A DNA stretch of 64,000 nucleotides from Acidobacteriota bacterium. GTDB taxonomy: Bacteria > Acidobacteriota > Holophagae > Acanthopleuribacterales > Acanthopleuribacteraceae. Position 1 is the first letter of the stretch. Each line of letters begins with the position of its first letter. Shown here in pieces: positions 1 through 64,000 of this stretch. The translations under genes were made by a program, and so were the position numbers. Location of the stretch: contig JAGQSC010000003.1 of assembly GCA_020439745.1 (NCBI GenBank), forward strand, positions 1 to 64,000, read 5' to 3'. A model generated the notes under the pieces. It was not told the origin of the DNA. It saw nothing but the letters and a program-made list of their open reading frames with translations, and did no database searches.

Positions 1-36
1 GCGTTCATTCTGAGCCAGGATCAAACTCTCATGTTG
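1..36 (-). rRNA. rrs: 16S ribosomal RNA, 5' end only
   Basis: Read on the minus strand, positions 29-10 match the universally conserved 16S segment AGAGTTTGATCCTGGCTCAG, which begins at nucleotide 8 in E. coli numbering. The mature 5' end should therefore lie near position 36. The gene runs leftward out of the window, so only its first three dozen bases are visible and no taxonomic placement can be made from it. Transcription is divergent from the nqr operon. Confidence 0.95.
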
Positions 37-150
37 ATTCCTAGCTTACGCTAGACTTTCACTCTCGATCTCAAACTTCAACCCGTTTGAGTCTTCTCTC
101 ACCTTCTCCATCTGTCAACGAACCCGGTCAGTCTTAATGACCGCCGACAA
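37..150 (-). other. 16S rRNA leader region
   Basis: This stretch lies between the likely rRNA promoter and the 16S 5' end and should be transcribed as the pre-16S leader. It contains short inverted repeats: ctcaaac/gtttgag (70-76 with 85-91) and cggtca/tgaccg (125-130 with 138-143). Such repeats fit a structured leader involved in antitermination or RNase III processing. The role is inferred from position; no clear boxA was recognised. Confidence 0.45.
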
Positions 151-157
151 GGTCGAG

Positions 158-187
158 AGCATAGCAAAGCGGTCGGTGGCATGTCAA
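158..187 (-). promoter_or_regulatory. Probable rRNA operon promoter
   Basis: On the minus strand a perfect -35 box TTGACA (187-182) is followed after 18 bp by TATGCT (163-158) as the -10 box. Transcription would start near 151, about 115 bases before the 16S 5' end, a normal distance for an rRNA promoter. This is a sequence-motif call. An 18-bp spacer is one longer than optimum. Confidence 0.55.
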
Positions 188-521
188 ACACTTTTGTAAG
201 TTTTGTCGGCATTTCGCACTGCGCAACACATAAGTCGCATCATTCCAGCTATATAGATACTACTTTGCGAATGCTGAGGTGTCCGCGAATCGGCTTCGAC
301 CCCAGAACACCCATTTTCCGCCAAAAACCCTGGTCTGAAAGCACTGTTTTATGATTAAATAGTGCCGCTTGCGAACAGGAGTCCGCCAGGCACAAACGCG
401 TTTTAGCGACTATTCCGCGTTTCTCCCATACCGCACCATTGAAGACTATGGAGCATTCGAAGAAGGTCAAACTGATCGATCATGGCGAAGCGCTGTGCCT
501 TCTCTTAAGGAGATTCAATTA
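188..521 (+). other. Upstream region of the nqr operon, no gene seen
   Basis: The 334 bases between the rRNA promoter and nqrA show no credible coding sequence. Short reading frames here lack ribosome binding sites and recognisable protein character. The region must carry the nqr promoter, but I could not pick out a convincing -35/-10 pair. An open frame extends upstream of nqrA from 369, but the ribosome binding site AAGGAG at 507-512 points to the start at 522. Confidence 0.5.
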
Positions 522-1874
522 ATGGCCCATCTAAAGATAGGACAAGGGTACAACGTGCCCATCAAAGGACAGGCAAAAAAAGAGACCGTCGACGTGGGGC
601 CCGCCCCATTCGTAGGGGTCTGTCCCTCTTCATTTGAACATGTCAAACCCAAGTTACACGTCGCTGTCAACGACGAGGTAGTGGCCGGGGAAGTCTTGTT
701 CCACGACAAAGCCAACCCGAACTTGGTATTCGTGGCGCCCGCGAGTGGGCGAATCACCGCCATCAATTACGGTGCGCGTCGTGCGATCGACTCAATTGTA
801 ATTGCCACCAGCGAGACGCCCCAATACCGACAGCACGATGCCTATGACCTGGAGGCTCTTGCTGAGTTCTCAAGGGACGCGCTGATCAAGCACTTGATGG
901 CAGGGGGCATTTGGCCATTCATCAAACAGCGCCCATTCAATCACATTGCCAATCCTGAACGTAAGCCAAAGTCTATCTTTATTAATTGTATGGACTCTGC
1001 ACCCCTTGCCAACGACCCTAACTATTCCTTAAAGGATCGTGCCGATTGGTTCGAGGCGGGCTGTGAGGCTATGAAGATCCTGGCCGATGGCAAGGTACAC
1101 GTGGTGACCGACGCCAAAGGTGCTTTTGATGGATTCACCAAGCCAAGAGGCGTAATTTATCACACTGCGTTGGGCAAGCACCCCGTGGGCTTGGTAGGTA
1201 CACATATTGCCCGCATTGACCCGATCAACCGAGGCCAGTGTGTGTGGCACATCCATGCCCGCGATTTGGTCTTGTTGGGTGGATTCCTATTGTCTGGTCA
1301 AATCCAAACGGAACGCATCGTTGCGATTGCCGGTCCCGGCACCACCACACCGCGTTACGTGCGTTCGCAGATCGGTGCACAAATCAGTCACCTGGTGCAG
1401 AACACCTTAGCAGAAGGCGAGCAACGCGTAATCAGCGGAAACGTCTTGACCGGAACACAAACATCAACCGAAGGGTTCTTGGGCTACTACGACGACTTGG
1501 TCACGTTGGTGCCTGAAGGTCGCGAACAACGTTTCCTGGGATGGATCATGCCCGCGTTGAACATGCCCAGTTTTACGCGCGCCCTGCCTACGGGCTTCTT
1601 CCCCGGTAAAAAGTTCCCAATGAATACCAATATCAACGGTGGCCATCGCGCCATTATTCAGTCGCTGGCTTACGATCGAGTCGTGGCACTGGATGTACAC
1701 CCTGAGTTTTTGATCAAAGCGGCCATGGCCCAAGATATCGACGCCATGGAGAAGCTGGGCATTCTTGAATGTGACCCCGAAGATTTTGCCCTGTGCTCCT
1801 ACGTATGCCCCTCGAAAACCGAAGTGACCAGCGTCATCAAGGCGGGGCTCGAATTGATGGAGAAGGAAGGATAA
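522..1874 (+). CDS. nqrA: Na+-translocating NADH:quinone oxidoreductase subunit A
   Basis: A 450-residue protein, the usual length for NqrA, the peripheral subunit of the Na+-pumping NADH:quinone reductase; it is linked to quinone binding and contacts NqrB. The start was placed at 522 because AAGGAG lies nine bases upstream and because the N-terminus (MAHLKIGQGYNVPIKGQ) is typical of the family. Family segments such as the GGHRAIIQ region and the C-terminal CSYVCPSKTE motif (about residues 425-435) are visible. It is the first gene of a seven-gene cluster, four bases before nqrB. Recognition is from sequence character and operon context, both strong. Confidence 0.96.
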   Translation: MAHLKIGQGYNVPIKGQAKKETVDVGPAPFVGVCPSSFEHVKPKLHVAVNDEVVAGEVLFHDKANPNLVFVAPASGRITAINYGARRAIDSIVIATSETPQYRQHDAYDLEALAEFSRDALIKHLMAGGIWPFIKQRPFNHIANPERKPKSIFINCMDSAPLANDPNYSLKDRADWFEAGCEAMKILADGKVHVVTDAKGAFDGFTKPRGVIYHTALGKHPVGLVGTHIARIDPINRGQCVWHIHARDLVLLGGFLLSGQIQTERIVAIAGPGTTTPRYVRSQIGAQISHLVQNTLAEGEQRVISGNVLTGTQTSTEGFLGYYDDLVTLVPEGREQRFLGWIMPALNMPSFTRALPTGFFPGKKFPMNTNINGGHRAIIQSLAYDRVVALDVHPEFLIKAAMAQDIDAMEKLGILECDPEDFALCSYVCPSKTEVTSVIKAGLELMEKEG

Positions 1875-1878
1875 ACCC

Positions 1879-3072
1879 GTGAAGTTCATTCGTAAGATAC
1901 TCGACAAACACGAGCACCACTTCCTCAAGGGCGGCAAGTTCGAACGTTTCTACCCCTTATGGGAAGCCCAAGATACGTTCTTATTCACGTCCAATCACGT
2001 CACCAAACAAGGGCCGCACGTTCGCGACAGTTTGGATTCCAAACGGCTCATGAGTATTGTAGTGCTGGCTCTGGTCCCCTGTGTCTTGTTCGGCGCCTAT
2101 AACACAGGCCTTCAAGAAGCGTGGGCACATCAGGAACCCACCGGCGATTGGTTTGGTCTGTTTTGGCGTGGGATGATTACGATGTTACCCATCATTGTGG
2201 TGTCATATGCCGCAGGTGGGTTCTGGGAGCTCATCTTCGCCGTTGTACGAAAACACGAGATCAATGAAGGATTCTTGGTTACGGGTCTTCTGTTTCCACT
2301 TGTCTGCCCACCGTCCATCCCTCTTTGGCAAGTCGCAGTGGGCGTCAGTTTTGGCGTCGTCATCGGCAAAGAGATCTTCGGTGGTACGGGCATGAACATC
2401 TTGAACCCAGCCCTCACAGCACGTGCCTTCCTGTACTTTTCCTACCCCGCTCAGATTTCCGGTGACAAGGTCTGGATCTTGGCGCAGCCCGACGGGATTT
2501 CCGGCGCTACGCCCTTGAACGTGGCGGCCATGACGGCCAACGGCGGTGATGCCGTAGCAACGTTGCACTCTTTCTCCAACGGCACCGATTTGACTTATGG
2601 TTTCTGGGACATGTTCTGGGGCACGATTCCAGGTAGTTTGGGTGAAACCTCAGCGGCGGCATGCCTTATTGGTGCACTGATCCTGATCATCACCGGTGTA
2701 GGAAGCTGGCGGGTAATTGTGAGCGTCCTGGGGGGCTCCTGGATTACGGCTGCCCTGCTCAACCTGGTGGCTGGCGGTTCACTTCCCGGCATCCTGTCGC
2801 TGCCTCCTCACTACCACTTGGCGATGGGCGGATTGATGTTTGCCGCCGTCTACATGGCTACAGACCCAGTTAGTGCCGCGCGCACAACTAAGGGCATGTA
2901 CATTTATGGTTTTCTGATTGGCGCTTTGACCATTCTGATTCGCTTGTGGAACCCTGCCTATCCAGAAGGAGCCATGCTCGCCATCCTGTTCATGAATGTG
3001 TTCGCACCCCTAATTGACCATTATGTGGTCAACGCCAACATCAAGCGGAGGATGAAACGTGTCGCAAGCTAA
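1879..3072 (+). CDS. nqrB: Na+-translocating NADH:quinone oxidoreductase subunit B
   Basis: A 397-residue polytopic membrane protein, the main Na+-channel and quinone-site subunit. The flavinylation motif DGISGATPL places the covalent FMN on Thr211, which the nearby ApbE would attach. The large set of hydrophobic helices and the motifs GKEIFGGTGMNILNPA and YMATDPVSA are family hallmarks. It starts with GTG four bases after nqrA and its end overlaps nqrC by 14 bases, so translation of the two is probably coupled. Confidence 0.96.
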   Translation: MKFIRKILDKHEHHFLKGGKFERFYPLWEAQDTFLFTSNHVTKQGPHVRDSLDSKRLMSIVVLALVPCVLFGAYNTGLQEAWAHQEPTGDWFGLFWRGMITMLPIIVVSYAAGGFWELIFAVVRKHEINEGFLVTGLLFPLVCPPSIPLWQVAVGVSFGVVIGKEIFGGTGMNILNPALTARAFLYFSYPAQISGDKVWILAQPDGISGATPLNVAAMTANGGDAVATLHSFSNGTDLTYGFWDMFWGTIPGSLGETSAAACLIGALILIITGVGSWRVIVSVLGGSWITAALLNLVAGGSLPGILSLPPHYHLAMGGLMFAAVYMATDPVSAARTTKGMYIYGFLIGALTILIRLWNPAYPEGAMLAILFMNVFAPLIDHYVVNANIKRRMKRVAS

Positions 3073-3895
3073 AAGTAATTCTCGAGTCTACGTATTCGCC
3101 CTTGCCGTCTGCGTCGTTTGCAGCTTGATCTTGGCAGGCGCATCCACTATGTTGCAACCTCGACAGAGCGTGAACGTTCGTTTGGATATCGTACGGAACA
3201 TTCTGGCAGCTGTGGGTCATGATCCTGCAGAAATAGCAGCGACCGCTCCTCAGGCTACCTTTGATCTGTACAAAGCAGAGTTCACCGAACTGTTGGTAGA
3301 TGGCAACAACAACAGTGCCGATCCCAACTACATGCGCGAGGAACTGGTGAAACTGTCCTATCCGCGCACACAACTCGATGACATGAGCATCAGTGATCTA
3401 TTGCGGGTGTTCAATGCCAAAAAGGATATTCTGGCTCGCCGCAGCAAACAATCGCTGGAGGCATATGACCCAGGCTACAAACTGCTGCATGTATGGCAAC
3501 CCCACGGTGCGGTTGAAGCCTATGTGATCCCCATTGAGGGCTATGGTCTCTGGGACATCATTAAAGGGTACGTAGCGCTCGAGGCAGACCTCAACACCAT
3601 TAAGGGCATCACCTTTTACGAGCACAAGGAGACGCCGGGACTGGGTGCACGAATCGTTGAAGATTGGTTCCGCGAACAGTACAAGGGCAAAACCATTCTC
3701 ACGGAACAGGGTGATCTAACTTCTGTCACCATCGTCCGCGGTGTGGCCACGGACCAGTACAAGGAACCTCAACTCAATCACTATGTGGATGGCATCTCAG
3801 GAGCCACCCTTACCTGCAAAGGTGTGAATCATTTCCTTCAAGCCACGCTAACGGCTTACGAACCGTTTCTCGCCACGCTGCGCAAGAACAGTTAG
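3059..3895 (+). CDS. nqrC: Na+-translocating NADH:quinone oxidoreductase subunit C
   Basis: A 278-residue protein with one N-terminal membrane anchor (about residues 8-30) and a periplasmic FMN-binding domain. The motif DGISGATLT marks Thr250 as the second covalent FMN site of the complex, a substrate for ApbE. It starts with GTG inside the end of nqrB. Electrons pass through this flavin between the NqrD/E iron centre and NqrB in the known enzyme. Confidence 0.96.
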   Translation: MSQAKSNSRVYVFALAVCVVCSLILAGASTMLQPRQSVNVRLDIVRNILAAVGHDPAEIAATAPQATFDLYKAEFTELLVDGNNNSADPNYMREELVKLSYPRTQLDDMSISDLLRVFNAKKDILARRSKQSLEAYDPGYKLLHVWQPHGAVEAYVIPIEGYGLWDIIKGYVALEADLNTIKGITFYEHKETPGLGARIVEDWFREQYKGKTILTEQGDLTSVTIVRGVATDQYKEPQLNHYVDGISGATLTCKGVNHFLQATLTAYEPFLATLRKNS

Positions 3896-3908
3896 AGAGG
3901 ATCAACCG

Positions 3909-4568
3909 ATGAGTGTAGCAACCGCCCCGGAAAAAACCAAAGAGCCGCTCTTTGGCACCAAGCAAAAGAAAACTCTGACTGATCCCTTTTGGGACAACAA
4001 CCCGATTACACTGCAGGTTCTAGGAATTTGCTCGGCACTCGCTGTGACCAGTCAATTAAAACCCACGGTGGTCATGTGCATTGCCCTGACGGTTGTCTTG
4101 ACGGGTTCCAACGTGGCCATTTCGTTGTTGCGCAAGCAGATACCTTCCAAGATACGCATTATTGTCATGCTCAGCGTGGTTTCAACGCTTGTGACCTTGG
4201 TGGACCAAATCCTCAAGGCCTACGCGTTTGACATGAGTAAACAACTCAGCGTATTTGTTGGCTTGATTATTACGAACTGTATTGTGCTCGGTCGCGCTGA
4301 GGCGTTTGCCATGGCCAACAAGCCATGGCCGTCTCTTTTGGACGGGCTGGGCAACGGCCTCGGCTATAGTGTCATCTTATTGCTCGTGGCCACCGGTCGA
4401 GAATTGTTGGGAAGCGGCACCCTGTTTGGCATGCACGTGATTCCTCAGGCTCTGTACGATATTGGTTACGTGAATGTCGGTCTGATGGTACTTCCCCCAG
4501 GGGCCTTTATTTTGTTGGGGCTCATCATTTGGGTCCAAAAACAATCTTCCAAGCAGTTCGAAGTATAG
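3909..4568 (+). CDS. nqrD: Na+-translocating NADH:quinone oxidoreductase subunit D
   Basis: A 219-residue, six-helix membrane protein of the NqrD/RnfE family. It pairs with NqrE, and the two hold an intramembrane iron-sulfur centre with inverted topologies. The conserved NCIVLGRAEAFA segment (about residue 121) carries one of the cysteines. The gene is preceded by AGAGAGG and lies ten bases before nqrE. Confidence 0.96.
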   Translation: MSVATAPEKTKEPLFGTKQKKTLTDPFWDNNPITLQVLGICSALAVTSQLKPTVVMCIALTVVLTGSNVAISLLRKQIPSKIRIIVMLSVVSTLVTLVDQILKAYAFDMSKQLSVFVGLIITNCIVLGRAEAFAMANKPWPSLLDGLGNGLGYSVILLLVATGRELLGSGTLFGMHVIPQALYDIGYVNVGLMVLPPGAFILLGLIIWVQKQSSKQFEV

Positions 4569-4577
4569 GAGGACGAC

Positions 4578-5186
4578 ATGGTTGATCTAATTAGCATTGC
4601 TACTAAGGCTATTTTCGTCGAAAACATTTTGCTGTCGTTCTTTCTGGGTATGTGTTCGTTTTTGGCATGTTCCAAAAAAATTGAAACGGCTATGGGCTTG
4701 GGCATGGCGGTGATCTTTGTTTTGGGCGTCACAACGCCGATCAACTGGCTCATCAACCACTACTTGTTGCGCGATGGCGCTTTGGCATGGCTGGGTTACC
4801 CCAACGTTAACTTAAGTTTCCTTCAATTTATTTGCTACATCGCCACCATTGCCGCCATGGTTCAGTTGGTAGAAATGGTGATGGACAAGTTTGCACCCGC
4901 TCTCTACCAGTCATTAGGGATCTTCCTGCCGTTGATTGCTGTGAACTGTGCCATTCTGGGTACCAGCCTCTTTATGGGTACCAAGGGGTATGACTTCACT
5001 GAAAGCACGGTGTTCGGCTTGAGCTCCGGTGTGGGTTGGCTGATGGCGATCGTAGCCATGGCTGCCATTCGCACCAAACTTCAATACTCCAACATCCCCC
5101 TCGGTCTCCGAGGCTTGGGTATCACCATGTTGATCACAGGGCTCATGGCTTTAGGCTTCATGAGTTTTATCGGCATCAATTTATAG
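4578..5186 (+). CDS. nqrE: Na+-translocating NADH:quinone oxidoreductase subunit E
   Basis: A 202-residue, six-helix protein of the NqrE/RnfA family. The partner cysteine motif VNCAILGTSLF is present, and the early GMCSFLACSKK segment is typical. RBS AGGAGG lies just upstream. Together with NqrD it forms the membrane iron centre that NqrM is thought to help assemble. Confidence 0.96.
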   Translation: MVDLISIATKAIFVENILLSFFLGMCSFLACSKKIETAMGLGMAVIFVLGVTTPINWLINHYLLRDGALAWLGYPNVNLSFLQFICYIATIAAMVQLVEMVMDKFAPALYQSLGIFLPLIAVNCAILGTSLFMGTKGYDFTESTVFGLSSGVGWLMAIVAMAAIRTKLQYSNIPLGLRGLGITMLITGLMALGFMSFIGINL

Positions 5187-5196
5187 GAGTGCGATC

Positions 5197-6429
5197 ATGA
5201 GTGATCTTGTAACCATTGGATTCAGCGTAGGTGTCTTCACCTTGGTGATCATGGCGTTGGTCGTCATTCTTGCAACGCTGGAAAAAAAGCTGATCCCCCA
5301 AGGCGATGTTCAGATTCTGGTAAACGATGACGCAGAAAAGAGCCCAACCGTCGCACCGGGCGGTACTCTTTTGAGTGCCTTATCTGGAGTGGGCATTTTT
5401 CTCCCATCAGCCTGTGGCGGCGGTGGCACCTGTGCCATGTGTAAATGTCAAGTTCTGGACGGTGGAGGAGATATTCTACCTACCGAGCTCAACCACATTT
5501 CCCGCAAAGACGCAAAGGACCATTGGCGTTTAGCCTGCCAAGTCAAAGTGAAAAGCGCCATGAACATTCGCGTGCCAGACGAAGTATTCAGTATCCAGAA
5601 GTTCGAATGCACGGTACGGTCAAACGATAATGTGGCAACATTCATCAAGGAATTGGTGCTGGATATTGATGGCGGCAAGCACCTGGACTTTGAAGCGGGC
5701 GGTTATATTCAGATCGACATTCCCGAGTACCATGGCCTTTCCTACAAGTCATTCGATGTTCCCGGCGAGTATCGTGAGGACTGGGACAAGTTCAACCTGT
5801 GGAAATACGTGGCGAATAACCCTGAAGACTGTTTCCGCGCCTACTCCATGGCCAATCACCCAGCCGAAGGCAATATGGTCATGCTCAACGTTCGTATCGC
5901 ATCACCACCTCCGGGACGGGATGATATTCCACCAGGCATTGCGTCAAGTTACATTTACAGTTTGAAGCCTGGTGACAAGGTGATGATCTCGGGTCCCTAT
6001 GGTGAGTTCTTTCAAAAGAAGACGGATCGCGAAATGTGTTTCGTGGGTGGCGGCGCCGGGATGGCGCCTATGCGCAGTCACTTGTTTGACCTGTTCCATA
6101 CCCAACACACCACACGCAAGGTGACATTTTGGTACGGTGCTCGGTCGCTCCGCGAGATGTTCTACGACGATGATTTCACCGACATTGCAGCGAAATATCC
6201 GAATTTTTCGTACAACGTCGCCCTGTCGGCAGCCCTTCCCGAGGATAACTGGACCGGCTACACGGGTTTCATTCACCAGGTACTCCACGACGAATACCTT
6301 TCCAAACACGAAGATCCCACAGAAATTGAATACTACCTGTGCGGTCCACCCATGATGATCAGCGCCATGCAAAAGATGCTCTACGATCTGGGCGTCGAAA
6401 AAGAAATGATCATGTTTGATGAGTTTTAA
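5197..6429 (+). CDS. nqrF: Na+-translocating NADH:quinone oxidoreductase subunit F, NADH-oxidising
   Basis: A 410-residue protein with an N-terminal membrane helix (about residues 5-28), a ferredoxin-type 2Fe-2S domain with Cys73, Cys79, Cys82 and Cys114, and a C-terminal FAD/NADH reductase domain (FRAYSMAN for FAD, VGGGAGMAPMRS and YYLCGPPMM for NADH). This is where NADH enters the complex on the cytoplasmic side. The length and the conserved C-terminal MFDEF match the family. Confidence 0.97.
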   Translation: MSDLVTIGFSVGVFTLVIMALVVILATLEKKLIPQGDVQILVNDDAEKSPTVAPGGTLLSALSGVGIFLPSACGGGGTCAMCKCQVLDGGGDILPTELNHISRKDAKDHWRLACQVKVKSAMNIRVPDEVFSIQKFECTVRSNDNVATFIKELVLDIDGGKHLDFEAGGYIQIDIPEYHGLSYKSFDVPGEYREDWDKFNLWKYVANNPEDCFRAYSMANHPAEGNMVMLNVRIASPPPGRDDIPPGIASSYIYSLKPGDKVMISGPYGEFFQKKTDREMCFVGGGAGMAPMRSHLFDLFHTQHTTRKVTFWYGARSLREMFYDDDFTDIAAKYPNFSYNVALSAALPEDNWTGYTGFIHQVLHDEYLSKHEDPTEIEYYLCGPPMMISAMQKMLYDLGVEKEMIMFDEF

Positions 6430-6439
6430 CGTGATCGCT

Positions 6440-7453
6440 ATGAAGGGGCGCCCATGGATTTGGGCGCTCTTTTTGTTTGTGATCACGAGTTGTCGATCTG
6501 ACCCAAGCGAATCCCTCAGGCTACATGTCTTTCAAGGTCAAACGATGGGAACTAGCTATCGGATATCCGTGGTCGCAGGTGAACTAGACCGCGAGGCTCT
6601 TCAAGAGGATATCCAGGCACGACTCGACCGAATCGACACACTTATGTCTAGTTGGGTGTCAACCAGCGACATTAACCGCATCAATAGTTCAGATAGGGAC
6701 GAGCCGATCACGGTAGATCCAGAGACAGCTCAGGTGCTTAATCATTCGCTGTCGATTGCCGACTTGACATCGGGCGCGTTTGACATATCCATGAGCCCAC
6801 TTATTGAGTTATGGGGATTTGGAACACGTGATTTGGAGGCTTTTCCCCAAGACGATGCCATCAGGGAACTACTCACTCAAACAGGGCCTGGCACATTCTC
6901 TGTAACCGGTCAGACGGTGACCAAACTCCACCCCAAAGTTACCTTGAACGTTTCAGCGATTGCCAAGGGATACGCCGTCGATAAGGTCCATGAACTATTG
7001 ACCGAAAAGGGGTTCACGGACCATTTGGTGGAGGTAGGTGGCGAAGTGTTTGCTGCGGGTATATCCATCCATCGCAAGCCTTGGCGGGTGGGTTTAGAGG
7101 CCCCTGATCCAGTCTCGCGCACACCCGAAGTTCACCAGGTGGTACGGCTCTCGGGCATGGCGGTCGCCACATCGGGAAATTACCGCAACTTCTTTTGGCA
7201 CGAGGGCAAACAATACACGCATATCATCGACCCCAGAACTGGCTACCCCATTCCCAGTTATGTAACAAGCGTATCTGTGATTGCCAAAGACTGCATGAGT
7301 GCGGATGCCATGGCCACGGCATGTATGGTGTTGGGCGTGGAAGCCTCATTGAAATTGATGGAGGAGGTTCCCGATGCGGAATGCATGTTGGTTGAAGAAA
7401 AGGACGGCAAACAGTTGACCCATTTCAGTTCAGGCATGGGAAGCTACCTATAG
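6440..7453 (+). CDS. apbE: FAD:protein FMN transferase (lipoprotein)
   Basis: A 337-residue ApbE-family enzyme, which transfers FMN from FAD to the Thr residues of NqrB and NqrC. Visible family motifs are MGTSYRI near the N-terminus, NVSAIAKGYAVD in the middle and the Mg2+-site segment SADAMATACMVLG near the end. With the start at 6440 the protein begins with a signal peptide and lipobox VITSC, so it should be anchored facing the periplasm, where the NqrC flavin site lies. Upstream in-frame starts (TTG 6416, ATG 6419, GTG 6431) would overlap or abut nqrF; no strong RBS decides. The position directly after nqrF supports the role. Confidence 0.92.
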   Translation: MKGRPWIWALFLFVITSCRSDPSESLRLHVFQGQTMGTSYRISVVAGELDREALQEDIQARLDRIDTLMSSWVSTSDINRINSSDRDEPITVDPETAQVLNHSLSIADLTSGAFDISMSPLIELWGFGTRDLEAFPQDDAIRELLTQTGPGTFSVTGQTVTKLHPKVTLNVSAIAKGYAVDKVHELLTEKGFTDHLVEVGGEVFAAGISIHRKPWRVGLEAPDPVSRTPEVHQVVRLSGMAVATSGNYRNFFWHEGKQYTHIIDPRTGYPIPSYVTSVSVIAKDCMSADAMATACMVLGVEASLKLMEEVPDAECMLVEEKDGKQLTHFSSGMGSYL

Positions 7454-7457
7454 CTGA

Positions 7458-7712
7458 TTAGACCGCCTGACCACGATCCTTTTCTGTTCGACGCGGGTTC
7501 CCTAACTCTGCGATGCGCAAAAGCCCGGACTCGTCATCCGACGGACATAACTCTTTTTCTTTTTTGGCGCATGCGCCACATGAGGGCTCGCCGAGTATTT
7601 CCGCAGCGCCGCCACAGGACCCCTTTAAGCTGATGCCACGCACAATGAAACCTATTGCCATGCCGGCAAAACACAAGCCAAAAATCGTCAATGTGAACAA
7701 AAGCGTCGTCAA
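7458..7712 (-). CDS. nqrM: Na+-NQR maturation factor NqrM (DUF539)
   Basis: A small protein (84 residues from a TTG at 7712) with one N-terminal transmembrane helix (about residues 4-24) followed by a cysteine-rich tail: Cys33 in GSCGG, Cys45 and Cys48 in SCGAC, and Cys56. This is the NqrM architecture, a factor required for assembly of the Nqr iron centre. The start is chosen because GGGAGG lies five bases upstream of the TTG; another TTG at 7727 would add five residues. The gene faces apbE tail to tail with four bases between stop codons, so it is not co-transcribed with nqrA-F. Confidence 0.85.
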   Translation of the reverse strand: MTTLLFTLTIFGLCFAGMAIGFIVRGISLKGSCGGAAEILGEPSCGACAKKEKELCPSDDESGLLRIAELGNPRRTEKDRGQAV

Positions 7713-7770
7713 TGGGGCCTCCCGCAATGCGGTATGATTATTCTAGCAGATCTCAAGGGAAGGTGCTTTT

Positions 7771-8082
7771 ATGAAGGGTGGCGCTTTTGCAGTAATCAAA
7801 GTCATAGAGCCAAAAGCCCAGTATTGGGGGCGGCTTATCGAGATTTCGCCGGCAGGTGTGATTTTTCGGGGTATTGAGGTGACCATGATTGAGCGGTACA
7901 AATACCAAATTGGGAAAGACGATTGCGAGGTCTTCCCCGAAACGCTATTTGTGCCAAGTCGTCGGTTGTTATGCATAGCCTTGGACGAAAATCAGGGTAC
8001 GGTTCCTTCGGTTATAGATTCTATACGCAGCTACACCGGACTTCACGACGACGAAATCATGGGACCCAACACCCATATCTAA
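7771..8082 (+). CDS. Hypothetical protein, 103 residues
   Basis: A small protein with a good RBS (AAGGGAAGG, about nine bases upstream of ATG). It has no signal peptide or membrane helix. The first half looks like a short beta-rich fold (WGRLIEISPAGVIFRGIEV), the second half carries a VFPETLFVPSRR segment. I do not recognise the family. It is divergent from nqrM, with 58 bases between the starts, and its stop overlaps the stop of the NuoM-like gene by four bases. Confidence 0.7.
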   Translation: MKGGAFAVIKVIEPKAQYWGRLIEISPAGVIFRGIEVTMIERYKYQIGKDDCEVFPETLFVPSRRLLCIALDENQGTVPSVIDSIRSYTGLHDDEIMGPNTHI

Positions 8083-8942
8083 ATCTCAAGATCGGGTTCC
8101 TCAGCTCTTTCCGGCCATATCGTCGAACCTACGTCAACAGCCATCAGACGCAAAACAGACCAGACACTCAAACAAAGTCCCAGCCAAGTCACCCACAAAC
8201 TCATCCCCGATTCGGGAATCTGCCAATGGGACATTGGCCACAAGGGTGAGACTGCTATCGCAGCTAGGATCATCAACGGCAGTCCACGCCAGGCACGTCG
8301 GTCGAAGTCTGCAATCTGCATCGTGCGACAAGCGATGCTAATTTCTTGAGCGCCGATTAGTAAGGCGCAAGTGCCCCACATCACCCATGTATGGGTTACG
8401 AGTCCAGCTAGCGCGAACTGAAGCCAACAAAGCCACAGACTGGCCAGAAATCTTCGACTATCACTTTGTGCAACAGCCAGTAAGCCAAAATACATGGCTC
8501 CAAAAAGTAGCCAGCCAAGAGAAAGTTTGAACGGCATCACTTGCGTCGCCAAAAGCATCCCAGCGGCCACGACGAACCAGCTTCCGAAATGGTTGGGAAC
8601 TCGCACAACCCACTCCTGAATATGCACATGGAGGGGGAAAATCGGTAACCAGACCAGAGCCCAAACCCAGGTGGCGATGGACGGCTGTCCCAGAAACCAG
8701 AAGAGCCAGGCTGCGATTAACACCCCAGCCACGCCCCATATCTTGCGGAACCCGTAGATTTGATCTCGATTGCCACCAATCAAAAGAAGGCCAAGTACAA
8801 AAGCGCCGCAGGCAACCAAACCAACCCCCCAAGAGGCCTTGGGCACCCAAGCCAAACCCCACATGCCAACGGTCACAAAGCTTGCCTTCCAACTGCGGGA
8901 TCGCCAAGCCAGCCACAAGCCTGTCAAACCCAGAACGGTCAT
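8079..8942 (-). CDS. Degenerate NuoM-like membrane protein
   Basis: A 287-residue protein made almost wholly of hydrophobic helices. Residues 97-105 (VWLPIFPLH) and 156-164 (AVAQSDSRR) resemble the NuoM segments VKMPMVPLH and AFAQTDIKR in order and spacing, followed by a weak match to the region after the discontinuous helix. The lysine of the first motif, essential for proton transfer in complex I, is Trp98 here. The protein is much shorter than NuoM (about 500 residues). The start was set at 8942 because its ATG overlaps the stop of the upstream gene (ATGA), implying coupled translation. The relation to complex I is my reading of weak similarity. Confidence 0.6.
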   Translation of the reverse strand: MTVLGLTGLWLAWRSRSWKASFVTVGMWGLAWVPKASWGVGLVACGAFVLGLLLIGGNRDQIYGFRKIWGVAGVLIAAWLFWFLGQPSIATWVWALVWLPIFPLHVHIQEWVVRVPNHFGSWFVVAAGMLLATQVMPFKLSLGWLLFGAMYFGLLAVAQSDSRRFLASLWLCWLQFALAGLVTHTWVMWGTCALLIGAQEISIACRTMQIADFDRRAWRGLPLMILAAIAVSPLWPMSHWQIPESGMSLWVTWLGLCLSVWSVLRLMAVDVGSTIWPERAEEPDLEI

Positions 8943-9571
8943 TGCTTGCTCCGTTTCATCGCCCGCGCAACCTGGACGAAAGGTTGCAACAACAAAAACC
9001 ACAAGCCATCCACTACGACAACGTCGCCTCCCCTCCAAAAGGAGGCCGGCAAGGTGCTCAGCGAGGTCACAACGATACGATCAAGCCATGAATGGACCGG
9101 GTTGTCCCCAAGCTCCGCAATCAGAAACCCATTGACAACGACCCAAAACATATCCCGTTCAGGCCACACAAAGAGCCCAACCAGGGATGTCAGCCAAAAC
9201 ACACGCTGACGCGGAGGCCACAATGATGGAAGCCAAAACACAGCCAACCAGGGTGAAATGTCGCTCAACTGGGTCAACCAAAAACCTGTGAACAGGCCAT
9301 CCAATACTGATACTGGACCACAGTTACGCGTTCGCCAACCACAGAAAGGAGGTAATCCGGCCAGCACCCATATACAGACGGACTCGCCAAACCCTGAAGC
9401 CAAGGCCAGCAAGGCGCCTATTTGCATAAAGCCATAGATACGTCCTTCACTGTTTCGGCCAATGATCGCAAGGCGAACCACAATCAGCAGCCACCACCAC
9501 ACCGTCATTTGGTGGGCGGCGAAGACAGCACCAGTGATGAGCCCCAATAAAGCAAGCAGGCGTAGCTTCAT
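8939..9571 (-). CDS. Truncated NuoL-like membrane protein
   Basis: A 210-residue hydrophobic protein. Residues 71-79 (AGLPPFCGW) resemble the AGIPPFAGF helix motif of NuoL/NuoN/Mrp antiporter subunits, and the C-terminus (WRGGDVVVVDGLW, residues 179-191, then a basic tail) resembles the end of NuoL. The N-terminal half of a NuoL (about 600 residues) is absent. A GTG at 9580 is an alternative start. The gene begins only ten bases or so past the terminator of the TPR gene, so it may depend on readthrough. It overlaps the NuoM-like gene by four bases; both frames are intact. Confidence 0.6.
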   Translation of the reverse strand: MKLRLLALLGLITGAVFAAHQMTVWWWLLIVVRLAIIGRNSEGRIYGFMQIGALLALASGFGESVCIWVLAGLPPFCGWRTRNCGPVSVLDGLFTGFWLTQLSDISPWLAVFWLPSLWPPRQRVFWLTSLVGLFVWPERDMFWVVVNGFLIAELGDNPVHSWLDRIVVTSLSTLPASFWRGGDVVVVDGLWFLLLQPFVQVARAMKRSKQ

Positions 9572-9580
9572 AGATGTCAC

Positions 9581-9607
9581 AAAAAAAGGTGGGGACTTGC
9601 CCCACCT
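9581..9607 (-). terminator. Rho-independent terminator after the TPR gene
   Basis: On the minus strand AGGTGGGG (9607-9600) pairs perfectly with CCCCACCT (9594-9587) around a five-base loop, and the 3' side runs into seven T residues (9587-9581). This is a textbook intrinsic terminator for the exbB-to-TPR cluster. Confidence 0.9.
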
Positions 9608-9635
9608 AATTCAGGTTGCAAGGGTCAAAGACCAC

Positions 9636-11126
9636 TTAGTTGATTCCGTTTTCCTGCAGAGCCTTTTCCATCTGGCCAAACAGATCGGTCGCAGCGGCTC
9701 CGCCACAACGCTTTGCCGAATCACGCAGTGCGGCTAGGTCTTTCAACTCACGTTCCAGCTCTGTCCTGGACTCTTTGATCACCGCTTGCCCTTCCTCAAT
9801 GGCCTTCTGCAATTCGGCCGTTGGCGTGGCAATGTGACGTTCCTTGTTGGCAGCTAGACGTTCCTCGTTGATGGCAATTGTCTTCTGCAGGCTAGTCACG
9901 TTTTCAAGCGCGCGGCGACAGTTCTCCTGTTCCGTGCGTCGGTTGTCCTGCAAGATCTGAAGATTGGCCTGTTTGGCGTCCAACTCGCGTTTGATGACGC
10001 CATTGCCAGGATTGGACTTAACGCCCTGACGCAGGATCTCAATGGCTTTTTCATACAGAGGGATGTCGTGTGCAAAGCAGTCGTTCTTTTGCTGCACGAA
10101 GCTATAGGCAGCGAAGGTATAGACGTTCTGGTTATCGCCAGCACCGTTTGAGATGGCCTTTTTGTAGCTCTCGATGGCCCCATCGAAATCGCCCGATGCC
10201 ATCTGGCAGCTGCCCAGGGAGAAGTACCCGGTACCGTCCTTGGGTTGCATTTTGATGTATTGCTTGAACACGGTTACGGCATCCGCATATTTCTTTTGCC
10301 CCTGCAGTGCTTGGCCCTTTTTGTTGACCATCTTCGCGTCGTTAGGCCAGATCTCCAGGTAACGACTGATGTAGCCCACGGTTCGACCGTAAGCCTGTGC
10401 CTCTTCGCGTTCCGATGCCATTTTTGCCAACTGAAAGGAAACCTCAATCAAAAAACGGTGGGCATCTTCATGACGCTTGTCTTTTTGAAGTACTTGCTCG
10501 AAATCACCGATACACTTTTCCAAGGATGCTTTGGTGCCATGAGTGTTGCCAATCTTGAATTGGCAATAGGCTTTTTGGAACAGGGACTCGACGCTCAGTC
10601 GAGGATCCTTTGAGTTGTATTTTTCGGCCTCAGAAAAGCTAACAATCGCCTTACTGTAATAGCTGATTAGCTTTTCCTTATCCTTCTTTTCTTCAGCCGC
10701 TTTGGCCACCTGCAATTCGCATTGGCCTCGGTTGTAAAGCAAATCAAACTTGCGCGATGAGGGTGCCAAATCGATCAAATCGGTGAACGACTTGATGGCA
10801 CTTAGATAGTCGTTTACGGCCATTTGTGCGCGAGCGAGATCGTACTTCACGACTGGCATCTGGTCGGTGGGAATTTCCAAAGTCAACGCCTCGTTAAAGC
10901 TGGTAATAGACTCTTTGACTTTGTTAAGCGAAAACTGACATTTGCCCTTCAAATAGATTGAAAACCACCAATCTGGATGTGTCTTGACGGCCTCCTCAAA
11001 CAATACAAGGGCTTCCTTGTAGTTGCCTTGCTTGTACAATTCGTGACCGCGTTTCCACTCGTCCTGCGCATTTGCCCGAGGGGCAAAAAAACAAAGCAGA
11101 ACTAGAATTGGCATGATGATTCTCAT
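9636..11126 (-). CDS. Periplasmic TPR-repeat protein
   Basis: A 496-residue protein with a signal peptide (cleavage after PRANA, about residue 20) followed by many tetratricopeptide repeats, beginning with WKRGHELYKQGNYKEALVLF and recurring to about residue 370. A charged, probably coiled-coil segment follows (residues 390-480, rich in Glu, Lys and Arg). It is the last gene of the ExbB/ExbD/TonB cluster, so a role in a TonB-driven envelope assembly is plausible. No enzymatic domain is seen. Similar TPR proteins accompany gliding and secretion motors, but that is analogy only. Confidence 0.85.
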   Translation of the reverse strand: MRIIMPILVLLCFFAPRANAQDEWKRGHELYKQGNYKEALVLFEEAVKTHPDWWFSIYLKGKCQFSLNKVKESITSFNEALTLEIPTDQMPVVKYDLARAQMAVNDYLSAIKSFTDLIDLAPSSRKFDLLYNRGQCELQVAKAAEEKKDKEKLISYYSKAIVSFSEAEKYNSKDPRLSVESLFQKAYCQFKIGNTHGTKASLEKCIGDFEQVLQKDKRHEDAHRFLIEVSFQLAKMASEREEAQAYGRTVGYISRYLEIWPNDAKMVNKKGQALQGQKKYADAVTVFKQYIKMQPKDGTGYFSLGSCQMASGDFDGAIESYKKAISNGAGDNQNVYTFAAYSFVQQKNDCFAHDIPLYEKAIEILRQGVKSNPGNGVIKRELDAKQANLQILQDNRRTEQENCRRALENVTSLQKTIAINEERLAANKERHIATPTAELQKAIEEGQAVIKESRTELERELKDLAALRDSAKRCGGAAATDLFGQMEKALQENGIN

Positions 11127-11150
11127 GGGAAACTCCCTCTTACAAACCCT

Positions 11151-12008
11151 TTAGGGTTCCTTAATTATTTTTTTCAATTCAACAGTAAGGTCTTTGGCAA
11201 CTTGGGCTTCTTCCAACAATTGCGCGGCCTTGACAATCTGAGACGCCGTTTCGATGACAGCCTCAATGCCTTTGCCCTCGTTTACTTCTTTGACACCCTT
11301 CGCGCAGTGTCGCTGAACGACGGGGTGTGCCAGCTCACTGACAGCAGCTTTAGCAGCTCGGTACACTTTTTCGACCTTGGCCAGTAACCATTCTTTTTCT
11401 TCTTCGGGGCTCTTTTTCCCGGGCGCAACCTTGGGCTTGGTTTTCGCCTCCAAGGGGTTTGGGTCGGCCTTTGCCTTCGGTGTCTCTCGCAGTTTCACCA
11501 AATCTGCGGACACCAATCCGTAAATCAGTTTTGCCACGTCCACAGGAATGAGACCTACCTGTTTGGCGATCGACTTGATGCTATTGATGCCATTGATCTT
11601 AGAAAGCACGTGCCATTCCTGAGTATTGAAACTCACCTTTTTGGTTCCCAAACTCTCCAGTTCGGGGATCAGTCCAAAAGATGGAATCTTCTTACTCAGA
11701 ACACGCCATTCATCGAACTTGCGAGCCACTTCCATCAATATGAAGGTGTTCTTTTTGGTGATCGACTCGCTATTAGACGCGACACCCTCTTCAAACACGA
11801 AGCTTCCCGAATCCCAAATAGCAAGTGAATAGATGGCGTCTTCGCCTTTCAGATCATCGCTCTCAGCATGAACGATCTGTCCATCGCGAAGATAGATAAA
11901 GCCGGTATCTTCATCACGCTTAAGATGAAAGCGCCCCGTTTTGGTAGAGACGCTCATCAACTGAATAATGTCCGGCAGTTTGACGTCGTTTAGTGAACCT
12001 TGAAACAT
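11151..12008 (-). CDS. PATAN/DUF4388 domain protein
   Basis: A 285-residue protein whose first 100 residues (MFQGSLNDVKLPDIIQLMS, then FIYLRDGQIVHAESD and GEDAIYSLAIWDSGSFVFE) match the DUF4388/PATAN domain found in cyanobacterial PatA and in many acidobacterial and myxobacterial regulators. A middle winged-helix-like part (about 115-170, WHVLSKINGINSIKSIAKQ) follows, then a Pro/Lys-rich linker and a helical C-terminus. PATAN domains are thought to act in protein-protein signalling. It sits between tonB and the TPR gene and has no signal peptide, so it should be cytoplasmic. Confidence 0.85.
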   Translation of the reverse strand: MFQGSLNDVKLPDIIQLMSVSTKTGRFHLKRDEDTGFIYLRDGQIVHAESDDLKGEDAIYSLAIWDSGSFVFEEGVASNSESITKKNTFILMEVARKFDEWRVLSKKIPSFGLIPELESLGTKKVSFNTQEWHVLSKINGINSIKSIAKQVGLIPVDVAKLIYGLVSADLVKLRETPKAKADPNPLEAKTKPKVAPGKKSPEEEKEWLLAKVEKVYRAAKAAVSELAHPVVQRHCAKGVKEVNEGKGIEAVIETASQIVKAAQLLEEAQVAKDLTVELKKIIKEP

Positions 12009-12045
12009 GTCGGCTTAACTCGGGTAAAGGATGCTCAAAATCGGC

Positions 12046-12070
12046 CATCCTGCAGGGTTACTGCAGGATG
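12046..12070 (-). terminator. Hairpin spanning the tonB stop codon
   Basis: A perfect ten-base inverted repeat (catcctgcag / ctgcaggatg) with a five-base loop covers the last codons and stop of tonB. On the minus strand the 3' side lacks an immediate T run (GCCGATTTTG follows), so it is a weak terminator or an mRNA-stabilising or attenuating hairpin between tonB and the PATAN gene. Confidence 0.4.
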
Positions 12071-12771
12071 AAGTCGATTTTCAGGGTCATTCGCACGTCG
12101 GCGGGCTTGCCATTCACCTTACCGGGCAGGAACTTCCACTGCTTCAGCGCGGTAATAGCTTCTTCTTCAAAGCCAAACTTGCCTTTTCCTAGTCCACGCA
12201 AAACTTTGACGTCGTCCACGGCACCGTCTTTGCGCAAAATGGCTTCCAAAATCACATAGCCTTGTAGCTTAATCTTGGCGGCGCGATCGGGATAGTTAGG
12301 CTTCACTTTTTGAGTGAACACGGGAGGCTCAACACCCACCTGACCCACTCGAGCGATGGTGTCACCTTGAGGTTCAGGCGGGCCATCTGGAATTCCAATC
12401 TCCCAATCGTCTGTGGGCAATACTTCCGGCTCTGGCGGTGGGTCTGGTTCGACAATCGGTTCCGGTTCATCGGGTGTCATGTCTGGCATGGGCACCTTCA
12501 TCGCCTTTTTCTCTTGAGTTTGAACCTTCTCCACGGGTTTTTCCGGAGGTGGCTTCAGCACTTTGCGTTTCTGTGGCTTGTTCTCTTGCGTCGTGACATT
12601 AAACACCTTGTCGCCAAATGAAGGCAGAGGCGTCCAGATCAGAAACAAGACAATCAGGAGTGAGGCCAGCAAGCCCATCTTGGCATAAGCGCCTTCCTCC
12701 GCATCCTCGAAGGCAATGGCCATTACGGCCGAATGGTCTTTGCCGTCGTCGAATTTGAGATCAATGCTCAT
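12058..12771 (-). CDS. tonB: TonB-family energy transducer
   Basis: A 237-residue protein with an N-terminal cytoplasmic stretch, one membrane helix (about residues 32-50), a Pro/Glu/Lys-rich periplasm-spanning linker (about 60-150) and a C-terminal TonB domain (about 150-237, with YPDRAAKIKLQGYVILEAIL and a WKFLPGKVNGKPAD segment). It would pass proton-motive energy from the adjacent ExbB/ExbD proteins to outer-membrane or envelope partners. The roughly 30-residue cytoplasmic extension before the helix is longer than in E. coli TonB. Confidence 0.92.
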   Translation of the reverse strand: MSIDLKFDDGKDHSAVMAIAFEDAEEGAYAKMGLLASLLIVLFLIWTPLPSFGDKVFNVTTQENKPQKRKVLKPPPEKPVEKVQTQEKKAMKVPMPDMTPDEPEPIVEPDPPPEPEVLPTDDWEIGIPDGPPEPQGDTIARVGQVGVEPPVFTQKVKPNYPDRAAKIKLQGYVILEAILRKDGAVDDVKVLRGLGKGKFGFEEEAITALKQWKFLPGKVNGKPADVRMTLKIDFILQ

Positions 12772-12782
12772 GACAACACTCC

Positions 12783-13238
12783 TTACTGAACGCCGAAGCG
12801 CGCATAACGCTCGGCCTCTTCTTTGGACGGGATTGTGATTGCCAATTCGGTTTCCAACTCTTTGCCTACACGCTTCAGTTGATTGAACACGGCCACCATA
12901 TCGCCGTATTTTGCTTCGCGGTTGGTGTGCAAAATGATGGGCTTTTTGGCGTTCTGTTGCACCTTGCCGAAGACGTATTCGTGAACGGTTTCCACATCGT
13001 CAATGGAGTAGGGTTTCTGATCCATCACAAACTGCCCACTGGGGTAGATTTGAATGTAAATCGCCTCTTCATTGTCGATTTGCTCGTCTGGAATGTCTTC
13101 TTTCGGCGGCAAAAGGTGTTCCATACCCTTGTTGGCCGAAAACACGGTAGTCAACATGAAAAACACAATCAGCAGGAAGGCGATATCCGCCATCGATGCG
13201 GTAGGAATTTCAGGTTCTTCGACTTGAGGTCGTTTCAT
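12783..13238 (-). CDS. exbD: ExbD/TolR-family motor protein (second copy)
   Basis: A 151-residue protein with a short cytoplasmic head, one membrane helix (about residues 16-36, MADIAFLLIVFFMLTTVF) holding the Asp essential for proton use, and a periplasmic domain. Together with ExbB it forms the ion-driven motor that energises TonB. It lies 11 bases before tonB and 13 after the first exbD. Two different ExbD proteins in one cluster suggest a mixed ExbD complex, as seen in some TonB and gliding systems. Confidence 0.92.
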   Translation of the reverse strand: MKRPQVEEPEIPTASMADIAFLLIVFFMLTTVFSANKGMEHLLPPKEDIPDEQIDNEEAIYIQIYPSGQFVMDQKPYSIDDVETVHEYVFGKVQQNAKKPIILHTNREAKYGDMVAVFNQLKRVGKELETELAITIPSKEEAERYARFGVQ

Positions 13239-13251
13239 GTCCGCTCCCGTC

Positions 13252-13671
13252 TCACTTTTCTTGCTCGGTCAGGAACTTGAGGTTCGTGACACGTGCGTTG
13301 CGCAGATGTTCAAGGACATCATCAATCTTTCCGTAGTCAGCCTCGGCATCGGCCTTGATGACAACGGGTTGATTGGGGTTCTTGTTCATCCAGGATGCCG
13401 CCAGGACACCAATATCCTCGAGGTTGACCAGCTTGCTGTCTTCAACCCCATCGGAAGCCTTCAACACGCCACTCTTTTGGATCACCACAAAGGCGGAACC
13501 CTTCAGGACTTCGGTACGTGTGACCTCGGAACTTCGAGGTAGTGCAAGGGACGTCTTGTCCACCTGAAATACCGTCGAGATCATAAAGAACACGATCAGC
13601 AGAAAGGCGATATCCGCCATTGAGGCAGTGGGAATATTCGCTGGGAGCTCCCGGGTTTTCGTGATTTTCAT
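13252..13671 (-). CDS. exbD: ExbD/TolR-family motor protein (first copy)
   Basis: A 139-residue protein with the same layout as its neighbour: helix MADIAFLLIVFFMISTVF at about residues 17-34 with the conserved Asp, then a periplasmic domain ending in LEHLRNARVTNLKFLTEQ. The two copies share their membrane segment almost exactly but diverge in the periplasmic part, so they are old paralogues, not a recent duplication. Confidence 0.92.
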   Translation of the reverse strand: MKITKTRELPANIPTASMADIAFLLIVFFMISTVFQVDKTSLALPRSSEVTRTEVLKGSAFVVIQKSGVLKASDGVEDSKLVNLEDIGVLAASWMNKNPNQPVVIKADAEADYGKIDDVLEHLRNARVTNLKFLTEQEK

Positions 13672-13692
13672 GGTACCTGCCTTGTTGGCAGC

Positions 13693-14313
13693 TTAAATGC
13701 TGCGTTCCATTTGCGAGAAGGATTCCATCAGAACGGCTGAGGCCGACTCAATCTCGCGGATGAAGTTGTTAACACGGGTGGTGAAGTAGCTGTACGCCAA
13801 CAAGGTGGGTACGGCAACGATCAAACCACCGGCAGTGGTAATCAATGCCTGAGAGATACCAGCGGCCACAGCACCCGGATCATTCAATTGAGACAAGGCG
13901 TTAAACGACTCGATCATACCGGTAACCGTTCCGAGGAAGCCCAGGATCGGAGCCAGGTTGGAAATGGTCGAAAGCACGGGAAGTCCGCGTTCCAGACGAG
14001 CGATCTCGTGCATGGCAGCGTTCTCCATGGTTTTTTCGATTTCTTCCTTGGGGTCACCAAATTTCATCAAACCCGTTTTCAAAATAGAAGCGATGGGACC
14101 TTTGAATTTTTCACAGATCTGAACCGCTTCTTTTACGTTTTTGTTCTTCAGCGCGGCACGAATCTTGGTGAGAAACTCCGCGGTATTGATTTTGGCTTTA
14201 GCCAACGCTACATATCGTTCAACAGTGTAAGTCAGACCAATAAGCAGCAACACGACGAGCGGCACCATGATGAAAAGGCCACCCTCGATGATCTTGGTAA
14301 GAATATAGCCCAC
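13693..14313 (-). CDS. exbB: ExbB/TolQ/MotA-family proton channel
   Basis: A 206-residue protein with three membrane helices: one near the N-terminus and two in the conserved C-terminal part (SNLAPILGFLGTVTGMIESF and the AGGLIVAVPTLLAYSYF region). It forms the ion-conducting ring of the motor with ExbD. It starts with GTG behind GGAGG and is the first gene of the exbB-exbD-exbD-tonB-PATAN-TPR cluster. Confidence 0.93.
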   Translation of the reverse strand: MGYILTKIIEGGLFIMVPLVVLLLIGLTYTVERYVALAKAKINTAEFLTKIRAALKNKNVKEAVQICEKFKGPIASILKTGLMKFGDPKEEIEKTMENAAMHEIARLERGLPVLSTISNLAPILGFLGTVTGMIESFNALSQLNDPGAVAAGISQALITTAGGLIVAVPTLLAYSYFTTRVNNFIREIESASAVLMESFSQMERSI

Positions 14314-14431
14314 GGCTCTCTACCTCCAAATGACAGTTCGTTCGGTTTTTTGACAACGTTAACCGAGTTCAGAATGGTACTAAGCCCAATGGAACTCGTC
14401 AAGTACTCTTTCAGGCACAAAGGGCACGTCC

Positions 14432-14454
14432 AACCCGCAACTGGTGCGGGTTTT
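14432..14454. other. Inverted repeat in the RND-exbB intergenic region
   Basis: AACCCGCA (14432-14439) and TGCGGGTT (14445-14452) form a perfect eight-base stem with a five-base loop, followed on the plus strand by a short T run. No plus-strand gene precedes it. On the minus strand, where it follows the RND operon, there is no T tract. It may be a terminator of unusual kind or a regulator site upstream of exbB. Nothing else was recognised in 14314-14601. Confidence 0.35.
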
Positions 14455-14601
14455 CAATACTGTGGCTGGCTTTTATCCAGCGACTGGATGTTACCCACTT
14501 ATACCCCCACCCGTGTATGCTAGCAAGGATCGGGGCTGAATGCTTGCCATGTTTTTACAAATTCTTTTCAAGGGGCCTAAAAACACCGACGGTCGGAATG
14601 G

Positions 14602-17600
14602 TTACTCGCTGTGCACGACCGATTGGCTGGGCACCATTTCGCGATCAAAGTCGTCAACAGATGCAAACATCTCTTCAATTCGATGGTGCAACCACTGTTT
14701 TGCCCTGAAAAAGGCCGCGTAGATCACGGGGATGACCAGCAAGGTCGAGAGCGTCGCACTGAGCATGCCTCCGACCGTCGATCGGGATAAGCTGGCGAAG
14801 GTTGCCAGCGTAGCTTGCAACCCTTGATTCTCGAGATTACCCAGTTCAACCGATATTCCTAGCAGGTTGAAAGCCATCTGGACCACGTCTAAACGCATCA
14901 TCCAGTTCACAAATTCACTCAACAGCGGTAGCAACCCGACGATCGTGGTGATTGCGGTCAAGAGAATAGGTCTCAACCGATCACGGCTGGCATTGGCAAT
15001 CGCTGCATAGATGGAGCTGTTATTTTGCTGCGCAAGTCGCACTTCATCGTTGATGTGAGACACCAGTAGGATCGAGTTATTGACCACAATACCCGCAAGG
15101 ATAATCAAGCCGACGCGACCGGTGGAATCAAGGCTTTGCCCGGTAAACCAATAAATCCAAACCACCCCCACCAGTGAAAGCGGGATGGTGAGAATAATCA
15201 CCAGTGGATCGATCAACGACTCGTAGAGCGCCGCCATAATCATCAGAACGACCAAACCTGCGAACAAGAACACGGTCCACATGTTGCGTTTCTCGTCACC
15301 TGTAAGGTCTTGTTCGTATTCCATTTCTTTTGAGAAGCCTGGTGGTAGTTCCAGCGACTCGTAGACGGCTTCATTGTAGTTGCGAGCCTTGCGGGCGGAG
15401 GCGCGATAGTCCCAACGCACGGTCACACTATACTGCTGATCTTTTCGATCAATGCCCCCTGAAACCGTACGTGTTTCGAGGTGAATGAGATCAGCCAGTC
15501 GAATCCGCTTGCCCGCTTCGGTACTGATCACGAGCGCTTCCAGAGCTTTGATGTCCACATCGTCAGCATCATCGAATTTCACTTCCAGCAACATCTCTTC
15601 GCCCTTGAACTTGGTTCGGGTGAGCGATTCCACCTGGAGGTTTCGCGCGATGAACTGCAGCAAATACTGCATGTCCACATCTTCATTTTTCAGGCGGTCC
15701 CGGTCAATCAACATCACCGTTTCCGTCTGATCCTGACTGCCCCAGCGACTGGCAGTGGTTTCTATCTTTGTGGTTTTGACACGTCGATCGCGTTTCACAC
15801 GCTGAAGAATATCCTCGCCAAAATCCATCAAATCCTTGTAGTTATAGCCCAACAACCGAATTGATGAGTTATAGGATTCAAATCCAGTTGACCCGGCGAA
15901 GTAGTTGTCGTCATTGGTGATTCCGAGCACACCCACGCCAATCCCCGCCAAGCGTTGGGCAATCCCTATGAGCTGCGATTTCAGGACAAGCGGCAAAGCC
16001 GTTTCACGCTGTTCTTTGGTGAAGCTGACTGTGAGACGACCAATATTTTGGGTGACCGTCGTTTCCACATCCCGAAAAAAGGGTTGGCTGGATGCGCGGT
16101 TTTCCAAAAGTGGGTTCTCAAATTGGCGGATCACTTCATCTGTTGTTTCCAGTTCCGCGCCTTCAGGCATACGCACAAAAACGACCAATTGATCATTCCT
16201 GGAGCCCCAAAAAGAGAATCCGCCGTCATCGATTTCGTTTTTATAAACATACCAAGCCATAACACCAAAGGTGCAAGCGACTACAACCACAAGCAATTTA
16301 TGGTGAAGACTCCACATGACTGCTTGGCGATAGGCATCCGTAAAAGCGTTCAGCAGGTTACCCGTGGTTTTTTGAAACGCATTGGATTCACGACCGCGCA
16401 ATGCTGACCCGCGGATCAGCAAGCTCAAGAGTGGCGTGAAGGTGAAGGAGACCAGCAAAGATGCTGATAATGAAAAAATGACCGCAATCGCCAAGGGCAG
16501 ATACGTCACGGCGAGGCGGTCCTCAAGCCAGAGCATGCATCCAAACGCTGCAACTGTGGTGAGTGTGGCGGCAATAATAGGCCAGACCACTTCTTGGGCG
16601 CCCATGATGGCAGCCTCGAATCGGCTTTGCCCTGATTCACGATGACGAAAGATGTTTTCCAGCACCACAATCGCGTTGTCGACAAACATGCCAAACCCAA
16701 TAGCCAACCCACTCAACGTCATGATGTTGAAGGTCATGTCGAAGTAGTACATGAAGTTGACGGTGATCAACACCGAAAAGAGGATGTTGAGCGTGATAAC
16801 CGCTGCCGCCGTGGCGCTCCGCAAAAAGAAGAGCAGCAGGACCACAATCAAGACCACGCACCACAAGGCCCGCTTATAGACGGAGGTGAGTTGTTCCTTC
16901 ATGAACTCGCCTTCGTCCTCCAGCCAGTCGACGCGGATCTCCGGCATATCACTTATCGATGCCGCAACCGCTGCTCTAGCTGACTCAGAAGTGGAAATCA
17001 CATTGCTGCCCACCTCCTTCTCCAAATCCACGCGCAGGGTTGCATTGCCGTTGATGCGGGAGTAGCTGCGTACCTTAGCGTAGCCCAAACTGGCCCGCGC
17101 CACGTCTTTCACACGCACTTGTTGGTCACCCACTTGCTTGAGTACCAAATCCTGCACGGACTCAATGGAGTCAATGGAGTTCGCGACGTTGAGTGTGTAT
17201 TCCTGATTCTGGAAATTCGTTCGCGATGTATCGTAGGTCACGGTCAACGCCTGTACCCGTGCCAACACCTGAGCGGGAACCAAGCCGTACAAATCCATCT
17301 TTTCGCGGTTCAATTCCAGTCGAAGCTGTTTTTCGCGTTCACCCAGCACATTGACTTCAGCGATACCATCAAGTGAGGCCAATTCATTGCGGATATGATC
17401 ATCGATGATTTCCGTCAAACGCTGCAGATCGTAAGGCCCAGAGACCGTAAAACTCATGAATCTGGTGGTGGACACGGGACCTGAGTCCACATCGCTAATG
17501 GTGGGTTGGCCGGCACCGGGCGGAAGATCCTCACGCAATCGCGACAGGCGTTCATTCAGCTCGAGGCGGGCAAAATCCATGTCCGTGTCGCGATTGAACT

Positions 17601-17877
17601 TGATCACAACGGAGGCTCCCTGTCTCCGTGTTGACGAACTCACGATCTCTTCAACCCCATCCACTTGAGCCGCTTCTTCTTCAATGGGTGATGTAAGGAA
17701 AATCTGAACCACTTCCGGCGACGTATCTGGCCACGACGCTGTCACCACCAGTTGCGGCAATTCCGTATCCGGTTGACCCTCAATGCTCAGGTTCTGATAG
17801 GAAATCACGCCCAGCAGAACCACGCCCGCATATACCATGCTGATGGCGACCCTACGGTTCATCAGGAAGCGGATCAT
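14602..17877 (-). CDS. RND efflux pump, inner-membrane permease (second)
   Basis: A 1091-residue AcrB/MdtC-type RND transporter: N-terminal helix, two large periplasmic loops and two blocks of six transmembrane helices. The TM4 motif GFGMFVDNAIVVLENI keeps the first of the two proton-relay aspartates found in AcrB and has Asn in the second place. It would export small molecules by proton antiport together with the adaptor encoded upstream. It overlaps the preceding RND gene by four bases (ATGA). Substrate cannot be told. Confidence 0.92.
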   Translation of the reverse strand: MIRFLMNRRVAISMVYAGVVLLGVISYQNLSIEGQPDTELPQLVVTASWPDTSPEVVQIFLTSPIEEEAAQVDGVEEIVSSSTRRQGASVVIKFNRDTDMDFARLELNERLSRLREDLPPGAGQPTISDVDSGPVSTTRFMSFTVSGPYDLQRLTEIIDDHIRNELASLDGIAEVNVLGEREKQLRLELNREKMDLYGLVPAQVLARVQALTVTYDTSRTNFQNQEYTLNVANSIDSIESVQDLVLKQVGDQQVRVKDVARASLGYAKVRSYSRINGNATLRVDLEKEVGSNVISTSESARAAVAASISDMPEIRVDWLEDEGEFMKEQLTSVYKRALWCVVLIVVLLLFFLRSATAAAVITLNILFSVLITVNFMYYFDMTFNIMTLSGLAIGFGMFVDNAIVVLENIFRHRESGQSRFEAAIMGAQEVVWPIIAATLTTVAAFGCMLWLEDRLAVTYLPLAIAVIFSLSASLLVSFTFTPLLSLLIRGSALRGRESNAFQKTTGNLLNAFTDAYRQAVMWSLHHKLLVVVVACTFGVMAWYVYKNEIDDGGFSFWGSRNDQLVVFVRMPEGAELETTDEVIRQFENPLLENRASSQPFFRDVETTVTQNIGRLTVSFTKEQRETALPLVLKSQLIGIAQRLAGIGVGVLGITNDDNYFAGSTGFESYNSSIRLLGYNYKDLMDFGEDILQRVKRDRRVKTTKIETTASRWGSQDQTETVMLIDRDRLKNEDVDMQYLLQFIARNLQVESLTRTKFKGEEMLLEVKFDDADDVDIKALEALVISTEAGKRIRLADLIHLETRTVSGGIDRKDQQYSVTVRWDYRASARKARNYNEAVYESLELPPGFSKEMEYEQDLTGDEKRNMWTVFLFAGLVVLMIMAALYESLIDPLVIILTIPLSLVGVVWIYWFTGQSLDSTGRVGLIILAGIVVNNSILLVSHINDEVRLAQQNNSSIYAAIANASRDRLRPILLTAITTIVGLLPLLSEFVNWMMRLDVVQMAFNLLGISVELGNLENQGLQATLATFASLSRSTVGGMLSATLSTLLVIPVIYAAFFRAKQWLHHRIEEMFASVDDFDREMVPSQSVVHSE

Positions 17878-20800
17878 ACCGGTTCCTCGACCGCGTTAAC
17901 GCTGACTTCAGACCTTTCTCGACCTGACAGCGCCTCAAAGAAAAGCGGTATGAGAATGAGGGTTAAGAGTGTGGCACCTGTTAGTCCCCCAATCACCACG
18001 AGAGCCATTGGTTGCTGAATTTCTGCGCCCTGACCCGAAAACAGGGTCGAAAGCGGCGTGACGCCCAAGGAGAAGCATAGCCAGTCCATGAACGTCATGA
18101 TCGGTCGAACCAGCGCGGTCTGGGACAACCAAGGCAGGATCCCTGAAGCCATGGGTAACAGGCCCAAAACCGTCGTTGCCGTGGTCATGAGAATGGGTCT
18201 CAAGCGGACTCGAGATGCCTCCAAGATGGCATCTCTCACCGTAGCCCCGGCCCGTCGAGCTTCCAAAATGAAGTCAATCTTCACAATGGCATCATTGACG
18301 ACAATACCTGTCAATACGATCAATCCGATCAGCGACATGATGTTAATGGACTGCCCAAACGTGTACAACACCACGACCGAACCGATCAGACCCATGGGCA
18401 CCGTGAAGATGACAATCAATGGGTAAAGCAATGATTCAAATTGGCCAGCCATGATCATGTACACCAACAGTGCTGAGAGCAGGAAAGCTGCGCCCAACTG
18501 TCCAAAACTCGCCTTAATACCCTGCTGTTCACCGACGATCCTGGGTTTTGATACGCCCGAGGGCAGGGGAATGTTGCGCAGTGCGGCTTCTACCGCAGGC
18601 ACAACTTCGGAAATTCGTTTGTCCTCAAGCCCCGCTGAAATCAACGCAACTCGGCGCTGGTCGGCCCTTCGGATCTCGCGTGATGTTTTCACGATTTCCA
18701 CTTGCATCAATTCTGAAACGGGCACAGGCGATCCGCTGGGTGAATTCACGACCCGCGACATGATGCGGTTGAAATTCTCGCGATCGCCCTGGGCAAAGCG
18801 CACGCGAACATCAAATTTCTTGTCAAACTCCTTGTATTCAGTAGCTTGTGCGCCTCGCATCCCACCCGACAGGTACTCGCCGACACTGCTCACCGTAAAG
18901 CCGTAGCGTTCAATGGCATCGCGGTCCAGCTGGACCTGCATTTGGGGATAGTCCCGAGTAAGCGATGTTTTGACATCCTTCAGACCCTCTATGCCACGCA
19001 AGGCCTCCACTACCGCATCATTCACCACATAGAGACCTTCCAGTTGCTCTCCTTCGATCTGAACTTGAAAACCCGTACCGCCCTCGGATGCCAACAAATC
19101 CTCAAATGACGATTCCGACTCAACAAAACTCACCGAAAGCCCACTCATTTCGGACGCAAAAGCCCTTACTGAAGCAGCGATACGGTACACATGGCGCAAA
19201 GAAATGAATTCCGGCCTGAGCTTTACCGACACAACGGCCGTATTGGTTCCGCTGTCTTTGAGTAGTTGACCCAAATTCGCCTCGGAGGCACCTATTTGGG
19301 AGAAGACCACTTCCACAGCCTTGTCTTGGGAAAGGAAGGCTTCCAGCGCTTCAATGGCCTTCGCCGTAATCTCCAGAGCTGTGCCTGGAGGAAGCTTGGC
19401 TTCGATCGTGAATTGTCCAGTTGCTGATTTAGGCATCAGTTCGCGTTTCAACGAACGACCTGCCAAGCCACACACAACCAACACGCCCAGCAACACTGAA
19501 ACCGTCACAAGTTTGCGATCCAGACACCATAGCAAGATGCTGTGGTACACCTTCTCAAACGCAGCGAAAGCTCGGTTAAATAGTGGAAAAGCGACCCGGC
19601 GCAAAAAGCCATGAAGGATGTGAACGCAGGTAACCAAACCAAACACGAACAACTGAAAAAGGAACGAAAATGCAAGGGTGGCCGCGTGTTTGATGACTTT
19701 CAGGGCAAAGGGAATCAGCGTGACTCCCAACGTCAATTTAAGGCAATCCACCCACTCCAGTTTGAAATAGGCTGCCGCGCCACACACCACCAGCACCGCA
19801 ATCAGCCATTCCCACCAGCTCCAGAACCAAACCGGTCTTGGATACTCTTGCGCATCCATGACCGCCATTGGCTTAACTTGTGCTGGCAAGGAGTCGCGCC
19901 CTTTAAGGATCTCAGCCAATGCCGTAAGCAGAGGCAGCACGGTTACAGACACAATCAGAGACGCAAGCATAGAGAAGGTTACGGTGAGGGCCTGCTCGCC
20001 AAACAAGGCACCTGCTATGCCCTTCAGGTACACAATCGGAAAAAACACCGCCACCGTCGTCAACGTGGAGGCGGTTATCGGACCCACCACTTCCTTGGTA
20101 CCCTGATAAGCGGCTTGTTTGGGACCCAATCCCATGTCTCGATGGCGGTAAATGTTCTCCAGCACCACGATGGAATTGTCCACCAACATACCAACGCCTA
20201 AAGCCAAGCCGCCAAGCGACATGATGTTCAGCGAGACGGGTGTATGGAACTTGTCCCAAAGGTACATCGACACAAGGGTTGTAATGATGGCGATTGGAAT
20301 GGACACAAATATGAATACCGGAGCCTTCAGATCTCCAAGGAACAAGACAAGCACCACAAAGGCAAACAGCCCACCAAAGATCAAAGAAAGCCATACATTG
20401 TTGAGGGCCTGTTCGATGAACTTGGCCTCTTCAAAGGCGAGCGTGATCTGGTAGCTCGGATATTCTTTGGCCAGATCATTGAGGATTGATTTGATGGACT
20501 TGGTGGTTTCAATGGTGTTGGCGCCCGATTCTTTATAGATGAGTAAGCCCACCGCTTCTCGACCGTTGACTGTGGCCATCGACTCGCGATCCTTCGTGGT
20601 GTCGACAACTCGAGCAATGTCTTTGACCCGGATGGCGCTTCCGTCTGACCGTGCCACTACGACTTGTGCGATTTCATTGACCGAGTTGAACTCGCCCAAT
20701 GTGCGCAGCGCATAACGGTATCGCCCCTTCTTAACCGTGCCGCCCGGTATGTTGCCATTCGCCTGTGAAATGGCTTGGGTCACTTGATTCAATTGAATGC

Positions 20801-21386
20801 CGTAAAGGTTCATCTTGTCGGCATCCACTTCAACATCGATGACCCGTTCGATGTCGCCGGAGATTTGCGCCAAAGCCACCCCATCTAGCTGCTCAAAACG
20901 CGGCTTGATGATTTCTTCAATGCCCTCTTTGAGTTCAAGAACTTCCACGTTGGCACAAATGGCCAAGCCCACAATTGGTTTGGCTGAAGGATCCCATTTC
21001 AGGATGGTGGGTCGATCCGCATCCTGCGGAAAACCCGCCTGATAGGTGGTGTTATCCAGCTTCTCGCGCACGTTTAAGGTGGCGATCTGCATATCCTCGC
21101 CCCACTCAAACTCGACGGTGATCAAAGAGATCCCCTCACGAGAAACCGATGTGATCCGCCGCTTTCCTTTCACCGTGGCGAGCGAAGCTTCAAGTTTATC
21201 GGTGATGAACTCTTCGACTTCCAAGGGTGCCGCACCCTCGTATTTGGTCATGATCGTCAGAGAAGGGTAAGCAATCTCAGGCAACAGGTCGCGCCCCAAA
21301 CTGGTGTAGCTGATCACCCCCAATACCAGGAGCATGGCAACCACCATGGTTACCGTGACAGGACGTCGTAGCGACAACTTGATCAT
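17874..21386 (-). CDS. RND efflux pump, inner-membrane permease (first), with extra membrane segment
   Basis: A 1170-residue RND transporter, over 100 residues longer than AcrB. The N-terminus (RRPVTVTMVVAMLLVLG) and TM4 motif GVGMLVDNSIVVLENI are typical, again with one Asp and Asn. The extra length lies between the two halves (about residues 500-610) and contains two or three additional hydrophobic segments (WFWSWWEWLIAVLVVCGAA; LAFSFLFQLFVFGLVTCV). It follows the adaptor gene by four bases and overlaps the second RND gene, so the two pumps may form a mixed trimer as MdtB and MdtC do. Confidence 0.92.
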   Translation of the reverse strand: MIKLSLRRPVTVTMVVAMLLVLGVISYTSLGRDLLPEIAYPSLTIMTKYEGAAPLEVEEFITDKLEASLATVKGKRRITSVSREGISLITVEFEWGEDMQIATLNVREKLDNTTYQAGFPQDADRPTILKWDPSAKPIVGLAICANVEVLELKEGIEEIIKPRFEQLDGVALAQISGDIERVIDVEVDADKMNLYGIQLNQVTQAISQANGNIPGGTVKKGRYRYALRTLGEFNSVNEIAQVVVARSDGSAIRVKDIARVVDTTKDRESMATVNGREAVGLLIYKESGANTIETTKSIKSILNDLAKEYPSYQITLAFEEAKFIEQALNNVWLSLIFGGLFAFVVLVLFLGDLKAPVFIFVSIPIAIITTLVSMYLWDKFHTPVSLNIMSLGGLALGVGMLVDNSIVVLENIYRHRDMGLGPKQAAYQGTKEVVGPITASTLTTVAVFFPIVYLKGIAGALFGEQALTVTFSMLASLIVSVTVLPLLTALAEILKGRDSLPAQVKPMAVMDAQEYPRPVWFWSWWEWLIAVLVVCGAAAYFKLEWVDCLKLTLGVTLIPFALKVIKHAATLAFSFLFQLFVFGLVTCVHILHGFLRRVAFPLFNRAFAAFEKVYHSILLWCLDRKLVTVSVLLGVLVVCGLAGRSLKRELMPKSATGQFTIEAKLPPGTALEITAKAIEALEAFLSQDKAVEVVFSQIGASEANLGQLLKDSGTNTAVVSVKLRPEFISLRHVYRIAASVRAFASEMSGLSVSFVESESSFEDLLASEGGTGFQVQIEGEQLEGLYVVNDAVVEALRGIEGLKDVKTSLTRDYPQMQVQLDRDAIERYGFTVSSVGEYLSGGMRGAQATEYKEFDKKFDVRVRFAQGDRENFNRIMSRVVNSPSGSPVPVSELMQVEIVKTSREIRRADQRRVALISAGLEDKRISEVVPAVEAALRNIPLPSGVSKPRIVGEQQGIKASFGQLGAAFLLSALLVYMIMAGQFESLLYPLIVIFTVPMGLIGSVVVLYTFGQSINIMSLIGLIVLTGIVVNDAIVKIDFILEARRAGATVRDAILEASRVRLRPILMTTATTVLGLLPMASGILPWLSQTALVRPIMTFMDWLCFSLGVTPLSTLFSGQGAEIQQPMALVVIGGLTGATLLTLILIPLFFEALSGRERSEVSVNAVEEPV

Positions 21387-21390
21387 GATG

Positions 21391-22617
21391 TCATTGATCC
21401 ACTTTGACCAGCGTATCGTGGCCCATGGTGAAGTGATTATTGGTCAAGACCATGTCTCCCTCTTCCAACTCACCTTCAGTAATCTCGACCACGGAATCGT
21501 TATCAACCCCTGTCTTCACATAAATCCATTGGGCGCGAGATTGTTCGTTGATCTTGAACACCACCAGTCGGTTATCACGCGGAAGAATGGCGGTCTTGGG
21601 CACCATCAAACGGTCTTTGTAGACCCGAGAGTCGATGATGACATCGGCAAACATACCCGGCTTTACCACGCCGCCCGGGTTGGTGAACCGAATGACGGCA
21701 TCGACGGTTTTGTCTTCCACGTTCACGTAGGGCGAGACGGCATCTACTTTACCCGCCACGGCTCCCAGTTCCGGTAGTGCGGCAAAATTGATTTCAACGC
21801 TGCGACCCGGTTCAACGGCGCCTACCTCTGACTCCAAAATCTTGGCTTTGATGGCCAAATCATTCAAGTTTACCAACTTCACCAGCACCGTCTGCGCGCC
21901 GAGAAACTGGCCTTCGGTGACTTCCACGTTGAACACAGTGCCATCAAATGGCGCGATGATGCGACACTTCTCCAAATTAAGCTGGGCACGCTGTTCTGCA
22001 GTCTTCGCCTGTTTAAGGGTTCTTGCGGCAATGACATCCTCTCGGCGGCTCCCGGTCTTCAGGTCTTCAAGTTCCAGCATGAATTTTTGTTGCCGGTACG
22101 CTTCCTGACTGAGCTCACCCTGTTCCCGTTTGCGTTCCAATTCGGCCAGCTGGTCGCTAAGTGGCCTTTCACTTTGCTCAGGCGGTCCACTATTCGGGTC
22201 ATAGGTCAAATACTCTGCTTTGGCTGCCAACATGGCTGCAGATGCCTCCGAAAGCGCCAATGCGTACTCTCGATCATCTATTTCAGCAATGAGGTCGCCT
22301 TGTTTGACTACTTGGCCATCGTGCACGTGCAATTTCAACAATCGTCCGCCGACTTCGTTTTTGAGGTCGAGTTGCTGATAACCGTGTACACGACCTTGGG
22401 CACTCACTCGCTGAATCAGATCTCCTCGTTGTACGGCAGCGGCTTCAACGAGGATCGCAGTTCCCGATGACTCATTCCGTTTTTCGTCAGCCTGGGTTTC
22501 GCTGGATGCTTCTTCGTGGGTCGCAGCGAATGCGACCCCTCTCTTAACCATCCAAACCAAGAACGCAGCTGCAATTACCAGTAGCGAAACCGCAAGGAAT
22601 TCGCGACTAAACTTCAT
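21391..22617 (-). CDS. RND efflux periplasmic adaptor (membrane fusion protein)
   Basis: A 408-residue adaptor with an N-terminal signal/anchor helix, a split lipoyl domain (GRLLKLHVHDGQVVKQGDLI and IIAPFDGTVFNVEVTEGQFL), an alpha-helical hairpin (about residues 120-200) and C-terminal beta-barrel domains. It links RND pumps to an outer-membrane channel. The start at 22617 has GGGGGA just upstream; an in-frame TTG at 22629 is less likely. It is the first gene of a three-gene operon that includes two permeases but no TolC-type channel, which must be encoded elsewhere. Confidence 0.92.
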   Translation of the reverse strand: MKFSREFLAVSLLVIAAAFLVWMVKRGVAFAATHEEASSETQADEKRNESSGTAILVEAAAVQRGDLIQRVSAQGRVHGYQQLDLKNEVGGRLLKLHVHDGQVVKQGDLIAEIDDREYALALSEASAAMLAAKAEYLTYDPNSGPPEQSERPLSDQLAELERKREQGELSQEAYRQQKFMLELEDLKTGSRREDVIAARTLKQAKTAEQRAQLNLEKCRIIAPFDGTVFNVEVTEGQFLGAQTVLVKLVNLNDLAIKAKILESEVGAVEPGRSVEINFAALPELGAVAGKVDAVSPYVNVEDKTVDAVIRFTNPGGVVKPGMFADVIIDSRVYKDRLMVPKTAILPRDNRLVVFKINEQSRAQWIYVKTGVDNDSVVEITEGELEEGDMVLTNNHFTMGHDTLVKVDQ

Positions 22618-22718
22618 TATGTCCCCCAAAAATACTCACCCGATCGCGCCAAATGCGTGTTCATACGCATGGTGGGTGGCGATTGTTGCTCACAAAAACC
22701 CGCCCCGCGGAGATTTCG

Positions 22719-23822
22719 CTAGCGAAAATATAACCGGTACGGGTATCTCAACACCAAGTCCGGGTGATCGGGGCAAAGAACCTCGATGTCGTGCCATCCC
22801 TGGCGGTGTGACTCGGAATAATAGCCCAATAAGAACTGATAACCCAATCGTTTACCCAATGAGGCAAAGGCATCGGAGATCGAACTTCGATTCTTGAGTA
22901 TGAAACACTCACCACCTGTCTCGCCTGCTATCGCCTGCAGCACATCAGGCGCTATGAATGCCCCTACACCCATGGTGTAAACCGGAATACCTTCTCCTTG
23001 TGCCAACTGCACACAATCTTCCAGGCTCTTTTCCAAGACATCGCCCGAAACCGGAGATAATTCTTGATTGCCATCGGTAAAGATCAATACTGCGCGGCGT
23101 CCATTGACATTGGCGGCAGCCCGAATTCCCGACCACAGTGCACCATAGAGATTGGTGTCACCTTCGGCCTCCAGTCGCAGAATGCGACGTTTGAGCAAAT
23201 CCTTATCCGATTCGAATTCGCTCACCTGGAACACGCGTTCATTGAACCCCATCACCATGGTTGAATCCTCGGGCGATAGGTAGTCTAGAAATGAGTACAT
23301 ACCTCTCTTGACCATGGGCAACTTCGATTTCATGGACCCACTCAAGTCGACCACGATCACGACATACAACGGCGCCTCCTCGGTAAAAGCGCGGGTGAGC
23401 TTTTGTGGGTTGCCGTCCTCTTTGAGTAGAAAATCATGGAGGCCCAGACGCTTCACGATTTCTCGTCCGCCCTCCGCCAAAACCGGTACGCGGACGAGTT
23501 GCACATCTTCTTGATAAAAATCAGAGATATTCTCGCCCTGTAAGGTCACGGCATAGTCAGAACCGTCAAACAGGTAGACAACCGCCTTAAATTCGATCGG
23601 GCCATTGGCATAGTCACGCATATTCAAAGTGACCGAAAAAGGAGGCTCCTCGGCGTAATAGACTGAAAGCTTATTGACGAAAAACTCAACACCTACAACA
23701 TCATCTGCAGAAGCAGTGAGCCCAACCTCAAACTCAGTGGCGCCTGCAAAGACGGTCGCCTGCGGCTTAACGATCCAAATCGGATCGCCCCAAAGCAGAA
23801 GAACAAGCCACAAAGCGTTCAT
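22719..23822 (-). CDS. Secreted VWFA-related protein (acidobacterial type)
   Basis: A 367-residue protein with a short hydrophobic N-terminus likely to be a signal peptide, a beta-sandwich N-terminal part (about 20-110) and a von Willebrand factor A domain (about 140-330). The metal-binding MIDAS residues are present: DLSGSMKSK, the Thr in EGDTNLYGAL, and FTDG. The overall layout matches the VWFA-related family common in Acidobacteriota. VWA domains mediate metal-dependent adhesion; the partner is unknown. Its ATG directly follows the stop of the amidohydrolase gene (TAAATG). The stop codon lies in a 14-base palindrome at 22713-22726. Confidence 0.85.
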   Translation of the reverse strand: MNALWLVLLLWGDPIWIVKPQATVFAGATEFEVGLTASADDVVGVEFFVNKLSVYYAEEPPFSVTLNMRDYANGPIEFKAVVYLFDGSDYAVTLQGENISDFYQEDVQLVRVPVLAEGGREIVKRLGLHDFLLKEDGNPQKLTRAFTEEAPLYVVIVVDLSGSMKSKLPMVKRGMYSFLDYLSPEDSTMVMGFNERVFQVSEFESDKDLLKRRILRLEAEGDTNLYGALWSGIRAAANVNGRRAVLIFTDGNQELSPVSGDVLEKSLEDCVQLAQGEGIPVYTMGVGAFIAPDVLQAIAGETGGECFILKNRSSISDAFASLGKRLGYQFLLGYYSESHRQGWHDIEVLCPDHPDLVLRYPYRLYFR

Positions 23823-25433
23823 TTAGCGTCGAAATATCACACGCCCACCCACGACCGTCATGAGAACGTTCAAGCGCGGGATTTCGTGTGATGGCACGGC
23901 AAAGTAGTCGCGATCGGTCACGGTGAAGTCGGCCCAAAAACCTTTCTCGAGTTTTCCTTTCCGATCTTCTTGGAAGGCGCTGTAGGCCGCCCATTCAGTG
24001 AACCCTAACAGCGCCTCAGTTCGACTTAGTTTCTGGGTGGGCCTGAAACCTTCGGCTGGTTGGCCATCAAGGTCTTGCGTGGTGACCGCTGCATAAAGAC
24101 CGAGGAAAGGATTGGGCTGTTCAACGGGAAAATCAGAACCCATGGGAATGGGTAACCCCTTTTCTATGAATGTGCGCCAAGCGTAAGCCCCTGTGGTTCG
24201 CGCGCCAAGTCGCTTGGGTGCCCATGGCATATCCGATGTGCAGTGGGTTGGTTGCATCGACGGTAGTACCCCCAATTTCACAAACGCATCGAAATCCGCT
24301 GGGTCTACCACCTGAGCGTGCTCCATGCGGAAACGAGCCGAAGCATCTAACACACCTATCTTTTGGGCCTGTGCCACATGCTGCAACACCCATTGGTTTC
24401 CGCGATCACCGATGGCGTGGGTGTTGACCTGAAATCCTGCACGGGCAGCTTGTTCTACGATCACATCCATTTCATTGTCAGGCGTCAATTGGAGCCCAAC
24501 CGTATCAGGAGCGTCTGAGTAGGGCTGCTTCAGCCAGGCGCCACGTGAACCCAGGGCGCCATCGGAATATACCTTGATGCTGCGCAGGGTCAAAAACCCG
24601 TCATACAGATCGATCAAGGGTCCTTGCTTTAACTGTCGCTGCAACCATTTATGATCGGTTGCTGCAATCATGGCGTAGACACGGATGGGTAACTTTCCGG
24701 CTTCGGCGAGGTTTTTGAGCGCAATCCACTCGTTCTCATCGATGCCGGCATCATGAATGGCTGTCAGGCCAAGCGCTGCCACATGATCGGAAGCCTTGGA
24801 GATTTGTCGTTCCAAATCCGACACACTCATGGGTGGCTCAAGGATCAAGCCCATGGCGTCATCCACAAACACACCGGTGGGACCAGACTCATTGGAAAGG
24901 ATGACACCCCCGTCGGGAGATTTTGTGTCGCTAGTGACACCTGAAAGTTTCATGGCAAGCGCGTTGGCAAGTGATGCATGGCCATCAATGCGTTTGAGTA
25001 CAACGGGATGGTCCGGTACCGCTTGAGATAAGGCATCATGATGCGGAAATTCCGTGGTCTCCCAATCATTTTGGTCCCAACCACGGCCCGTGATCCATGT
25101 TCCTTTGGGTAGTTGAGCCGCGCGATTTTTTGCCCTCGCAACCACCTCTTGATAACTTGAAGTGCCCACCAAGTCGACTGATTCTAGTGCATTACCCAAA
25201 GATGAAAGGTGGGCATGGGCATCGATGAGCCCAGGCAGCACATAGCCGCCATCCAACGAGAGGTGTTGTTGGATCTTGTTTGCCCATTCTTTCGGAATGC
25301 TTTCGCCCACATAGGCAAGTTTGAAGTCGTCGACGATCAACACCACCGGCTTTGCACCATCCGGCTGCGACAGGAAGCCGCCCTCAAAAACAACCGGTTG
25401 CCCTACCCATAAGATCCACGACAACCAGATCAT
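23823..25433 (-). CDS. Exported amidohydrolase, YtcJ-like
   Basis: A 536-residue metal-dependent hydrolase of the amidohydrolase-3 group. Metal and active-site motifs are visible: LIDAHAHLSS near residue 70, HAIGDRGN and HAQVVDP in the middle, and GSDFPVEQPNPF near 450. GGAGG stands four bases before the ATG at 25433, which decides the start; the resulting N-terminus (MIWLSWILWVGQPVVF) looks like a signal peptide, so the enzyme is probably exported. Substrate unknown; relatives act on amide or formyl bonds. Confidence 0.88.
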   Translation of the reverse strand: MIWLSWILWVGQPVVFEGGFLSQPDGAKPVVLIVDDFKLAYVGESIPKEWANKIQQHLSLDGGYVLPGLIDAHAHLSSLGNALESVDLVGTSSYQEVVARAKNRAAQLPKGTWITGRGWDQNDWETTEFPHHDALSQAVPDHPVVLKRIDGHASLANALAMKLSGVTSDTKSPDGGVILSNESGPTGVFVDDAMGLILEPPMSVSDLERQISKASDHVAALGLTAIHDAGIDENEWIALKNLAEAGKLPIRVYAMIAATDHKWLQRQLKQGPLIDLYDGFLTLRSIKVYSDGALGSRGAWLKQPYSDAPDTVGLQLTPDNEMDVIVEQAARAGFQVNTHAIGDRGNQWVLQHVAQAQKIGVLDASARFRMEHAQVVDPADFDAFVKLGVLPSMQPTHCTSDMPWAPKRLGARTTGAYAWRTFIEKGLPIPMGSDFPVEQPNPFLGLYAAVTTQDLDGQPAEGFRPTQKLSRTEALLGFTEWAAYSAFQEDRKGKLEKGFWADFTVTDRDYFAVPSHEIPRLNVLMTVVGGRVIFRR

Positions 25434-25483
25434 GGTTCCTCCAAAGCGGTGATGTGGAGGATAGCGTATCACAGGGGGGGGTG

Positions 25484-26842
25484 CTAATCCACGATGTCTC
25501 TTTCCACCACGATGTCGTAGTGTTCTAGTTTTTTGTATAGATTGGAGCGAGGTGTTTGAATGGATTCTGCCGTTTTTGAAATGTTCCCCTCGAACTGCTT
25601 CAATTTTGCCAGTAGGAACCGCTTTTCGGTGTCCTCTTTGAACTCTTTTAGAGTTTCATAATGATCCAGCGCCATCTCCGATGACGGTGATTTCGGACTG
25701 TCGTCACCAAGCGCATACGCCTCACCCAAAATCAACACGCGCTCCACCAGGTTTTTCAACTCACGGATATTACCGCGATAAGTGCGGGAACTGAGCTGCC
25801 GCATCACCGAGTCGCTAATCGTCTGAGGGGGCAGGTTGTTTTCGCTCGCAAATTGATGGGCAAAATGGCGTACCAAAGCAGGGATGTCACCTCTCCTTTG
25901 GCTCAGTGGCACACTGTGAAGCGGAACAACATTCAAGCGATAATAGAGATCCTCGCGAAATTCTCCAGCCTCGATCATTTGTTCCAGATGTTTATTGGTG
26001 GCGGCGACGACTCGCACATCGACCGCTACAGTCTTGCCCGCTCCCACGGGTTCCACCTCATTCTCTTGCAGAACCCTCAAAACTTTGGCCTGGGTCTTGA
26101 GCGACATATCACCGATTTCATCGAGGAAAATAGTCCCTTTGTCGGCCAACTGAAACTTGCCAGGTTGATTTTCTACCGCACCCGTAAAGGCGCCCTTGAT
26201 GTGGCCAAACAACTCACTTTCGATGAGATCTTGAGGAATGGCCGCACAATTCACTTGCACAAAACGTCCAGTGCGGCCTGATTGTTCGTGAATACGGCGG
26301 GCAACAAGCTCCTTCCCCGTTCCGCTTTCACCTGTAATGAGAACCGTTGCGTGAGTTTTTGCCACCCGATCAATGCGATCCTTGAGTTGATCCAGCGATG
26401 CGTCAGAACCCACCATCTGAAAACGTTTCGCTACTTCTTGTTTCAGTTCTCGGTTTTCTTGAAGAAGATCACTGCGCTCAACCGCATTGCGAACCACCAA
26501 TAGCAGGCGATCCCGGTCAAGAGGTTTCTCCAGGAAGTCGAACGCGCCCAGTTTCGTAGCCTCTACGGCAGTCTGCACGGTACCATGACCGGAAATCATG
26601 ATGACGGGTGCTTTGGTACCCTGATTGACGAGCGTCTGCAATGCTTCCAGCCCATCCATTTTTGGCATCTTAATGTCCAACAAGATCAGGTCCGGCTCAT
26701 CCTGTAGTGCCATATTCACACCGAGCGGACCATTGGAAGCGCATTCCACTTGATAACCTTCAAATGACAGGATTCGTTCTAGACTCCTGCGAACGGACTC
26801 CTCGTCGTCAATCACAAGAATGGATGCCTTGCGTTTAGCCAT
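25484..26842 (-). CDS. Sigma54-dependent response regulator, NtrC family
   Basis: A 452-residue activator with a receiver domain (phospho-acceptor Asp56 in LLDIKMP), an AAA+ sigma54-interaction domain (Walker A GESGTGKE at 171-178, GAFTGA loop at 217-222) and a C-terminal Fis-type helix-turn-helix (GNISKTAESIQTPRSNLYKK). It would switch on sigma54 promoters when phosphorylated. The layout and tail resemble NtrX. It overlaps the phosphatase gene by eight bases; no histidine kinase lies next to it. Confidence 0.93.
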   Translation of the reverse strand: MAKRKASILVIDDEESVRRSLERILSFEGYQVECASNGPLGVNMALQDEPDLILLDIKMPKMDGLEALQTLVNQGTKAPVIMISGHGTVQTAVEATKLGAFDFLEKPLDRDRLLLVVRNAVERSDLLQENRELKQEVAKRFQMVGSDASLDQLKDRIDRVAKTHATVLITGESGTGKELVARRIHEQSGRTGRFVQVNCAAIPQDLIESELFGHIKGAFTGAVENQPGKFQLADKGTIFLDEIGDMSLKTQAKVLRVLQENEVEPVGAGKTVAVDVRVVAATNKHLEQMIEAGEFREDLYYRLNVVPLHSVPLSQRRGDIPALVRHFAHQFASENNLPPQTISDSVMRQLSSRTYRGNIRELKNLVERVLILGEAYALGDDSPKSPSSEMALDHYETLKEFKEDTEKRFLLAKLKQFEGNISKTAESIQTPRSNLYKKLEHYDIVVERDIVD

Positions 26843-28604
26843 CTTCAGCTCGCCTCCGCACGATCATGACCGTCAGATCGTCGATCATCTTTTGCGCTCC
26901 GAATGAAAGGACCCGATGCACAAGGGCGCAGCGGAGTTCATCAGCGCTTTTCATGGAGCGATGTTGGAGCAGGAATTGTTCCAACCGCAATTCACCAAAT
27001 TCTTCGCCTGACTCGTCCACTATTTCGGACAAACCGTCCGTAAACACCAGCAGATCTGCCCCCTTTTCGAAATGCACCGTTTCCGTTTGATAGCAAGCGG
27101 AAGGAAACATGCCCACAACCATGCCGCCACAATCCAACTCTCGGCTCTTTCCCTCGGCGTCAATCAAGATGGGGCGATTGTGACCGGCATTGATGTAACT
27201 CAATTCATTGCGCCGCGGATCGAGGATGGCAAAGAACATCGTGACGTATTTATTGGTTTGTGTGGATTCGAAAATGTGCGCGTTTAGGCGTTGCATGATC
27301 TCCACGAGACTCAACCCGGCAAAACTGGTAAGGGCTCGCAAGGATGCTTGTGTCGTGGACATAATCATGGAGGCCGGCAGAGACTTGCCTGAAACGTCAG
27401 CCATACAAATAGCCAAACGGCCGTCGCTTAACGGGATCAGATCGTAGAAATCACCACCGATATGCTGATATGGCCGCATTTCTACAGAGAGATCGTAGTC
27501 TGGAATGGAGGGAATGACTTTCGGTAGGAGTCTTTGTTGAATTTCTCGAGCTAATTCCAGTTCCTTCTCCATCCGTTTCTTTTCTAAGAGTTCGACCTGA
27601 AGAGCCAGGTTCTCGAGGGCCGTACCTGCCTGATGGATCAGCGAATTCAAGAAATCCATGTCTTCGTCTTGGAGCGGCCGGCCATCCAGGCGACTGCCTA
27701 ACAAAACGACGGCCCGTGCTTGACCGTCGAATTCCAATGTGACGGCGTACTTAAGGCGGCGCGGTCGCATATATGACTGCAGTGGTTCATGATCGATTTG
27801 ATCTCGCACGGCCAAACGCCGCAATGAAGAAATGCCCGTGCCCAAATCGGGCAGCGAGCCATCGTCGCGAAGTCCTTTCACGTATGCAAGCCCTGCGTGT
27901 TCACCCAACTCAATCACCACACAACGGCTAATAAAAAAGTGACCCATTAGATTGCCGGCTAACACATCGTAGACCTGCTCGCGTTCATAGCAACGGGCAA
28001 AAGACCCGGCAATCTCGTAAAGCGTGTTGAGCTGAAAGATTCTGCGCTGCAATTGCCGGTTGGATATTTCGAGGTGGGTGCGGTACAAGTGGTTTCCCAA
28101 AACGATCCCGGCAAAATCCGCTATGGTTGCCAGCAAAGAACACTTTTCCGCATCGGCCTTCACCAGGCACCCACCCAAGGCAATCATGCCCACCAGGCGA
28201 TGTTCACTGTGCATGGGAACGACCCACTCAAACCCTGCATGGGTCATAAATGTCTGTAGTTCTTCAGGTGCATCAGCCCAAGCAACTACACGCTCCAAGT
28301 GCCGCAAAACGTGATCTTCGGGCATCAATGCCAGATCGGCAGGCTTACTCTTCAGTCCTTTGGAACGGGGTAGAGACCAAACGCCATCGTCTCGGATCAA
28401 CATCGCACCCACGCGAGAGGGAAACTCGCCGAGTATGGTCAAGAGGACGATATCGAGGACATCATCTACCCGTTTGCTGGATTGAAGTGACGTCACCAAC
28501 TCATTGAGGCTGATCAACTCGGAAAGTCGTCGAGAGAGCGACCTATCCGATGCAGCAGCGTTTTTTACGTGTCGAATCAGTTCAGAGTAGTGATTATGTG
28601 TCAC
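26835..28604 (-). CDS. GAF-domain PP2C phosphatase, RsbU-like
   Basis: A 589-residue protein with one or two GAF-type sensor domains (about 40-180 and 190-340), a coiled-coil linker (ELLEKKRMEKELELAREIQQRLLP) and a C-terminal SpoIIE/PP2C phosphatase domain. The metal-binding aspartates are visible in GGDFYDLI, MADVSGK and VFTDGLSE. Such enzymes dephosphorylate STAS-domain antagonists, and one is encoded two genes upstream. It overlaps both neighbours, so the four-gene set is translated as a block. Confidence 0.92.
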   Translation of the reverse strand: MTHNHYSELIRHVKNAAASDRSLSRRLSELISLNELVTSLQSSKRVDDVLDIVLLTILGEFPSRVGAMLIRDDGVWSLPRSKGLKSKPADLALMPEDHVLRHLERVVAWADAPEELQTFMTHAGFEWVVPMHSEHRLVGMIALGGCLVKADAEKCSLLATIADFAGIVLGNHLYRTHLEISNRQLQRRIFQLNTLYEIAGSFARCYEREQVYDVLAGNLMGHFFISRCVVIELGEHAGLAYVKGLRDDGSLPDLGTGISSLRRLAVRDQIDHEPLQSYMRPRRLKYAVTLEFDGQARAVVLLGSRLDGRPLQDEDMDFLNSLIHQAGTALENLALQVELLEKKRMEKELELAREIQQRLLPKVIPSIPDYDLSVEMRPYQHIGGDFYDLIPLSDGRLAICMADVSGKSLPASMIMSTTQASLRALTSFAGLSLVEIMQRLNAHIFESTQTNKYVTMFFAILDPRRNELSYINAGHNRPILIDAEGKSRELDCGGMVVGMFPSACYQTETVHFEKGADLLVFTDGLSEIVDESGEEFGELRLEQFLLQHRSMKSADELRCALVHRVLSFGAQKMIDDLTVMIVRRRAEDG

Positions 28605-29040
28605 CTGCGTGGTCCCGTTTGCGATATTTCTTCATGGAGCAGCAGTTTTCTTTACCTACATGGTAATCCACTTCATCCATGAATTTGGTAATCAAGAGCA
28701 ATCCCAAACCGCCTTTTCGGCGTTCGGCAATATATTGTTCCATATCTGGAAGCTTGATGCTCTCGTTTCGCAGGGGACGTCCGGTGTGAAAGATTTCAAG
28801 TGTTAGCGATTCTGCGCTGATTGTAATTTTGAGTTTGATTTGCTTGTCAGGCTTGTTGTTATAAGCATGCCTGATCACGTTCGTCACAGCCTCATCGGTT
28901 GCGATGGCTACTTTGCCCGCAACCGATCGCTCGAAGCCAGCCATGGTTGCCGCATTGTTGGCAACCATCGTGACCATATGTACGAATTGGGTTTGGCTCG
29001 GGAAAGTTACTTCGATTTCCCCCGCCTGGATTTCGTGCAT
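28594..29040 (-). CDS. Anti-sigma-type serine kinase, RsbW-like
   Basis: A 148-residue GHKL ATPase: N box DEAVTNVIRHAY at about 50-60 and the G-box region GGLGLLLITKFMDEV at about 109-123. Such kinases bind a sigma factor or another target and phosphorylate their STAS antagonist. The gene overlaps the STAS gene by one base and the phosphatase gene by eleven. No general-stress sigma factor is adjacent, so the target is open. Confidence 0.9.
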   Translation of the reverse strand: MHEIQAGEIEVTFPSQTQFVHMVTMVANNAATMAGFERSVAGKVAIATDEAVTNVIRHAYNNKPDKQIKLKITISAESLTLEIFHTGRPLRNESIKLPDMEQYIAERRKGGLGLLLITKFMDEVDYHVGKENCCSMKKYRKRDHAGDT

Positions 29041-29405
29041 TAGCTCTCATCCTCTGCGCAGGATTCCGAAGCGCGAATCGCCTCATCTTCAGAGGGGAAC
29101 ACTTTGAAAAGATGGGTAAATCCCAGGGTGTCGAAAATGTGATACACCGTTTCGTTCATATTCGACAACCACAGGTAGCCAGACTGCTCCTGGATTTCCT
29201 CAATGACGCCCATCAAGACACCAAGCCCGGAAGAGTTGATGTACGACAGTGATTGGCAATTGATGAGGATTCTGTACTTCTGTTGATCAATCGCAGCCTG
29301 GATCGAACGTTCAAAGTCCTGAACCGTGTGGGCATTGATGAACCCTTGCGGATAGAGGATGTGCACCAGCTGTTTGTCTGCCGATTGCACCTGAAGTTCC
29401 GACAT
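29040..29405 (-). CDS. STAS-domain anti-sigma factor antagonist, RsbV-like
   Basis: A 121-residue STAS protein with the phosphorylation motif INSSGLG (Ser58 or Ser59). In partner switching the unphosphorylated form frees the kinase's target; the PP2C protein downstream would dephosphorylate it. It has a good RBS (GAAGGAG) and a 17-base inverted repeat 20-40 bases upstream of its start. First gene of the four-gene regulatory block. Confidence 0.92.
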   Translation of the reverse strand: MSELQVQSADKQLVHILYPQGFINAHTVQDFERSIQAAIDQQKYRILINCQSLSYINSSGLGVLMGVIEEIQEQSGYLWLSNMNETVYHIFDTLGFTHLFKVFPSEDEAIRASESCAEDES

Positions 29406-29425
29406 ATTCGCTCCTTCGCGTCGCC

Positions 29426-29442
29426 CCCAACCAATGGTTGGG
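29426..29442. promoter_or_regulatory. Perfect inverted repeat upstream of the STAS gene
   Basis: CCCAACC-AAT-GGTTGGG forms a perfect seven-base inverted repeat, ending just before the ribosome binding site of the STAS gene. A possible -10 box (TATATT, minus strand 29452-29447) lies next to it, so it could be an operator or a leader hairpin. Function is inferred from position only. Confidence 0.35.
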
Positions 29443-29532
29443 TTTAAGAATATACGTCCGCCACCTGAGTGGGTTGCAAGTAAGCTCCCTGGGAGATCTT
29501 CTGCAAAGGTTATCGACTGCGTGGCCGAGCTG

Positions 29533-30123
29533 TCAACTCGGTTGTGCGGCCATCACCTGTCGAACAAGTTCTCGAAAGGCCTTCCCTCGGTGAGAAAAGG
29601 CGTTTTTCTCGTCCCCATCCAATTCAGCCAAAGTCGGGCCCAGCCATTGAGGATGAAAAATCGGATCGTAGCCGAATCCCTTATTCCCGCGTTCCTCATG
29701 GCCGATGTAACCCTCGACCGTCGCAAACGATTGAAGCATGTTCTTGCCGTCAAAATACACAGCCGCGCAGGCAAATCGGCCCGTTCGATGTTCATCTTCG
29801 ACGTCCGCCATCAATTGAAGCACGTAGCGGCGTTTTTCAGCATGTGTGGCAAATCCGCCAAAACGTGCCGAATGAATGCCCGGTGCTCCATTAAGGGCAT
29901 CAATTTCCAGTCCCGAATCGTCTGCAACGACGGGGATTTTCGCCCATTGAAAATAGTAAATAGCCTTCTGGCGGGCATTTTCCAGGAACGTGTTCCCGGT
30001 TTCTGGCGCATCGGCCAATAGTCCCAAATCTGCCAGGGAACAAAGTTCCAACTCATAGGGTTTTAGAATTTGCCGTAGTTCCCTGAGCTTGCCCGGATTT
30101 CCCGACGCCAACAACCACTTCAC
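29533..30123 (-). CDS. rdgB: Non-canonical purine NTP pyrophosphatase (ITPase, RdgB/HAM1)
   Basis: A 196-residue HAM1-family enzyme that hydrolyses dITP, ITP and XTP to monophosphates and so keeps damaged purines out of DNA and RNA. Motifs [10 protein letters not shown] at the N-terminus, ADDSGLEID near residue 67, GFGYDPIF near 145 and the FSHRGKA end are all present. It starts with GTG overlapping the rph stop (GTGA). The rph-rdgB pairing is common in bacteria. Confidence 0.95.
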
Positions 30124-30857
30124 GGGATAAATGTCCGGTCGACACCCGCATTAATGAGTGCCTCAATTTGTTTCTCAGCCAAGAACTGCACAGCTATCCT
30201 CCCGGATGCGAGCAATTGTGTCAGTTGATCAGGACTGAAGACACCTTCTTCACCGGTACCTTGAATCTCGACGAACGATCCCTCATGAGTTTGCACGAGG
30301 TTCATATCCACCAACACACCCGCATCTTCTTGATAGTCCAGATCCACCAGCACACGATCGTCGCGCAAACCCACGGATACCGAAGCGATGCCATGACACA
30401 GCGCGCCCGGTTTTAGGACCGTCCTGTGCCGCCACAACCCAAGCACCAGTGCCACCCATCCTCCGGTTATTGCTGCCGTCCGTGTGCCGCCATCTGCCTG
30501 AATCACATCACAATCGACGACGATTGTTCGTTCACCCAATGCCTTGAGGTTCAGGGCTGCGCGCAGACTGCGTCCGATCAAGCGTTGGATCTCGACCGTG
30601 CGACCGGATTGTTTGCCGCGCGCCGCTTCTCTTGGGCTGCGCTGATGTGTGGCTCCGGGAAGCATGCTGTATTCCGCAGTCAGCCAACCCTGCCCCTTCC
30701 CCTTCAGAAAGGGCGGTACTTTGTCTTCAAAAAAGGCCGTACACAGAACTTTCGTATCCCCGACCGAAATCAAGACGCTTCCATCCGCATGCCGGGTGTA
30801 TCCGGTCTCAAAGATCACAGGACGCGTTTCGGTATTGTCACGCGCAAAACTTCGCAT
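30120..30857 (-). CDS. rph: Ribonuclease PH
   Basis: A 245-residue phosphorolytic 3'-exoribonuclease that trims tRNA precursors. The start at 30857 ([14 protein letters not shown]) fits the family N-terminus and has GGAAG upstream; an open frame extends 19 residues further but lacks support. Family motifs: [38 protein letters not shown] (split here by description: the GRT and RLIGR parts), [16 protein letters not shown] and the VDLDYQED metal site. Confidence 0.95.
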
Positions 30858-30971
30858 GGGTCCACTTCCAATCACTAATAGTCGTGCCATCATCTGCAGC
30901 TCATGACGCGGCAAAACGGATCAGCCAAAACTGTGGCCAATCCCAAGGGGAGGCATCGACAAGTGGCTATT

Positions 30972-31598
30972 CTAGTTGTTTTCCAAATGAAAGCAAATAG
31001 GACAACGGGAGAGGTCATGACCGCGGGCCGGACAATAGGCTCGCCCGTAGTAGATGAACCGCAAATGTAAATGACACCATTGTTGCTTGGGGAATAGGGC
31101 CTTCAAGTCCTGTTCTGTTTGTTTCACCGACTGTGCCTTGGACAGTCGCCACCGTTTTGCCAATCGATGGATGTGAGTATCAACGGGGAACGCTGGTTGA
31201 CCAAAGGCTTGGCACATAACCACCGATGCAGTCTTGTGACCCACTCCGGGTAGTGCCTCAAGTGCGCCAAGGTCATTGGGTACCAAGCCGCCATGGCGCT
31301 CCAGCAATAATTCGGATAATCGATGGATCGCTTTAGCCTTTTGGCCACCAAGCCCGCATGGTCGTATGATGGCGTGTATCTCATCCACAGACCGCTGTGC
31401 CATTCCTAGCGGATCACGTGCCAATCGGAATAAATGGGGGGTGACCTGGTTCACGCGCTCATCCGTGCATTGAGCAGAGAGCAACACCGCAATTAACAAC
31501 GTGTACGCATCAGAATGCATCAAAGGTATGGGCACCTGCGGAAAAAGCCGCATGAGTTCCTGCGCCACGAACTGCGCGCGCTCCCTTTTTTTCATCAA
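30972..31598 (-). CDS. nth: Endonuclease III-type DNA glycosylase/AP lyase
   Basis: A 208-residue base-excision repair enzyme. The helix-hairpin-helix LPGVGHKTASVV carries the catalytic Lys, and the catalytic Asp sits in PVDTHIHRL. The C-terminal cluster region differs from E. coli: it reads YCPARGHDLSRCPIC, three cysteines spaced C-x9-C-x2-C, with no fourth Cys before the end. The usual C-x6-C-x2-C-x5-C that holds a 4Fe-4S cluster is therefore not intact. Three bases separate it from the upstream amidohydrolase gene. Confidence 0.92.
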   Translation of the reverse strand: MMKKRERAQFVAQELMRLFPQVPIPLMHSDAYTLLIAVLLSAQCTDERVNQVTPHLFRLARDPLGMAQRSVDEIHAIIRPCGLGGQKAKAIHRLSELLLERHGGLVPNDLGALEALPGVGHKTASVVMCQAFGQPAFPVDTHIHRLAKRWRLSKAQSVKQTEQDLKALFPKQQWCHLHLRFIYYGRAYCPARGHDLSRCPICFHLENN

Positions 31599-31600
31599 GC

Positions 31601-33031
31601 TTACGATGCAGTGGATTCTGATTGAACTTCAGCAGGTTCGTTGTCGCTGCCTTTATCGACTGATCGGAGAAAAGCTTCACTCCACTGTTCGATCAGGTCG
31701 TAGCTGGCCTGTAAGTTCGCCTGTGTGAGTTGACCATTATTGACGATTTTGACGCCGTTAACGACCAAGCCCTGGATCTGGACCTGTGGGCCCCAACCGA
31801 ACACAAGTTGATTCATGAACACTTCAGTTTGAAAGTTCCATCGCGGTCGGAAACTGGGACCGTTCAGGTTGACCATCATAAAGTCGGCAGGTGCCCCGGG
31901 CATCAATGCACCGCTGTTGCAGCCACTAAACCTGGCTGGCTCCGTGGTGACCAACTCCCATAGGTTGGCGACAACCGATTGGCGGTTGAGTATGTTGAAC
32001 GAATCCTGTTGCGATCGCTGTAAGTACTCGATTAGTTTCAGGTCGTCCAGCGGAGAAAATGCGTTACTGGTGCAGGCACTGTCCGAACCAATCGAAAACG
32101 GAATACCATGGCGAAGAAGCGCATACACATTAGGGGCATCTTCGCCTTTGGCAAGCGAAGCTGAAGGACAAACCACCATGGATCCACCCCGATCCTTCAA
32201 CAACTGCATTTCTCCATCATCCAAGAGCGTCCCATTAATCACCACAAGTCGCTCATCGACTAACTCCATCAAATCCAATGCACGAAGTGGAGTCGTTCCA
32301 TAGTGGCGTTCAGCGATCGCTAATTCTTCTTGTCTGTCAGCCAGTTGCACGTGCAACGGCACATCATACTTCTTCGAAAGCTCACCGGCTGCAATGATTG
32401 ATTCCGCCGAGGTATGTTCCAAACCATGTATACCGGGCATGATCTTGACACTCGGATGGTCACCGTATGATTGAACCAGTTGTTCAAACTTATTGATGGA
32501 AACATCCATAGGTTCAATGAAGGCTTCGGTTTCCTCGGACACTCCTTGATCAAAAAAACCATAGACCAAGTTAATTCTGAGCCCAAGCGCCAACGCATTT
32601 TCGATGACGCGATCGGCAAATGAGGGTGACTGTGACGTGCGTCGTGCACCATTGTGCAAATAGTGGAACTCCGTGACCGTGGCAACGCCTGAGACTGCCT
32701 GCTCGGCAAACGCGATCTGACAAAGTGCGTCAAACAAATCATCATCAATCACGCGACTAAGCGGCCAAACCAATCGATGCAGTAAGTCACTGTAGCTGTT
32801 CACTTGATCAGCAATGCCTCGAAAAATCGTATGAAACCCGTGATGGTGAGGGTTCACGAAAGCAGGCATCATCACCGCTTGTGGGTAGTGGATGACCTGA
32901 TTGGCCTTGGATACCAACTGGCGTCGTGGTCCGACAGCCTGAATGATGCCCTGATTGTCAACCATGATGGCCCAGTCGCGCTCAAAGCGGCCCTTGACAA
33001 ACACCCGTTCGGCAGACCAGACACGCATCAT
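31601..33031 (-). CDS. Amidohydrolase-family protein with altered active site
   Basis: A 476-residue protein of the cytosine-deaminase-like amidohydrolases. The first metal motif (NPHHHGFH, about residue 61) and the late Asp (GSDSACTSN, about 315) are kept, and TEFHYLHN recalls formimidoylglutamate deiminase HutF. But the normal H-L-A-E type metal/catalytic motif reads HVQLAD (His to Gln, Glu to Asp) and the substrate His after the next strand is Asn (VVINGTLL). It may be inactive, regulatory or chemically changed. Its ATG directly follows the smpB stop. No substrate is assigned. Confidence 0.8.
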   Translation of the reverse strand: MMRVWSAERVFVKGRFERDWAIMVDNQGIIQAVGPRRQLVSKANQVIHYPQAVMMPAFVNPHHHGFHTIFRGIADQVNSYSDLLHRLVWPLSRVIDDDLFDALCQIAFAEQAVSGVATVTEFHYLHNGARRTSQSPSFADRVIENALALGLRINLVYGFFDQGVSEETEAFIEPMDVSINKFEQLVQSYGDHPSVKIMPGIHGLEHTSAESIIAAGELSKKYDVPLHVQLADRQEELAIAERHYGTTPLRALDLMELVDERLVVINGTLLDDGEMQLLKDRGGSMVVCPSASLAKGEDAPNVYALLRHGIPFSIGSDSACTSNAFSPLDDLKLIEYLQRSQQDSFNILNRQSVVANLWELVTTEPARFSGCNSGALMPGAPADFMMVNLNGPSFRPRWNFQTEVFMNQLVFGWGPQVQIQGLVVNGVKIVNNGQLTQANLQASYDLIEQWSEAFLRSVDKGSDNEPAEVQSESTAS

Positions 33032-33490
33032 CTACCCCCGAGCCCGAGCCTTAATAGCTGCCCTGGCCTCGCGGTCCATGGCTTTCTTTCGCAGTGTCTC
33101 GCGCTTATCGTGTATCTTCTTCCCGCGAGCCAAGGCAATTTCGATTTTTGCAAATCCATTCTTGAAGTACATGCGCAAAGGAATGGCGGTCAGCCCTTTT
33201 TCTTGAACTTTCCCACGCCAACGTTCCATTTCTTTGCGGTGCATCAATAACTTCCGCACTCGTTTTGCGTCGTGATTGGCATAACCCCCATTGGGATACG
33301 GTGATATGTGAATGGACTCAAGAAATACTTCTCCATTCTTGAATCGGACAAATCCATCCGTCAGATTAGCACGTCCCTCTCTGAGCGCCTTCACTTCGGA
33401 ACCCGTTAAGACGAGCCCGGCTTCGAGCTGTTCAATAATTTCATACTCGAATCGGGCTTTTCGATGTTCGGCAATCAGCTGAACTCCCAT
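33032..33490 (-). CDS. smpB: SsrA-binding protein SmpB
   Basis: A 152-residue protein that binds tmRNA and brings it to stalled ribosomes. Family features: HRKARFEYEI, the GSEVKALREGRANL segment, KRVRKLLMHRKE and the basic C-terminal tail with KKIHDKRETLRKK. The ATG at 33490 is preferred; an in-frame TTG at 33499 is possible. No tmRNA gene was found next to it. It heads a tight set with the amidohydrolase, nth, rph and rdgB genes. Confidence 0.95.
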   Translation of the reverse strand: MGVQLIAEHRKARFEYEIIEQLEAGLVLTGSEVKALREGRANLTDGFVRFKNGEVFLESIHISPYPNGGYANHDAKRVRKLLMHRKEMERWRGKVQEKGLTAIPLRMYFKNGFAKIEIALARGKKIHDKRETLRKKAMDREARAAIKARARG

Positions 33491-33540
33491 GGATTCCAAC
33501 GACTCCAGGCAGGTTAAGTTTGAGTTAACTGGTGCACCTG

Positions 33541-33569
33541 ACTATACATGAAAGCCAAGTGATTGAAAA
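33541..33569 (-). promoter_or_regulatory. Candidate promoter of smpB
   Basis: On the minus strand TTTTCA (33569-33564) and TATAGT (33546-33541) are separated by 17 bp, placing a start site near 33534, about 45 bases before smpB. Four of six and five of six positions match consensus. The rest of 33500-33678 shows no gene. Confidence 0.4.
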
Positions 33570-33678
33570 CCCACACGGGTCTTGCAACCGAGCACACAGG
33601 TTCTACCCAACTCTATCATATCAAAGGTGTTTTAACCCGAACATGGCGAAGCTAATCCAGATACCCCTGCAAACGCCC

Positions 33679-36021
33679 CTACAAAACCGCCAGCTTCAAT
33701 ACCTCCGAAATGTCTTTCACAGCATGGAAGGTACACTTGGCGCGAATCTCTTTCGAAATCTCTTCCAGATCGTTCTCGTTCATTTTTGGCAAGATGATTT
33801 CGGTAATTCCAGCTCGCACGGCGGCAAGCACTTTTTCTTTCAAACCACCGATCGCAAGTACCTCGCCCCGCAGCGTCAACTCACCGGTCATGGCAATGTC
33901 ACAACGCACCTCTCGCGACGTCAATATGGACAGCAGGGCCGTCGCTACGGTAATGCCAGCACTTGGCCCGTCCTTGGGTATGGCTCCCTCAGGAAAATGA
34001 ACATGTATGTCGACTTCTTTGAAGCGATCGTCCGCAATTTTGTATTCACGTGCCCTGGCCCGAAGCAGAGAAAGTGCCAGTTGGGCGGATTCCTTCATGA
34101 CATCGCCCAGTTGACCCGTCAAGGTCAATCGGCCAGTACCGGCCATTTGGGATGCCTCCACAATCAGAATCTCCCCTCCGACCGGTGTCCAAGCCATACC
34201 GGCAACCACACCAATTCTGGGTTTGCGCAACCGCTGATCGGAGAAGATCTTCACCGGTCCCAAAAAACCGCGCAACGAGGATTTGTTGATTTTGAATAGG
34301 CCGGTCTCACCTTCAGCCACTTTCCGCGCCACCTTGCGGCACACTTTCCCGATCTCGCGCTGCAAACCCCGCAAACCGGCCTCTCGCGTATAGTTTTCGA
34401 TCATGCTCTTGAGCGCCTCGCGCTGAAAACTGATGAGATCCTTTGAAAGACCATGTTCCTTGACCTGCCGCGGCACAATGTGACGCAACGCGATTTGCAG
34501 CTTCTCCTGCATGGTGTAACTAGTCAGTTCAATGATCTCCATGCGGTCCCTGAACGCCGGTTGGATGGTGTCCAGTGTGTTGGCCGTCAGAATGAACATC
34601 ACTTTGGAGAGGTCGAACGGAACGCTCAAATAGTGGTCGCGAAAATGGATATTCTGCTCAGGATCCAATACTTCCAGCAACGCAGCACTGGGGTCACCGC
34701 GGAAGTCCTGTCCAATTTTGTCGACTTCGTCCATGACAAAAACTGGATTACTGGTCTTTGCTTGCGCTATGCCCTGAATGATTCGGCCCGGCAATGCTCC
34801 CACATAGGTTTTACGATGACCTCTGATTTCGGCCTCATCGCGTACCCCACCAAGTGACAGGCGAACAAAACTCCGACCCAAGGCGTGGGCGATAGATCGT
34901 CCCAGACTGGTCTTGCCGACGCCTGGTGGTCCCACAAAACAAAGGATCGGGTTCTTGGTCTTTGGGTTCAACTTGCGCACGCTGAGAAATTCAAGAATGC
35001 GCTCTTTAATGTCAACGAGACCATAGTGATCGTCATCCAACACCTTGCGAGCACGTGCCAGATTCAACTTGTCCTTGGAATAAACGCCCCAAGGCAGATC
35101 GGTCATCCAGTCCAGATAAGATCGGATGATGCCGGTTTCCGCCGTATCCGGATGCATGTTCTCCAAACGACGTAACTGTTTAACAATCTCGGCACGAGCC
35201 TCATCGGGAAGATCTAGTTTTTCGATTTTGGCGTTGTAAGCGTTGATCTCTTCCTGCAGTTCATTCCCATCACCCAGCTCGGACTGAATCACCTTCAGTT
35301 GTTGACGCAAATAGAAATCTCGCTGGGTGCGATCCATCTCGCCACGGGCCTGAGAATTGATCTGCTGCTGCATCTCCAGTAGGGTCAGTTCTCGTGCCAG
35401 AAAATCGTTGACCAGTTTCAAGCGACGTTGCGCATTCAGCTCTTCCAAAACAGCCTGAGATTCATGGATCTTGAGATCGATGTTGCTGGCCACCAAGTCG
35501 GCGAGACGCCCAGGGTTCTCCATGCTATTGGCGATCACCAAGACCTCTGATGAAATCGGTCGGCCCAACGACGCACTCCGCTCAAGCAAGCTTTTCACAT
35601 TGCGAATAAGTGCTTGTTCCTCCAGGTCTTCAGCCGATGAATCCGAGTCGGACAGCAGAATGATCTTCGCTTCGCGATAGGTTTTGTCCAAAGTGAAATA
35701 CTCAATGGAACACCGTGAAACGCCCTGAACCAAGATGCGCATGCGCCCATCCGGCAGTTTGAGCATGCGCATAATCGTGGCCACCGTACCGGTGCGGTGC
35801 AGATCGTTGTTGTCGGGATCTTCTTGTGCCGGATCTCGTTGTGCGGTTAATACCAACAAGCGATTTCCCGCAAGGGCCGCGTCGACTGCCGTCATGGACG
35901 CATCGCGCCCAATGGAAAGAGGCACGATTATAAAAGGGAAAATGGTCAGATCGCGTGTGGGAATTACGGGAAGTAGTTCCGGAATCTCCAGGTCAGAGTC
36001 TAAATTGAGTTCTTGTTCCAT
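33679..36021 (-). CDS. lon: ATP-dependent protease La (Lon)
   Basis: A 780-residue Lon: N-terminal substrate-binding domain (about 1-200), coiled coil, AAA+ domain with Walker A GPPGVGKTSLGRS and Walker B PVFVMDEVDKIG, and C-terminal Ser-Lys protease domain with KDGPSAGITVA holding the catalytic Ser. It degrades damaged and regulatory proteins in the cytoplasm. Length matches the family. It follows nrdR by 12 bases and is probably co-transcribed with it. Confidence 0.97.
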   Translation of the reverse strand: MEQELNLDSDLEIPELLPVIPTRDLTIFPFIIVPLSIGRDASMTAVDAALAGNRLLVLTAQRDPAQEDPDNNDLHRTGTVATIMRMLKLPDGRMRILVQGVSRCSIEYFTLDKTYREAKIILLSDSDSSAEDLEEQALIRNVKSLLERSASLGRPISSEVLVIANSMENPGRLADLVASNIDLKIHESQAVLEELNAQRRLKLVNDFLARELTLLEMQQQINSQARGEMDRTQRDFYLRQQLKVIQSELGDGNELQEEINAYNAKIEKLDLPDEARAEIVKQLRRLENMHPDTAETGIIRSYLDWMTDLPWGVYSKDKLNLARARKVLDDDHYGLVDIKERILEFLSVRKLNPKTKNPILCFVGPPGVGKTSLGRSIAHALGRSFVRLSLGGVRDEAEIRGHRKTYVGALPGRIIQGIAQAKTSNPVFVMDEVDKIGQDFRGDPSAALLEVLDPEQNIHFRDHYLSVPFDLSKVMFILTANTLDTIQPAFRDRMEIIELTSYTMQEKLQIALRHIVPRQVKEHGLSKDLISFQREALKSMIENYTREAGLRGLQREIGKVCRKVARKVAEGETGLFKINKSSLRGFLGPVKIFSDQRLRKPRIGVVAGMAWTPVGGEILIVEASQMAGTGRLTLTGQLGDVMKESAQLALSLLRARAREYKIADDRFKEVDIHVHFPEGAIPKDGPSAGITVATALLSILTSREVRCDIAMTGELTLRGEVLAIGGLKEKVLAAVRAGITEIILPKMNENDLEEISKEIRAKCTFHAVKDISEVLKLAVL

Positions 36022-36033
36022 GGTTGCTCCGGT

Positions 36034-36501
36034 TTATTCCTTGGATTTAGCCTTCATGATTAACGTTTCTAACTCTCCCATGAACTCGGTGACATCTTTG
36101 AACGCCCGATAAACAGAAGCGAATCGCACATAAGCGACTTGATCCAGGGCCTTCAATCGGTCCATGACGATTTCGCCGATCTCATTGCTACTGATCTCCT
36201 TGTCGGGTTTCTCGTACAAAATGGCCAGAACATCGTTCACGATGTTTTGGCAATCTGCCATGCGTACAGGCCGTTTCTGACAGGCGGCAAGAATGCCATT
36301 CAATAGTTTTTGGCGATTGAAGATCTCTCGGCGCCCATCTTTCTTGACCACCATGAACTGGATTTCATCCAAGCGTTCATAGCTTGTGAACCGCCTGTTG
36401 CAGCCCAAGCATTCCCTGCGTCGCCGGATCAGTTCTCCCTCTTTACTCTCGCGAGAATCCACCACGCGGTCTCCAATATGACCGCAAAATGGGCATTTCA
36501 T
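36034..36501 (-). CDS. nrdR: Transcriptional repressor NrdR
   Basis: A 155-residue protein with an N-terminal zinc ribbon ([11 protein letters not shown] and [12 protein letters not shown], four cysteines) and an ATP-cone domain ([20 protein letters not shown]). NrdR senses nucleotide levels and represses ribonucleotide reductase genes through NrdR boxes; none of those genes lies in the window. RBS GGAGG precedes the ATG. Confidence 0.96.
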
Positions 36502-36568
36502 GCAACCCTCCTGGATTGAGCGCCCATTTTAGCGGGGCGCATCTACGTCATCAAGCGGGGGATCAGGG

Positions 36569-37648
36569 TCAAGGCACTTCGCTGCATATCGCCCGCAATT
36601 CTCGAACGATGTCGCCCACCTGAGGAACCGACGCAAGTTCGAGGTTTTCATGCAGTCCGACTCCGGGCACATCCGCTCCGGCCAGAAGTCTGGGTCGCGC
36701 CACGAGCTCATAGAAACAGTGATGATTGATCTCACGTAGAATGTGTTCACCAAAATTACAGACGGGCGTGTCCTCGTTCAATACGAGCACTCGGCCCGTT
36801 TTGCGCACGGACTGCATGACCGTGTCACGATCCCAAGGATACAACGTACGCAAGTCGATGATCTCGGTCGTTATGCCATCATTTGCCAACTCAGCAGCAG
36901 CCTGTTTGGCCAGGAACACGTGGCGGGAATAGGTCACCACCGTAATGTCTCGCCCTTCCTGGACCATCTTTGCCTTGCCAATGGGCACTTGATAATCTGT
37001 CAATCCCTTGGGCCACTGCGGCTTCCATGATTTTCGGGCTTCTTCGATATGAAAAAGAGTAGGACCGGTGGGTGCGTCTATCATGCGCTTCAGTTCCCGC
37101 TCCTCTGGTTCTCCCGGAATCAGTTCCTCACCTTTGACCCGGATCAGCGCTTTTGGATACAGAAACATCACGGGGTTGGGATCTTTGATCGACGAAATCA
37201 ATAAACCATACGCGTCCAATGGTGTAGAAGGCAGCACAATTTTCCATCCGGGAATATGGGCTGCAATCGACTCAAAACTGTGCGAGTGATAAATGGAGCC
37301 ATGGATGCCAGCACCGACAATGGTCATACACACAAGGGGCACCTCGAACTGGCCGTTGCTACTCCACCGAGTATTGCCCACTAACTTCAATAAGTCGATC
37401 GTGTTAAAGATGTAATCTCCAAATTGTACTTCGCACACTGGTTTCTGACCTGCCAACGCCAGACCCAGAGCGGTACCAATGATCCCTCGCTCATCCAAAG
37501 GCGAGTTCCAGGCCGTTTTGAGACCCTGGCTTACCGTAAATACCCCACCCAAGGGTGGTCCGACATCTTCACCAAATATGTCCGTGACGCCCAAATGTTC
37601 TTCGCCGTAGTGAAGTGCCATCCTCAGGGCTTGTGCCATCGTTGCCAT
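36569..37648 (-). CDS. 2-oxoacid dehydrogenase E1 component, beta subunit
   Basis: A 359-residue protein of the pyruvate/branched-chain 2-oxoacid dehydrogenase E1-beta family, with the N-terminal thiamine-diphosphate pyrimidine domain (GEDVGPPLGGVF, PLDERGIIGTALGLALAGQKPV) and the C-terminal transketolase-like domain (DLRTLYPWDRDTV, VLNEDT). It decarboxylates a 2-oxoacid together with the alpha subunit encoded one base upstream. E2 and E3 genes are not in the window, so pyruvate versus branched-chain substrates cannot be told apart. Confidence 0.92.
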   Translation of the reverse strand: MATMAQALRMALHYGEEHLGVTDIFGEDVGPPLGGVFTVSQGLKTAWNSPLDERGIIGTALGLALAGQKPVCEVQFGDYIFNTIDLLKLVGNTRWSSNGQFEVPLVCMTIVGAGIHGSIYHSHSFESIAAHIPGWKIVLPSTPLDAYGLLISSIKDPNPVMFLYPKALIRVKGEELIPGEPEERELKRMIDAPTGPTLFHIEEARKSWKPQWPKGLTDYQVPIGKAKMVQEGRDITVVTYSRHVFLAKQAAAELANDGITTEIIDLRTLYPWDRDTVMQSVRKTGRVLVLNEDTPVCNFGEHILREINHHCFYELVARPRLLAGADVPGVGLHENLELASVPQVGDIVRELRAICSEVP

Positions 37649-37649
37649 A

Positions 37650-38618
37650 CTAGAACCCTTCCTTGAAAATGTGGTCGTAAATAGATTCAGCCGTTGGGGC
37701 GGGTTCCGCCTTGATTTCCTTGAGGTACTCGTTCATGCGCTGGGTTTCAGCCTCGATCATTTCCAGATAGGCTTTGCGCGTGACCACTTTCTGTTTGATG
37801 AGCTTTTCGGCCCACACTTCCATGGGGTCGCATTCTGAGCCCTCGGGTACACGATTGGCCCCGGAACTGGAGGAGTGCCCATACAGCCTGGATACTTTGG
37901 CCTCCAACATGAACGGCTTGCGTTCGGTGCGGACGTAGTTCATGACTTCAGTCAATCGCTTATAGGAAACTTCGACATCGGTGCCGTCAATCACATCCCA
38001 TTGCATGCCGTACCCACGGGCCTTTTCAGCGATAGAATCCACTGGTTGGACCTGATCGTAGGACGTGGAGATGCCATACCGGTTATTGGTTACGATAAAC
38101 AGCACAGGTACTTCCTGGCCGGGCTGCGTGGCCCAGTTGAGACCAATATGGAAATCGCCTTCGGCTGTGCCCGCGTCGCCACAGGTCACGATGGTAATAC
38201 CTGACCCACCATGTCGCTTCTGCGCACGTGCCGTTCCTGGTGCCACCGTCCATTGGGTTTGAATGGTGGATGTCACCGGGCACACGTTCCATTCCACGCG
38301 AGCAAAGTGGTTGACGAAATTGCGACCGCCCGAGAATGGGTCCGTCGCACGGTTGTTCGCTTGCCTCAGCTCATCCCGTGGGTCCATACCCATGGCCAGC
38401 ATGGTGGCTGCATTGCGATAGTGAAAGTGGAAATAGTCATAATCCAATCCACGTCCTGGACGCGCCAGCAGACCCAGCGGAATATTAAAGGCTTCCTCTC
38501 CGGGCCCTCCAAGCCAGAAATGGCCATCGGCAGACTTTGACATCTTAATCATTCGTTCTTCAAGGCAACGAGCGGTTACCATCAGTTCGAGGATTCTCAG
38601 CTTCAATTCCTTTTTCAT
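37650..38618 (-). CDS. 2-oxoacid dehydrogenase E1 component, alpha subunit
   Basis: A 322-residue E1-alpha subunit with the thiamine-diphosphate binding motif GDAGTAEGDFH ending in NN (about residues 150-180) and the phosphorylation-loop-like YGHSSSSGAN region. The start at 38618 has GAGGA upstream and gives the family N-terminus; an open frame extends 11 residues further. It makes the heterotetrameric E1 with the beta subunit. Confidence 0.92.
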   Translation of the reverse strand: MKKELKLRILELMVTARCLEERMIKMSKSADGHFWLGGPGEEAFNIPLGLLARPGRGLDYDYFHFHYRNAATMLAMGMDPRDELRQANNRATDPFSGGRNFVNHFARVEWNVCPVTSTIQTQWTVAPGTARAQKRHGGSGITIVTCGDAGTAEGDFHIGLNWATQPGQEVPVLFIVTNNRYGISTSYDQVQPVDSIAEKARGYGMQWDVIDGTDVEVSYKRLTEVMNYVRTERKPFMLEAKVSRLYGHSSSSGANRVPEGSECDPMEVWAEKLIKQKVVTRKAYLEMIEAETQRMNEYLKEIKAEPAPTAESIYDHIFKEGF

Positions 38619-38810
38619 GCAGTCCTCGGCATTGATATTGGCGCGATACAAGATCGCGTAACTTGTGCACTGCCCGCGTTAGCGGGCGCGACCGGTAGCT
38701 GGTCAAAACGCGCGGGCCCCCACTTTATCACACCGTTCGCATGTTGGTAAACGCGCATTAATCGTCCGCCAGACCCCAGGATTGAAACAGTTTGAACCAG
38801 GCGAACAGGT

Positions 38811-40607
38811 CTATTTGCGCAGAAAGTTACGCTCTATTTCATCATTAGTCATGGTTAGCGCAATCGGTCGCCCGTGTGGGCAGAACAGCGGACTAGAACT
38901 CGACCATAGTTGATCGATCAAATGCTGCATCTTTTCGGCCGTCAATCTCATATTGATCTTGATAGCGGCTTTGCATGCGCGGGTCGCGGCCAACAAGTCG
39001 ATGATGGCCTCGACAGCAGCATCGTCGCGCTGGCCACGAGCCTTTTCGACCAACTCCACCACCAGCGGGCCCACTTGGCGGGAAGTTAGAAAAGCGGGGA
39101 CCTCGCGCACCACACAAGTCCGATCATCCAGGGCTCCTACATCAAATCCAAAACGCGTGAACAACGGTTCCAATGACTCAAAATCAATCATCTGGGCTCG
39201 AGTCATTTCGACTGTTTCAGGAATCAACAGTTTCTGACGCTCAAAGGATCCGCTCAACAAAGTGGCGTTGATCTGGTCGTACAGAATGCGTTCATGTGCT
39301 ACGTGCTGGTCTATGACATAGAGATGCTCCCGGTCTTGAGCCAGGATATAACTATCGCGGAATTGACCAATCACTCTGGGGTTCTGAAGTGAAGGCTCTG
39401 CATGGAAAAGCGGTTTGTCGGCAACTGCTGCCACCGGTTCCTCAATGTGCGATGGCTGACTGGTGTGATCCACCTCATGACGGGCCACAAACCGCTGGTA
39501 TGGGTTGTCGTCATTAGGGGTAAATAGCGGTCCATGGTTCTGCGTTCGATCATCCAGCGAGGTTTGTCGTGCTATGACGGGAGGTGTCCGAACGCGGTAG
39601 GTCACCGTAAGAGGCTGGGCCACCAATCGTTCACGCAGCACATCGCGCACGCGATCGTGCACCCAGGCACCCTGAATGAACTTCACTTCCGTTTTTGCCG
39701 GATGAACATTCACATCCACTTCAGCCGATGGCACGTGCACAAACAAAAAGATGACCGGATGGGTGTGTCCTTCACCAAAACCTCGGTAGGCTTCACTGAT
39801 TGCATGACTAAGCACCTTATCGCGAACCAACCGGCCATTCACAAATAGATACTGATGAGACCTACTGGTTTTGAAGTAGTTGGGTGTTGAGATCATGCCA
39901 CTCAAGTGGAGCCAATCGCAATGCTGGTCCAGATCCAGCATGTGACGCATCATATCTTTGCCGAAATGCTGATAAATCCGTTCTTTCAAACTGGTCACTG
40001 GGGTCACATCAAAGAGTGTTCGGCCGTCGGACTCCAATACGAAGCGTTTGTCTAAATGCGCAAATGAATACTGGGTCACTAGATTGACGATCCAAGAGAG
40101 CTCCGTTTCGGTACGCCTCATAAACTTGCGCCGCGCGGGAATATTGAAGAAAAGCCCACCAACGTTGACATGGGTGCCCACCGGGCATGCCACTTCAGTG
40201 ACCTGTTCGATCTTGCTGCCCCTTAAGGTCACCCGCACACCAACGGTGGCCTCAGGCGTCCTGCTTTCAAGCGTCATTCGGGAAACGGATGCAATGCTTG
40301 GCAATGCCTCGCCTCGAAATCCCAAGGTCCGAATAGAAAAGAGATCTTCGGCGCGGGTCAATTTAGAGGTTGCATGGCGTTCAAACGCCATCAAACAATC
40401 GTCATGGTCCATTCCATGACCATTGTCCCAGATCGCGATTTTGCGCTTGCCACCAGCTTCAATGGCCAGTCGAATGTGGTCCGCGCCAGCATCGAGACTA
40501 TTCTCCAGTAGCTCTTTGACAGCAGACACCGGCCGCTCCACCACCTCTCCAGCAGCGATTTGATTGGCCAAATGATCTGGCAATACTCGAATATGACCCA
40601 AGGTCAC
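38811..40607 (-). CDS. mutL: DNA mismatch repair protein MutL
   Basis: A 598-residue MutL. The GHKL ATPase motifs ENSLDAGAD, DNGHGM and GFRGEALPS are in the first 110 residues. The C-terminal domain carries DQHVAHERI, ACKAAIKIN and CPHGRPI, the motif set of MutL proteins with endonuclease activity (the last acidic position of the first motif is Asp). This fits organisms without MutH. No mutS is adjacent. The 190 bases between its stop and the E1-alpha start hold a short GC-rich hairpin (38672-38687) but no gene. Confidence 0.96.
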   Translation of the reverse strand: MTLGHIRVLPDHLANQIAAGEVVERPVSAVKELLENSLDAGADHIRLAIEAGGKRKIAIWDNGHGMDHDDCLMAFERHATSKLTRAEDLFSIRTLGFRGEALPSIASVSRMTLESRTPEATVGVRVTLRGSKIEQVTEVACPVGTHVNVGGLFFNIPARRKFMRRTETELSWIVNLVTQYSFAHLDKRFVLESDGRTLFDVTPVTSLKERIYQHFGKDMMRHMLDLDQHCDWLHLSGMISTPNYFKTSRSHQYLFVNGRLVRDKVLSHAISEAYRGFGEGHTHPVIFLFVHVPSAEVDVNVHPAKTEVKFIQGAWVHDRVRDVLRERLVAQPLTVTYRVRTPPVIARQTSLDDRTQNHGPLFTPNDDNPYQRFVARHEVDHTSQPSHIEEPVAAVADKPLFHAEPSLQNPRVIGQFRDSYILAQDREHLYVIDQHVAHERILYDQINATLLSGSFERQKLLIPETVEMTRAQMIDFESLEPLFTRFGFDVGALDDRTCVVREVPAFLTSRQVGPLVVELVEKARGQRDDAAVEAIIDLLAATRACKAAIKINMRLTAEKMQHLIDQLWSSSSPLFCPHGRPIALTMTNDEIERNFLRK

Positions 40608-40648
40608 GCCTCCCTGACCGCAACCTTACCATAGGTACCAATTAATCC

Positions 40649-40677
40649 TTGTCAATACGGGTTCATTGACGTACATT
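40649..40677 (+). promoter_or_regulatory. Candidate promoter of the secreted 160-residue protein
   Basis: TTGTCA (40649-40654) and TACATT (40672-40677) are spaced by 17 bp, with a start site expected about 30 bases before the ATG at 40713. Motif-based call only. Confidence 0.4.
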
Positions 40678-40712
40678 GGGAATGAGTACGTATTTCCGGA
40701 CGGAGTGTCTCA

Positions 40713-41195
40713 ATGACGAGAATTGCAATAGGTATCCTCTTAACTGCTGGATTGTTTGGCTTTAGCCAAGAGACAGCCACAGTAGACGATATGCATTTCA
40801 CCATGGTCGAAGACGTTTGGGTGCACGATGCGCTTCCAGACGAATACGATGTTGAAGAGCGATTCTCGGCCGTTCATAATGATGAAAAGTGGCAATCTTG
40901 GTACGAGTCAGGAAACGACCGATTGCGCGCCGTTTTGGATTTGGGCGTCAATATCGCCTTCATGATGGTGAGTGCAGAAGACAATCAGCAACACGTTTTT
41001 ACCGTTTGGGAAAACGACAAGCGCTTGGACTGTGCCGTTGATAACGACCAACCCTATGTCATGGGTAACGTGAGATGCCCCAAAGTGGGCTGGTGGGTTA
41101 AGGCGGGAATACCAGCTGGCGCCGTGATTGTGGGTGCGATCATTGTCGATGACAATTCAGTATCCGACGAAGCATCGCCCATTCGAAAGCAATAA
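40713..41195 (+). CDS. Hypothetical secreted or membrane-anchored protein
   Basis: A 160-residue protein with a signal peptide (ITIA-like hydrophobic start, cleavage likely near GFSQ), an acidic middle (residues 20-120) and a hydrophobic segment near the C-terminus (AGIPAGAVIVGAIIV, about 131-145) followed by a short polar tail. Two cysteines (about 108 and 121) could pair. RBS GGAGTG is present. I do not recognise the family. It stands alone between mutL (divergent) and the two-component pair. Confidence 0.75.
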   Translation: MTRIAIGILLTAGLFGFSQETATVDDMHFTMVEDVWVHDALPDEYDVEERFSAVHNDEKWQSWYESGNDRLRAVLDLGVNIAFMMVSAEDNQQHVFTVWENDKRLDCAVDNDQPYVMGNVRCPKVGWWVKAGIPAGAVIVGAIIVDDNSVSDEASPIRKQ

Positions 41196-41202
41196 TTAAC
41201 AC

Positions 41203-41222
41203 ACTGGATGTAAAGATCCAGT
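41203..41222 (+). other. Hairpin after the secreted-protein gene
   Basis: ACTGGAT and ATCCAGT (41203-41209, 41216-41222) form a perfect seven-base stem with a six-base loop eight bases past the stop codon. There is no T run, so termination would be weak; it may instead act as a 3' stabiliser or leader structure of the two-component operon. Confidence 0.35.
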
Positions 41223-41310
41223 CAAACATCCGTGTTAGGTTATTGCCTCTCCCGTTCAAGAACCGTTAACATGGTGAAAACCAACCATTTTGACGCGTGA
41301 AGGGGGGTCC

Positions 41311-42033
41311 ATGTCCGGCCGGGCGAAAAACATCCTCGTTGTAGAAGACGAGCCCAAGATTCTGGAAGGATTGCGCGATGCTCTTGAGTTCCAGGGGTTC
41401 GAGGTCCAGATTGCAACACGTGGCGACGAAGCGCTGTCCATTGCGTTAACGCAGCATCCTGACCTCATTTTGTTGGACATCATGCTGCCCAAGCTCTCCG
41501 GGCTTGATGTCTGTGAGAATCTGCGGCGCAGTGGCATCAAAGCACCCATCATCTTTCTAACCGCCAAAGGTGGTGAATCTGATCGCATACAAGGGCTCGA
41601 ACTGGGTGCCGACGATTACATCACCAAGCCTTTTTCGATCAAGGAACTGATCGCCAGGATCAATGCTCATTTACGGCGAAGGGAACTTGATGCACTCGAG
41701 GCAATGACCGATGGTCGTAAAGATACGGTATTTCACGTACACCAGTTGACGGTGGATTTTGCCGCCAGATCCTGCTGGCTGTCAGGTGAAGTGCTGCACC
41801 TGTCCGAGAAGGAATTCCTAATCCTCAAGATTCTGCTGGAGAATATTGGTCGAGTCGTAGACCGGGAAACGTTGTTGCGCGAGGTTTGGGGCTACCAGAA
41901 CATCGACCTTGAAACGCGAACGGTGGATGTGACCATCGGCAAACTCAGGCAAAAAATAGAGAATGATCCCGTGTCACCTCAAATCATCAAAACCAAACGC
42001 GGTAAAGGGTACATCATCGAAGGCACCATGTAA
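41311..42033 (+). CDS. OmpR/PhoB-family response regulator
   Basis: A 240-residue regulator with a receiver domain (Asp56 in LLDIMLPKLSG, Lys in ITKPFSI) and a winged-helix DNA-binding domain (LSEKEFLILKILLENIGRVV and the KLRQKIENDP region). Start at 41311 is supported by a G-rich RBS; an in-frame TTG at 41290 is less likely. Its stop overlaps the kinase start by one base (TAATG). Stimulus unknown. Confidence 0.93.
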   Translation: MSGRAKNILVVEDEPKILEGLRDALEFQGFEVQIATRGDEALSIALTQHPDLILLDIMLPKLSGLDVCENLRRSGIKAPIIFLTAKGGESDRIQGLELGADDYITKPFSIKELIARINAHLRRRELDALEAMTDGRKDTVFHVHQLTVDFAARSCWLSGEVLHLSEKEFLILKILLENIGRVVDRETLLREVWGYQNIDLETRTVDVTIGKLRQKIENDPVSPQIIKTKRGKGYIIEGTM

Positions 42034-43847
42034 TGAAAAACCGGATAGTTAGAACCTATTCGGTCTATGTGGTGTTGATTATTATTCCCGTCACCATTTT
42101 GTTGTATCAAGGGTATCGCTCCCTGCGCCTGCACCGACAACAACTGGAATCCACCCTCAACAGCCAGTTGGAACAGGCCAGCACACAGTTTCGACGTGAC
42201 TTGTTCGAAAAATGGCGGATTTTTTTAGAAGAAGAACGCAAGCGAGACTATTCCCACTACCAAGGCACCATTTTCCCGGACGAGGACCGCTTCTTCTTTC
42301 CGGAGCCCGGTGCCAAAGAGCGATCACCCCTTCAGATTGAACCGAACCACTTCGCATACTTGTTGGAGAGCAGCAGTGCCCCAAGCGTGTCAGGCCAGGA
42401 AGGGCTCATCTTCAAGAACAGCGTCATTGGCTATTTCGAATTCGATATTTATAGTCAGAAATTCTTTACCCCATACCAGAGCGCAGCACCTTTCGGCAAC
42501 ACAGAACCAAAGCTTTTAGATCGTTATCTCAGCTTCCTGGACGAAGTAATTGAACCAGCGCTGTCTGACCATTTGAGGCTCAATGCCGATGGCACCATCA
42601 ATATTCGCGGCTTGTTGCTGAACTTGAAAACAAGGCGATATCAGAAAACTTACATTCGAGCTGACAGGGCTATAGAGTTGGACAAACTGAGGGGTGCCAT
42701 CCCCCGCGTGCGTCCCGGAACCCGCCAGTCCACAAACCTAGAAGTCAGTTACTATGATTTCAAGTTCGATACTTTGAATTTGGATCGCGGCAAATACATC
42801 TACGGGTTTCGCACCGTCATCATCCACGACGACGTACGCATCCAGGGATTTGTCTTTGATGTCTTGCGTCTGTTGCAGGAAATGCAGTCACTAATCGAGC
42901 CACTGCAACCCGAGTTCGGTAGTCTTGTGATCAATGCATTCGAGCCAAGATATGGAACGCCTCTCTTCGAACCGTTTCATGCCCTTACCGCAGACGCGAA
43001 CCTGAACGACGAAGAGACCTACCTGGCTGGATACTTCGCAGAACGGCAGCGGTTCTTTTACACCATGGGTTTCCTTTTTATCGCCATCATCGCGTCCACG
43101 GTGCATATGACACGCATGATTCACGCTGAAAATCAATTGGCCGCCAAAAAGAACGACTTCGTATCTGCTGTGACCCATGAACTGAAGGCGCCGCTCACCA
43201 GTATCCGGCTCTACGCCGAGTTGCTGGAAGAAGGCTGGGCCAAGGGCAAGGAGACCAAGTACTACCGCTACATTCACAGTGAAACCATCCGCCTGACACG
43301 CCTGGTCACCAACATCCTCGATTTCGCCCGACTAGAACGCGGTGAGTTCAAACTCAACCCCAAACCCATCAAACTCCATACCTTCATCAAAGAAACGCTC
43401 GAAAGTTGGCGATTTTGGCTGGAAGAAAACGGGTTTCAGGTGAACTACGATTTTTGGGGGTCGCCTTCCATTCTGGTGGACCCGGATACCCTGACACAGA
43501 TCATTTACAACATGTGTGACAATGCATTGAAATACGCCAAGAACACCGAGTCGCCCACTATTTTTGTGCACATCGAGGAAACCGACACCGAAGCCATACT
43601 TACCATTTACGACAACGGGCCTGGCGTCAAAAAAGAAGAAGAAACCAAAGTGTTTCAACGCTTCTACCGAGGGGAAGACGAAATGACACGGGAAAACACG
43701 GGCACCGGACTAGGTTTGGCTCTGGTGGAAGAACTGGTCCAGAAAAACGGCGCGCAGATGTCGATTTTCCATCCGCAAAAGCACAAAGGGTTTGGCATAC
43801 GGTTCGTTTTCCCCAAGCGATTGGCACCTGACGAAACCCTGTCTTAG
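42033..43847 (+). CDS. Sensor histidine kinase
   Basis: A 604-residue membrane kinase: N-terminal helix (about 10-30), a long extracytoplasmic region (about 35-335) with no recognised sensor domain, a second helix (about 338-358), a HisKA domain with phospho-His382 in VTHELKAPLTS, and a HATPase domain (NALKYAKN N box, DNGPGVKKEE, GTGLGLALVEELV). It should phosphorylate the regulator encoded just upstream. The roughly 300-residue periplasmic part is large and unassigned. Confidence 0.93.
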   Translation: MKNRIVRTYSVYVVLIIIPVTILLYQGYRSLRLHRQQLESTLNSQLEQASTQFRRDLFEKWRIFLEEERKRDYSHYQGTIFPDEDRFFFPEPGAKERSPLQIEPNHFAYLLESSSAPSVSGQEGLIFKNSVIGYFEFDIYSQKFFTPYQSAAPFGNTEPKLLDRYLSFLDEVIEPALSDHLRLNADGTINIRGLLLNLKTRRYQKTYIRADRAIELDKLRGAIPRVRPGTRQSTNLEVSYYDFKFDTLNLDRGKYIYGFRTVIIHDDVRIQGFVFDVLRLLQEMQSLIEPLQPEFGSLVINAFEPRYGTPLFEPFHALTADANLNDEETYLAGYFAERQRFFYTMGFLFIAIIASTVHMTRMIHAENQLAAKKNDFVSAVTHELKAPLTSIRLYAELLEEGWAKGKETKYYRYIHSETIRLTRLVTNILDFARLERGEFKLNPKPIKLHTFIKETLESWRFWLEENGFQVNYDFWGSPSILVDPDTLTQIIYNMCDNALKYAKNTESPTIFVHIEETDTEAILTIYDNGPGVKKEEETKVFQRFYRGEDEMTRENTGTGLGLALVEELVQKNGAQMSIFHPQKHKGFGIRFVFPKRLAPDETLS

Positions 43848-43849
43848 AT

Positions 43850-44419
43850 TTAGCGAGAAACACCGCGATGACCGGCGACCCAGAACCGCCATGGCAACGC
43901 CTTAGAATGCCGAATGCCAATCCGCGGTCCTGACTCGATGAGCGGACGCTCGTTGCGGTCTTCCAACCACATCTCAGTGCCCGTCAAATCCAAGCCGTTC
44001 TCATTCAGGCTTACTGACAGAGCCGCACAGCATTTTGCGGGCCCATTACACAGTTGATCATTGTTTCGAGCTTTGGGCCGACGTTGCGCCAACCAGGAAT
44101 GATGGTTCATTGGCTCTAGAGCCCGAATGAGTACCGCACAACCACGACCCGTCGATTCTGTGACCACGTTCATGCAGTGATGCATGCCATATACAAAATA
44201 GACATAAAGGTGGCCTGCTGGTCCGAACATCACCTGATTGCGAGGTGTGGCTCCATTGCGCGAATGACTGGCCCCATCGTCGACGTCCATGTACGCTTCA
44301 ACCTCAATCACGCGCAGTATCAAGACAACATCCCTCGATTTGCGGAACAGCCATTTACCCAAGCATGCCCGAGCAACGTCAAGGGTGGGTCGATCGTAAA
44401 ACGCACGATCCAGCTTCAC
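43850..44419 (-). CDS. 3-methyladenine DNA glycosylase (AAG/MPG family)
   Basis: A 189-residue base-excision repair enzyme of the AAG family, removing alkylated purines. Motifs: RVIEVEAYMDVDDGASHS (catalytic Glu in the VEAY region), TPRNQVMFGPAGHLYVYFVYG and LIRALEP. Its ATG overlaps the stop of the sulfatase-fold gene by four bases. Three bases separate its stop from the histidine-kinase stop on the other strand. Confidence 0.92.
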   Translation of the reverse strand: MKLDRAFYDRPTLDVARACLGKWLFRKSRDVVLILRVIEVEAYMDVDDGASHSRNGATPRNQVMFGPAGHLYVYFVYGMHHCMNVVTESTGRGCAVLIRALEPMNHHSWLAQRRPKARNNDQLCNGPAKCCAALSVSLNENGLDLTGTEMWLEDRNERPLIESGPRIGIRHSKALPWRFWVAGHRGVSR

Positions 44420-45993
44420 TTCAAGTACCCCAGCGACCTCATCAATTCCAGTTGTTCTTCCGTTAATTCACCAGCGCTCTCAGGCGTCCAGCCCTGCTGC
44501 ATCAGGTAGGCGGAAACCAATTCAAACAAATGATCGCGCTCAATTGCCCTCTCACCTTGCAAGTTGTGTAACTCCTCAGGGTCCGCGGCCAAATCGAACA
44601 AGTACACATCGGTCGCACTGAAATTCTGAAGCTGGATTAACTTTGTTTCCCCTTGCCAAGCCGAAACCAACCGTGGCTGTTCCATGGGGATGTGGGGTCC
44701 AAAGTAGTACGACTCACCAAAAACCACATCCAGGCTGGGGGCAGGCAATACACGCCCCTGCCAGGCGAGAGGCACGTCCCCACCTACGTTGTGAAGGATG
44801 GTGGGAGCCACATCTAGGATACTTGTGACTTGATCATACATACCTGGTTTGATGCCTGGACCGGCGATGGCTAAAGGCACACGCATCACTTCTTCAAACA
44901 GGGTATCCGCGTGCAATAACCCACCGTGTTCCCCAAATTCCTCGCCATGGTCACTGGTCAGGACCACCAGCCAGCCGTCATGAATCAGGTCGGTCACCAA
45001 GGGCGTCAATAAGCTGTCCGCATAGCGTACCTCGCCCTCGTAGAGCGTCTTCAATTTCGTCTTCACGTCGTCCGACAGCGGGCTGCCTTCGTGTTCCAAA
45101 AGCCAGTTCGTCTGCCCTATTCCATCCTCATCTTCCAGGTCGCGGTGGGGTAGATAGGGGCAGTGCACCTCGTAGCTGTGAAGAAACGCGAACACAGGCG
45201 CGGGTTGCAAGGTTTGGATCACATGTTTCAGAGTGGTGATGGACGCGTCCAAAAGCGAAGATTTTCGCGGATCGTTACTGGACAGGTCCGGTTTGATTTC
45301 TGTGTACCAATCGAAACCGCGGTTCAGTCCATAGGTCGCCGCCAGATAGTTACCCTCGTTCACCGACACCGTGTGATACCCCAACTCACGCATCGACTGG
45401 GCTAGCGTTTGCACATCTCCAAGGGCATGTTCCGGTAATCGTACCCCGTGACTGGCAGGGTAGAGACCGGACAACAACGAGGCGTGCGCTGGCAAGGTCC
45501 AGGGCGCAGTGGTCCGAGCCTGGGTCCATATGCCGCCATGTCGGGCAAACAGGTCGTGAAGGCCCGGCATGTTACGTTCGTTGAACATATCAGCACGCAG
45601 GGTATCAATGCTGATGAGCATGACATTCGGTTGTTTGGTCATGCGCGCTGGCACGAGCCCACCAATAAAGGCACCCCCAACATCATTGACCCAAATCTCG
45701 CCTTGTTTTGCTGTCAATTGGACCCACGTGAAGCCAGAGCCAAGCTTAAATTGATTCGGTGCCGTCCCAATGAGGCTCACGGTGATCGATTGCGTTTGTG
45801 TGTTGCCCAACAACAAGAAATAATCCGCCCCTTTGACCACATCTATCTGCAGGGGCGTATCCAAAGGAGTTAACTCACAGGTCGTGTGGTTCACAGAAAC
45901 AGGTATCGCAATACCCGGTTCGACACGCAGGGGAACTGGCTTATCGCCACACGCCACCATCAACAACCCAAACACAGCCAAAGTTCGCCTCAT
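44416..45993 (-). CDS. Sulfatase-fold lipoprotein hydrolase with Thr at the nucleophile site
   Basis: A 525-residue protein with a lipoprotein signal (LLMVAC, Cys15), an N-terminal domain of unknown type (about 20-120) and an alkaline-phosphatase/sulfatase domain (about 120-460). Metal motifs SIDTLRAD and TSDHGEEFGEHG are present. At the place of the formylglycine Cys/Ser of true sulfatases it reads APWTLPAHASLL, so Thr is the expected nucleophile, as in phosphoethanolamine transferases and related enzymes. Sulfatase activity is therefore doubtful. It overlaps both neighbours by four bases. Confidence 0.85.
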   Translation of the reverse strand: MRRTLAVFGLLMVACGDKPVPLRVEPGIAIPVSVNHTTCELTPLDTPLQIDVVKGADYFLLLGNTQTQSITVSLIGTAPNQFKLGSGFTWVQLTAKQGEIWVNDVGGAFIGGLVPARMTKQPNVMLISIDTLRADMFNERNMPGLHDLFARHGGIWTQARTTAPWTLPAHASLLSGLYPASHGVRLPEHALGDVQTLAQSMRELGYHTVSVNEGNYLAATYGLNRGFDWYTEIKPDLSSNDPRKSSLLDASITTLKHVIQTLQPAPVFAFLHSYEVHCPYLPHRDLEDEDGIGQTNWLLEHEGSPLSDDVKTKLKTLYEGEVRYADSLLTPLVTDLIHDGWLVVLTSDHGEEFGEHGGLLHADTLFEEVMRVPLAIAGPGIKPGMYDQVTSILDVAPTILHNVGGDVPLAWQGRVLPAPSLDVVFGESYYFGPHIPMEQPRLVSAWQGETKLIQLQNFSATDVYLFDLAADPEELHNLQGERAIERDHLFELVSAYLMQQGWTPESAGELTEEQLELMRSLGYLK

Positions 45994-46484
45994 GCGAATC
46001 CGTCCGTGATCTGGCGCATGGCCTCGTAGGCCACCACACCTACACTCATCGCCAAATTCAAACTGCGAATGGGTCCGAACATGGGTAGCGTCAAACAGCG
46101 TTCTGCATTGTCTGCTCGCAGTGACTCGGGCAACCCCTTCGTTTCCTTGCCGAACACGAGAAAGTCGCCTTTGCGATATTCTGCGCTGGTGTAGGGTTTA
46201 TCGGTTTTGGTGGTGAACATGAAGACTCTCGCCTCAGGACCAGCAGCGTCTTGAAAGGCCGACCAGTCCGGCATCACGCGCCATTTCAAATAGGGCCAAT
46301 AATCCAAGCCCGCTCTTTTCAAGTAGCGATCATCCAGCGAGTAACCCAAAGGTTCAATGAGTGTTAACGTGGCATCCAGTCCCACACAAAGACGGCCCAC
46401 GGAACCCGTGTTCCCCGGGATTTCCGGTTCATGAAGTACGATGTTCAAAGAGTCGCCATAAGACAATGACCGCATCTGATTCAT
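45990..46484 (-). CDS. trmL: tRNA (cytidine/uridine-34-2'-O)-methyltransferase
   Basis: A 164-residue SPOUT methyltransferase that methylates the wobble ribose of tRNA-Leu. Motifs: LHEPEIPGNTGSVGRLC at the N-terminus, FGKETKGLP in the middle and PMFGPIRSLNLAMSVGVVAYE forming the knot near the C-terminus. Size is typical. First gene of the trmL-sulfatase-AAG set, divergent from the ECF sigma gene. Confidence 0.95.
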   Translation of the reverse strand: MNQMRSLSYGDSLNIVLHEPEIPGNTGSVGRLCVGLDATLTLIEPLGYSLDDRYLKRAGLDYWPYLKWRVMPDWSAFQDAAGPEARVFMFTTKTDKPYTSAEYRKGDFLVFGKETKGLPESLRADNAERCLTLPMFGPIRSLNLAMSVGVVAYEAMRQITDGFA

Positions 46485-46585
46485 AACCGCCGCTTTATAT
46501 CACATCTCACTCATGGTATGTGGCTGCGGATTATGGAATATTCAGACGTGGTGAGTTGTTCCAGTCAACGGTGCGGAGGAACATT

Positions 46586-47182
46586 GTGAAAGAATTTCAG
46601 GATACGGTACTGCCCCTGACCAGTCGCATTTATCGATTCGCCTATCGCTTAGCTCAGAACGAACGGGACGCGGAAGATCTCGTACAAGATACCCTGCTGC
46701 GCGCGTACACAAAATTCTCTCAGTTTCAGCCCGGGACCAGCATCCTGGCCTGGCTTCTAACGATTACGCGAAGTATCTTCATTAACCGCTATCGCAAGCA
46801 ACAGCGCGAAGGTCAACAGGTCAGGTTTGAAGATATGGACATCGACATTGACCGAGTTTCACCGGCAGATTTTGGCAAAACGGACGAAGATCCCGAGACC
46901 TATCTATTCCGCAATGTGATGGACGCAGATCTGCGCGACGCACTGAAACGCCTGCCCTTCCACTACCTGGAAGTCCTCATTCTGGTGGATCTGGAAGACA
47001 TGAGTTATCGAGAAACATCCGAAGTGATGGGAATTCCCACGGGAACGGTTATGAGTCGTCTACACCGCGCGCGAAAATCACTACAGGCAGATTTGTGGGA
47101 GTTGGGTCGCAAACGAGGATTGGTCAAGAACAACATTCGAACCATTGGCGATAAACAAGGGCGGGAGGCCAACCATGGATAA
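46586..47182 (+). CDS. ECF-family RNA polymerase sigma factor
   Basis: A 198-residue sigma-70 family factor with region 2 (YRFAYRLAQNERDAEDLVQD and the ILAWLLTITRSIFINRYRK part) and region 4 (LVDLEDMSYRETSEVMGIPT, then VMSRLHRARK). The start is GTG 46586 with GGAGGA ideally placed; the frame stays open upstream to 46520. It overlaps the putative anti-sigma gene by eight bases, the usual arrangement for an ECF pair. Confidence 0.94.
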   Translation: MKEFQDTVLPLTSRIYRFAYRLAQNERDAEDLVQDTLLRAYTKFSQFQPGTSILAWLLTITRSIFINRYRKQQREGQQVRFEDMDIDIDRVSPADFGKTDEDPETYLFRNVMDADLRDALKRLPFHYLEVLILVDLEDMSYRETSEVMGIPTGTVMSRLHRARKSLQADLWELGRKRGLVKNNIRTIGDKQGREANHG

Positions 47183-47795
47183 GACCTACTGGCACGAACT
47201 GCATCAAGCCTATTTGGATGACGAACTGGGACCTGCGGACCGCAAGGCCTTTGAGCAGTACATGGAAGCCAACCCCGAGATGCAAATGCAACATCGCTGG
47301 GCTGTAGCGTTAAAAAAGCGATTGGCCGCCTATCGGGATTCCGTACCTTTTCCCGATCAGGTCGAATCTCGGATGGCCACCAGATTTTCCCGATCGCAGC
47401 CATGGTTCCGACCTTCCTGGTGGCTGGCGGCTTCCATGTTGGCAGCACTCCTTGTGATGGCTGTATTCCTGCCGAATCGCAATCAACAAATGCCGACCTT
47501 CGAACCCGGCGCGCTGCAAGGCACGCTCGTTTGTTACGGGTGCGAATTGGCGGAACGCGTGGGCCTGCAGAAAGGTGTGATCTGCGCGTCTGGCCATGAG
47601 CTCGCATTGCTCTGCCCCAAAGGCGAACTATGGCGCTTTGCCTCCGACACTCAAGGTGTAAAGCTGCAAACCGACCTGGGCATGTACCAGAAACGCGTGG
47701 AGATTAGCGGGCTCATGCACAAAGGCGAGCACTTGATTCGGGTCCAGTCCATTTCGCCATTGGCAGAAATCGCCAAGGCTGAATTTGGCTTCTAA
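47175..47795 (+). CDS. Putative membrane anti-sigma factor
   Basis: A 206-residue protein with a cytoplasmic helical N-terminus (LHQAYLDDELGPADRKAFEQ) resembling anti-sigma domains, one membrane helix (about 86-106) and a periplasmic part with cysteines in VCYGCE, VICAS and LLCPKG. The usual zinc-binding HxxxCxxC motif is missing from the cytoplasmic domain, while the periplasmic part has a C-x2-C that might bind metal or sense redox. Identity rests on layout and overlap with the sigma gene. RBS GGGAGG precedes ATG 47175. Confidence 0.8.
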   Translation: MDKTYWHELHQAYLDDELGPADRKAFEQYMEANPEMQMQHRWAVALKKRLAAYRDSVPFPDQVESRMATRFSRSQPWFRPSWWLAASMLAALLVMAVFLPNRNQQMPTFEPGALQGTLVCYGCELAERVGLQKGVICASGHELALLCPKGELWRFASDTQGVKLQTDLGMYQKRVEISGLMHKGEHLIRVQSISPLAEIAKAEFGF

Positions 47796-47807
47796 CCCTT
47801 GGTTCAA

Positions 47808-47816
47808 TGCTATAGT
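47808..47816 (+). promoter_or_regulatory. Candidate extended -10 promoter of the GT2 gene, between direct repeats
   Basis: TGCTATAGT is an extended -10 element about 45 bases before the ATG at 47861. It sits between two copies of TTGGTTCA (47799-47806 and 47833-47840), 34 bases apart, that could bind a regulator. Both calls are motif-based. Confidence 0.4.
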
Positions 47817-47860
47817 GTTGCGTTTTTGAACGTTGGTTCAGTTCATTTGAGGACCACTTG

Positions 47861-49345
47861 ATGTCGATATTCATACTGGCTTGCTATTTCGGGATCCTGG
47901 GCATGTTATGCGTGTTTGGATGGCACCGCATCCACATCACTTACCTGTTCAAGAAATACGCCCGCAGCGTGCCTCTCCCCAACGAAAAGTTCGATGAACT
48001 GCCCATGGTCACGGTACAACTTCCGGTCTATAACGAGAAGTTTGTCATCGAACGGCTCATCGATGCGGTGGCGGAGATCGACTATCCCCGGGACCGCATG
48101 TACATTCAGGTGCTTGACGACTCAACCGACGAAACGCGTGAACTGGCGTATCAAAGTGTTCTGCAACATCGAAAACAAGGTTTGAATATCGACTATATCC
48201 ATCGCACCGATCGCGTGGGTTTCAAGGCTGGCGCACTCGAAGCAGGTCTCCAAGAGGCGAAGGGCGACTTCGTCGCGATTTTCGATGCGGATTTCATCCC
48301 CAATCCACACATCCTCAAAGAGTCCATACATTACTTCACCGACCCTGATGTAGGCATGGTTCAAACACGATGGGAGCACCTTAATCGAGAACACAATACG
48401 TTAACTCAGGTTCAAGCCATATTGCTCGATGCGCACTTTATGATTGAGCATGGGGGGCGCTGTTATTCCGATCGCTTCTTCAATTTCAATGGAACAGCCG
48501 GAATCTGGCGCAGGCAAGCCATCGCCGATGCAGGTGGATGGCAACACGACACCCTCACCGAGGACCTGGACTTGAGTTATCGCGCGCAGATGCGAGGCTG
48601 GAGATTCCTGTTTCTGCCCGATCTCACTTGCCCTGCCGAATTGCCCACAGACATGGTGGCATTCAAGAGCCAACAACACCGTTGGGCCAAGGGATCCATC
48701 CAGGTGATGAAGAAACTACTTCCACTTATTTGGCGTAGTCATGCACCGCTCAAGGTCAAGATAGAAGCTACCTTCCACTTAACCGGCAACCTCGCCTATT
48801 TGCTGATGATCATTAACTCCATCTTCTTTGTCATTCCCAGCATGGTGGTACGTCAGGACCTCAATTGGACCCGGGTTCTACTGATAGATGGCCCGTTGTT
48901 TCTGCTGGCGTCCGTGTCATTTGTGCATTTTTATCTGTCATCCCAACACGCTATTTTTCAGTCCATCAAGGGGCGCAAGCGATTCATCCCAGCGCTCATG
49001 GCATTGGGTATAGGCCTCGGTCTCAACAATGCTCGAGCCGTGGTTTCTGCCTTGTTTGGTCGTGAATCTGAGTTTGTGCGCACCCCCAAAACAGGTATGG
49101 GCGCCACCCGGCGGATGGGATCACCGTATTTTTCCAGGCGCGAAGCCTGGGCTTACGCCGAAATCGCCATAGGTGCGATGTACACGGGCGCTATCATTTG
49201 GGCGATCGGTACGGGGACCTGGGCGAGCATTCCCTTCTTAGTGTTGTTCCAGAATGGGTTTCTGTTTGTCGGTTGCAAAACCCTATGGGAACACAACCAA
49301 CAGAGGCGACTCACGCTTCAACCGATCGAAAAAACAGCCGCTTAG
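47861..49345 (+). CDS. Processive family-2 glycosyltransferase (CESA/CslA-like)
   Basis: A 494-residue membrane glycosyltransferase. An N-terminal helix is followed by the GT2 catalytic domain with VTVQLPVYNE, DDSTDET, the DxD motif in IFDADFIPNP, TEDLDLSYR and the QQHRW signature of processive synthases, then four or so C-terminal helices. Such enzymes polymerise and export beta-glycans, for example glucomannan-like chains; the product is unknown here. It follows the ECF sigma/anti-sigma pair. No cellulose-synthase partner genes (bcsB, bcsZ) are adjacent. Confidence 0.92.
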   Translation: MSIFILACYFGILGMLCVFGWHRIHITYLFKKYARSVPLPNEKFDELPMVTVQLPVYNEKFVIERLIDAVAEIDYPRDRMYIQVLDDSTDETRELAYQSVLQHRKQGLNIDYIHRTDRVGFKAGALEAGLQEAKGDFVAIFDADFIPNPHILKESIHYFTDPDVGMVQTRWEHLNREHNTLTQVQAILLDAHFMIEHGGRCYSDRFFNFNGTAGIWRRQAIADAGGWQHDTLTEDLDLSYRAQMRGWRFLFLPDLTCPAELPTDMVAFKSQQHRWAKGSIQVMKKLLPLIWRSHAPLKVKIEATFHLTGNLAYLLMIINSIFFVIPSMVVRQDLNWTRVLLIDGPLFLLASVSFVHFYLSSQHAIFQSIKGRKRFIPALMALGIGLGLNNARAVVSALFGRESEFVRTPKTGMGATRRMGSPYFSRREAWAYAEIAIGAMYTGAIIWAIGTGTWASIPFLVLFQNGFLFVGCKTLWEHNQQRRLTLQPIEKTAA

Positions 49346-49396
49346 CGATTCAGCGAAACCGCGCCAACAAGCGTTGTATGCAATGGTCACTTTCGT

Positions 49397-49806
49397 CTAG
49401 AAATCGTGGATGAAAACAATTTGGACCGGGTTCGCATCACCCGATGGACCCCAAAATGACACATCCATCAACGGATTGGGTGGCATCACAAACACGAGCG
49501 ACTCGTCATTCTATTCATCGATTCCTTGCATGACGATATCCGAGAAAGTCCGTAGCTTCATCTTCCTTGTGCTTTGAATCTTTATGTGGAAATACGGCAA
49601 GTGACGGGGGTAGTAGGTATTAGGCCAATTATCATCATTTGACTTATTTGAATGAATAGAACACGACCAATTTTGTTTGGTCTCGTCAATGCGAAGGCGT
49701 GACCCTTGAAACAGGCTAACGGATAGGGATTATAAATCCACAGGATCCTTCCATCATTTGATAGCGATACTGTAAATTAATATCGCCATTCTCGGTTCAG
49801 TCAGAC
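49397..49806 (-). pseudogene. Remnant of a decayed protein-coding gene
   Basis: The 512 bases between the GT2 gene and aroA have no intact gene, but the minus strand shows protein-like text. From 49729 to the stop at 49397-49399 one frame reads through DDNWPNTYYPRHLPYF, KMKLRTFSDIVMQGIDE, an in-frame TAG (49511-49513), then NDESLVFVMPPNPLMDV and ends in NPVQIVFIHDF. Upstream another frame reads ENGDINLQYRYQMMEGSCG then FIIPIR before a stop, so a frameshift near 49728 is likely. No start or RBS is seen. The family is not recognised. The stretch is more A+T-rich than its neighbours. Confidence 0.55.
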
Positions 49807-49857
49807 CAGCCCCTTTGAGTTCACCAAGCGCTAACTTTCGCAGGACCATCGCCCAAT

Positions 49858-51144
49858 CTACGCACGACCCAATATTTCGGTGAGTTCGTTGTAGAAGGTG
49901 GGATAGGTTTTGTCGACGCAATGGCCATCTTGGATGGTGACACCGCCATCGGCGAGGCCCAGCAGAGCAAAGCACATGGCCATACGGTGATCCTCTTGTG
50001 GATCAAGAACTGCTGGCGTCTTCACGCGTCCGGGCCATACCTTCACCCAGTCAGGTCCCGACTCCATGCGCAAACCAAGTTGGTCAAAGGCCCTTTGCAT
50101 GGTGGCGATGCGGTCGCATTCCTTGATGCGGATATGGCCGATCCCCGTGATGGTGGTGGGCGACGAGGCTCGCGTGGCAATGACCATCAGGGTGGGCGCC
50201 ACGTCAGACATGGTGGTCATGTCCACTTCTACGCCCTTTAGTTGAGATGCCTTCACAGTGATGCCCGTTTCGTGGGCACGCACTTCAGCCCCCATCTGTG
50301 CCAACACGTCAATTAGCCCCATGTCGCCTTGATGGCTGTCGCGATGGACGTTGGTCACGCGCACCGAGGCACTACCCAACATCAGGGGCAGACCAAACCA
50401 GTAGGAGGCGCTGGAGGCATCGCCATCCACGGCGATCTCCTGCGCCATGTAATGCCCGGCGGGAACCTCAAACACGTCAAAAGCATCAGGCACCGTCACC
50501 TGGACGCCGAATCGCGCCATGCAGGCCAGGGTCATCTCGACGTAACTGCGACTGACCAGTTGGGATGAGAGCTCGATGGTCCCACCGCCTACCAGAGGCA
50601 AAGCCATCAACAAACCCGATAAGTATTGGGAGCTGCGGTCACCGCGTAACGCGACTGATCGCGCCTGAATAGGGCCCGCGACGCTGAGGGGTGGATAGCC
50701 CTCTTGTTTGAGATAACTGACCTTGACGCCCAAAACACGCAGCGCATCGACCAAGTCTCCAATGGGTCGCAGTGCCATGCGGTCCGTGCCACCAATGGTG
50801 AATGCTATCGGGAAAGCGGAAAGCACAGGCGTCACAAATCGCATCACGGTACCTGCATTACCCACAAACAAGGGAATGTCGGGCTGTTTCAAAATACCGT
50901 TGCCTACTACCGTCCAAACATCATTAGTCGTTTCTATGGACACGCCGCAAGCGCGCAGGACGCCCGTCATGAGCTCCGTATCTTCACTCAATAGCGGTTG
51001 CCGAAGCGTCGATTGGCCCTTGGCCAGTCCGGCCAACATGAGCCATCGATTGGTGAGACTTTTGGAACCGGGAACCGCAACCACCGCATCCACACCGTGG
51101 CTGGGGTGAACGCGAACCTGGTCGCCTTGCCAGTCAAAGAGCAT
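49858..51144 (-). CDS. aroA: 3-phosphoshikimate 1-carboxyvinyltransferase (EPSP synthase)
   Basis: A 428-residue enzyme of the shikimate pathway, joining shikimate-3-phosphate and phosphoenolpyruvate. Motifs: VPGSKSLTNRWLML near residue 25, LFVGNAGTVMRF near 93, GDRSSQYLSGLL near 168 and RIKECDRIATMQ near 345. Length is typical. Its ATG overlaps the fabF stop by one base (TAATG), so it is translated with the fatty-acid cluster, an uncommon neighbourhood for aroA. Confidence 0.96.
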   Translation of the reverse strand: MLFDWQGDQVRVHPSHGVDAVVAVPGSKSLTNRWLMLAGLAKGQSTLRQPLLSEDTELMTGVLRACGVSIETTNDVWTVVGNGILKQPDIPLFVGNAGTVMRFVTPVLSAFPIAFTIGGTDRMALRPIGDLVDALRVLGVKVSYLKQEGYPPLSVAGPIQARSVALRGDRSSQYLSGLLMALPLVGGGTIELSSQLVSRSYVEMTLACMARFGVQVTVPDAFDVFEVPAGHYMAQEIAVDGDASSASYWFGLPLMLGSASVRVTNVHRDSHQGDMGLIDVLAQMGAEVRAHETGITVKASQLKGVEVDMTTMSDVAPTLMVIATRASSPTTITGIGHIRIKECDRIATMQRAFDQLGLRMESGPDWVKVWPGRVKTPAVLDPQEDHRMAMCFALLGLADGGVTIQDGHCVDKTYPTFYNELTEILGRA

Positions 51145-52376
51145 TAGATCTTGCGCATGATGAGTGCCGCATTGGTCCCGCCAAAGCCAAACGAATTGGA
51201 CATGGCACAGGTGATGGGCACGTCGCGCGTGGCACCTTTCACGGCGTCGAACTGGCAGCGCTCATCCTGGTTCTCCAGGTTGAATGTCTGGTGCACCTTG
51301 CCGGTCTGTAGCGTCTTGGCCAGAACTACTGCTTCAATCCCGCCGGCCGCACCAAGGAGGTGTCCGATCATGGACTTGGTGGAATGCACCATGATTTTGT
51401 CCGTATGACGGCCAAAGACTTCACGAATCGCACCCGCCTCAATGTGGTCACCCGCGGGGGTGGATGTGCCGTGTGCGTTAACCAATTGGACATCTTCAGG
51501 ATTCATGTGTGCGTCGGCCAATGCGGCGCGCATGACGCGAATGGGACCATCGCCGTCTTCCGATGGGGAGGTGATGTGAAATGCATCGCCCGACATCCCA
51601 TAACCCACCAGTTCGGCATAAATGCGGGCTCCGCGGGCCCTGGCGTGTTCATATTCTTCAAGCACCAACAGGCCGCAACCTTCACCCAACACAAAACCGT
51701 CGCGATCCACATCAAAGGGTCGACTGGCGCGTTGTGGTTCATCGTTGCGGGTGGACAGTGCCTTCATGGCAGCAAATCCGGCCACAGCCAGTTCCGTGAC
51801 CACAGCTTCGGTGCCGCCGGCAATCATCATTTCGGCCTCACCCCGTTGGATGACGCGGAAGGCGTCGCCAATGGCGTGGGAACCCGTAGCACAGGCCGTA
51901 GCTGGTGCCGAGTTGGGACCCTTCAATTGATGGTCGATGGACACATGGCCCGATGCGAGGTTGATGATGAGTGACGGGATAAAGAAGGGCGTAATCCGCC
52001 GAGGTCCTTTTTCCAAGAGGATTTTGTGTTGTTCGGCAATGGTCGGTAAACCACCGATGCCCGAACCGATGATGACACCGAAGCGATTGGGGTCTTCCTG
52101 ACTCATATCGATGCCGCTATCTGCCATCGCCTCGCGGGAAGCGATCACTGCATACTGAATAAACGTGTCCATTTTGCGCATTTCCTTGCGATTGAAATGT
52201 GCATCGAAGTCCAGGTCCTTCACTTCGCCCGCGATCTGACAGGCATAGTCGGTTACATCGAATTTGGTGATGCGATCAATGCCTGATCGCCCTTCGAGTA
52301 ATGCATCAAACGTGTCATTGACGTTGTTGCCCAGAGGACTCAAGCCGCCTAACCCAGTGATAACCACCCTTCTCAT
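51144..52376 (-). CDS. fabF: 3-oxoacyl-[acyl-carrier-protein] synthase II
   Basis: A 410-residue condensing enzyme that elongates acyl-ACP with malonyl-ACP. The catalytic triad is visible: Cys in TACATGSHAIG, His in VNAHGTSTPAGD and His in STKSMIGHLLGAAGG. The start at 52376 has AGGAGTG upstream and gives the family N-terminus MRRVVITGLGGLSP. It follows acpP, with a strong terminator-like hairpin between them. Confidence 0.97.
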   Translation of the reverse strand: MRRVVITGLGGLSPLGNNVNDTFDALLEGRSGIDRITKFDVTDYACQIAGEVKDLDFDAHFNRKEMRKMDTFIQYAVIASREAMADSGIDMSQEDPNRFGVIIGSGIGGLPTIAEQHKILLEKGPRRITPFFIPSLIINLASGHVSIDHQLKGPNSAPATACATGSHAIGDAFRVIQRGEAEMMIAGGTEAVVTELAVAGFAAMKALSTRNDEPQRASRPFDVDRDGFVLGEGCGLLVLEEYEHARARGARIYAELVGYGMSGDAFHITSPSEDGDGPIRVMRAALADAHMNPEDVQLVNAHGTSTPAGDHIEAGAIREVFGRHTDKIMVHSTKSMIGHLLGAAGGIEAVVLAKTLQTGKVHQTFNLENQDERCQFDAVKGATRDVPITCAMSNSFGFGGTNAALIMRKI

Positions 52377-52401
52377 GCAGACACTCCTACAGTCGATATA
52401 C

Positions 52402-52444
52402 AAAAGGCCGGAAAAGCCGTTTGAGCGGCGTTTCTCGGCCTTTT
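52402..52444 (-). terminator. Terminator-like hairpin between acpP and fabF
   Basis: AAAAGGCCG (52402-52410) pairs with CGGCCTTTT (52436-52444), nine bases, with an inner stem GCCG/CGGC (52416-52419, 52426-52429). On the minus strand the hairpin ends in TTTT. It lies 23 bases past the acpP stop, so it could partly terminate transcription and make acpP more abundant than fabF-aroA. It is nearly symmetric and could act in either direction. Confidence 0.7.
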
Positions 52445-52467
52445 CTTATTGCGCGTTGGCGCGTTGA

Positions 52468-52701
52468 TTATGTGTTGGACTCAATGTACTTGACGGCATC
52501 GCCTACCGTCTGCATTTTGTCAACTTCGTCATCTGGGATCTCAATTGAGAATTTTTCTTCCAGACGCATCATCAGTTCGACAACGTCCAGTGAATCAGCT
52601 CCCAGATCGTCAACGATCATGGACTCCATGCTGATCTGGCCTTCATCAACTTCCAGTTCTTCAGCAATCAACGCCTTCACTTGGTCAAAAATATCGGACA
52701 T
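52468..52701 (-). CDS. acpP: Acyl carrier protein
   Basis: A 77-residue acidic protein, the carrier of growing acyl chains in fatty-acid synthesis. Ser37 in GADSLDVVE is the 4'-phosphopantetheine attachment site. Length and sequence are close to typical AcpP. A good RBS (AGGAGGGAATCCCCC region) precedes it. It lies 63 bases after fabG. Confidence 0.97.
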   Translation of the reverse strand: MSDIFDQVKALIAEELEVDEGQISMESMIVDDLGADSLDVVELMMRLEEKFSIEIPDDEVDKMQTVGDAVKYIESNT

Positions 52702-52764
52702 GGGGGATTCCCTCCTTGTTTTGTTGCATTCTATGGAACGTAAAAAAAGCTTGTCAAGCCGACC

Positions 52765-53499
52765 TTACATGTAAAGTCCGCCATCCACCGTGAGTACTTG
52801 TCCGGTGATGTATCCCGCTTGCTCGCTGGCCAGAAAAGAAACGCTGTGTGCGATTTCTTCCGGTACGCCCATGCGCCCGAGCGGCACTTGTTTCAGGAAC
52901 GCATCGCGCACATCTGCATTGAGATCTTTGGTCATATCCGTTTCGATGTAGCCGGGTGCGATCGCGTTCACAGTCACGTTGCGGCTTCCCAGCTCTTTGG
53001 CCATGGACTTGGTGAGCCCCAATACTCCAGCTTTAGAAGCGGCATAATTGGCCTGGCCGACATTGCCCATCAGACCCACTACAGATGTAATGTTGATCAC
53101 GCGGCCCCATTTCTGACGCATCATGGGTCTGATAACCGCCTGACTGAGGAAAAACACACCCTTCAGGTTTGTGTTCAGCACTCGATCGTAGTCATCCTCG
53201 CTGATGCGCATCATCAGGTTGTCTGCAGTGATGCCCGCATTATTCACCAGCACGTGAAGCCCACCGAAACTGTCGGTGATCTCCTTGACGATTTCTTTCA
53301 TGCTCCCGACATCGGACGTATCCAAGGCACGGCCATGAGCGACGCCTCCGTTCGCACCAATAGAGGCAGCAACCTCGTCTACCTTGTCTTTGGAACGACT
53401 GGCCACGATGACCGTCATGCCATCTGCAGCCAGACGGCGACAAATAGCCTCACCGATGCCGCGTGATCCCCCGGTTACCAGGGCTACGCGATGTGTCAT
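52765..53499 (-). CDS. fabG: 3-oxoacyl-[acyl-carrier-protein] reductase
   Basis: A 244-residue short-chain dehydrogenase that reduces 3-oxoacyl-ACP with NADPH. Motifs: TGGSRGIGEAI cofactor loop, NNAGIT, catalytic Ser in NITSVVG, YAASKAG with Tyr and Lys, and the C-terminal QVLTVDGGLYM. Its ATG overlaps the rpmF stop by one base (TGATG). Confidence 0.96.
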   Translation of the reverse strand: MTHRVALVTGGSRGIGEAICRRLAADGMTVIVASRSKDKVDEVAASIGANGGVAHGRALDTSDVGSMKEIVKEITDSFGGLHVLVNNAGITADNLMMRISEDDYDRVLNTNLKGVFFLSQAVIRPMMRQKWGRVINITSVVGLMGNVGQANYAASKAGVLGLTKSMAKELGSRNVTVNAIAPGYIETDMTKDLNADVRDAFLKQVPLGRMGVPEEIAHSVSFLASEQAGYITGQVLTVDGGLYM

Positions 53500-53681
53500 C
53501 AGGCTTCAGCGACTTCAACGACCTGACGGCCGGCGTAGTAGCCACATTCACCGCATACGCGATGGGGGCGTACCAGAGCACCGCAATTGGAGCAGTTAGA
53601 AGTTGCAACCGCGGTGATTGCATCGTGGGAACGACGCATGTCGCGACGGCGCTTGGATGTCCTGCGCTTAGGATTTGCCAT
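53499..53681 (-). CDS. rpmF: Ribosomal protein bL32
   Basis: A 60-residue ribosomal protein with the typical N-terminus [20 protein letters not shown] and a zinc ribbon (CSNCG and CGECG, four cysteines). RBS AAGGAG lies just before the ATG at 53681. It sits between the DUF177 gene and fabG, as in many bacteria. Confidence 0.97.
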
Positions 53682-53682
53682 G

Positions 53683-54180
53683 TCAAAGATCTCCTTGATT
53701 CTTATCGGGTTTGATGAGGTCAGCCAATCCGGCAAAGGGCCGGTTGGTGGGTGGGGCCGTGTGGCTCTCAAAAGCGACACATTCTTGTTCGTGTCGGGGA
53801 AAGTCGGGTATTTCCAAATCCACCACTTCGTCCACAAAATTGTCCAAGTCAAATGTTTCTTCGGCCAGAAACTTGGTGTTCATATCGTCAGCATTAAGCA
53901 CCAAGTGGTGCTCGCTCGGTGGTTGCAAGCGCAAGGCGATCCAATCCTGACCTTGAAGCGGATATGCCACGATGTCGCCGCACCGAACACATTCGGCTTC
54001 GGCGGTTGCTTTGAATTCATATCTGGCCACATATCCCATAGGATCCACTCGAACTTCAAGGTCGAACGCAACGTCACGCAACTTTACGTCCCGGTTTTCC
54101 GAATGCAGTTGGCGTGCTGTATACGTCAATTTGCGTTTGAAAGGAGTCTTTGCGTCGATGTCGGTCAAATGAATCTTCAT
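53683..54180 (-). CDS. yceD: DUF177/YceD-family protein
   Basis: A 165-residue protein of the YceD family, commonly encoded directly before rpmF and linked to large-subunit rRNA accumulation. The motif ECVRCGD (C-x2-C), and the acidic segment [17 protein letters not shown] are family features, though only one C-x2-C pair is seen; a further Cys lies near the C-terminus. The start at 54180 follows a GAGG; an open frame extends seven residues upstream. One base separates it from rpmF. Confidence 0.88.
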
Positions 54181-54209
54181 CAGGACGCACCTCGCACGCA
54201 AAGCCCACT

Positions 54210-54237
54210 ATTATACGAAATTGGCAACGCCTGTCAA
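54210..54237 (-). promoter_or_regulatory. Strong sigma70 promoter of the DUF177-rpmF-fab cluster
   Basis: On the minus strand a perfect TTGACA (54237-54232) and a perfect TATAAT (54215-54210) are spaced by 16 bp. A start site near 54203 leaves a leader of about 23 bases before the DUF177 ATG. Both hexamers match consensus fully, which fits high expression of ribosomal and ACP genes. Confidence 0.85.
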
Positions 54238-54322
54238 CGCAAAGCGGGGGTTGATTTTTCGGAAGCATTGCGGCATGAATTTTGTTCCCAGGTTGGTTTA
54301 GCTTGAACAGGAGATGGGTTTC

Positions 54323-56911
54323 ATGATTTTTTCGATGGTCTGCATGAGTCTTTTTGCGCAAAGCAATATTGCTTCGCCAATCCCGAATTGGGTGGAAGCG
54401 CCTTCAGCTTCGTTCAGGTTATACGCGTTCCCTGGTGCGCTTCAGGAGGCCGCTACTGGCCCAAGCGATTTGAGTTCGGCCGTGCTGAAACTGGATCCTG
54501 AGTGGGATGTGTCCACCCGTCAGGTTGCTTTTGACTTGAAAGCATGGATCGTCAGTCTGAAGTCATCGGCCAGCAATGTGGCCATTGGCATAGACGCCTT
54601 GCCCAGACAGATCGATGCACTCATGGCGAATGAGATGGCCGCCTATGTGGATGGCTACGTCTACCGCGAAGAGCCCTATATCCCTGAAGCCGACGAGACC
54701 GGCAAATTGTGGTATTGGCACGAAGACAGGGCAGGTTCCAAGTTGGACATATTGTTGGACGCTTCATCTCTGGGTGTAGCCTGGGTGATCTTTGACCAAT
54801 GGCCCATCAGTGACGCGGAGCGTCTCTTTTTGGAGACAATCCATGCCACGTCGACAGGTAGTCTGGATATTCAGCCTGAGTTTGCCGGATTGAAGCCCCA
54901 TGAAGCGCACTTGTTTATGGACCCAGCATCAGGACACCGTCATTTGGCGCTCAGCCTCGACCAAGCTGATGGAGCCTTCATCTCCATGCGCCGCGAGTCC
55001 GCCTTTGTGGTCAAGTCGCTCTTCCCAGCCGACCTGGACTTTGAACAACGCCAATTGGGTGATTTCCGCACCGAGATCCGAGTCCCCTCAGGCGTTGCCT
55101 TCGTCTTTTTTGAGCTGGACCCCATTATCGAGACCAGTCCAGCCGAGTCGATCCAAATCGTCACAGACCGGTTCATCGATCCCTACGAACTGGTGGTTAA
55201 GAACCAGGTTTTTAAAGACACAGAGCTCAAACATTTCGAATCGCTGGAAGTGGAAGAAGAGGTTACTTATCGCTATCAAGGGCCCAGTGGTGCCGGCGTC
55301 GACGTCACTTTCGTCGACACGGTCATCCAAAGGCGGGATCTGCCTACAGAACGGATTCGCAAGGAGATGTTCATTGGCGGCGTGCGCTGGAAACACGAAA
55401 TGGAATTGCCCCTCATTCAGCCCGAAAAAGTCCAGAGCGAACCCTTGGTCATTGACCTGGACAAGTCCTATAGCTATAGCTATTTGGGCGAGGATGATAT
55501 CGACGGCCACCGTACTTGGAAAGTGGGATTCAAACCCAAGCAAAAGGGTGATTTCTACTCGGGGACAGTTTGGATCGATCAATCTAACGGCGCGCATCGC
55601 AAAGTTCAGGCGGTTCAGTCCGGTCTGGAACCACCCGTCATCGGTCATGAAATTCAAGCCTTTTACGATTGGGTCACCGATGGTGATCAACGCTACTGGA
55701 CCCAGGTTCGTGAGCAGAACCTGATGGTTCTCAACCTTATTGGCGAAACCATCCCTATCCAATTGGATACACGTCGATACGATTTCAAGTTCAATCGCGC
55801 CCAGACCGCTGAAGTGCTGGCGGCCGCGTATGCATCAGATGTGCAAATCCTTCGCGACACACCTGAAGGGTACAAGTACCTGGCCAAGAAGGGTGATGAG
55901 CGCGAATTGGTGGATCAACCCTTTGCCAAACAGAAATTTTTGCTAGGCGGCGTTTTGATGGACCCAGACTTGGACTATCCGATCCCACTGGCCGGATTCA
56001 ACTACCTGAACCTCGACTTCCTTGGCCAAGGTTATCAGTTTAACGCACTGATTGCAGGTGCTCTGAATGTGGTTCATTTCACCAACAACGACGTGTTCGA
56101 TAAGGGTTGGGATTTGACTGCAGAGCTTTTTGCGACCGCCCTCTATTTTGGCGATGAGGTCTACATAAACGGAGAAGTTCAGAACCAATTGGAAGTGGAG
56201 TCGCTGCGCGAAGCCGTCAATGTCACACTGGGTATTCCACTCAATAACTTCTTCAAGTTGAGTACAAACTACAGCTTGCGTTACTTGGACTACCGTGCGG
56301 CTGATGACACCTCACCGGATTTCGTCCTACCGTCCAGCACCTTCGAACACATAGGTCGCATGGACTTGCGATTCAGCCGAGGTCGTTTTGTCAGCGCCCT
56401 GGGGTTTGAGGCCGTCAAACGAACAAAATGGGAGGCATGGGGACTGCCCGAAGAGACACAACCGTTATTCGACCAATACCAGACCGTCCAGTTCGATGCT
56501 TCCTATACCAAACGACTCAAACGCTTTCAGACCGTGACTGGAGATTTTCGCTATATCAAAGGCTGGGACTTGGACCGTTTTTCGAGCATAGGATTTGGCG
56601 CTTTTGAAAACACGGTCTCGGGTTTTGGTACCACGGGTATCCAAGCTGACGAAGCGATTCGTTTGAGGTTTGAATACGAGTTCGGTATCGCCGAGATCAT
56701 GCAGCTCGATCTGTCGCTGGATGGGGCCAGAGCCTGGGACGCCTTGAATCAAAACGAGCCCGTCGACCTAGTCGGTGTGGGGATCGCGGCCAACTTCGTG
56801 GGTCCCTGGAAAATGCTTGTACGAGCCAACGTCGGTTATGGCATTCACGCAACACTCGACGGTGAGGAGGGCGATTTCAGCGGGCAGATCTACCTTTTGC
56901 GGATCTACTGA
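54323..56911 (+). CDS. Large outer-membrane beta-barrel protein of unknown function
   Basis: An 862-residue exported protein: short signal peptide, soluble N-terminal part (about 20-530) and a C-terminal region of amphipathic strands (about 550-862) ending in the aromatic residue Tyr (IYLLRIY), as outer-membrane barrels do. Residues around 390-440 (SYSYLGEDDIDGHRTWKVGF, GTVWIDQSNGAHRKVQ) resemble LolA-like lipoprotein-sorting folds. The start at 54323 is preferred because AGGAG lies nine bases upstream; the ATG at 54314 directly abuts it. Function is not recognised; import, assembly or anchoring are all possible. Confidence 0.75.
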   Translation: MIFSMVCMSLFAQSNIASPIPNWVEAPSASFRLYAFPGALQEAATGPSDLSSAVLKLDPEWDVSTRQVAFDLKAWIVSLKSSASNVAIGIDALPRQIDALMANEMAAYVDGYVYREEPYIPEADETGKLWYWHEDRAGSKLDILLDASSLGVAWVIFDQWPISDAERLFLETIHATSTGSLDIQPEFAGLKPHEAHLFMDPASGHRHLALSLDQADGAFISMRRESAFVVKSLFPADLDFEQRQLGDFRTEIRVPSGVAFVFFELDPIIETSPAESIQIVTDRFIDPYELVVKNQVFKDTELKHFESLEVEEEVTYRYQGPSGAGVDVTFVDTVIQRRDLPTERIRKEMFIGGVRWKHEMELPLIQPEKVQSEPLVIDLDKSYSYSYLGEDDIDGHRTWKVGFKPKQKGDFYSGTVWIDQSNGAHRKVQAVQSGLEPPVIGHEIQAFYDWVTDGDQRYWTQVREQNLMVLNLIGETIPIQLDTRRYDFKFNRAQTAEVLAAAYASDVQILRDTPEGYKYLAKKGDERELVDQPFAKQKFLLGGVLMDPDLDYPIPLAGFNYLNLDFLGQGYQFNALIAGALNVVHFTNNDVFDKGWDLTAELFATALYFGDEVYINGEVQNQLEVESLREAVNVTLGIPLNNFFKLSTNYSLRYLDYRAADDTSPDFVLPSSTFEHIGRMDLRFSRGRFVSALGFEAVKRTKWEAWGLPEETQPLFDQYQTVQFDASYTKRLKRFQTVTGDFRYIKGWDLDRFSSIGFGAFENTVSGFGTTGIQADEAIRLRFEYEFGIAEIMQLDLSLDGARAWDALNQNEPVDLVGVGIAANFVGPWKMLVRANVGYGIHATLDGEEGDFSGQIYLLRIY

Positions 56912-57367
56912 TCAGGTCCAACCTTCGGAGGTGACTTTCTTCGGAACCGCCGCGGGCTTCCGTTTACTGGGTACCCGTGTCCTGATATTAAAGTGCTCTT
57001 TAACACGGGCAATCAATTGACGTCTGGTCACACTGTCCATGGTGGTGATCTCAGTGGTCAATTGGCGTGCAGCGCCCGTCTCTTCAATGACGCGTAGCAG
57101 TTCCATCTTGGCTGAGCCGGGTCCGGCGATGAGTAATACATCTATGTCTTTGAGTCGCTGCGTCACCTGGTGATAGTAGTGATCCAGTTGTGACTCAACG
57201 CGTCGTTCTTTGCGTTTTTCGCTGGCACCAAAAGCAAGCGGTCCCCGTGACCTCTGCGTCTTGGATTCTAGTTCGGACTCCAGTACTTCGCTCACCGCTC
57301 TTGCGCCATTTAAACGAACGATAATGGCCTGACGATGGTCGATCCACATACCAGCTTGACGCGACAT
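56912..57367 (-). CDS. Small eRF1-like (BaeRF-type) protein
   Basis: A 151-residue protein opening with GMWIDHRQAIIV, the hallmark of small bacterial proteins related to archaeal/eukaryotic release factor eRF1 domains. The middle (LLIAGPGSAKMELLRVIEE) resembles the domain-3 fold of that family, and the tail is basic. The lack of an eRF1 GGQ motif argues against peptide release; roles in ribosome rescue or stress are only suggestions. RBS GAGGAG is present. The gene meets the barrel-protein gene tail to tail with no gap. Confidence 0.65.
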   Translation of the reverse strand: MSRQAGMWIDHRQAIIVRLNGARAVSEVLESELESKTQRSRGPLAFGASEKRKERRVESQLDHYYHQVTQRLKDIDVLLIAGPGSAKMELLRVIEETGAARQLTTEITTMDSVTRRQLIARVKEHFNIRTRVPSKRKPAAVPKKVTSEGWT

Positions 57368-57498
57368 AAATGCTCCTCTCGCATGGTTTCGAACCTAATT
57401 AATGGAAGGGGTCTCAACACAACTCTTCCACCCTACCAACAGATTGTCAACCCTAGATCTCGCGGTCTGCGGGATTCAGGTAATCGCAGCTCACATTT

Positions 57499-57507
57499 TG
57501 ATATACT
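57499..57507 (+). promoter_or_regulatory. Candidate extended -10 promoter of the rdgC-like gene
   Basis: TGATATACT is an extended -10 element 27 bases before the ATG at 57534; no good -35 box is seen, which is usual for extended -10 promoters. Motif-based call. Confidence 0.4.
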
Positions 57508-57533
57508 GGCCGACTCATGAGGAGGTTGAGAGC

Positions 57534-58454
57534 ATGGGTCTGATCAGCGGCAGCGTTGCTTGTACTAGGTTTACCGTCGTGGCGGCGCCAGAAGAAATCG
57601 ACTTTGAAAGCGTGCCGTTCCGCGCACTGCAACGGGGTTCCATATTGCGGGAAAGCACGGGATTCGTGCCTTTCGGGCCCGACGAGCCTTATCAAACAGC
57701 CAATCGATCATGGGCCTTTCGCATTCGCACGGACCAGAAAAAAGTGGACGTTCATCAGCTCAAGGAGCGCGTCAAAGCGCTCGTAAAAGTTGAAATGGAA
57801 TCGGTGGGCCCACCTTCCATGAAGAAGATTCAGGAGTTGCGCAAGATGGCTGAGGACGAGCTGCTTGAAGATCAATCATCAACGACAAAAATCATTGAAT
57901 GCGTCCTGGATGATCACACTTTATATGTGGGCACGACCGCGCAAAGTCAATTGGGTTCCGTTACCGCGGCGCTGCTCAAGCTGGGCATTCAACTGGACTT
58001 CAAGACGCCCTGGATTGATGCAGGACTTGCCTCCGAATCCGTTGACCACATTGACTATCAAGACGCGGGCCAATCGGTCATTGGGTGTCATTACTTAAAG
58101 TGGTTGCTGAGCGACCCGGTTGTTTTTCCTGAAGTGGATAAAGGTCTGGCTAAACTAATGACCCCTAACGGCACCACAGTCAGTCTTCGCGGCACCATCC
58201 ACTCAGAACTGGAACGTTATCTGGACGAGGAGGCCGAGCCCCTCCAATTGAAGTTGTTGTTTGAGGATACGCAATTTACTCTGGACGGACTTTCGTTTCG
58301 TATCTCCGGGCTGAAGGTGAATCCCTACAAATCTCAACATTGGATGGAACAGTTGGACGCGCGTATGGAGCGGATCAAAGAAGTCTGGGCAGCACTCGAT
58401 GAACGTTTTGCTTTGTACTTGGCGAGCAGAGGTGGCATTCATGAAGCGAATTGA
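57534..58454 (+). CDS. rdgC: RdgC-like recombination-associated protein
   Basis: A 306-residue protein close in length to E. coli RdgC (303), a ring-shaped DNA-binding protein that restrains RecA. Similarity is weak but in order: an N-terminal strand-rich part, the KKVDVHQLKERVKALVKVE helix followed by a KKIQELRKMAEDELL segment, and the central ECVLDDHTLYVGTTAQ strands. The start is set by GAGGAGG before ATG 57534. It overlaps the rhodanese gene by 14 bases. The symbol should be taken as tentative. Confidence 0.6.
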   Translation: MGLISGSVACTRFTVVAAPEEIDFESVPFRALQRGSILRESTGFVPFGPDEPYQTANRSWAFRIRTDQKKVDVHQLKERVKALVKVEMESVGPPSMKKIQELRKMAEDELLEDQSSTTKIIECVLDDHTLYVGTTAQSQLGSVTAALLKLGIQLDFKTPWIDAGLASESVDHIDYQDAGQSVIGCHYLKWLLSDPVVFPEVDKGLAKLMTPNGTTVSLRGTIHSELERYLDEEAEPLQLKLLFEDTQFTLDGLSFRISGLKVNPYKSQHWMEQLDARMERIKEVWAALDERFALYLASRGGIHEAN

Positions 58455-58758
58455 TGTTGTTGCATTAAAACGGCGTTTGGACGACGGTGATGAACTCTAC
58501 CTGGTTGATGTCCGAGAACCTTACGAGTGGGAGATCGCGTCGATACCCGGCACCACGCATCGGTTCCCGCTCAAGTATGTCATGGACCATGTGAACGAGA
58601 TCCAAGACAAGGAATGTATCGTTTATTGCCGTTCGGGCAAAAGATCCTTATTGGCCATCGAAATGATACAGGAAGTGGCACCCATCCAATGCACCAATCT
58701 CGAGGGTGGTGTGTTGGCCTGGGCTCAACACATTGATCCCAGCATGACGACGTATTGA
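58441..58758 (+). CDS. Single-domain rhodanese
   Basis: A 105-residue rhodanese-like sulfurtransferase with the active-site loop CRSGKRS and the family opening YLVDVREPYEWE. It would carry a persulfide on the loop Cys. Start at 58441 has AGAGGTGG upstream. It overlaps the RdgC-like gene, so the two are probably co-translated; a functional link is not obvious. It faces the cNMP-FHA gene tail to tail. Confidence 0.9.
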   Translation: MKRIDVVALKRRLDDGDELYLVDVREPYEWEIASIPGTTHRFPLKYVMDHVNEIQDKECIVYCRSGKRSLLAIEMIQEVAPIQCTNLEGGVLAWAQHIDPSMTTY

Positions 58759-58760
58759 GA

Positions 58761-59534
58761 TCACTCGTCCTTGACTAGATAGAACTTAAACGCCAACATT
58801 CCGAAGTTAATGGTGTCCTGATCGTTGACCTCTAACTGTTCGCCACCTTGACTTGCCTTGTTACCGTTGACAAATGTGCCGTTCAAAACGCCAATCTCTT
58901 CACCGACATAAAACCGATTGTCGCGGCGAAAGATCATGGCGTGGCGACGTGAAACACTGCGATTCTCGTCCTCATAGGTCAGATCCACTTCAGGCTTGAT
59001 GCCCGTCACGGGATCATATCGGCCCACCAAATTATCGTCGCTATCGAGAATGAACACGCGGTTGGTTGCCAGCGAAACCAGTTTCCCAACGACTTTCTTC
59101 TCTTTGGGCACCACAATACCGGGCCGTGTCTTCTGCGTTTCACTTTCAAATGAGTTCACTGCAATCAGCAGCTGGTCAACCTTCTCTTCGGCCTGGCGCA
59201 ACTTGGTCGAGAACTTCTGCATCATTCGAAACGCGATTTCCATGTTGGACTTAAGCATCTTCACAAAGGTGCCACGGTGAATCACCACGAGGGAACATGG
59301 CGTCAATGCCTTAGCCGTTTCCGTTCGAGCCACGTGTTCTAGGATGGACAGCTCTCCGAAGAAATCGCCCTTGCCCAGCTCCGCCATGACTTCCGCCTGG
59401 TCACCTTTCTGCTTGGATAACTCGACCTTGCCATCCGTGATCACGAACATGGAATTGCCCGGTTCGTTTTGACTATAAACCAGTTCACCTTCTTCAAACG
59501 TCAAAGTGTATTGGGAGAAGATGTTGCCACTCAT
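58761..59534 (-). CDS. Cyclic-nucleotide-binding and FHA domain fusion protein
   Basis: A 257-residue protein with an N-terminal cyclic-nucleotide-binding domain (about 5-125, with YSQNEPGNSMFVITDGKVEL and GDFFGELSIL), a short helical linker and a C-terminal FHA domain (about 150-255, with SVSRRHAMIF and NGTFVNGNKAS). FHA domains bind phosphothreonine peptides. There is no DNA-binding domain, so it is not a CRP-type regulator; it may join second-messenger and Ser/Thr-kinase signalling. No kinase gene is adjacent. Confidence 0.9.
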   Translation of the reverse strand: MSGNIFSQYTLTFEEGELVYSQNEPGNSMFVITDGKVELSKQKGDQAEVMAELGKGDFFGELSILEHVARTETAKALTPCSLVVIHRGTFVKMLKSNMEIAFRMMQKFSTKLRQAEEKVDQLLIAVNSFESETQKTRPGIVVPKEKKVVGKLVSLATNRVFILDSDDNLVGRYDPVTGIKPEVDLTYEDENRSVSRRHAMIFRRDNRFYVGEEIGVLNGTFVNGNKASQGGEQLEVNDQDTINFGMLAFKFYLVKDE

Positions 59535-59625
59535 AATGTGATGCCCTGACCACCTTATTCTACAAAGTTGCGCGAAAGGTTAGACAATGAAACCAATTAT
59601 AGCCATTATAGCTCAATCGGCTTCG

Positions 59626-61893
59626 CTATCTCCCAACTTCCTTTTTTCTTTGGGCTTCCACGCACGTGAGCGCTGTGAGTCCAACCACAGATTCCACCGA
59701 TGCATGTCGCTGAATGGCATTTGCAGGATAAGCCATACCCACCATGATTGGGCCAATAAACGCCGCGTTGCTGAGCTCCAGAAGTAGTTTGTGTGCGATA
59801 TTGCCGGACTGAAGATCTGGGAAGATCAGAACGTTGGCGCTGCCCTGCAATGAAGAAAACGGGTACTGGTGTTCCCTCATAATAGGGTCCAAAGCGACGT
59901 CCGGCTGGAGCTCACCATCGATCTCCAAATCAGGTCGGCGCCTGCGCACAAGGCTGGTCGCTTGTTGTACGCGAGAAACCAGAGGTGAAGGCGCAGAACC
60001 ATAGGTTGAATAGCTCAACATGGCGATCTTAGGCTCCAAAAACTGGCGTGCAAAATCAGCAGTCTCGATGGCAATCGTTGCCAGTTGATCAGGAGTCGGA
60101 TCCTCGGTCATGGTGGTGTCGGCCAGGAAAAGAAGGCGTTGCTTGATGGCCATGATATACAGACCCACGACCAAGCCTTGTGCGTTATCGTGTCGCAATA
60201 CCTGCAAAAGGGACCGAGCTGCACGGGGATAGGTAGTGGCAAATCCATTGATCATGCCATCTGCGAATCCTTCATGGACCATGAGCGCTGCAAAATAATC
60301 GCTTCGTCGCACCTGTTGACGGGCATCAATCAGCGTAAGTCCCTTGCGCTGTCGCTTTCGCCAAAGGATATTCGCAAAATTCTCCAAACGATCATCCAGG
60401 CTGGGATCGACAATTTCAACGCGACTGGCATCCACTCTCAGTCGAGCCAAGTTGATTTTGATCGGTTCGGCAGGCCCCACAAGGATGGGTTTGGCGATGT
60501 TGTCTTCAAGGATCCGTTTCACGACTTGAGCCACCTTGGGATCGTGACCATCGGCATAGGCAATACGCTGCGGGTTTGAGCGGGCCTTTAGTACCACCGA
60601 ATGAAGTGCAGCCCGTGAATCATCCAATAACTGCGCCAGCTGGTGTACATATACCTCGCGATCAAAATCGGACTTTTGGGCTACCCCAGATTCAATCGCC
60701 GCTTCAGCAACCGCCGGTGCTACATATAACAACACACGCGCATCCAAGGGCTTGGGAATCAGGTATTCGCGGCCGAATTCAAACTTACGATTCTGGTATG
60801 CCCTAGCCACGAACTCCGGAACCGGTTCCTGCGCCAGTTCGGCCAACGCGCGAATCGCTGCGTGTTTCATGGCCTCGTTGATGGTTGTGGCCCGCACATC
60901 GAGGGCGCCTCTGAATATGTAGGGGAAACCCAAGACGTTGTTCACTTGGTTGGGATAATCACTCCTACCGGTCGCCATGATGACATCAGTTCGTGCCGCC
61001 ACGGCTTCCTCGTAAGATATTTCGGGATCGGGATTGGCCAATGCCAAGACTATGGGGTTCGTCGCCATCGATGCGATCATGGCGCCATTCACCTGACCTT
61101 TCACAGACAATCCCAGAAATACGTCTGCGCCTGCCATAGCATCCGCAAGGCTGCTCACTTGCCGAGACACGCTATAACGCTGTTTGTTGGGATCCGTGAT
61201 GTCGCTTCGATGGGTGGTGAGCGCACCCTTACTGTCGAACATGACCACATTAGCCGGGTTGAGACCCAAAGAAACCAGCATGTCGGTGCAGGCAATGGCT
61301 GCAGCACCTGCCCCACTTACCACCAGCTTCACGGCCGAAATATCCTTCTCAGCAACTACAAGCGCATTCAGACACGCTGCACCCACAATGATCGCCGTGC
61401 CATGCTGATCGTCGTGAAACACCGGGATGTTCATTTCTTCCCTCAGTCGTTGTTCCACCACAAAACAGTCTGGCGCCTTGATGTCCTCCAGATTGATGCC
61501 GCCAAACGTGGGTTCCAGCGCCTTAACGATCTCAACCAAACGATTGGGATCCTTTTCATTGATCTCGATGTCAAACACGTCAATATCCGCGAATTTCTTG
61601 AATAAAACGCCTTTGCCTTCCATCACCGGCTTTCCCGCCAAAGCCCCAATATTACCCAAACCCAACACAGCGGTACCATTGGTAACTACCGCGACCAGAT
61701 TTCCGCGATTGGTGTATCGATAACTTTCAGCGGCATCGGCTTCTATTGCACGGCAAGGGGCTGCCACGCCTGGCGTGTAGGCAAGAGACAAATCTTTGGC
61801 CGTATCGCAGGGTTTGGTGGGCACAACCTCGATCTTCCCGGGCCGTCCTTCCTCGTGATATCGCAAAGCCTTTTGATCGTGTTCCGAATACAT
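59626..61893 (-). CDS. maeB: NADP-dependent malic enzyme with phosphotransacetylase-like domain
   Basis: A 755-residue fusion. Residues 1-430 are malic enzyme ([35 protein letters not shown], the metal site region [12 protein letters not shown], and the [12 protein letters not shown] cofactor fold), converting malate to pyruvate and CO2. Residues 430-755 resemble phosphotransacetylase ([22 protein letters not shown]-like segment, [14 protein letters not shown]), which in MaeB proteins acts as an allosteric acetyl-CoA-binding part. ATG 61893 is eight bases after AAAGG; GTG 61899 is possible. Confidence 0.94.
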
Positions 61894-62131
61894 ACACACC
61901 GCCTTTCAAGAAAGCTCTCATTATACTGACCTCATCGTGTTGAAAGCCAGCCTGCCCCCTGAATCGCTCTGTACAGAATATGCACACTTCGAACGCACAA
62001 TGCTGCCTTAACACAAAAATCGCCCAACCAGCACGACGCCACCGACTCAATAAAACCAGTGACTTACGTCTCATGTGATCGCTGGCCGTCCGTTTGCCAC
62101 CTTGCGGCATGTCACCGCAAAGGAGGTTTTC
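61894..62131. promoter_or_regulatory. Divergent promoter region of maeB and the VIT-VWA gene
   Basis: This 238-base region separates two divergent genes. On the minus strand a perfect TATAAT (61925-61920) lies 27 bases before maeB, with no strong -35 box. The plus-strand gene has an excellent RBS (AAAGGAGG, 62120-62127), but its promoter was not picked out. No gene is seen inside. Confidence 0.4.
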
Positions 62132-64000
62132 ATGAAGTGGATGACTGTATTTTCATTGACTTGGGTCGCTGTGATGAGCTGGGCTGCAGGCACCCTGACA
62201 CCTGTTTCATCAACTGACCAACTCCCGCAAATAACCGATCACGTGGTGCATGTGGTCATCAACAATGGTTTCGCCATGACCACCGTGGAACAAGTTTTTG
62301 TAAATCCTAACGACAAGCCCATCGAGGCCTTGTACACGGTGCCCGTGCCACAAAGTGCTGCCCTATCCGAAATGTCGATTTTGTTGGGAGATCTGGAGCT
62401 GCAAGGCGAGGTATTACCTCGTGATGAAGCAGAAAGGGTCTACCAAGAAGAGAAGAACCAAGGAAACGAAGCGGGTTTGGCGACAAAGGAAGCCTTCGAT
62501 ACCTTTGCATTCAGAGTCACTCCTGTCCCGGCCCAAGGACAGAGCCGTTTTCGCTATGTTTATTACCAACCCATTCAGATTGATACGTCTGTCGGCAGAT
62601 ATGTGTATCCACTTCAGGAGGGTGGTACAGACAAGGCCGCTGTAGATTTCTGGACGCGAAATACTGCCGTCAACGGACGATTTGAATTCGACCTCACCCT
62701 CAAAAGCGCATGGCCGATTTCGGCAATTCGTCTGCCCGGCGTGAGTGATGCCGTCTTAAGTCAAAACAACGGCCAACACCAGGTCACCATTCAACGCACA
62801 GAAATGGACCTAACCAATGATATCGTCGTGTACTACCAACTGGCGGAAAACCTACCCGGCCGGGTCGAACTAATGGCTTATCGACCAGACGATCAGACTG
62901 ACGGCACCTTTATGCTCATACTTACGCCGGGTCTGGACTTAAAACCGCTGAACAACGGCGCCAATTACGTGTTCGTCTTGGATTATTCAGGCAGTATGGA
63001 CTCCAAAATTGCTGCATTACAACAAGGGGTTCAGCAGGCACTAGGACAGATGAACGCCGACGACCAGTTTCGCATCATACACTTCGGCTCCAGTGCCGTT
63101 GAGTGGGCCGGCTGGACACAGGCAACGCTCGAGAACGTGCAGCAGATATCGAACAAGATGGCCAAGGCCGGCAGGTTGGGCGGCACCAATCTGTACAACG
63201 GTCTTCAGGCCGGCCTGCAAAGGCTGGATGACGACCGCGCAACGAGTTTGATCCTCATTACCGATGGTGTTGCCAATGAAGGCCTGGTGAACCCACGCGA
63301 TTTTCACGACTTGATGCGGCAATACGACTTACGTGTTTTTGGGTTCTTGATGGGCAACAACACCAATTGGCCTTTGATGCGCGCCATTGCCAATGCTTCA
63401 GGAGGATTTTACGCAGGCGTTTCTAATGCTGATGACATCATTGGCCAGGTGCTACTGGCCAAAAGCAAAATCACCCATGAAGCCCTCCACGATGCGCAAT
63501 TGAGCATCAAAGGCGTGAATACATACGGCGTGAACAAGGACTTCCTGGGGAAAATCTATAGGGGTCAGCAGCTGGTGTTCTTTGGCAGGTACACCAAACC
63601 GGGACGCGCCAAACTGGAACTTCACGCCACTCTTTCCGGAGCTGACAAAACCTATCAATGTGCCTTCGACTTTCCAGAGATCGACACCGACCATCCAGAA
63701 CTGGAGCGCTTGTGGGCGTTGGCCAGTATTGAACACGCCGCAGACATGGCCCATGCTGGCCTGCTGGAAGCAACTGAGGCCGATGACGTCGCGCGTTCAC
63801 TGGGTTTGACCTATCAGTTGGTCACCGATCAAACGTCCATGGTGGTCATGCGCGACGAGCAGTTTTCAGCACATGGCATCGAGCGCCGCAATCGAGACCG
63901 AATCGCGCTTGAACGACAGGCACAAACGGATCGTTCTCAACAACCCATCATCACCCGCCGGGTCGATCAAGATCAACCCATGTTCGACCGATCCGCGCCA
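62132..64000 (+). CDS. VIT and VWA domain protein, cut by the window end
   Basis: At least 623 residues, open to the last base. It has a signal peptide (about 1-20), a VIT domain (about 30-150; DEAERVYQEEKNQGNEAGL is the family signature), and a von Willebrand A domain (about 285-460) with MIDAS residues DYSGSMDSK, GGTNLYNG and ITDG. The layout matches inter-alpha-trypsin-inhibitor-like and marine-proteobacterial sortase-target proteins. The C-terminus, which would show any sorting or membrane anchor, lies outside the window. RBS AAAGGAGG fixes the start. Confidence 0.9.
   Translation, partial: MKWMTVFSLTWVAVMSWAAGTLTPVSSTDQLPQITDHVVHVVINNGFAMTTVEQVFVNPNDKPIEALYTVPVPQSAALSEMSILLGDLELQGEVLPRDEAERVYQEEKNQGNEAGLATKEAFDTFAFRVTPVPAQGQSRFRYVYYQPIQIDTSVGRYVYPLQEGGTDKAAVDFWTRNTAVNGRFEFDLTLKSAWPISAIRLPGVSDAVLSQNNGQHQVTIQRTEMDLTNDIVVYYQLAENLPGRVELMAYRPDDQTDGTFMLILTPGLDLKPLNNGANYVFVLDYSGSMDSKIAALQQGVQQALGQMNADDQFRIIHFGSSAVEWAGWTQATLENVQQISNKMAKAGRLGGTNLYNGLQAGLQRLDDDRATSLILITDGVANEGLVNPRDFHDLMRQYDLRVFGFLMGNNTNWPLMRAIANASGGFYAGVSNADDIIGQVLLAKSKITHEALHDAQLSIKGVNTYGVNKDFLGKIYRGQQLVFFGRYTKPGRAKLELHATLSGADKTYQCAFDFPEIDTDHPELERLWALASIEHAADMAHAGLLEATEADDVARSLGLTYQLVTDQTSMVVMRDEQFSAHGIERRNRDRIALERQAQTDRSQQPIITRRVDQDQPMFDRSAP

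Follow-up and report, generated by a model that had tools for sequence, protein, structure and literature searches.

Two short, overlapping membrane genes beside an Nqr operon carry stretches reminiscent of the antiporter-like subunits of complex I, which raises the question of whether they descend from that family and, if so, what such reduced proteins might do. To our knowledge, antiporter-like subunits are otherwise long and well conserved and are found within large ion-pumping complexes. The two genes are located in a 64,000-nucleotide stretch (the window) of an Acidobacteriota genome of 5.1 Mb. Gene A (8939..9571, minus strand, 633 bp) is an open frame of 210 amino acids with about 5–7 transmembrane helices (TMH) predicted by hydropathy, a homologue in a congener and no assignable family. 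Gene B (8079..8942, minus strand, 864 bp) encodes 287 amino acids with about 9–12 predicted TMH. The TGA of A and the ATG of B overlap as ATGA (8939..8942, minus strand), as they do in the congener. Both open reading frames, their coordinates, the overlap, the motifs quoted in the preliminary description, Trp98 of B and the neighbouring Nqr operon (nqrA-F-apbE adjoins the pair) were all found in the sequence. Conservation was examined in seven genomes of the family Acanthopleuribacteraceae (G000–G006), of which G000 is the window genome and G001, the same record as JAJCXM010000001.1, a MAG, is the congener.

Family assignment of genes B and A

Single-sequence searches of A and B in Pfam, NCBIfam and PDB gave no match. 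In Pfam neither protein had a match even at E 10, the gathering score of the Proton_antipo_M superfamily was not reached, and no Pfam match to this superfamily was found for the congener copies. The 14 TMH and approximately 500 amino acids of superfamily members are found in neither A nor B. A profile of B, composed of two rows (window and congener), was compared by hhalign with NuoM and NuoL alignments built in this analysis, and aligned with them over the TM7–TM11 core with E values of 2.5e-7 (NuoM) and 2.3e-7 (NuoL), against E 0.03 or worse for the controls (reversed alignments, and the unrelated NqrB/D/E, AcrB and ExbB). With a pooled antiporter profile, B scored 59, while 100 column shuffles had a mean of 15, a standard deviation of 2.3 and a maximum of 23. 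Of 396 Acidobacteriota genomes searched with the two-row profile, 138 yielded matches to ORFs of the antiporter family (best per-genome E 3e-6), nearly always within profile columns ~100–260, and the best of these matches, on inspection, were NuoL/NuoM. Most of the signal comes from the congener copy, which by itself scored 22.6 bits against NuoL, whereas its shuffles did not exceed 4.2. Window B by itself aligned at the same place with about 3 bits, below significance, so that its family is assigned through its syntenic homology to congener B. AlphaFold2 models built from two rows had mean pLDDT values of only 48 and 45, and a Foldseek search with these poor models returned a result without meaning. 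Taken together, the profile comparisons support the descent of gene B, as a remote relative, from the NuoL/M antiporter-like family.

The aligned TM7–TM11 region includes three motifs, P.FPLH, AxxQxDxRR and QI.DF. In the hhalign alignment, the first, VWLPIFPLH (residues 97–105; 8628..8654, minus strand), pairs with IKVPMFPFH in TM7 of NuoM; the second, AVAQSDSRR (residues 156–164; 8451..8477, minus strand), corresponds to the A.xQxDxKR loop conserved in NuoL/M; and the third, QIADF (residues 209–213; 8304..8318, minus strand), is equivalent to the R.HTR.I.DFGGL motif of NuoM.

The preliminary description had recognised pieces of antiporter subunits in both proteins, and a profile search bears this out for B and not for A. 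The best score of A against antiporter profiles was 19.5, with a shuffle maximum of 21.1, and hmmsearch gave 4.1 bits, with a shuffle maximum of 4.9; neither is above chance, and sub-segments of A were borderline at best, uncorrected for many comparisons. The stretch AGLPPFCGW (residues 71–79; 9335..9361, minus strand) resembles TM7 and TM12 loops alike, without significance: several profiles place its LPPF.GW at the TM7 loop, others at that of TM12. The stretch of A best conserved with the congener, WRGGDVVVVDGLWFLLLQPF (residues 179–198; 8978..9037, minus strand), is by eye faintly similar to the C-terminal VDG motif of NuoL, and the tail, which had been called NuoL-like, gave no signal in the profile comparison. 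With one motif fitting two loops, a tail without signal and scores within those of shuffles, the reading of gene A as a NuoL derivative is not sustained. Since no test of A stood clearly above chance, we treat it as an unassigned membrane protein of about 5–7 helices. The chances are roughly even that only B is of antiporter descent and that A is an unrelated small membrane protein of the same cassette, as the lack of any A profile clearly above its shuffles suggests; the best local alignments of A (in the NuoN, MrpD-like mD2 and pooled profiles) coincide with the TM7 loop, which hints weakly at a relationship. This alternative concerns A only and is compatible with the reading of the pair that we favour below. 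Three other candidates were discarded: weak matches of the A profile in other Acidobacteriota proved on inspection to be other protein families; a homology of A to the front half of B was not significant; and the idea that A and B together (497 amino acids) make up one split subunit of ~500 amino acids was set aside as the main reading, as A has too many helices for the missing N-terminus and no match there.

Channel residues of gene B and comparison with known complexes

Gene B had been described as far too short, with Trp98 in place of the key lysine of the NuoM motif; both statements are confirmed, and further channel residues are gone too. The protein has 287 amino acids versus ~500–600 in NuoL/NuoM and is devoid of their first ~3 helices, with 96 residues before the TM7 motif versus about 230 in NuoM. 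In the hhalign alignment, the TM7 position, a lysine in 49 of 53 reference antiporter proteins, is occupied by Trp98 in window B (codon 8649-8651, minus strand) and by leucine in the congener. The TM8 lysine of NuoM aligns with Ala132 (8547..8549, minus strand) in window B and with valine in the congener copy. The stretch that holds the TM10 histidine is absent. B also lacks the TM5 glutamate, the partner of the TM7 lysine: residues 1–96 of window B contain a single acidic residue, located in a loop, and none in the predicted helices before the TM7 motif, these helices being matched by position only. In the region of the TM12 Glu/Lys, the alignment of B to antiporter subunits is not significant. 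Within the predicted helices of window B, the only charges are H105 and E200. Mutation of the TM7 lysine in E. coli NuoL, NuoM or NuoN leads to loss of complex I function (PMC3046159), and isolated modules conduct protons along a Lys-His-Lys/Glu axis (PMC11496545). Since B has lost the TM7 lysine, the TM8 lysine and the TM10 histidine, it appears unlikely to pump protons by the classical mechanism, and the loss of the N-terminal helices and proton-path residues makes a non-pumping membrane scaffold or partner its most likely role.

The window genome differs from the usual setting of NuoL/NuoM also in having no complex I: NuoD (49 kDa) was found in none of the seven family genomes, all of which have NqrB/RnfD-type genes. 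Mrp-type antiporter proteins occur in six of the seven. In the window genome, Proton_antipo_M proteins are confined to three members of an Mrp/Mbh-type cluster on another contig (G000:C2, L027:10433-17955), together with MnhE, MnhG, a fused MbhE-MnhB and an MrpC/NuoK-like protein; in the third of them an asparagine replaces the TM7 lysine. These subunits belong to the same superfamily as B, but are full-length (157–208 bits in Pfam) and unlinked to the locus of the pair, and by hhalign B is closer to NuoL/M than to them. No MrpB/C/E/F/G partners were found at the locus, where the neighbours are TPR, DUF4388, TonB, ExbB/D, orf103 and Nqr. With complex I lacking in the genome and Proton_antipo_M proteins present only in a cluster on another contig, the pair does not belong to a local complex I.

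Two further systems invite comparison. DabB of the DabAB inorganic-carbon transporters is a Proton_antipo_M protein, whereas B has no Pfam match and a DabA-like gene is absent among the neighbours of the pair. Metazoan ND2 works inside complex I and retains charged channel residues. It is mentioned as devoid of three N-terminal helices (PMC3046159), and B is likewise a naturally shortened antiporter-like subunit whose first helices are gone, but it has neither the complex I setting nor the charged channel residues.

Conservation of the pair and its possible roles

Genes A and B occur together in only two of the seven family genomes, those of the window and of its congener, and pattern scans over 85k species retrieved nothing beyond this already known congener. 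In three other family genomes, the TPR gene and orf103 directly adjoin, with the pair absent from the interval, and two further genomes also have no pair; its absence from these five implies a gain in the genus or repeated loss elsewhere. Weak similarity to A was observed in G003 and G006, but no membrane ORF of this kind is present at the best-scoring place in G003. The two species of the genus share one locus order (nqrA-F, apbE, nqrM, orf103, B, A, TPR, DUF4388, tonB, exbD, exbD, exbB, RND pumps), with TPR through the RND pumps on the minus strand. The frames of A and B are unbroken in the congener, where the ATGA overlap is kept if B starts at the second ATG. The preliminary description had proposed a check of the pair and its neighbours in related genomes, and in this one congener the pair, its overlap and the synteny are retained.

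Window and congener proteins are 35% (A) and 28% (B; blastp E 8e-13) identical, while the neighbouring genes share 48–96%. Codon alignments give identities at positions 1/2/3 of 0.43/0.58/0.31 (A) and 0.39/0.55/0.32 (B). Third positions are thus near saturation and second positions, which determine hydrophobic character, are constrained, supporting real, selected and fast-evolving membrane proteins. Residues identical in both species are, in B, H105, H107, Q109, E110, R114, Q159, D161, R163 and R164 and, in A, D91, D183 and D188. The pair is therefore composed of lineage-specific, maintained genes in one Acidobacteriota genus, and the earlier argument for selection and against simple decay holds for two diverged species with intact frames.

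We consider it somewhat probable that A and B form a genus-specific two-gene membrane cassette in which B is a reduced antiporter-like subunit, a non-pumping scaffold or partner and not an H+ antiporter. The ATGA overlap would couple the translation of the two genes, and A and B would bind each other. B keeps the TM7–TM11 core of NuoL/NuoM, having lost its N-terminal helices and the ionisable residues of the proton path, and, judging from its residues, would not conduct protons; it may serve as a scaffold or partner, either for A or on the periphery of some other complex of antiporter type, for example the Mrp/Mbh-type cluster of the cell. Against this explanation stand the presence of the pair in only two genomes, the poor structure models and the score of window B by itself, which is below significance; moreover, a protein without the canonical lysines could still transport another substrate.

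Two alternatives seem about equally improbable. The genes could be remnants near loss, an old NuoL/NuoM-type pair now functionless and drifting, as might be expected from their much faster divergence than all neighbours, the lost functional residues, the lack of a Shine-Dalgarno sequence before window A and the presence of a terminator upstream; drift is, however, difficult to reconcile with frames of 633 and 864 bp that stay open in both species despite near-saturated third positions, with the better conserved second codon positions and with the retained overlap. Alternatively, the pair could be an active transporter or channel that operates through non-canonical residues, for instance for a cation, CO2/bicarbonate or a small solute. 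The antiporter core retained in B and the polar and charged residues of A and B that are identical in both species are consistent with such a function, but hardly any charge lies within the predicted helices of window B, and a recognisable soluble partner gene is absent at the locus.

Genomic surroundings and meaning of the pair

Between the TPR gene and A, a strong hairpin followed by a T-run forms an intrinsic terminator (9587..9607, minus strand). The congener has an equivalent terminator at this place, and three genomes that lack the pair have one immediately behind TPR; its conservation in five genomes indicates that the TonB operon ends before A. The strand of A showed no sigma-70-like site upstream of the gene in the window, and window A is not preceded by a Shine-Dalgarno sequence. 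Expression of A and B is likely to come from low-level read-through or an unrecognised promoter, and the pair is probably low-expressed.

The ExbB-ExbD-ExbD-TonB-DUF4388-TPR operon (window 9636-14313) is conserved in the whole family, and its DUF4388 and TPR proteins appear to be constant associates of the TonB motor. On the other side of the pair, orf103 (window 7771-8082) encodes a protein of ~100 amino acids without a Pfam match and converges with B at the 3′ ends; its position opposite the TPR gene of that operon is kept in five of the seven family genomes, the exceptions being G002 and G004. The Nqr operon and an NqrM-like maturation gene (window 7458-7727), whose PF04400 match is below cut-off only, are on opposite strands. 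We found no literature on truncated antiporter-like subunits beside Nqr.

The least probable of the alternatives, also put forward in the preliminary description, is that the pair is an accessory of the adjoining Nqr complex or of the ExbB-ExbD-TonB motor. In its favour, the genes are adjacent in both congeneric species, but the Nqr operon is convergent on the opposite strand, and sister genera have NqrB-type genes but not the pair, these genes being located over 100 kb away from the TPR gene in G003, G005 and G006. The terminator conserved in five genomes closes the TonB operon before A, and the TonB/ExbBD/TPR operon occurs without the pair in five relatives, so that the link appears to be one of proximity only.

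The claim for a cassette with a non-pumping, antiporter-derived B has to be modest, as the evidence comes from two genomes. Tentatively, the pair may represent a two-protein antiporter-fold module that gave up proton pumping and became a stand-alone scaffold or a new transporter in a lineage without complex I. If so, a maintained and heavily cut-down copy without the pumping residues would show that the antiporter fold can be reused for something else, and it would serve as an experiment of nature on the parts of the module that count when no protons flow.
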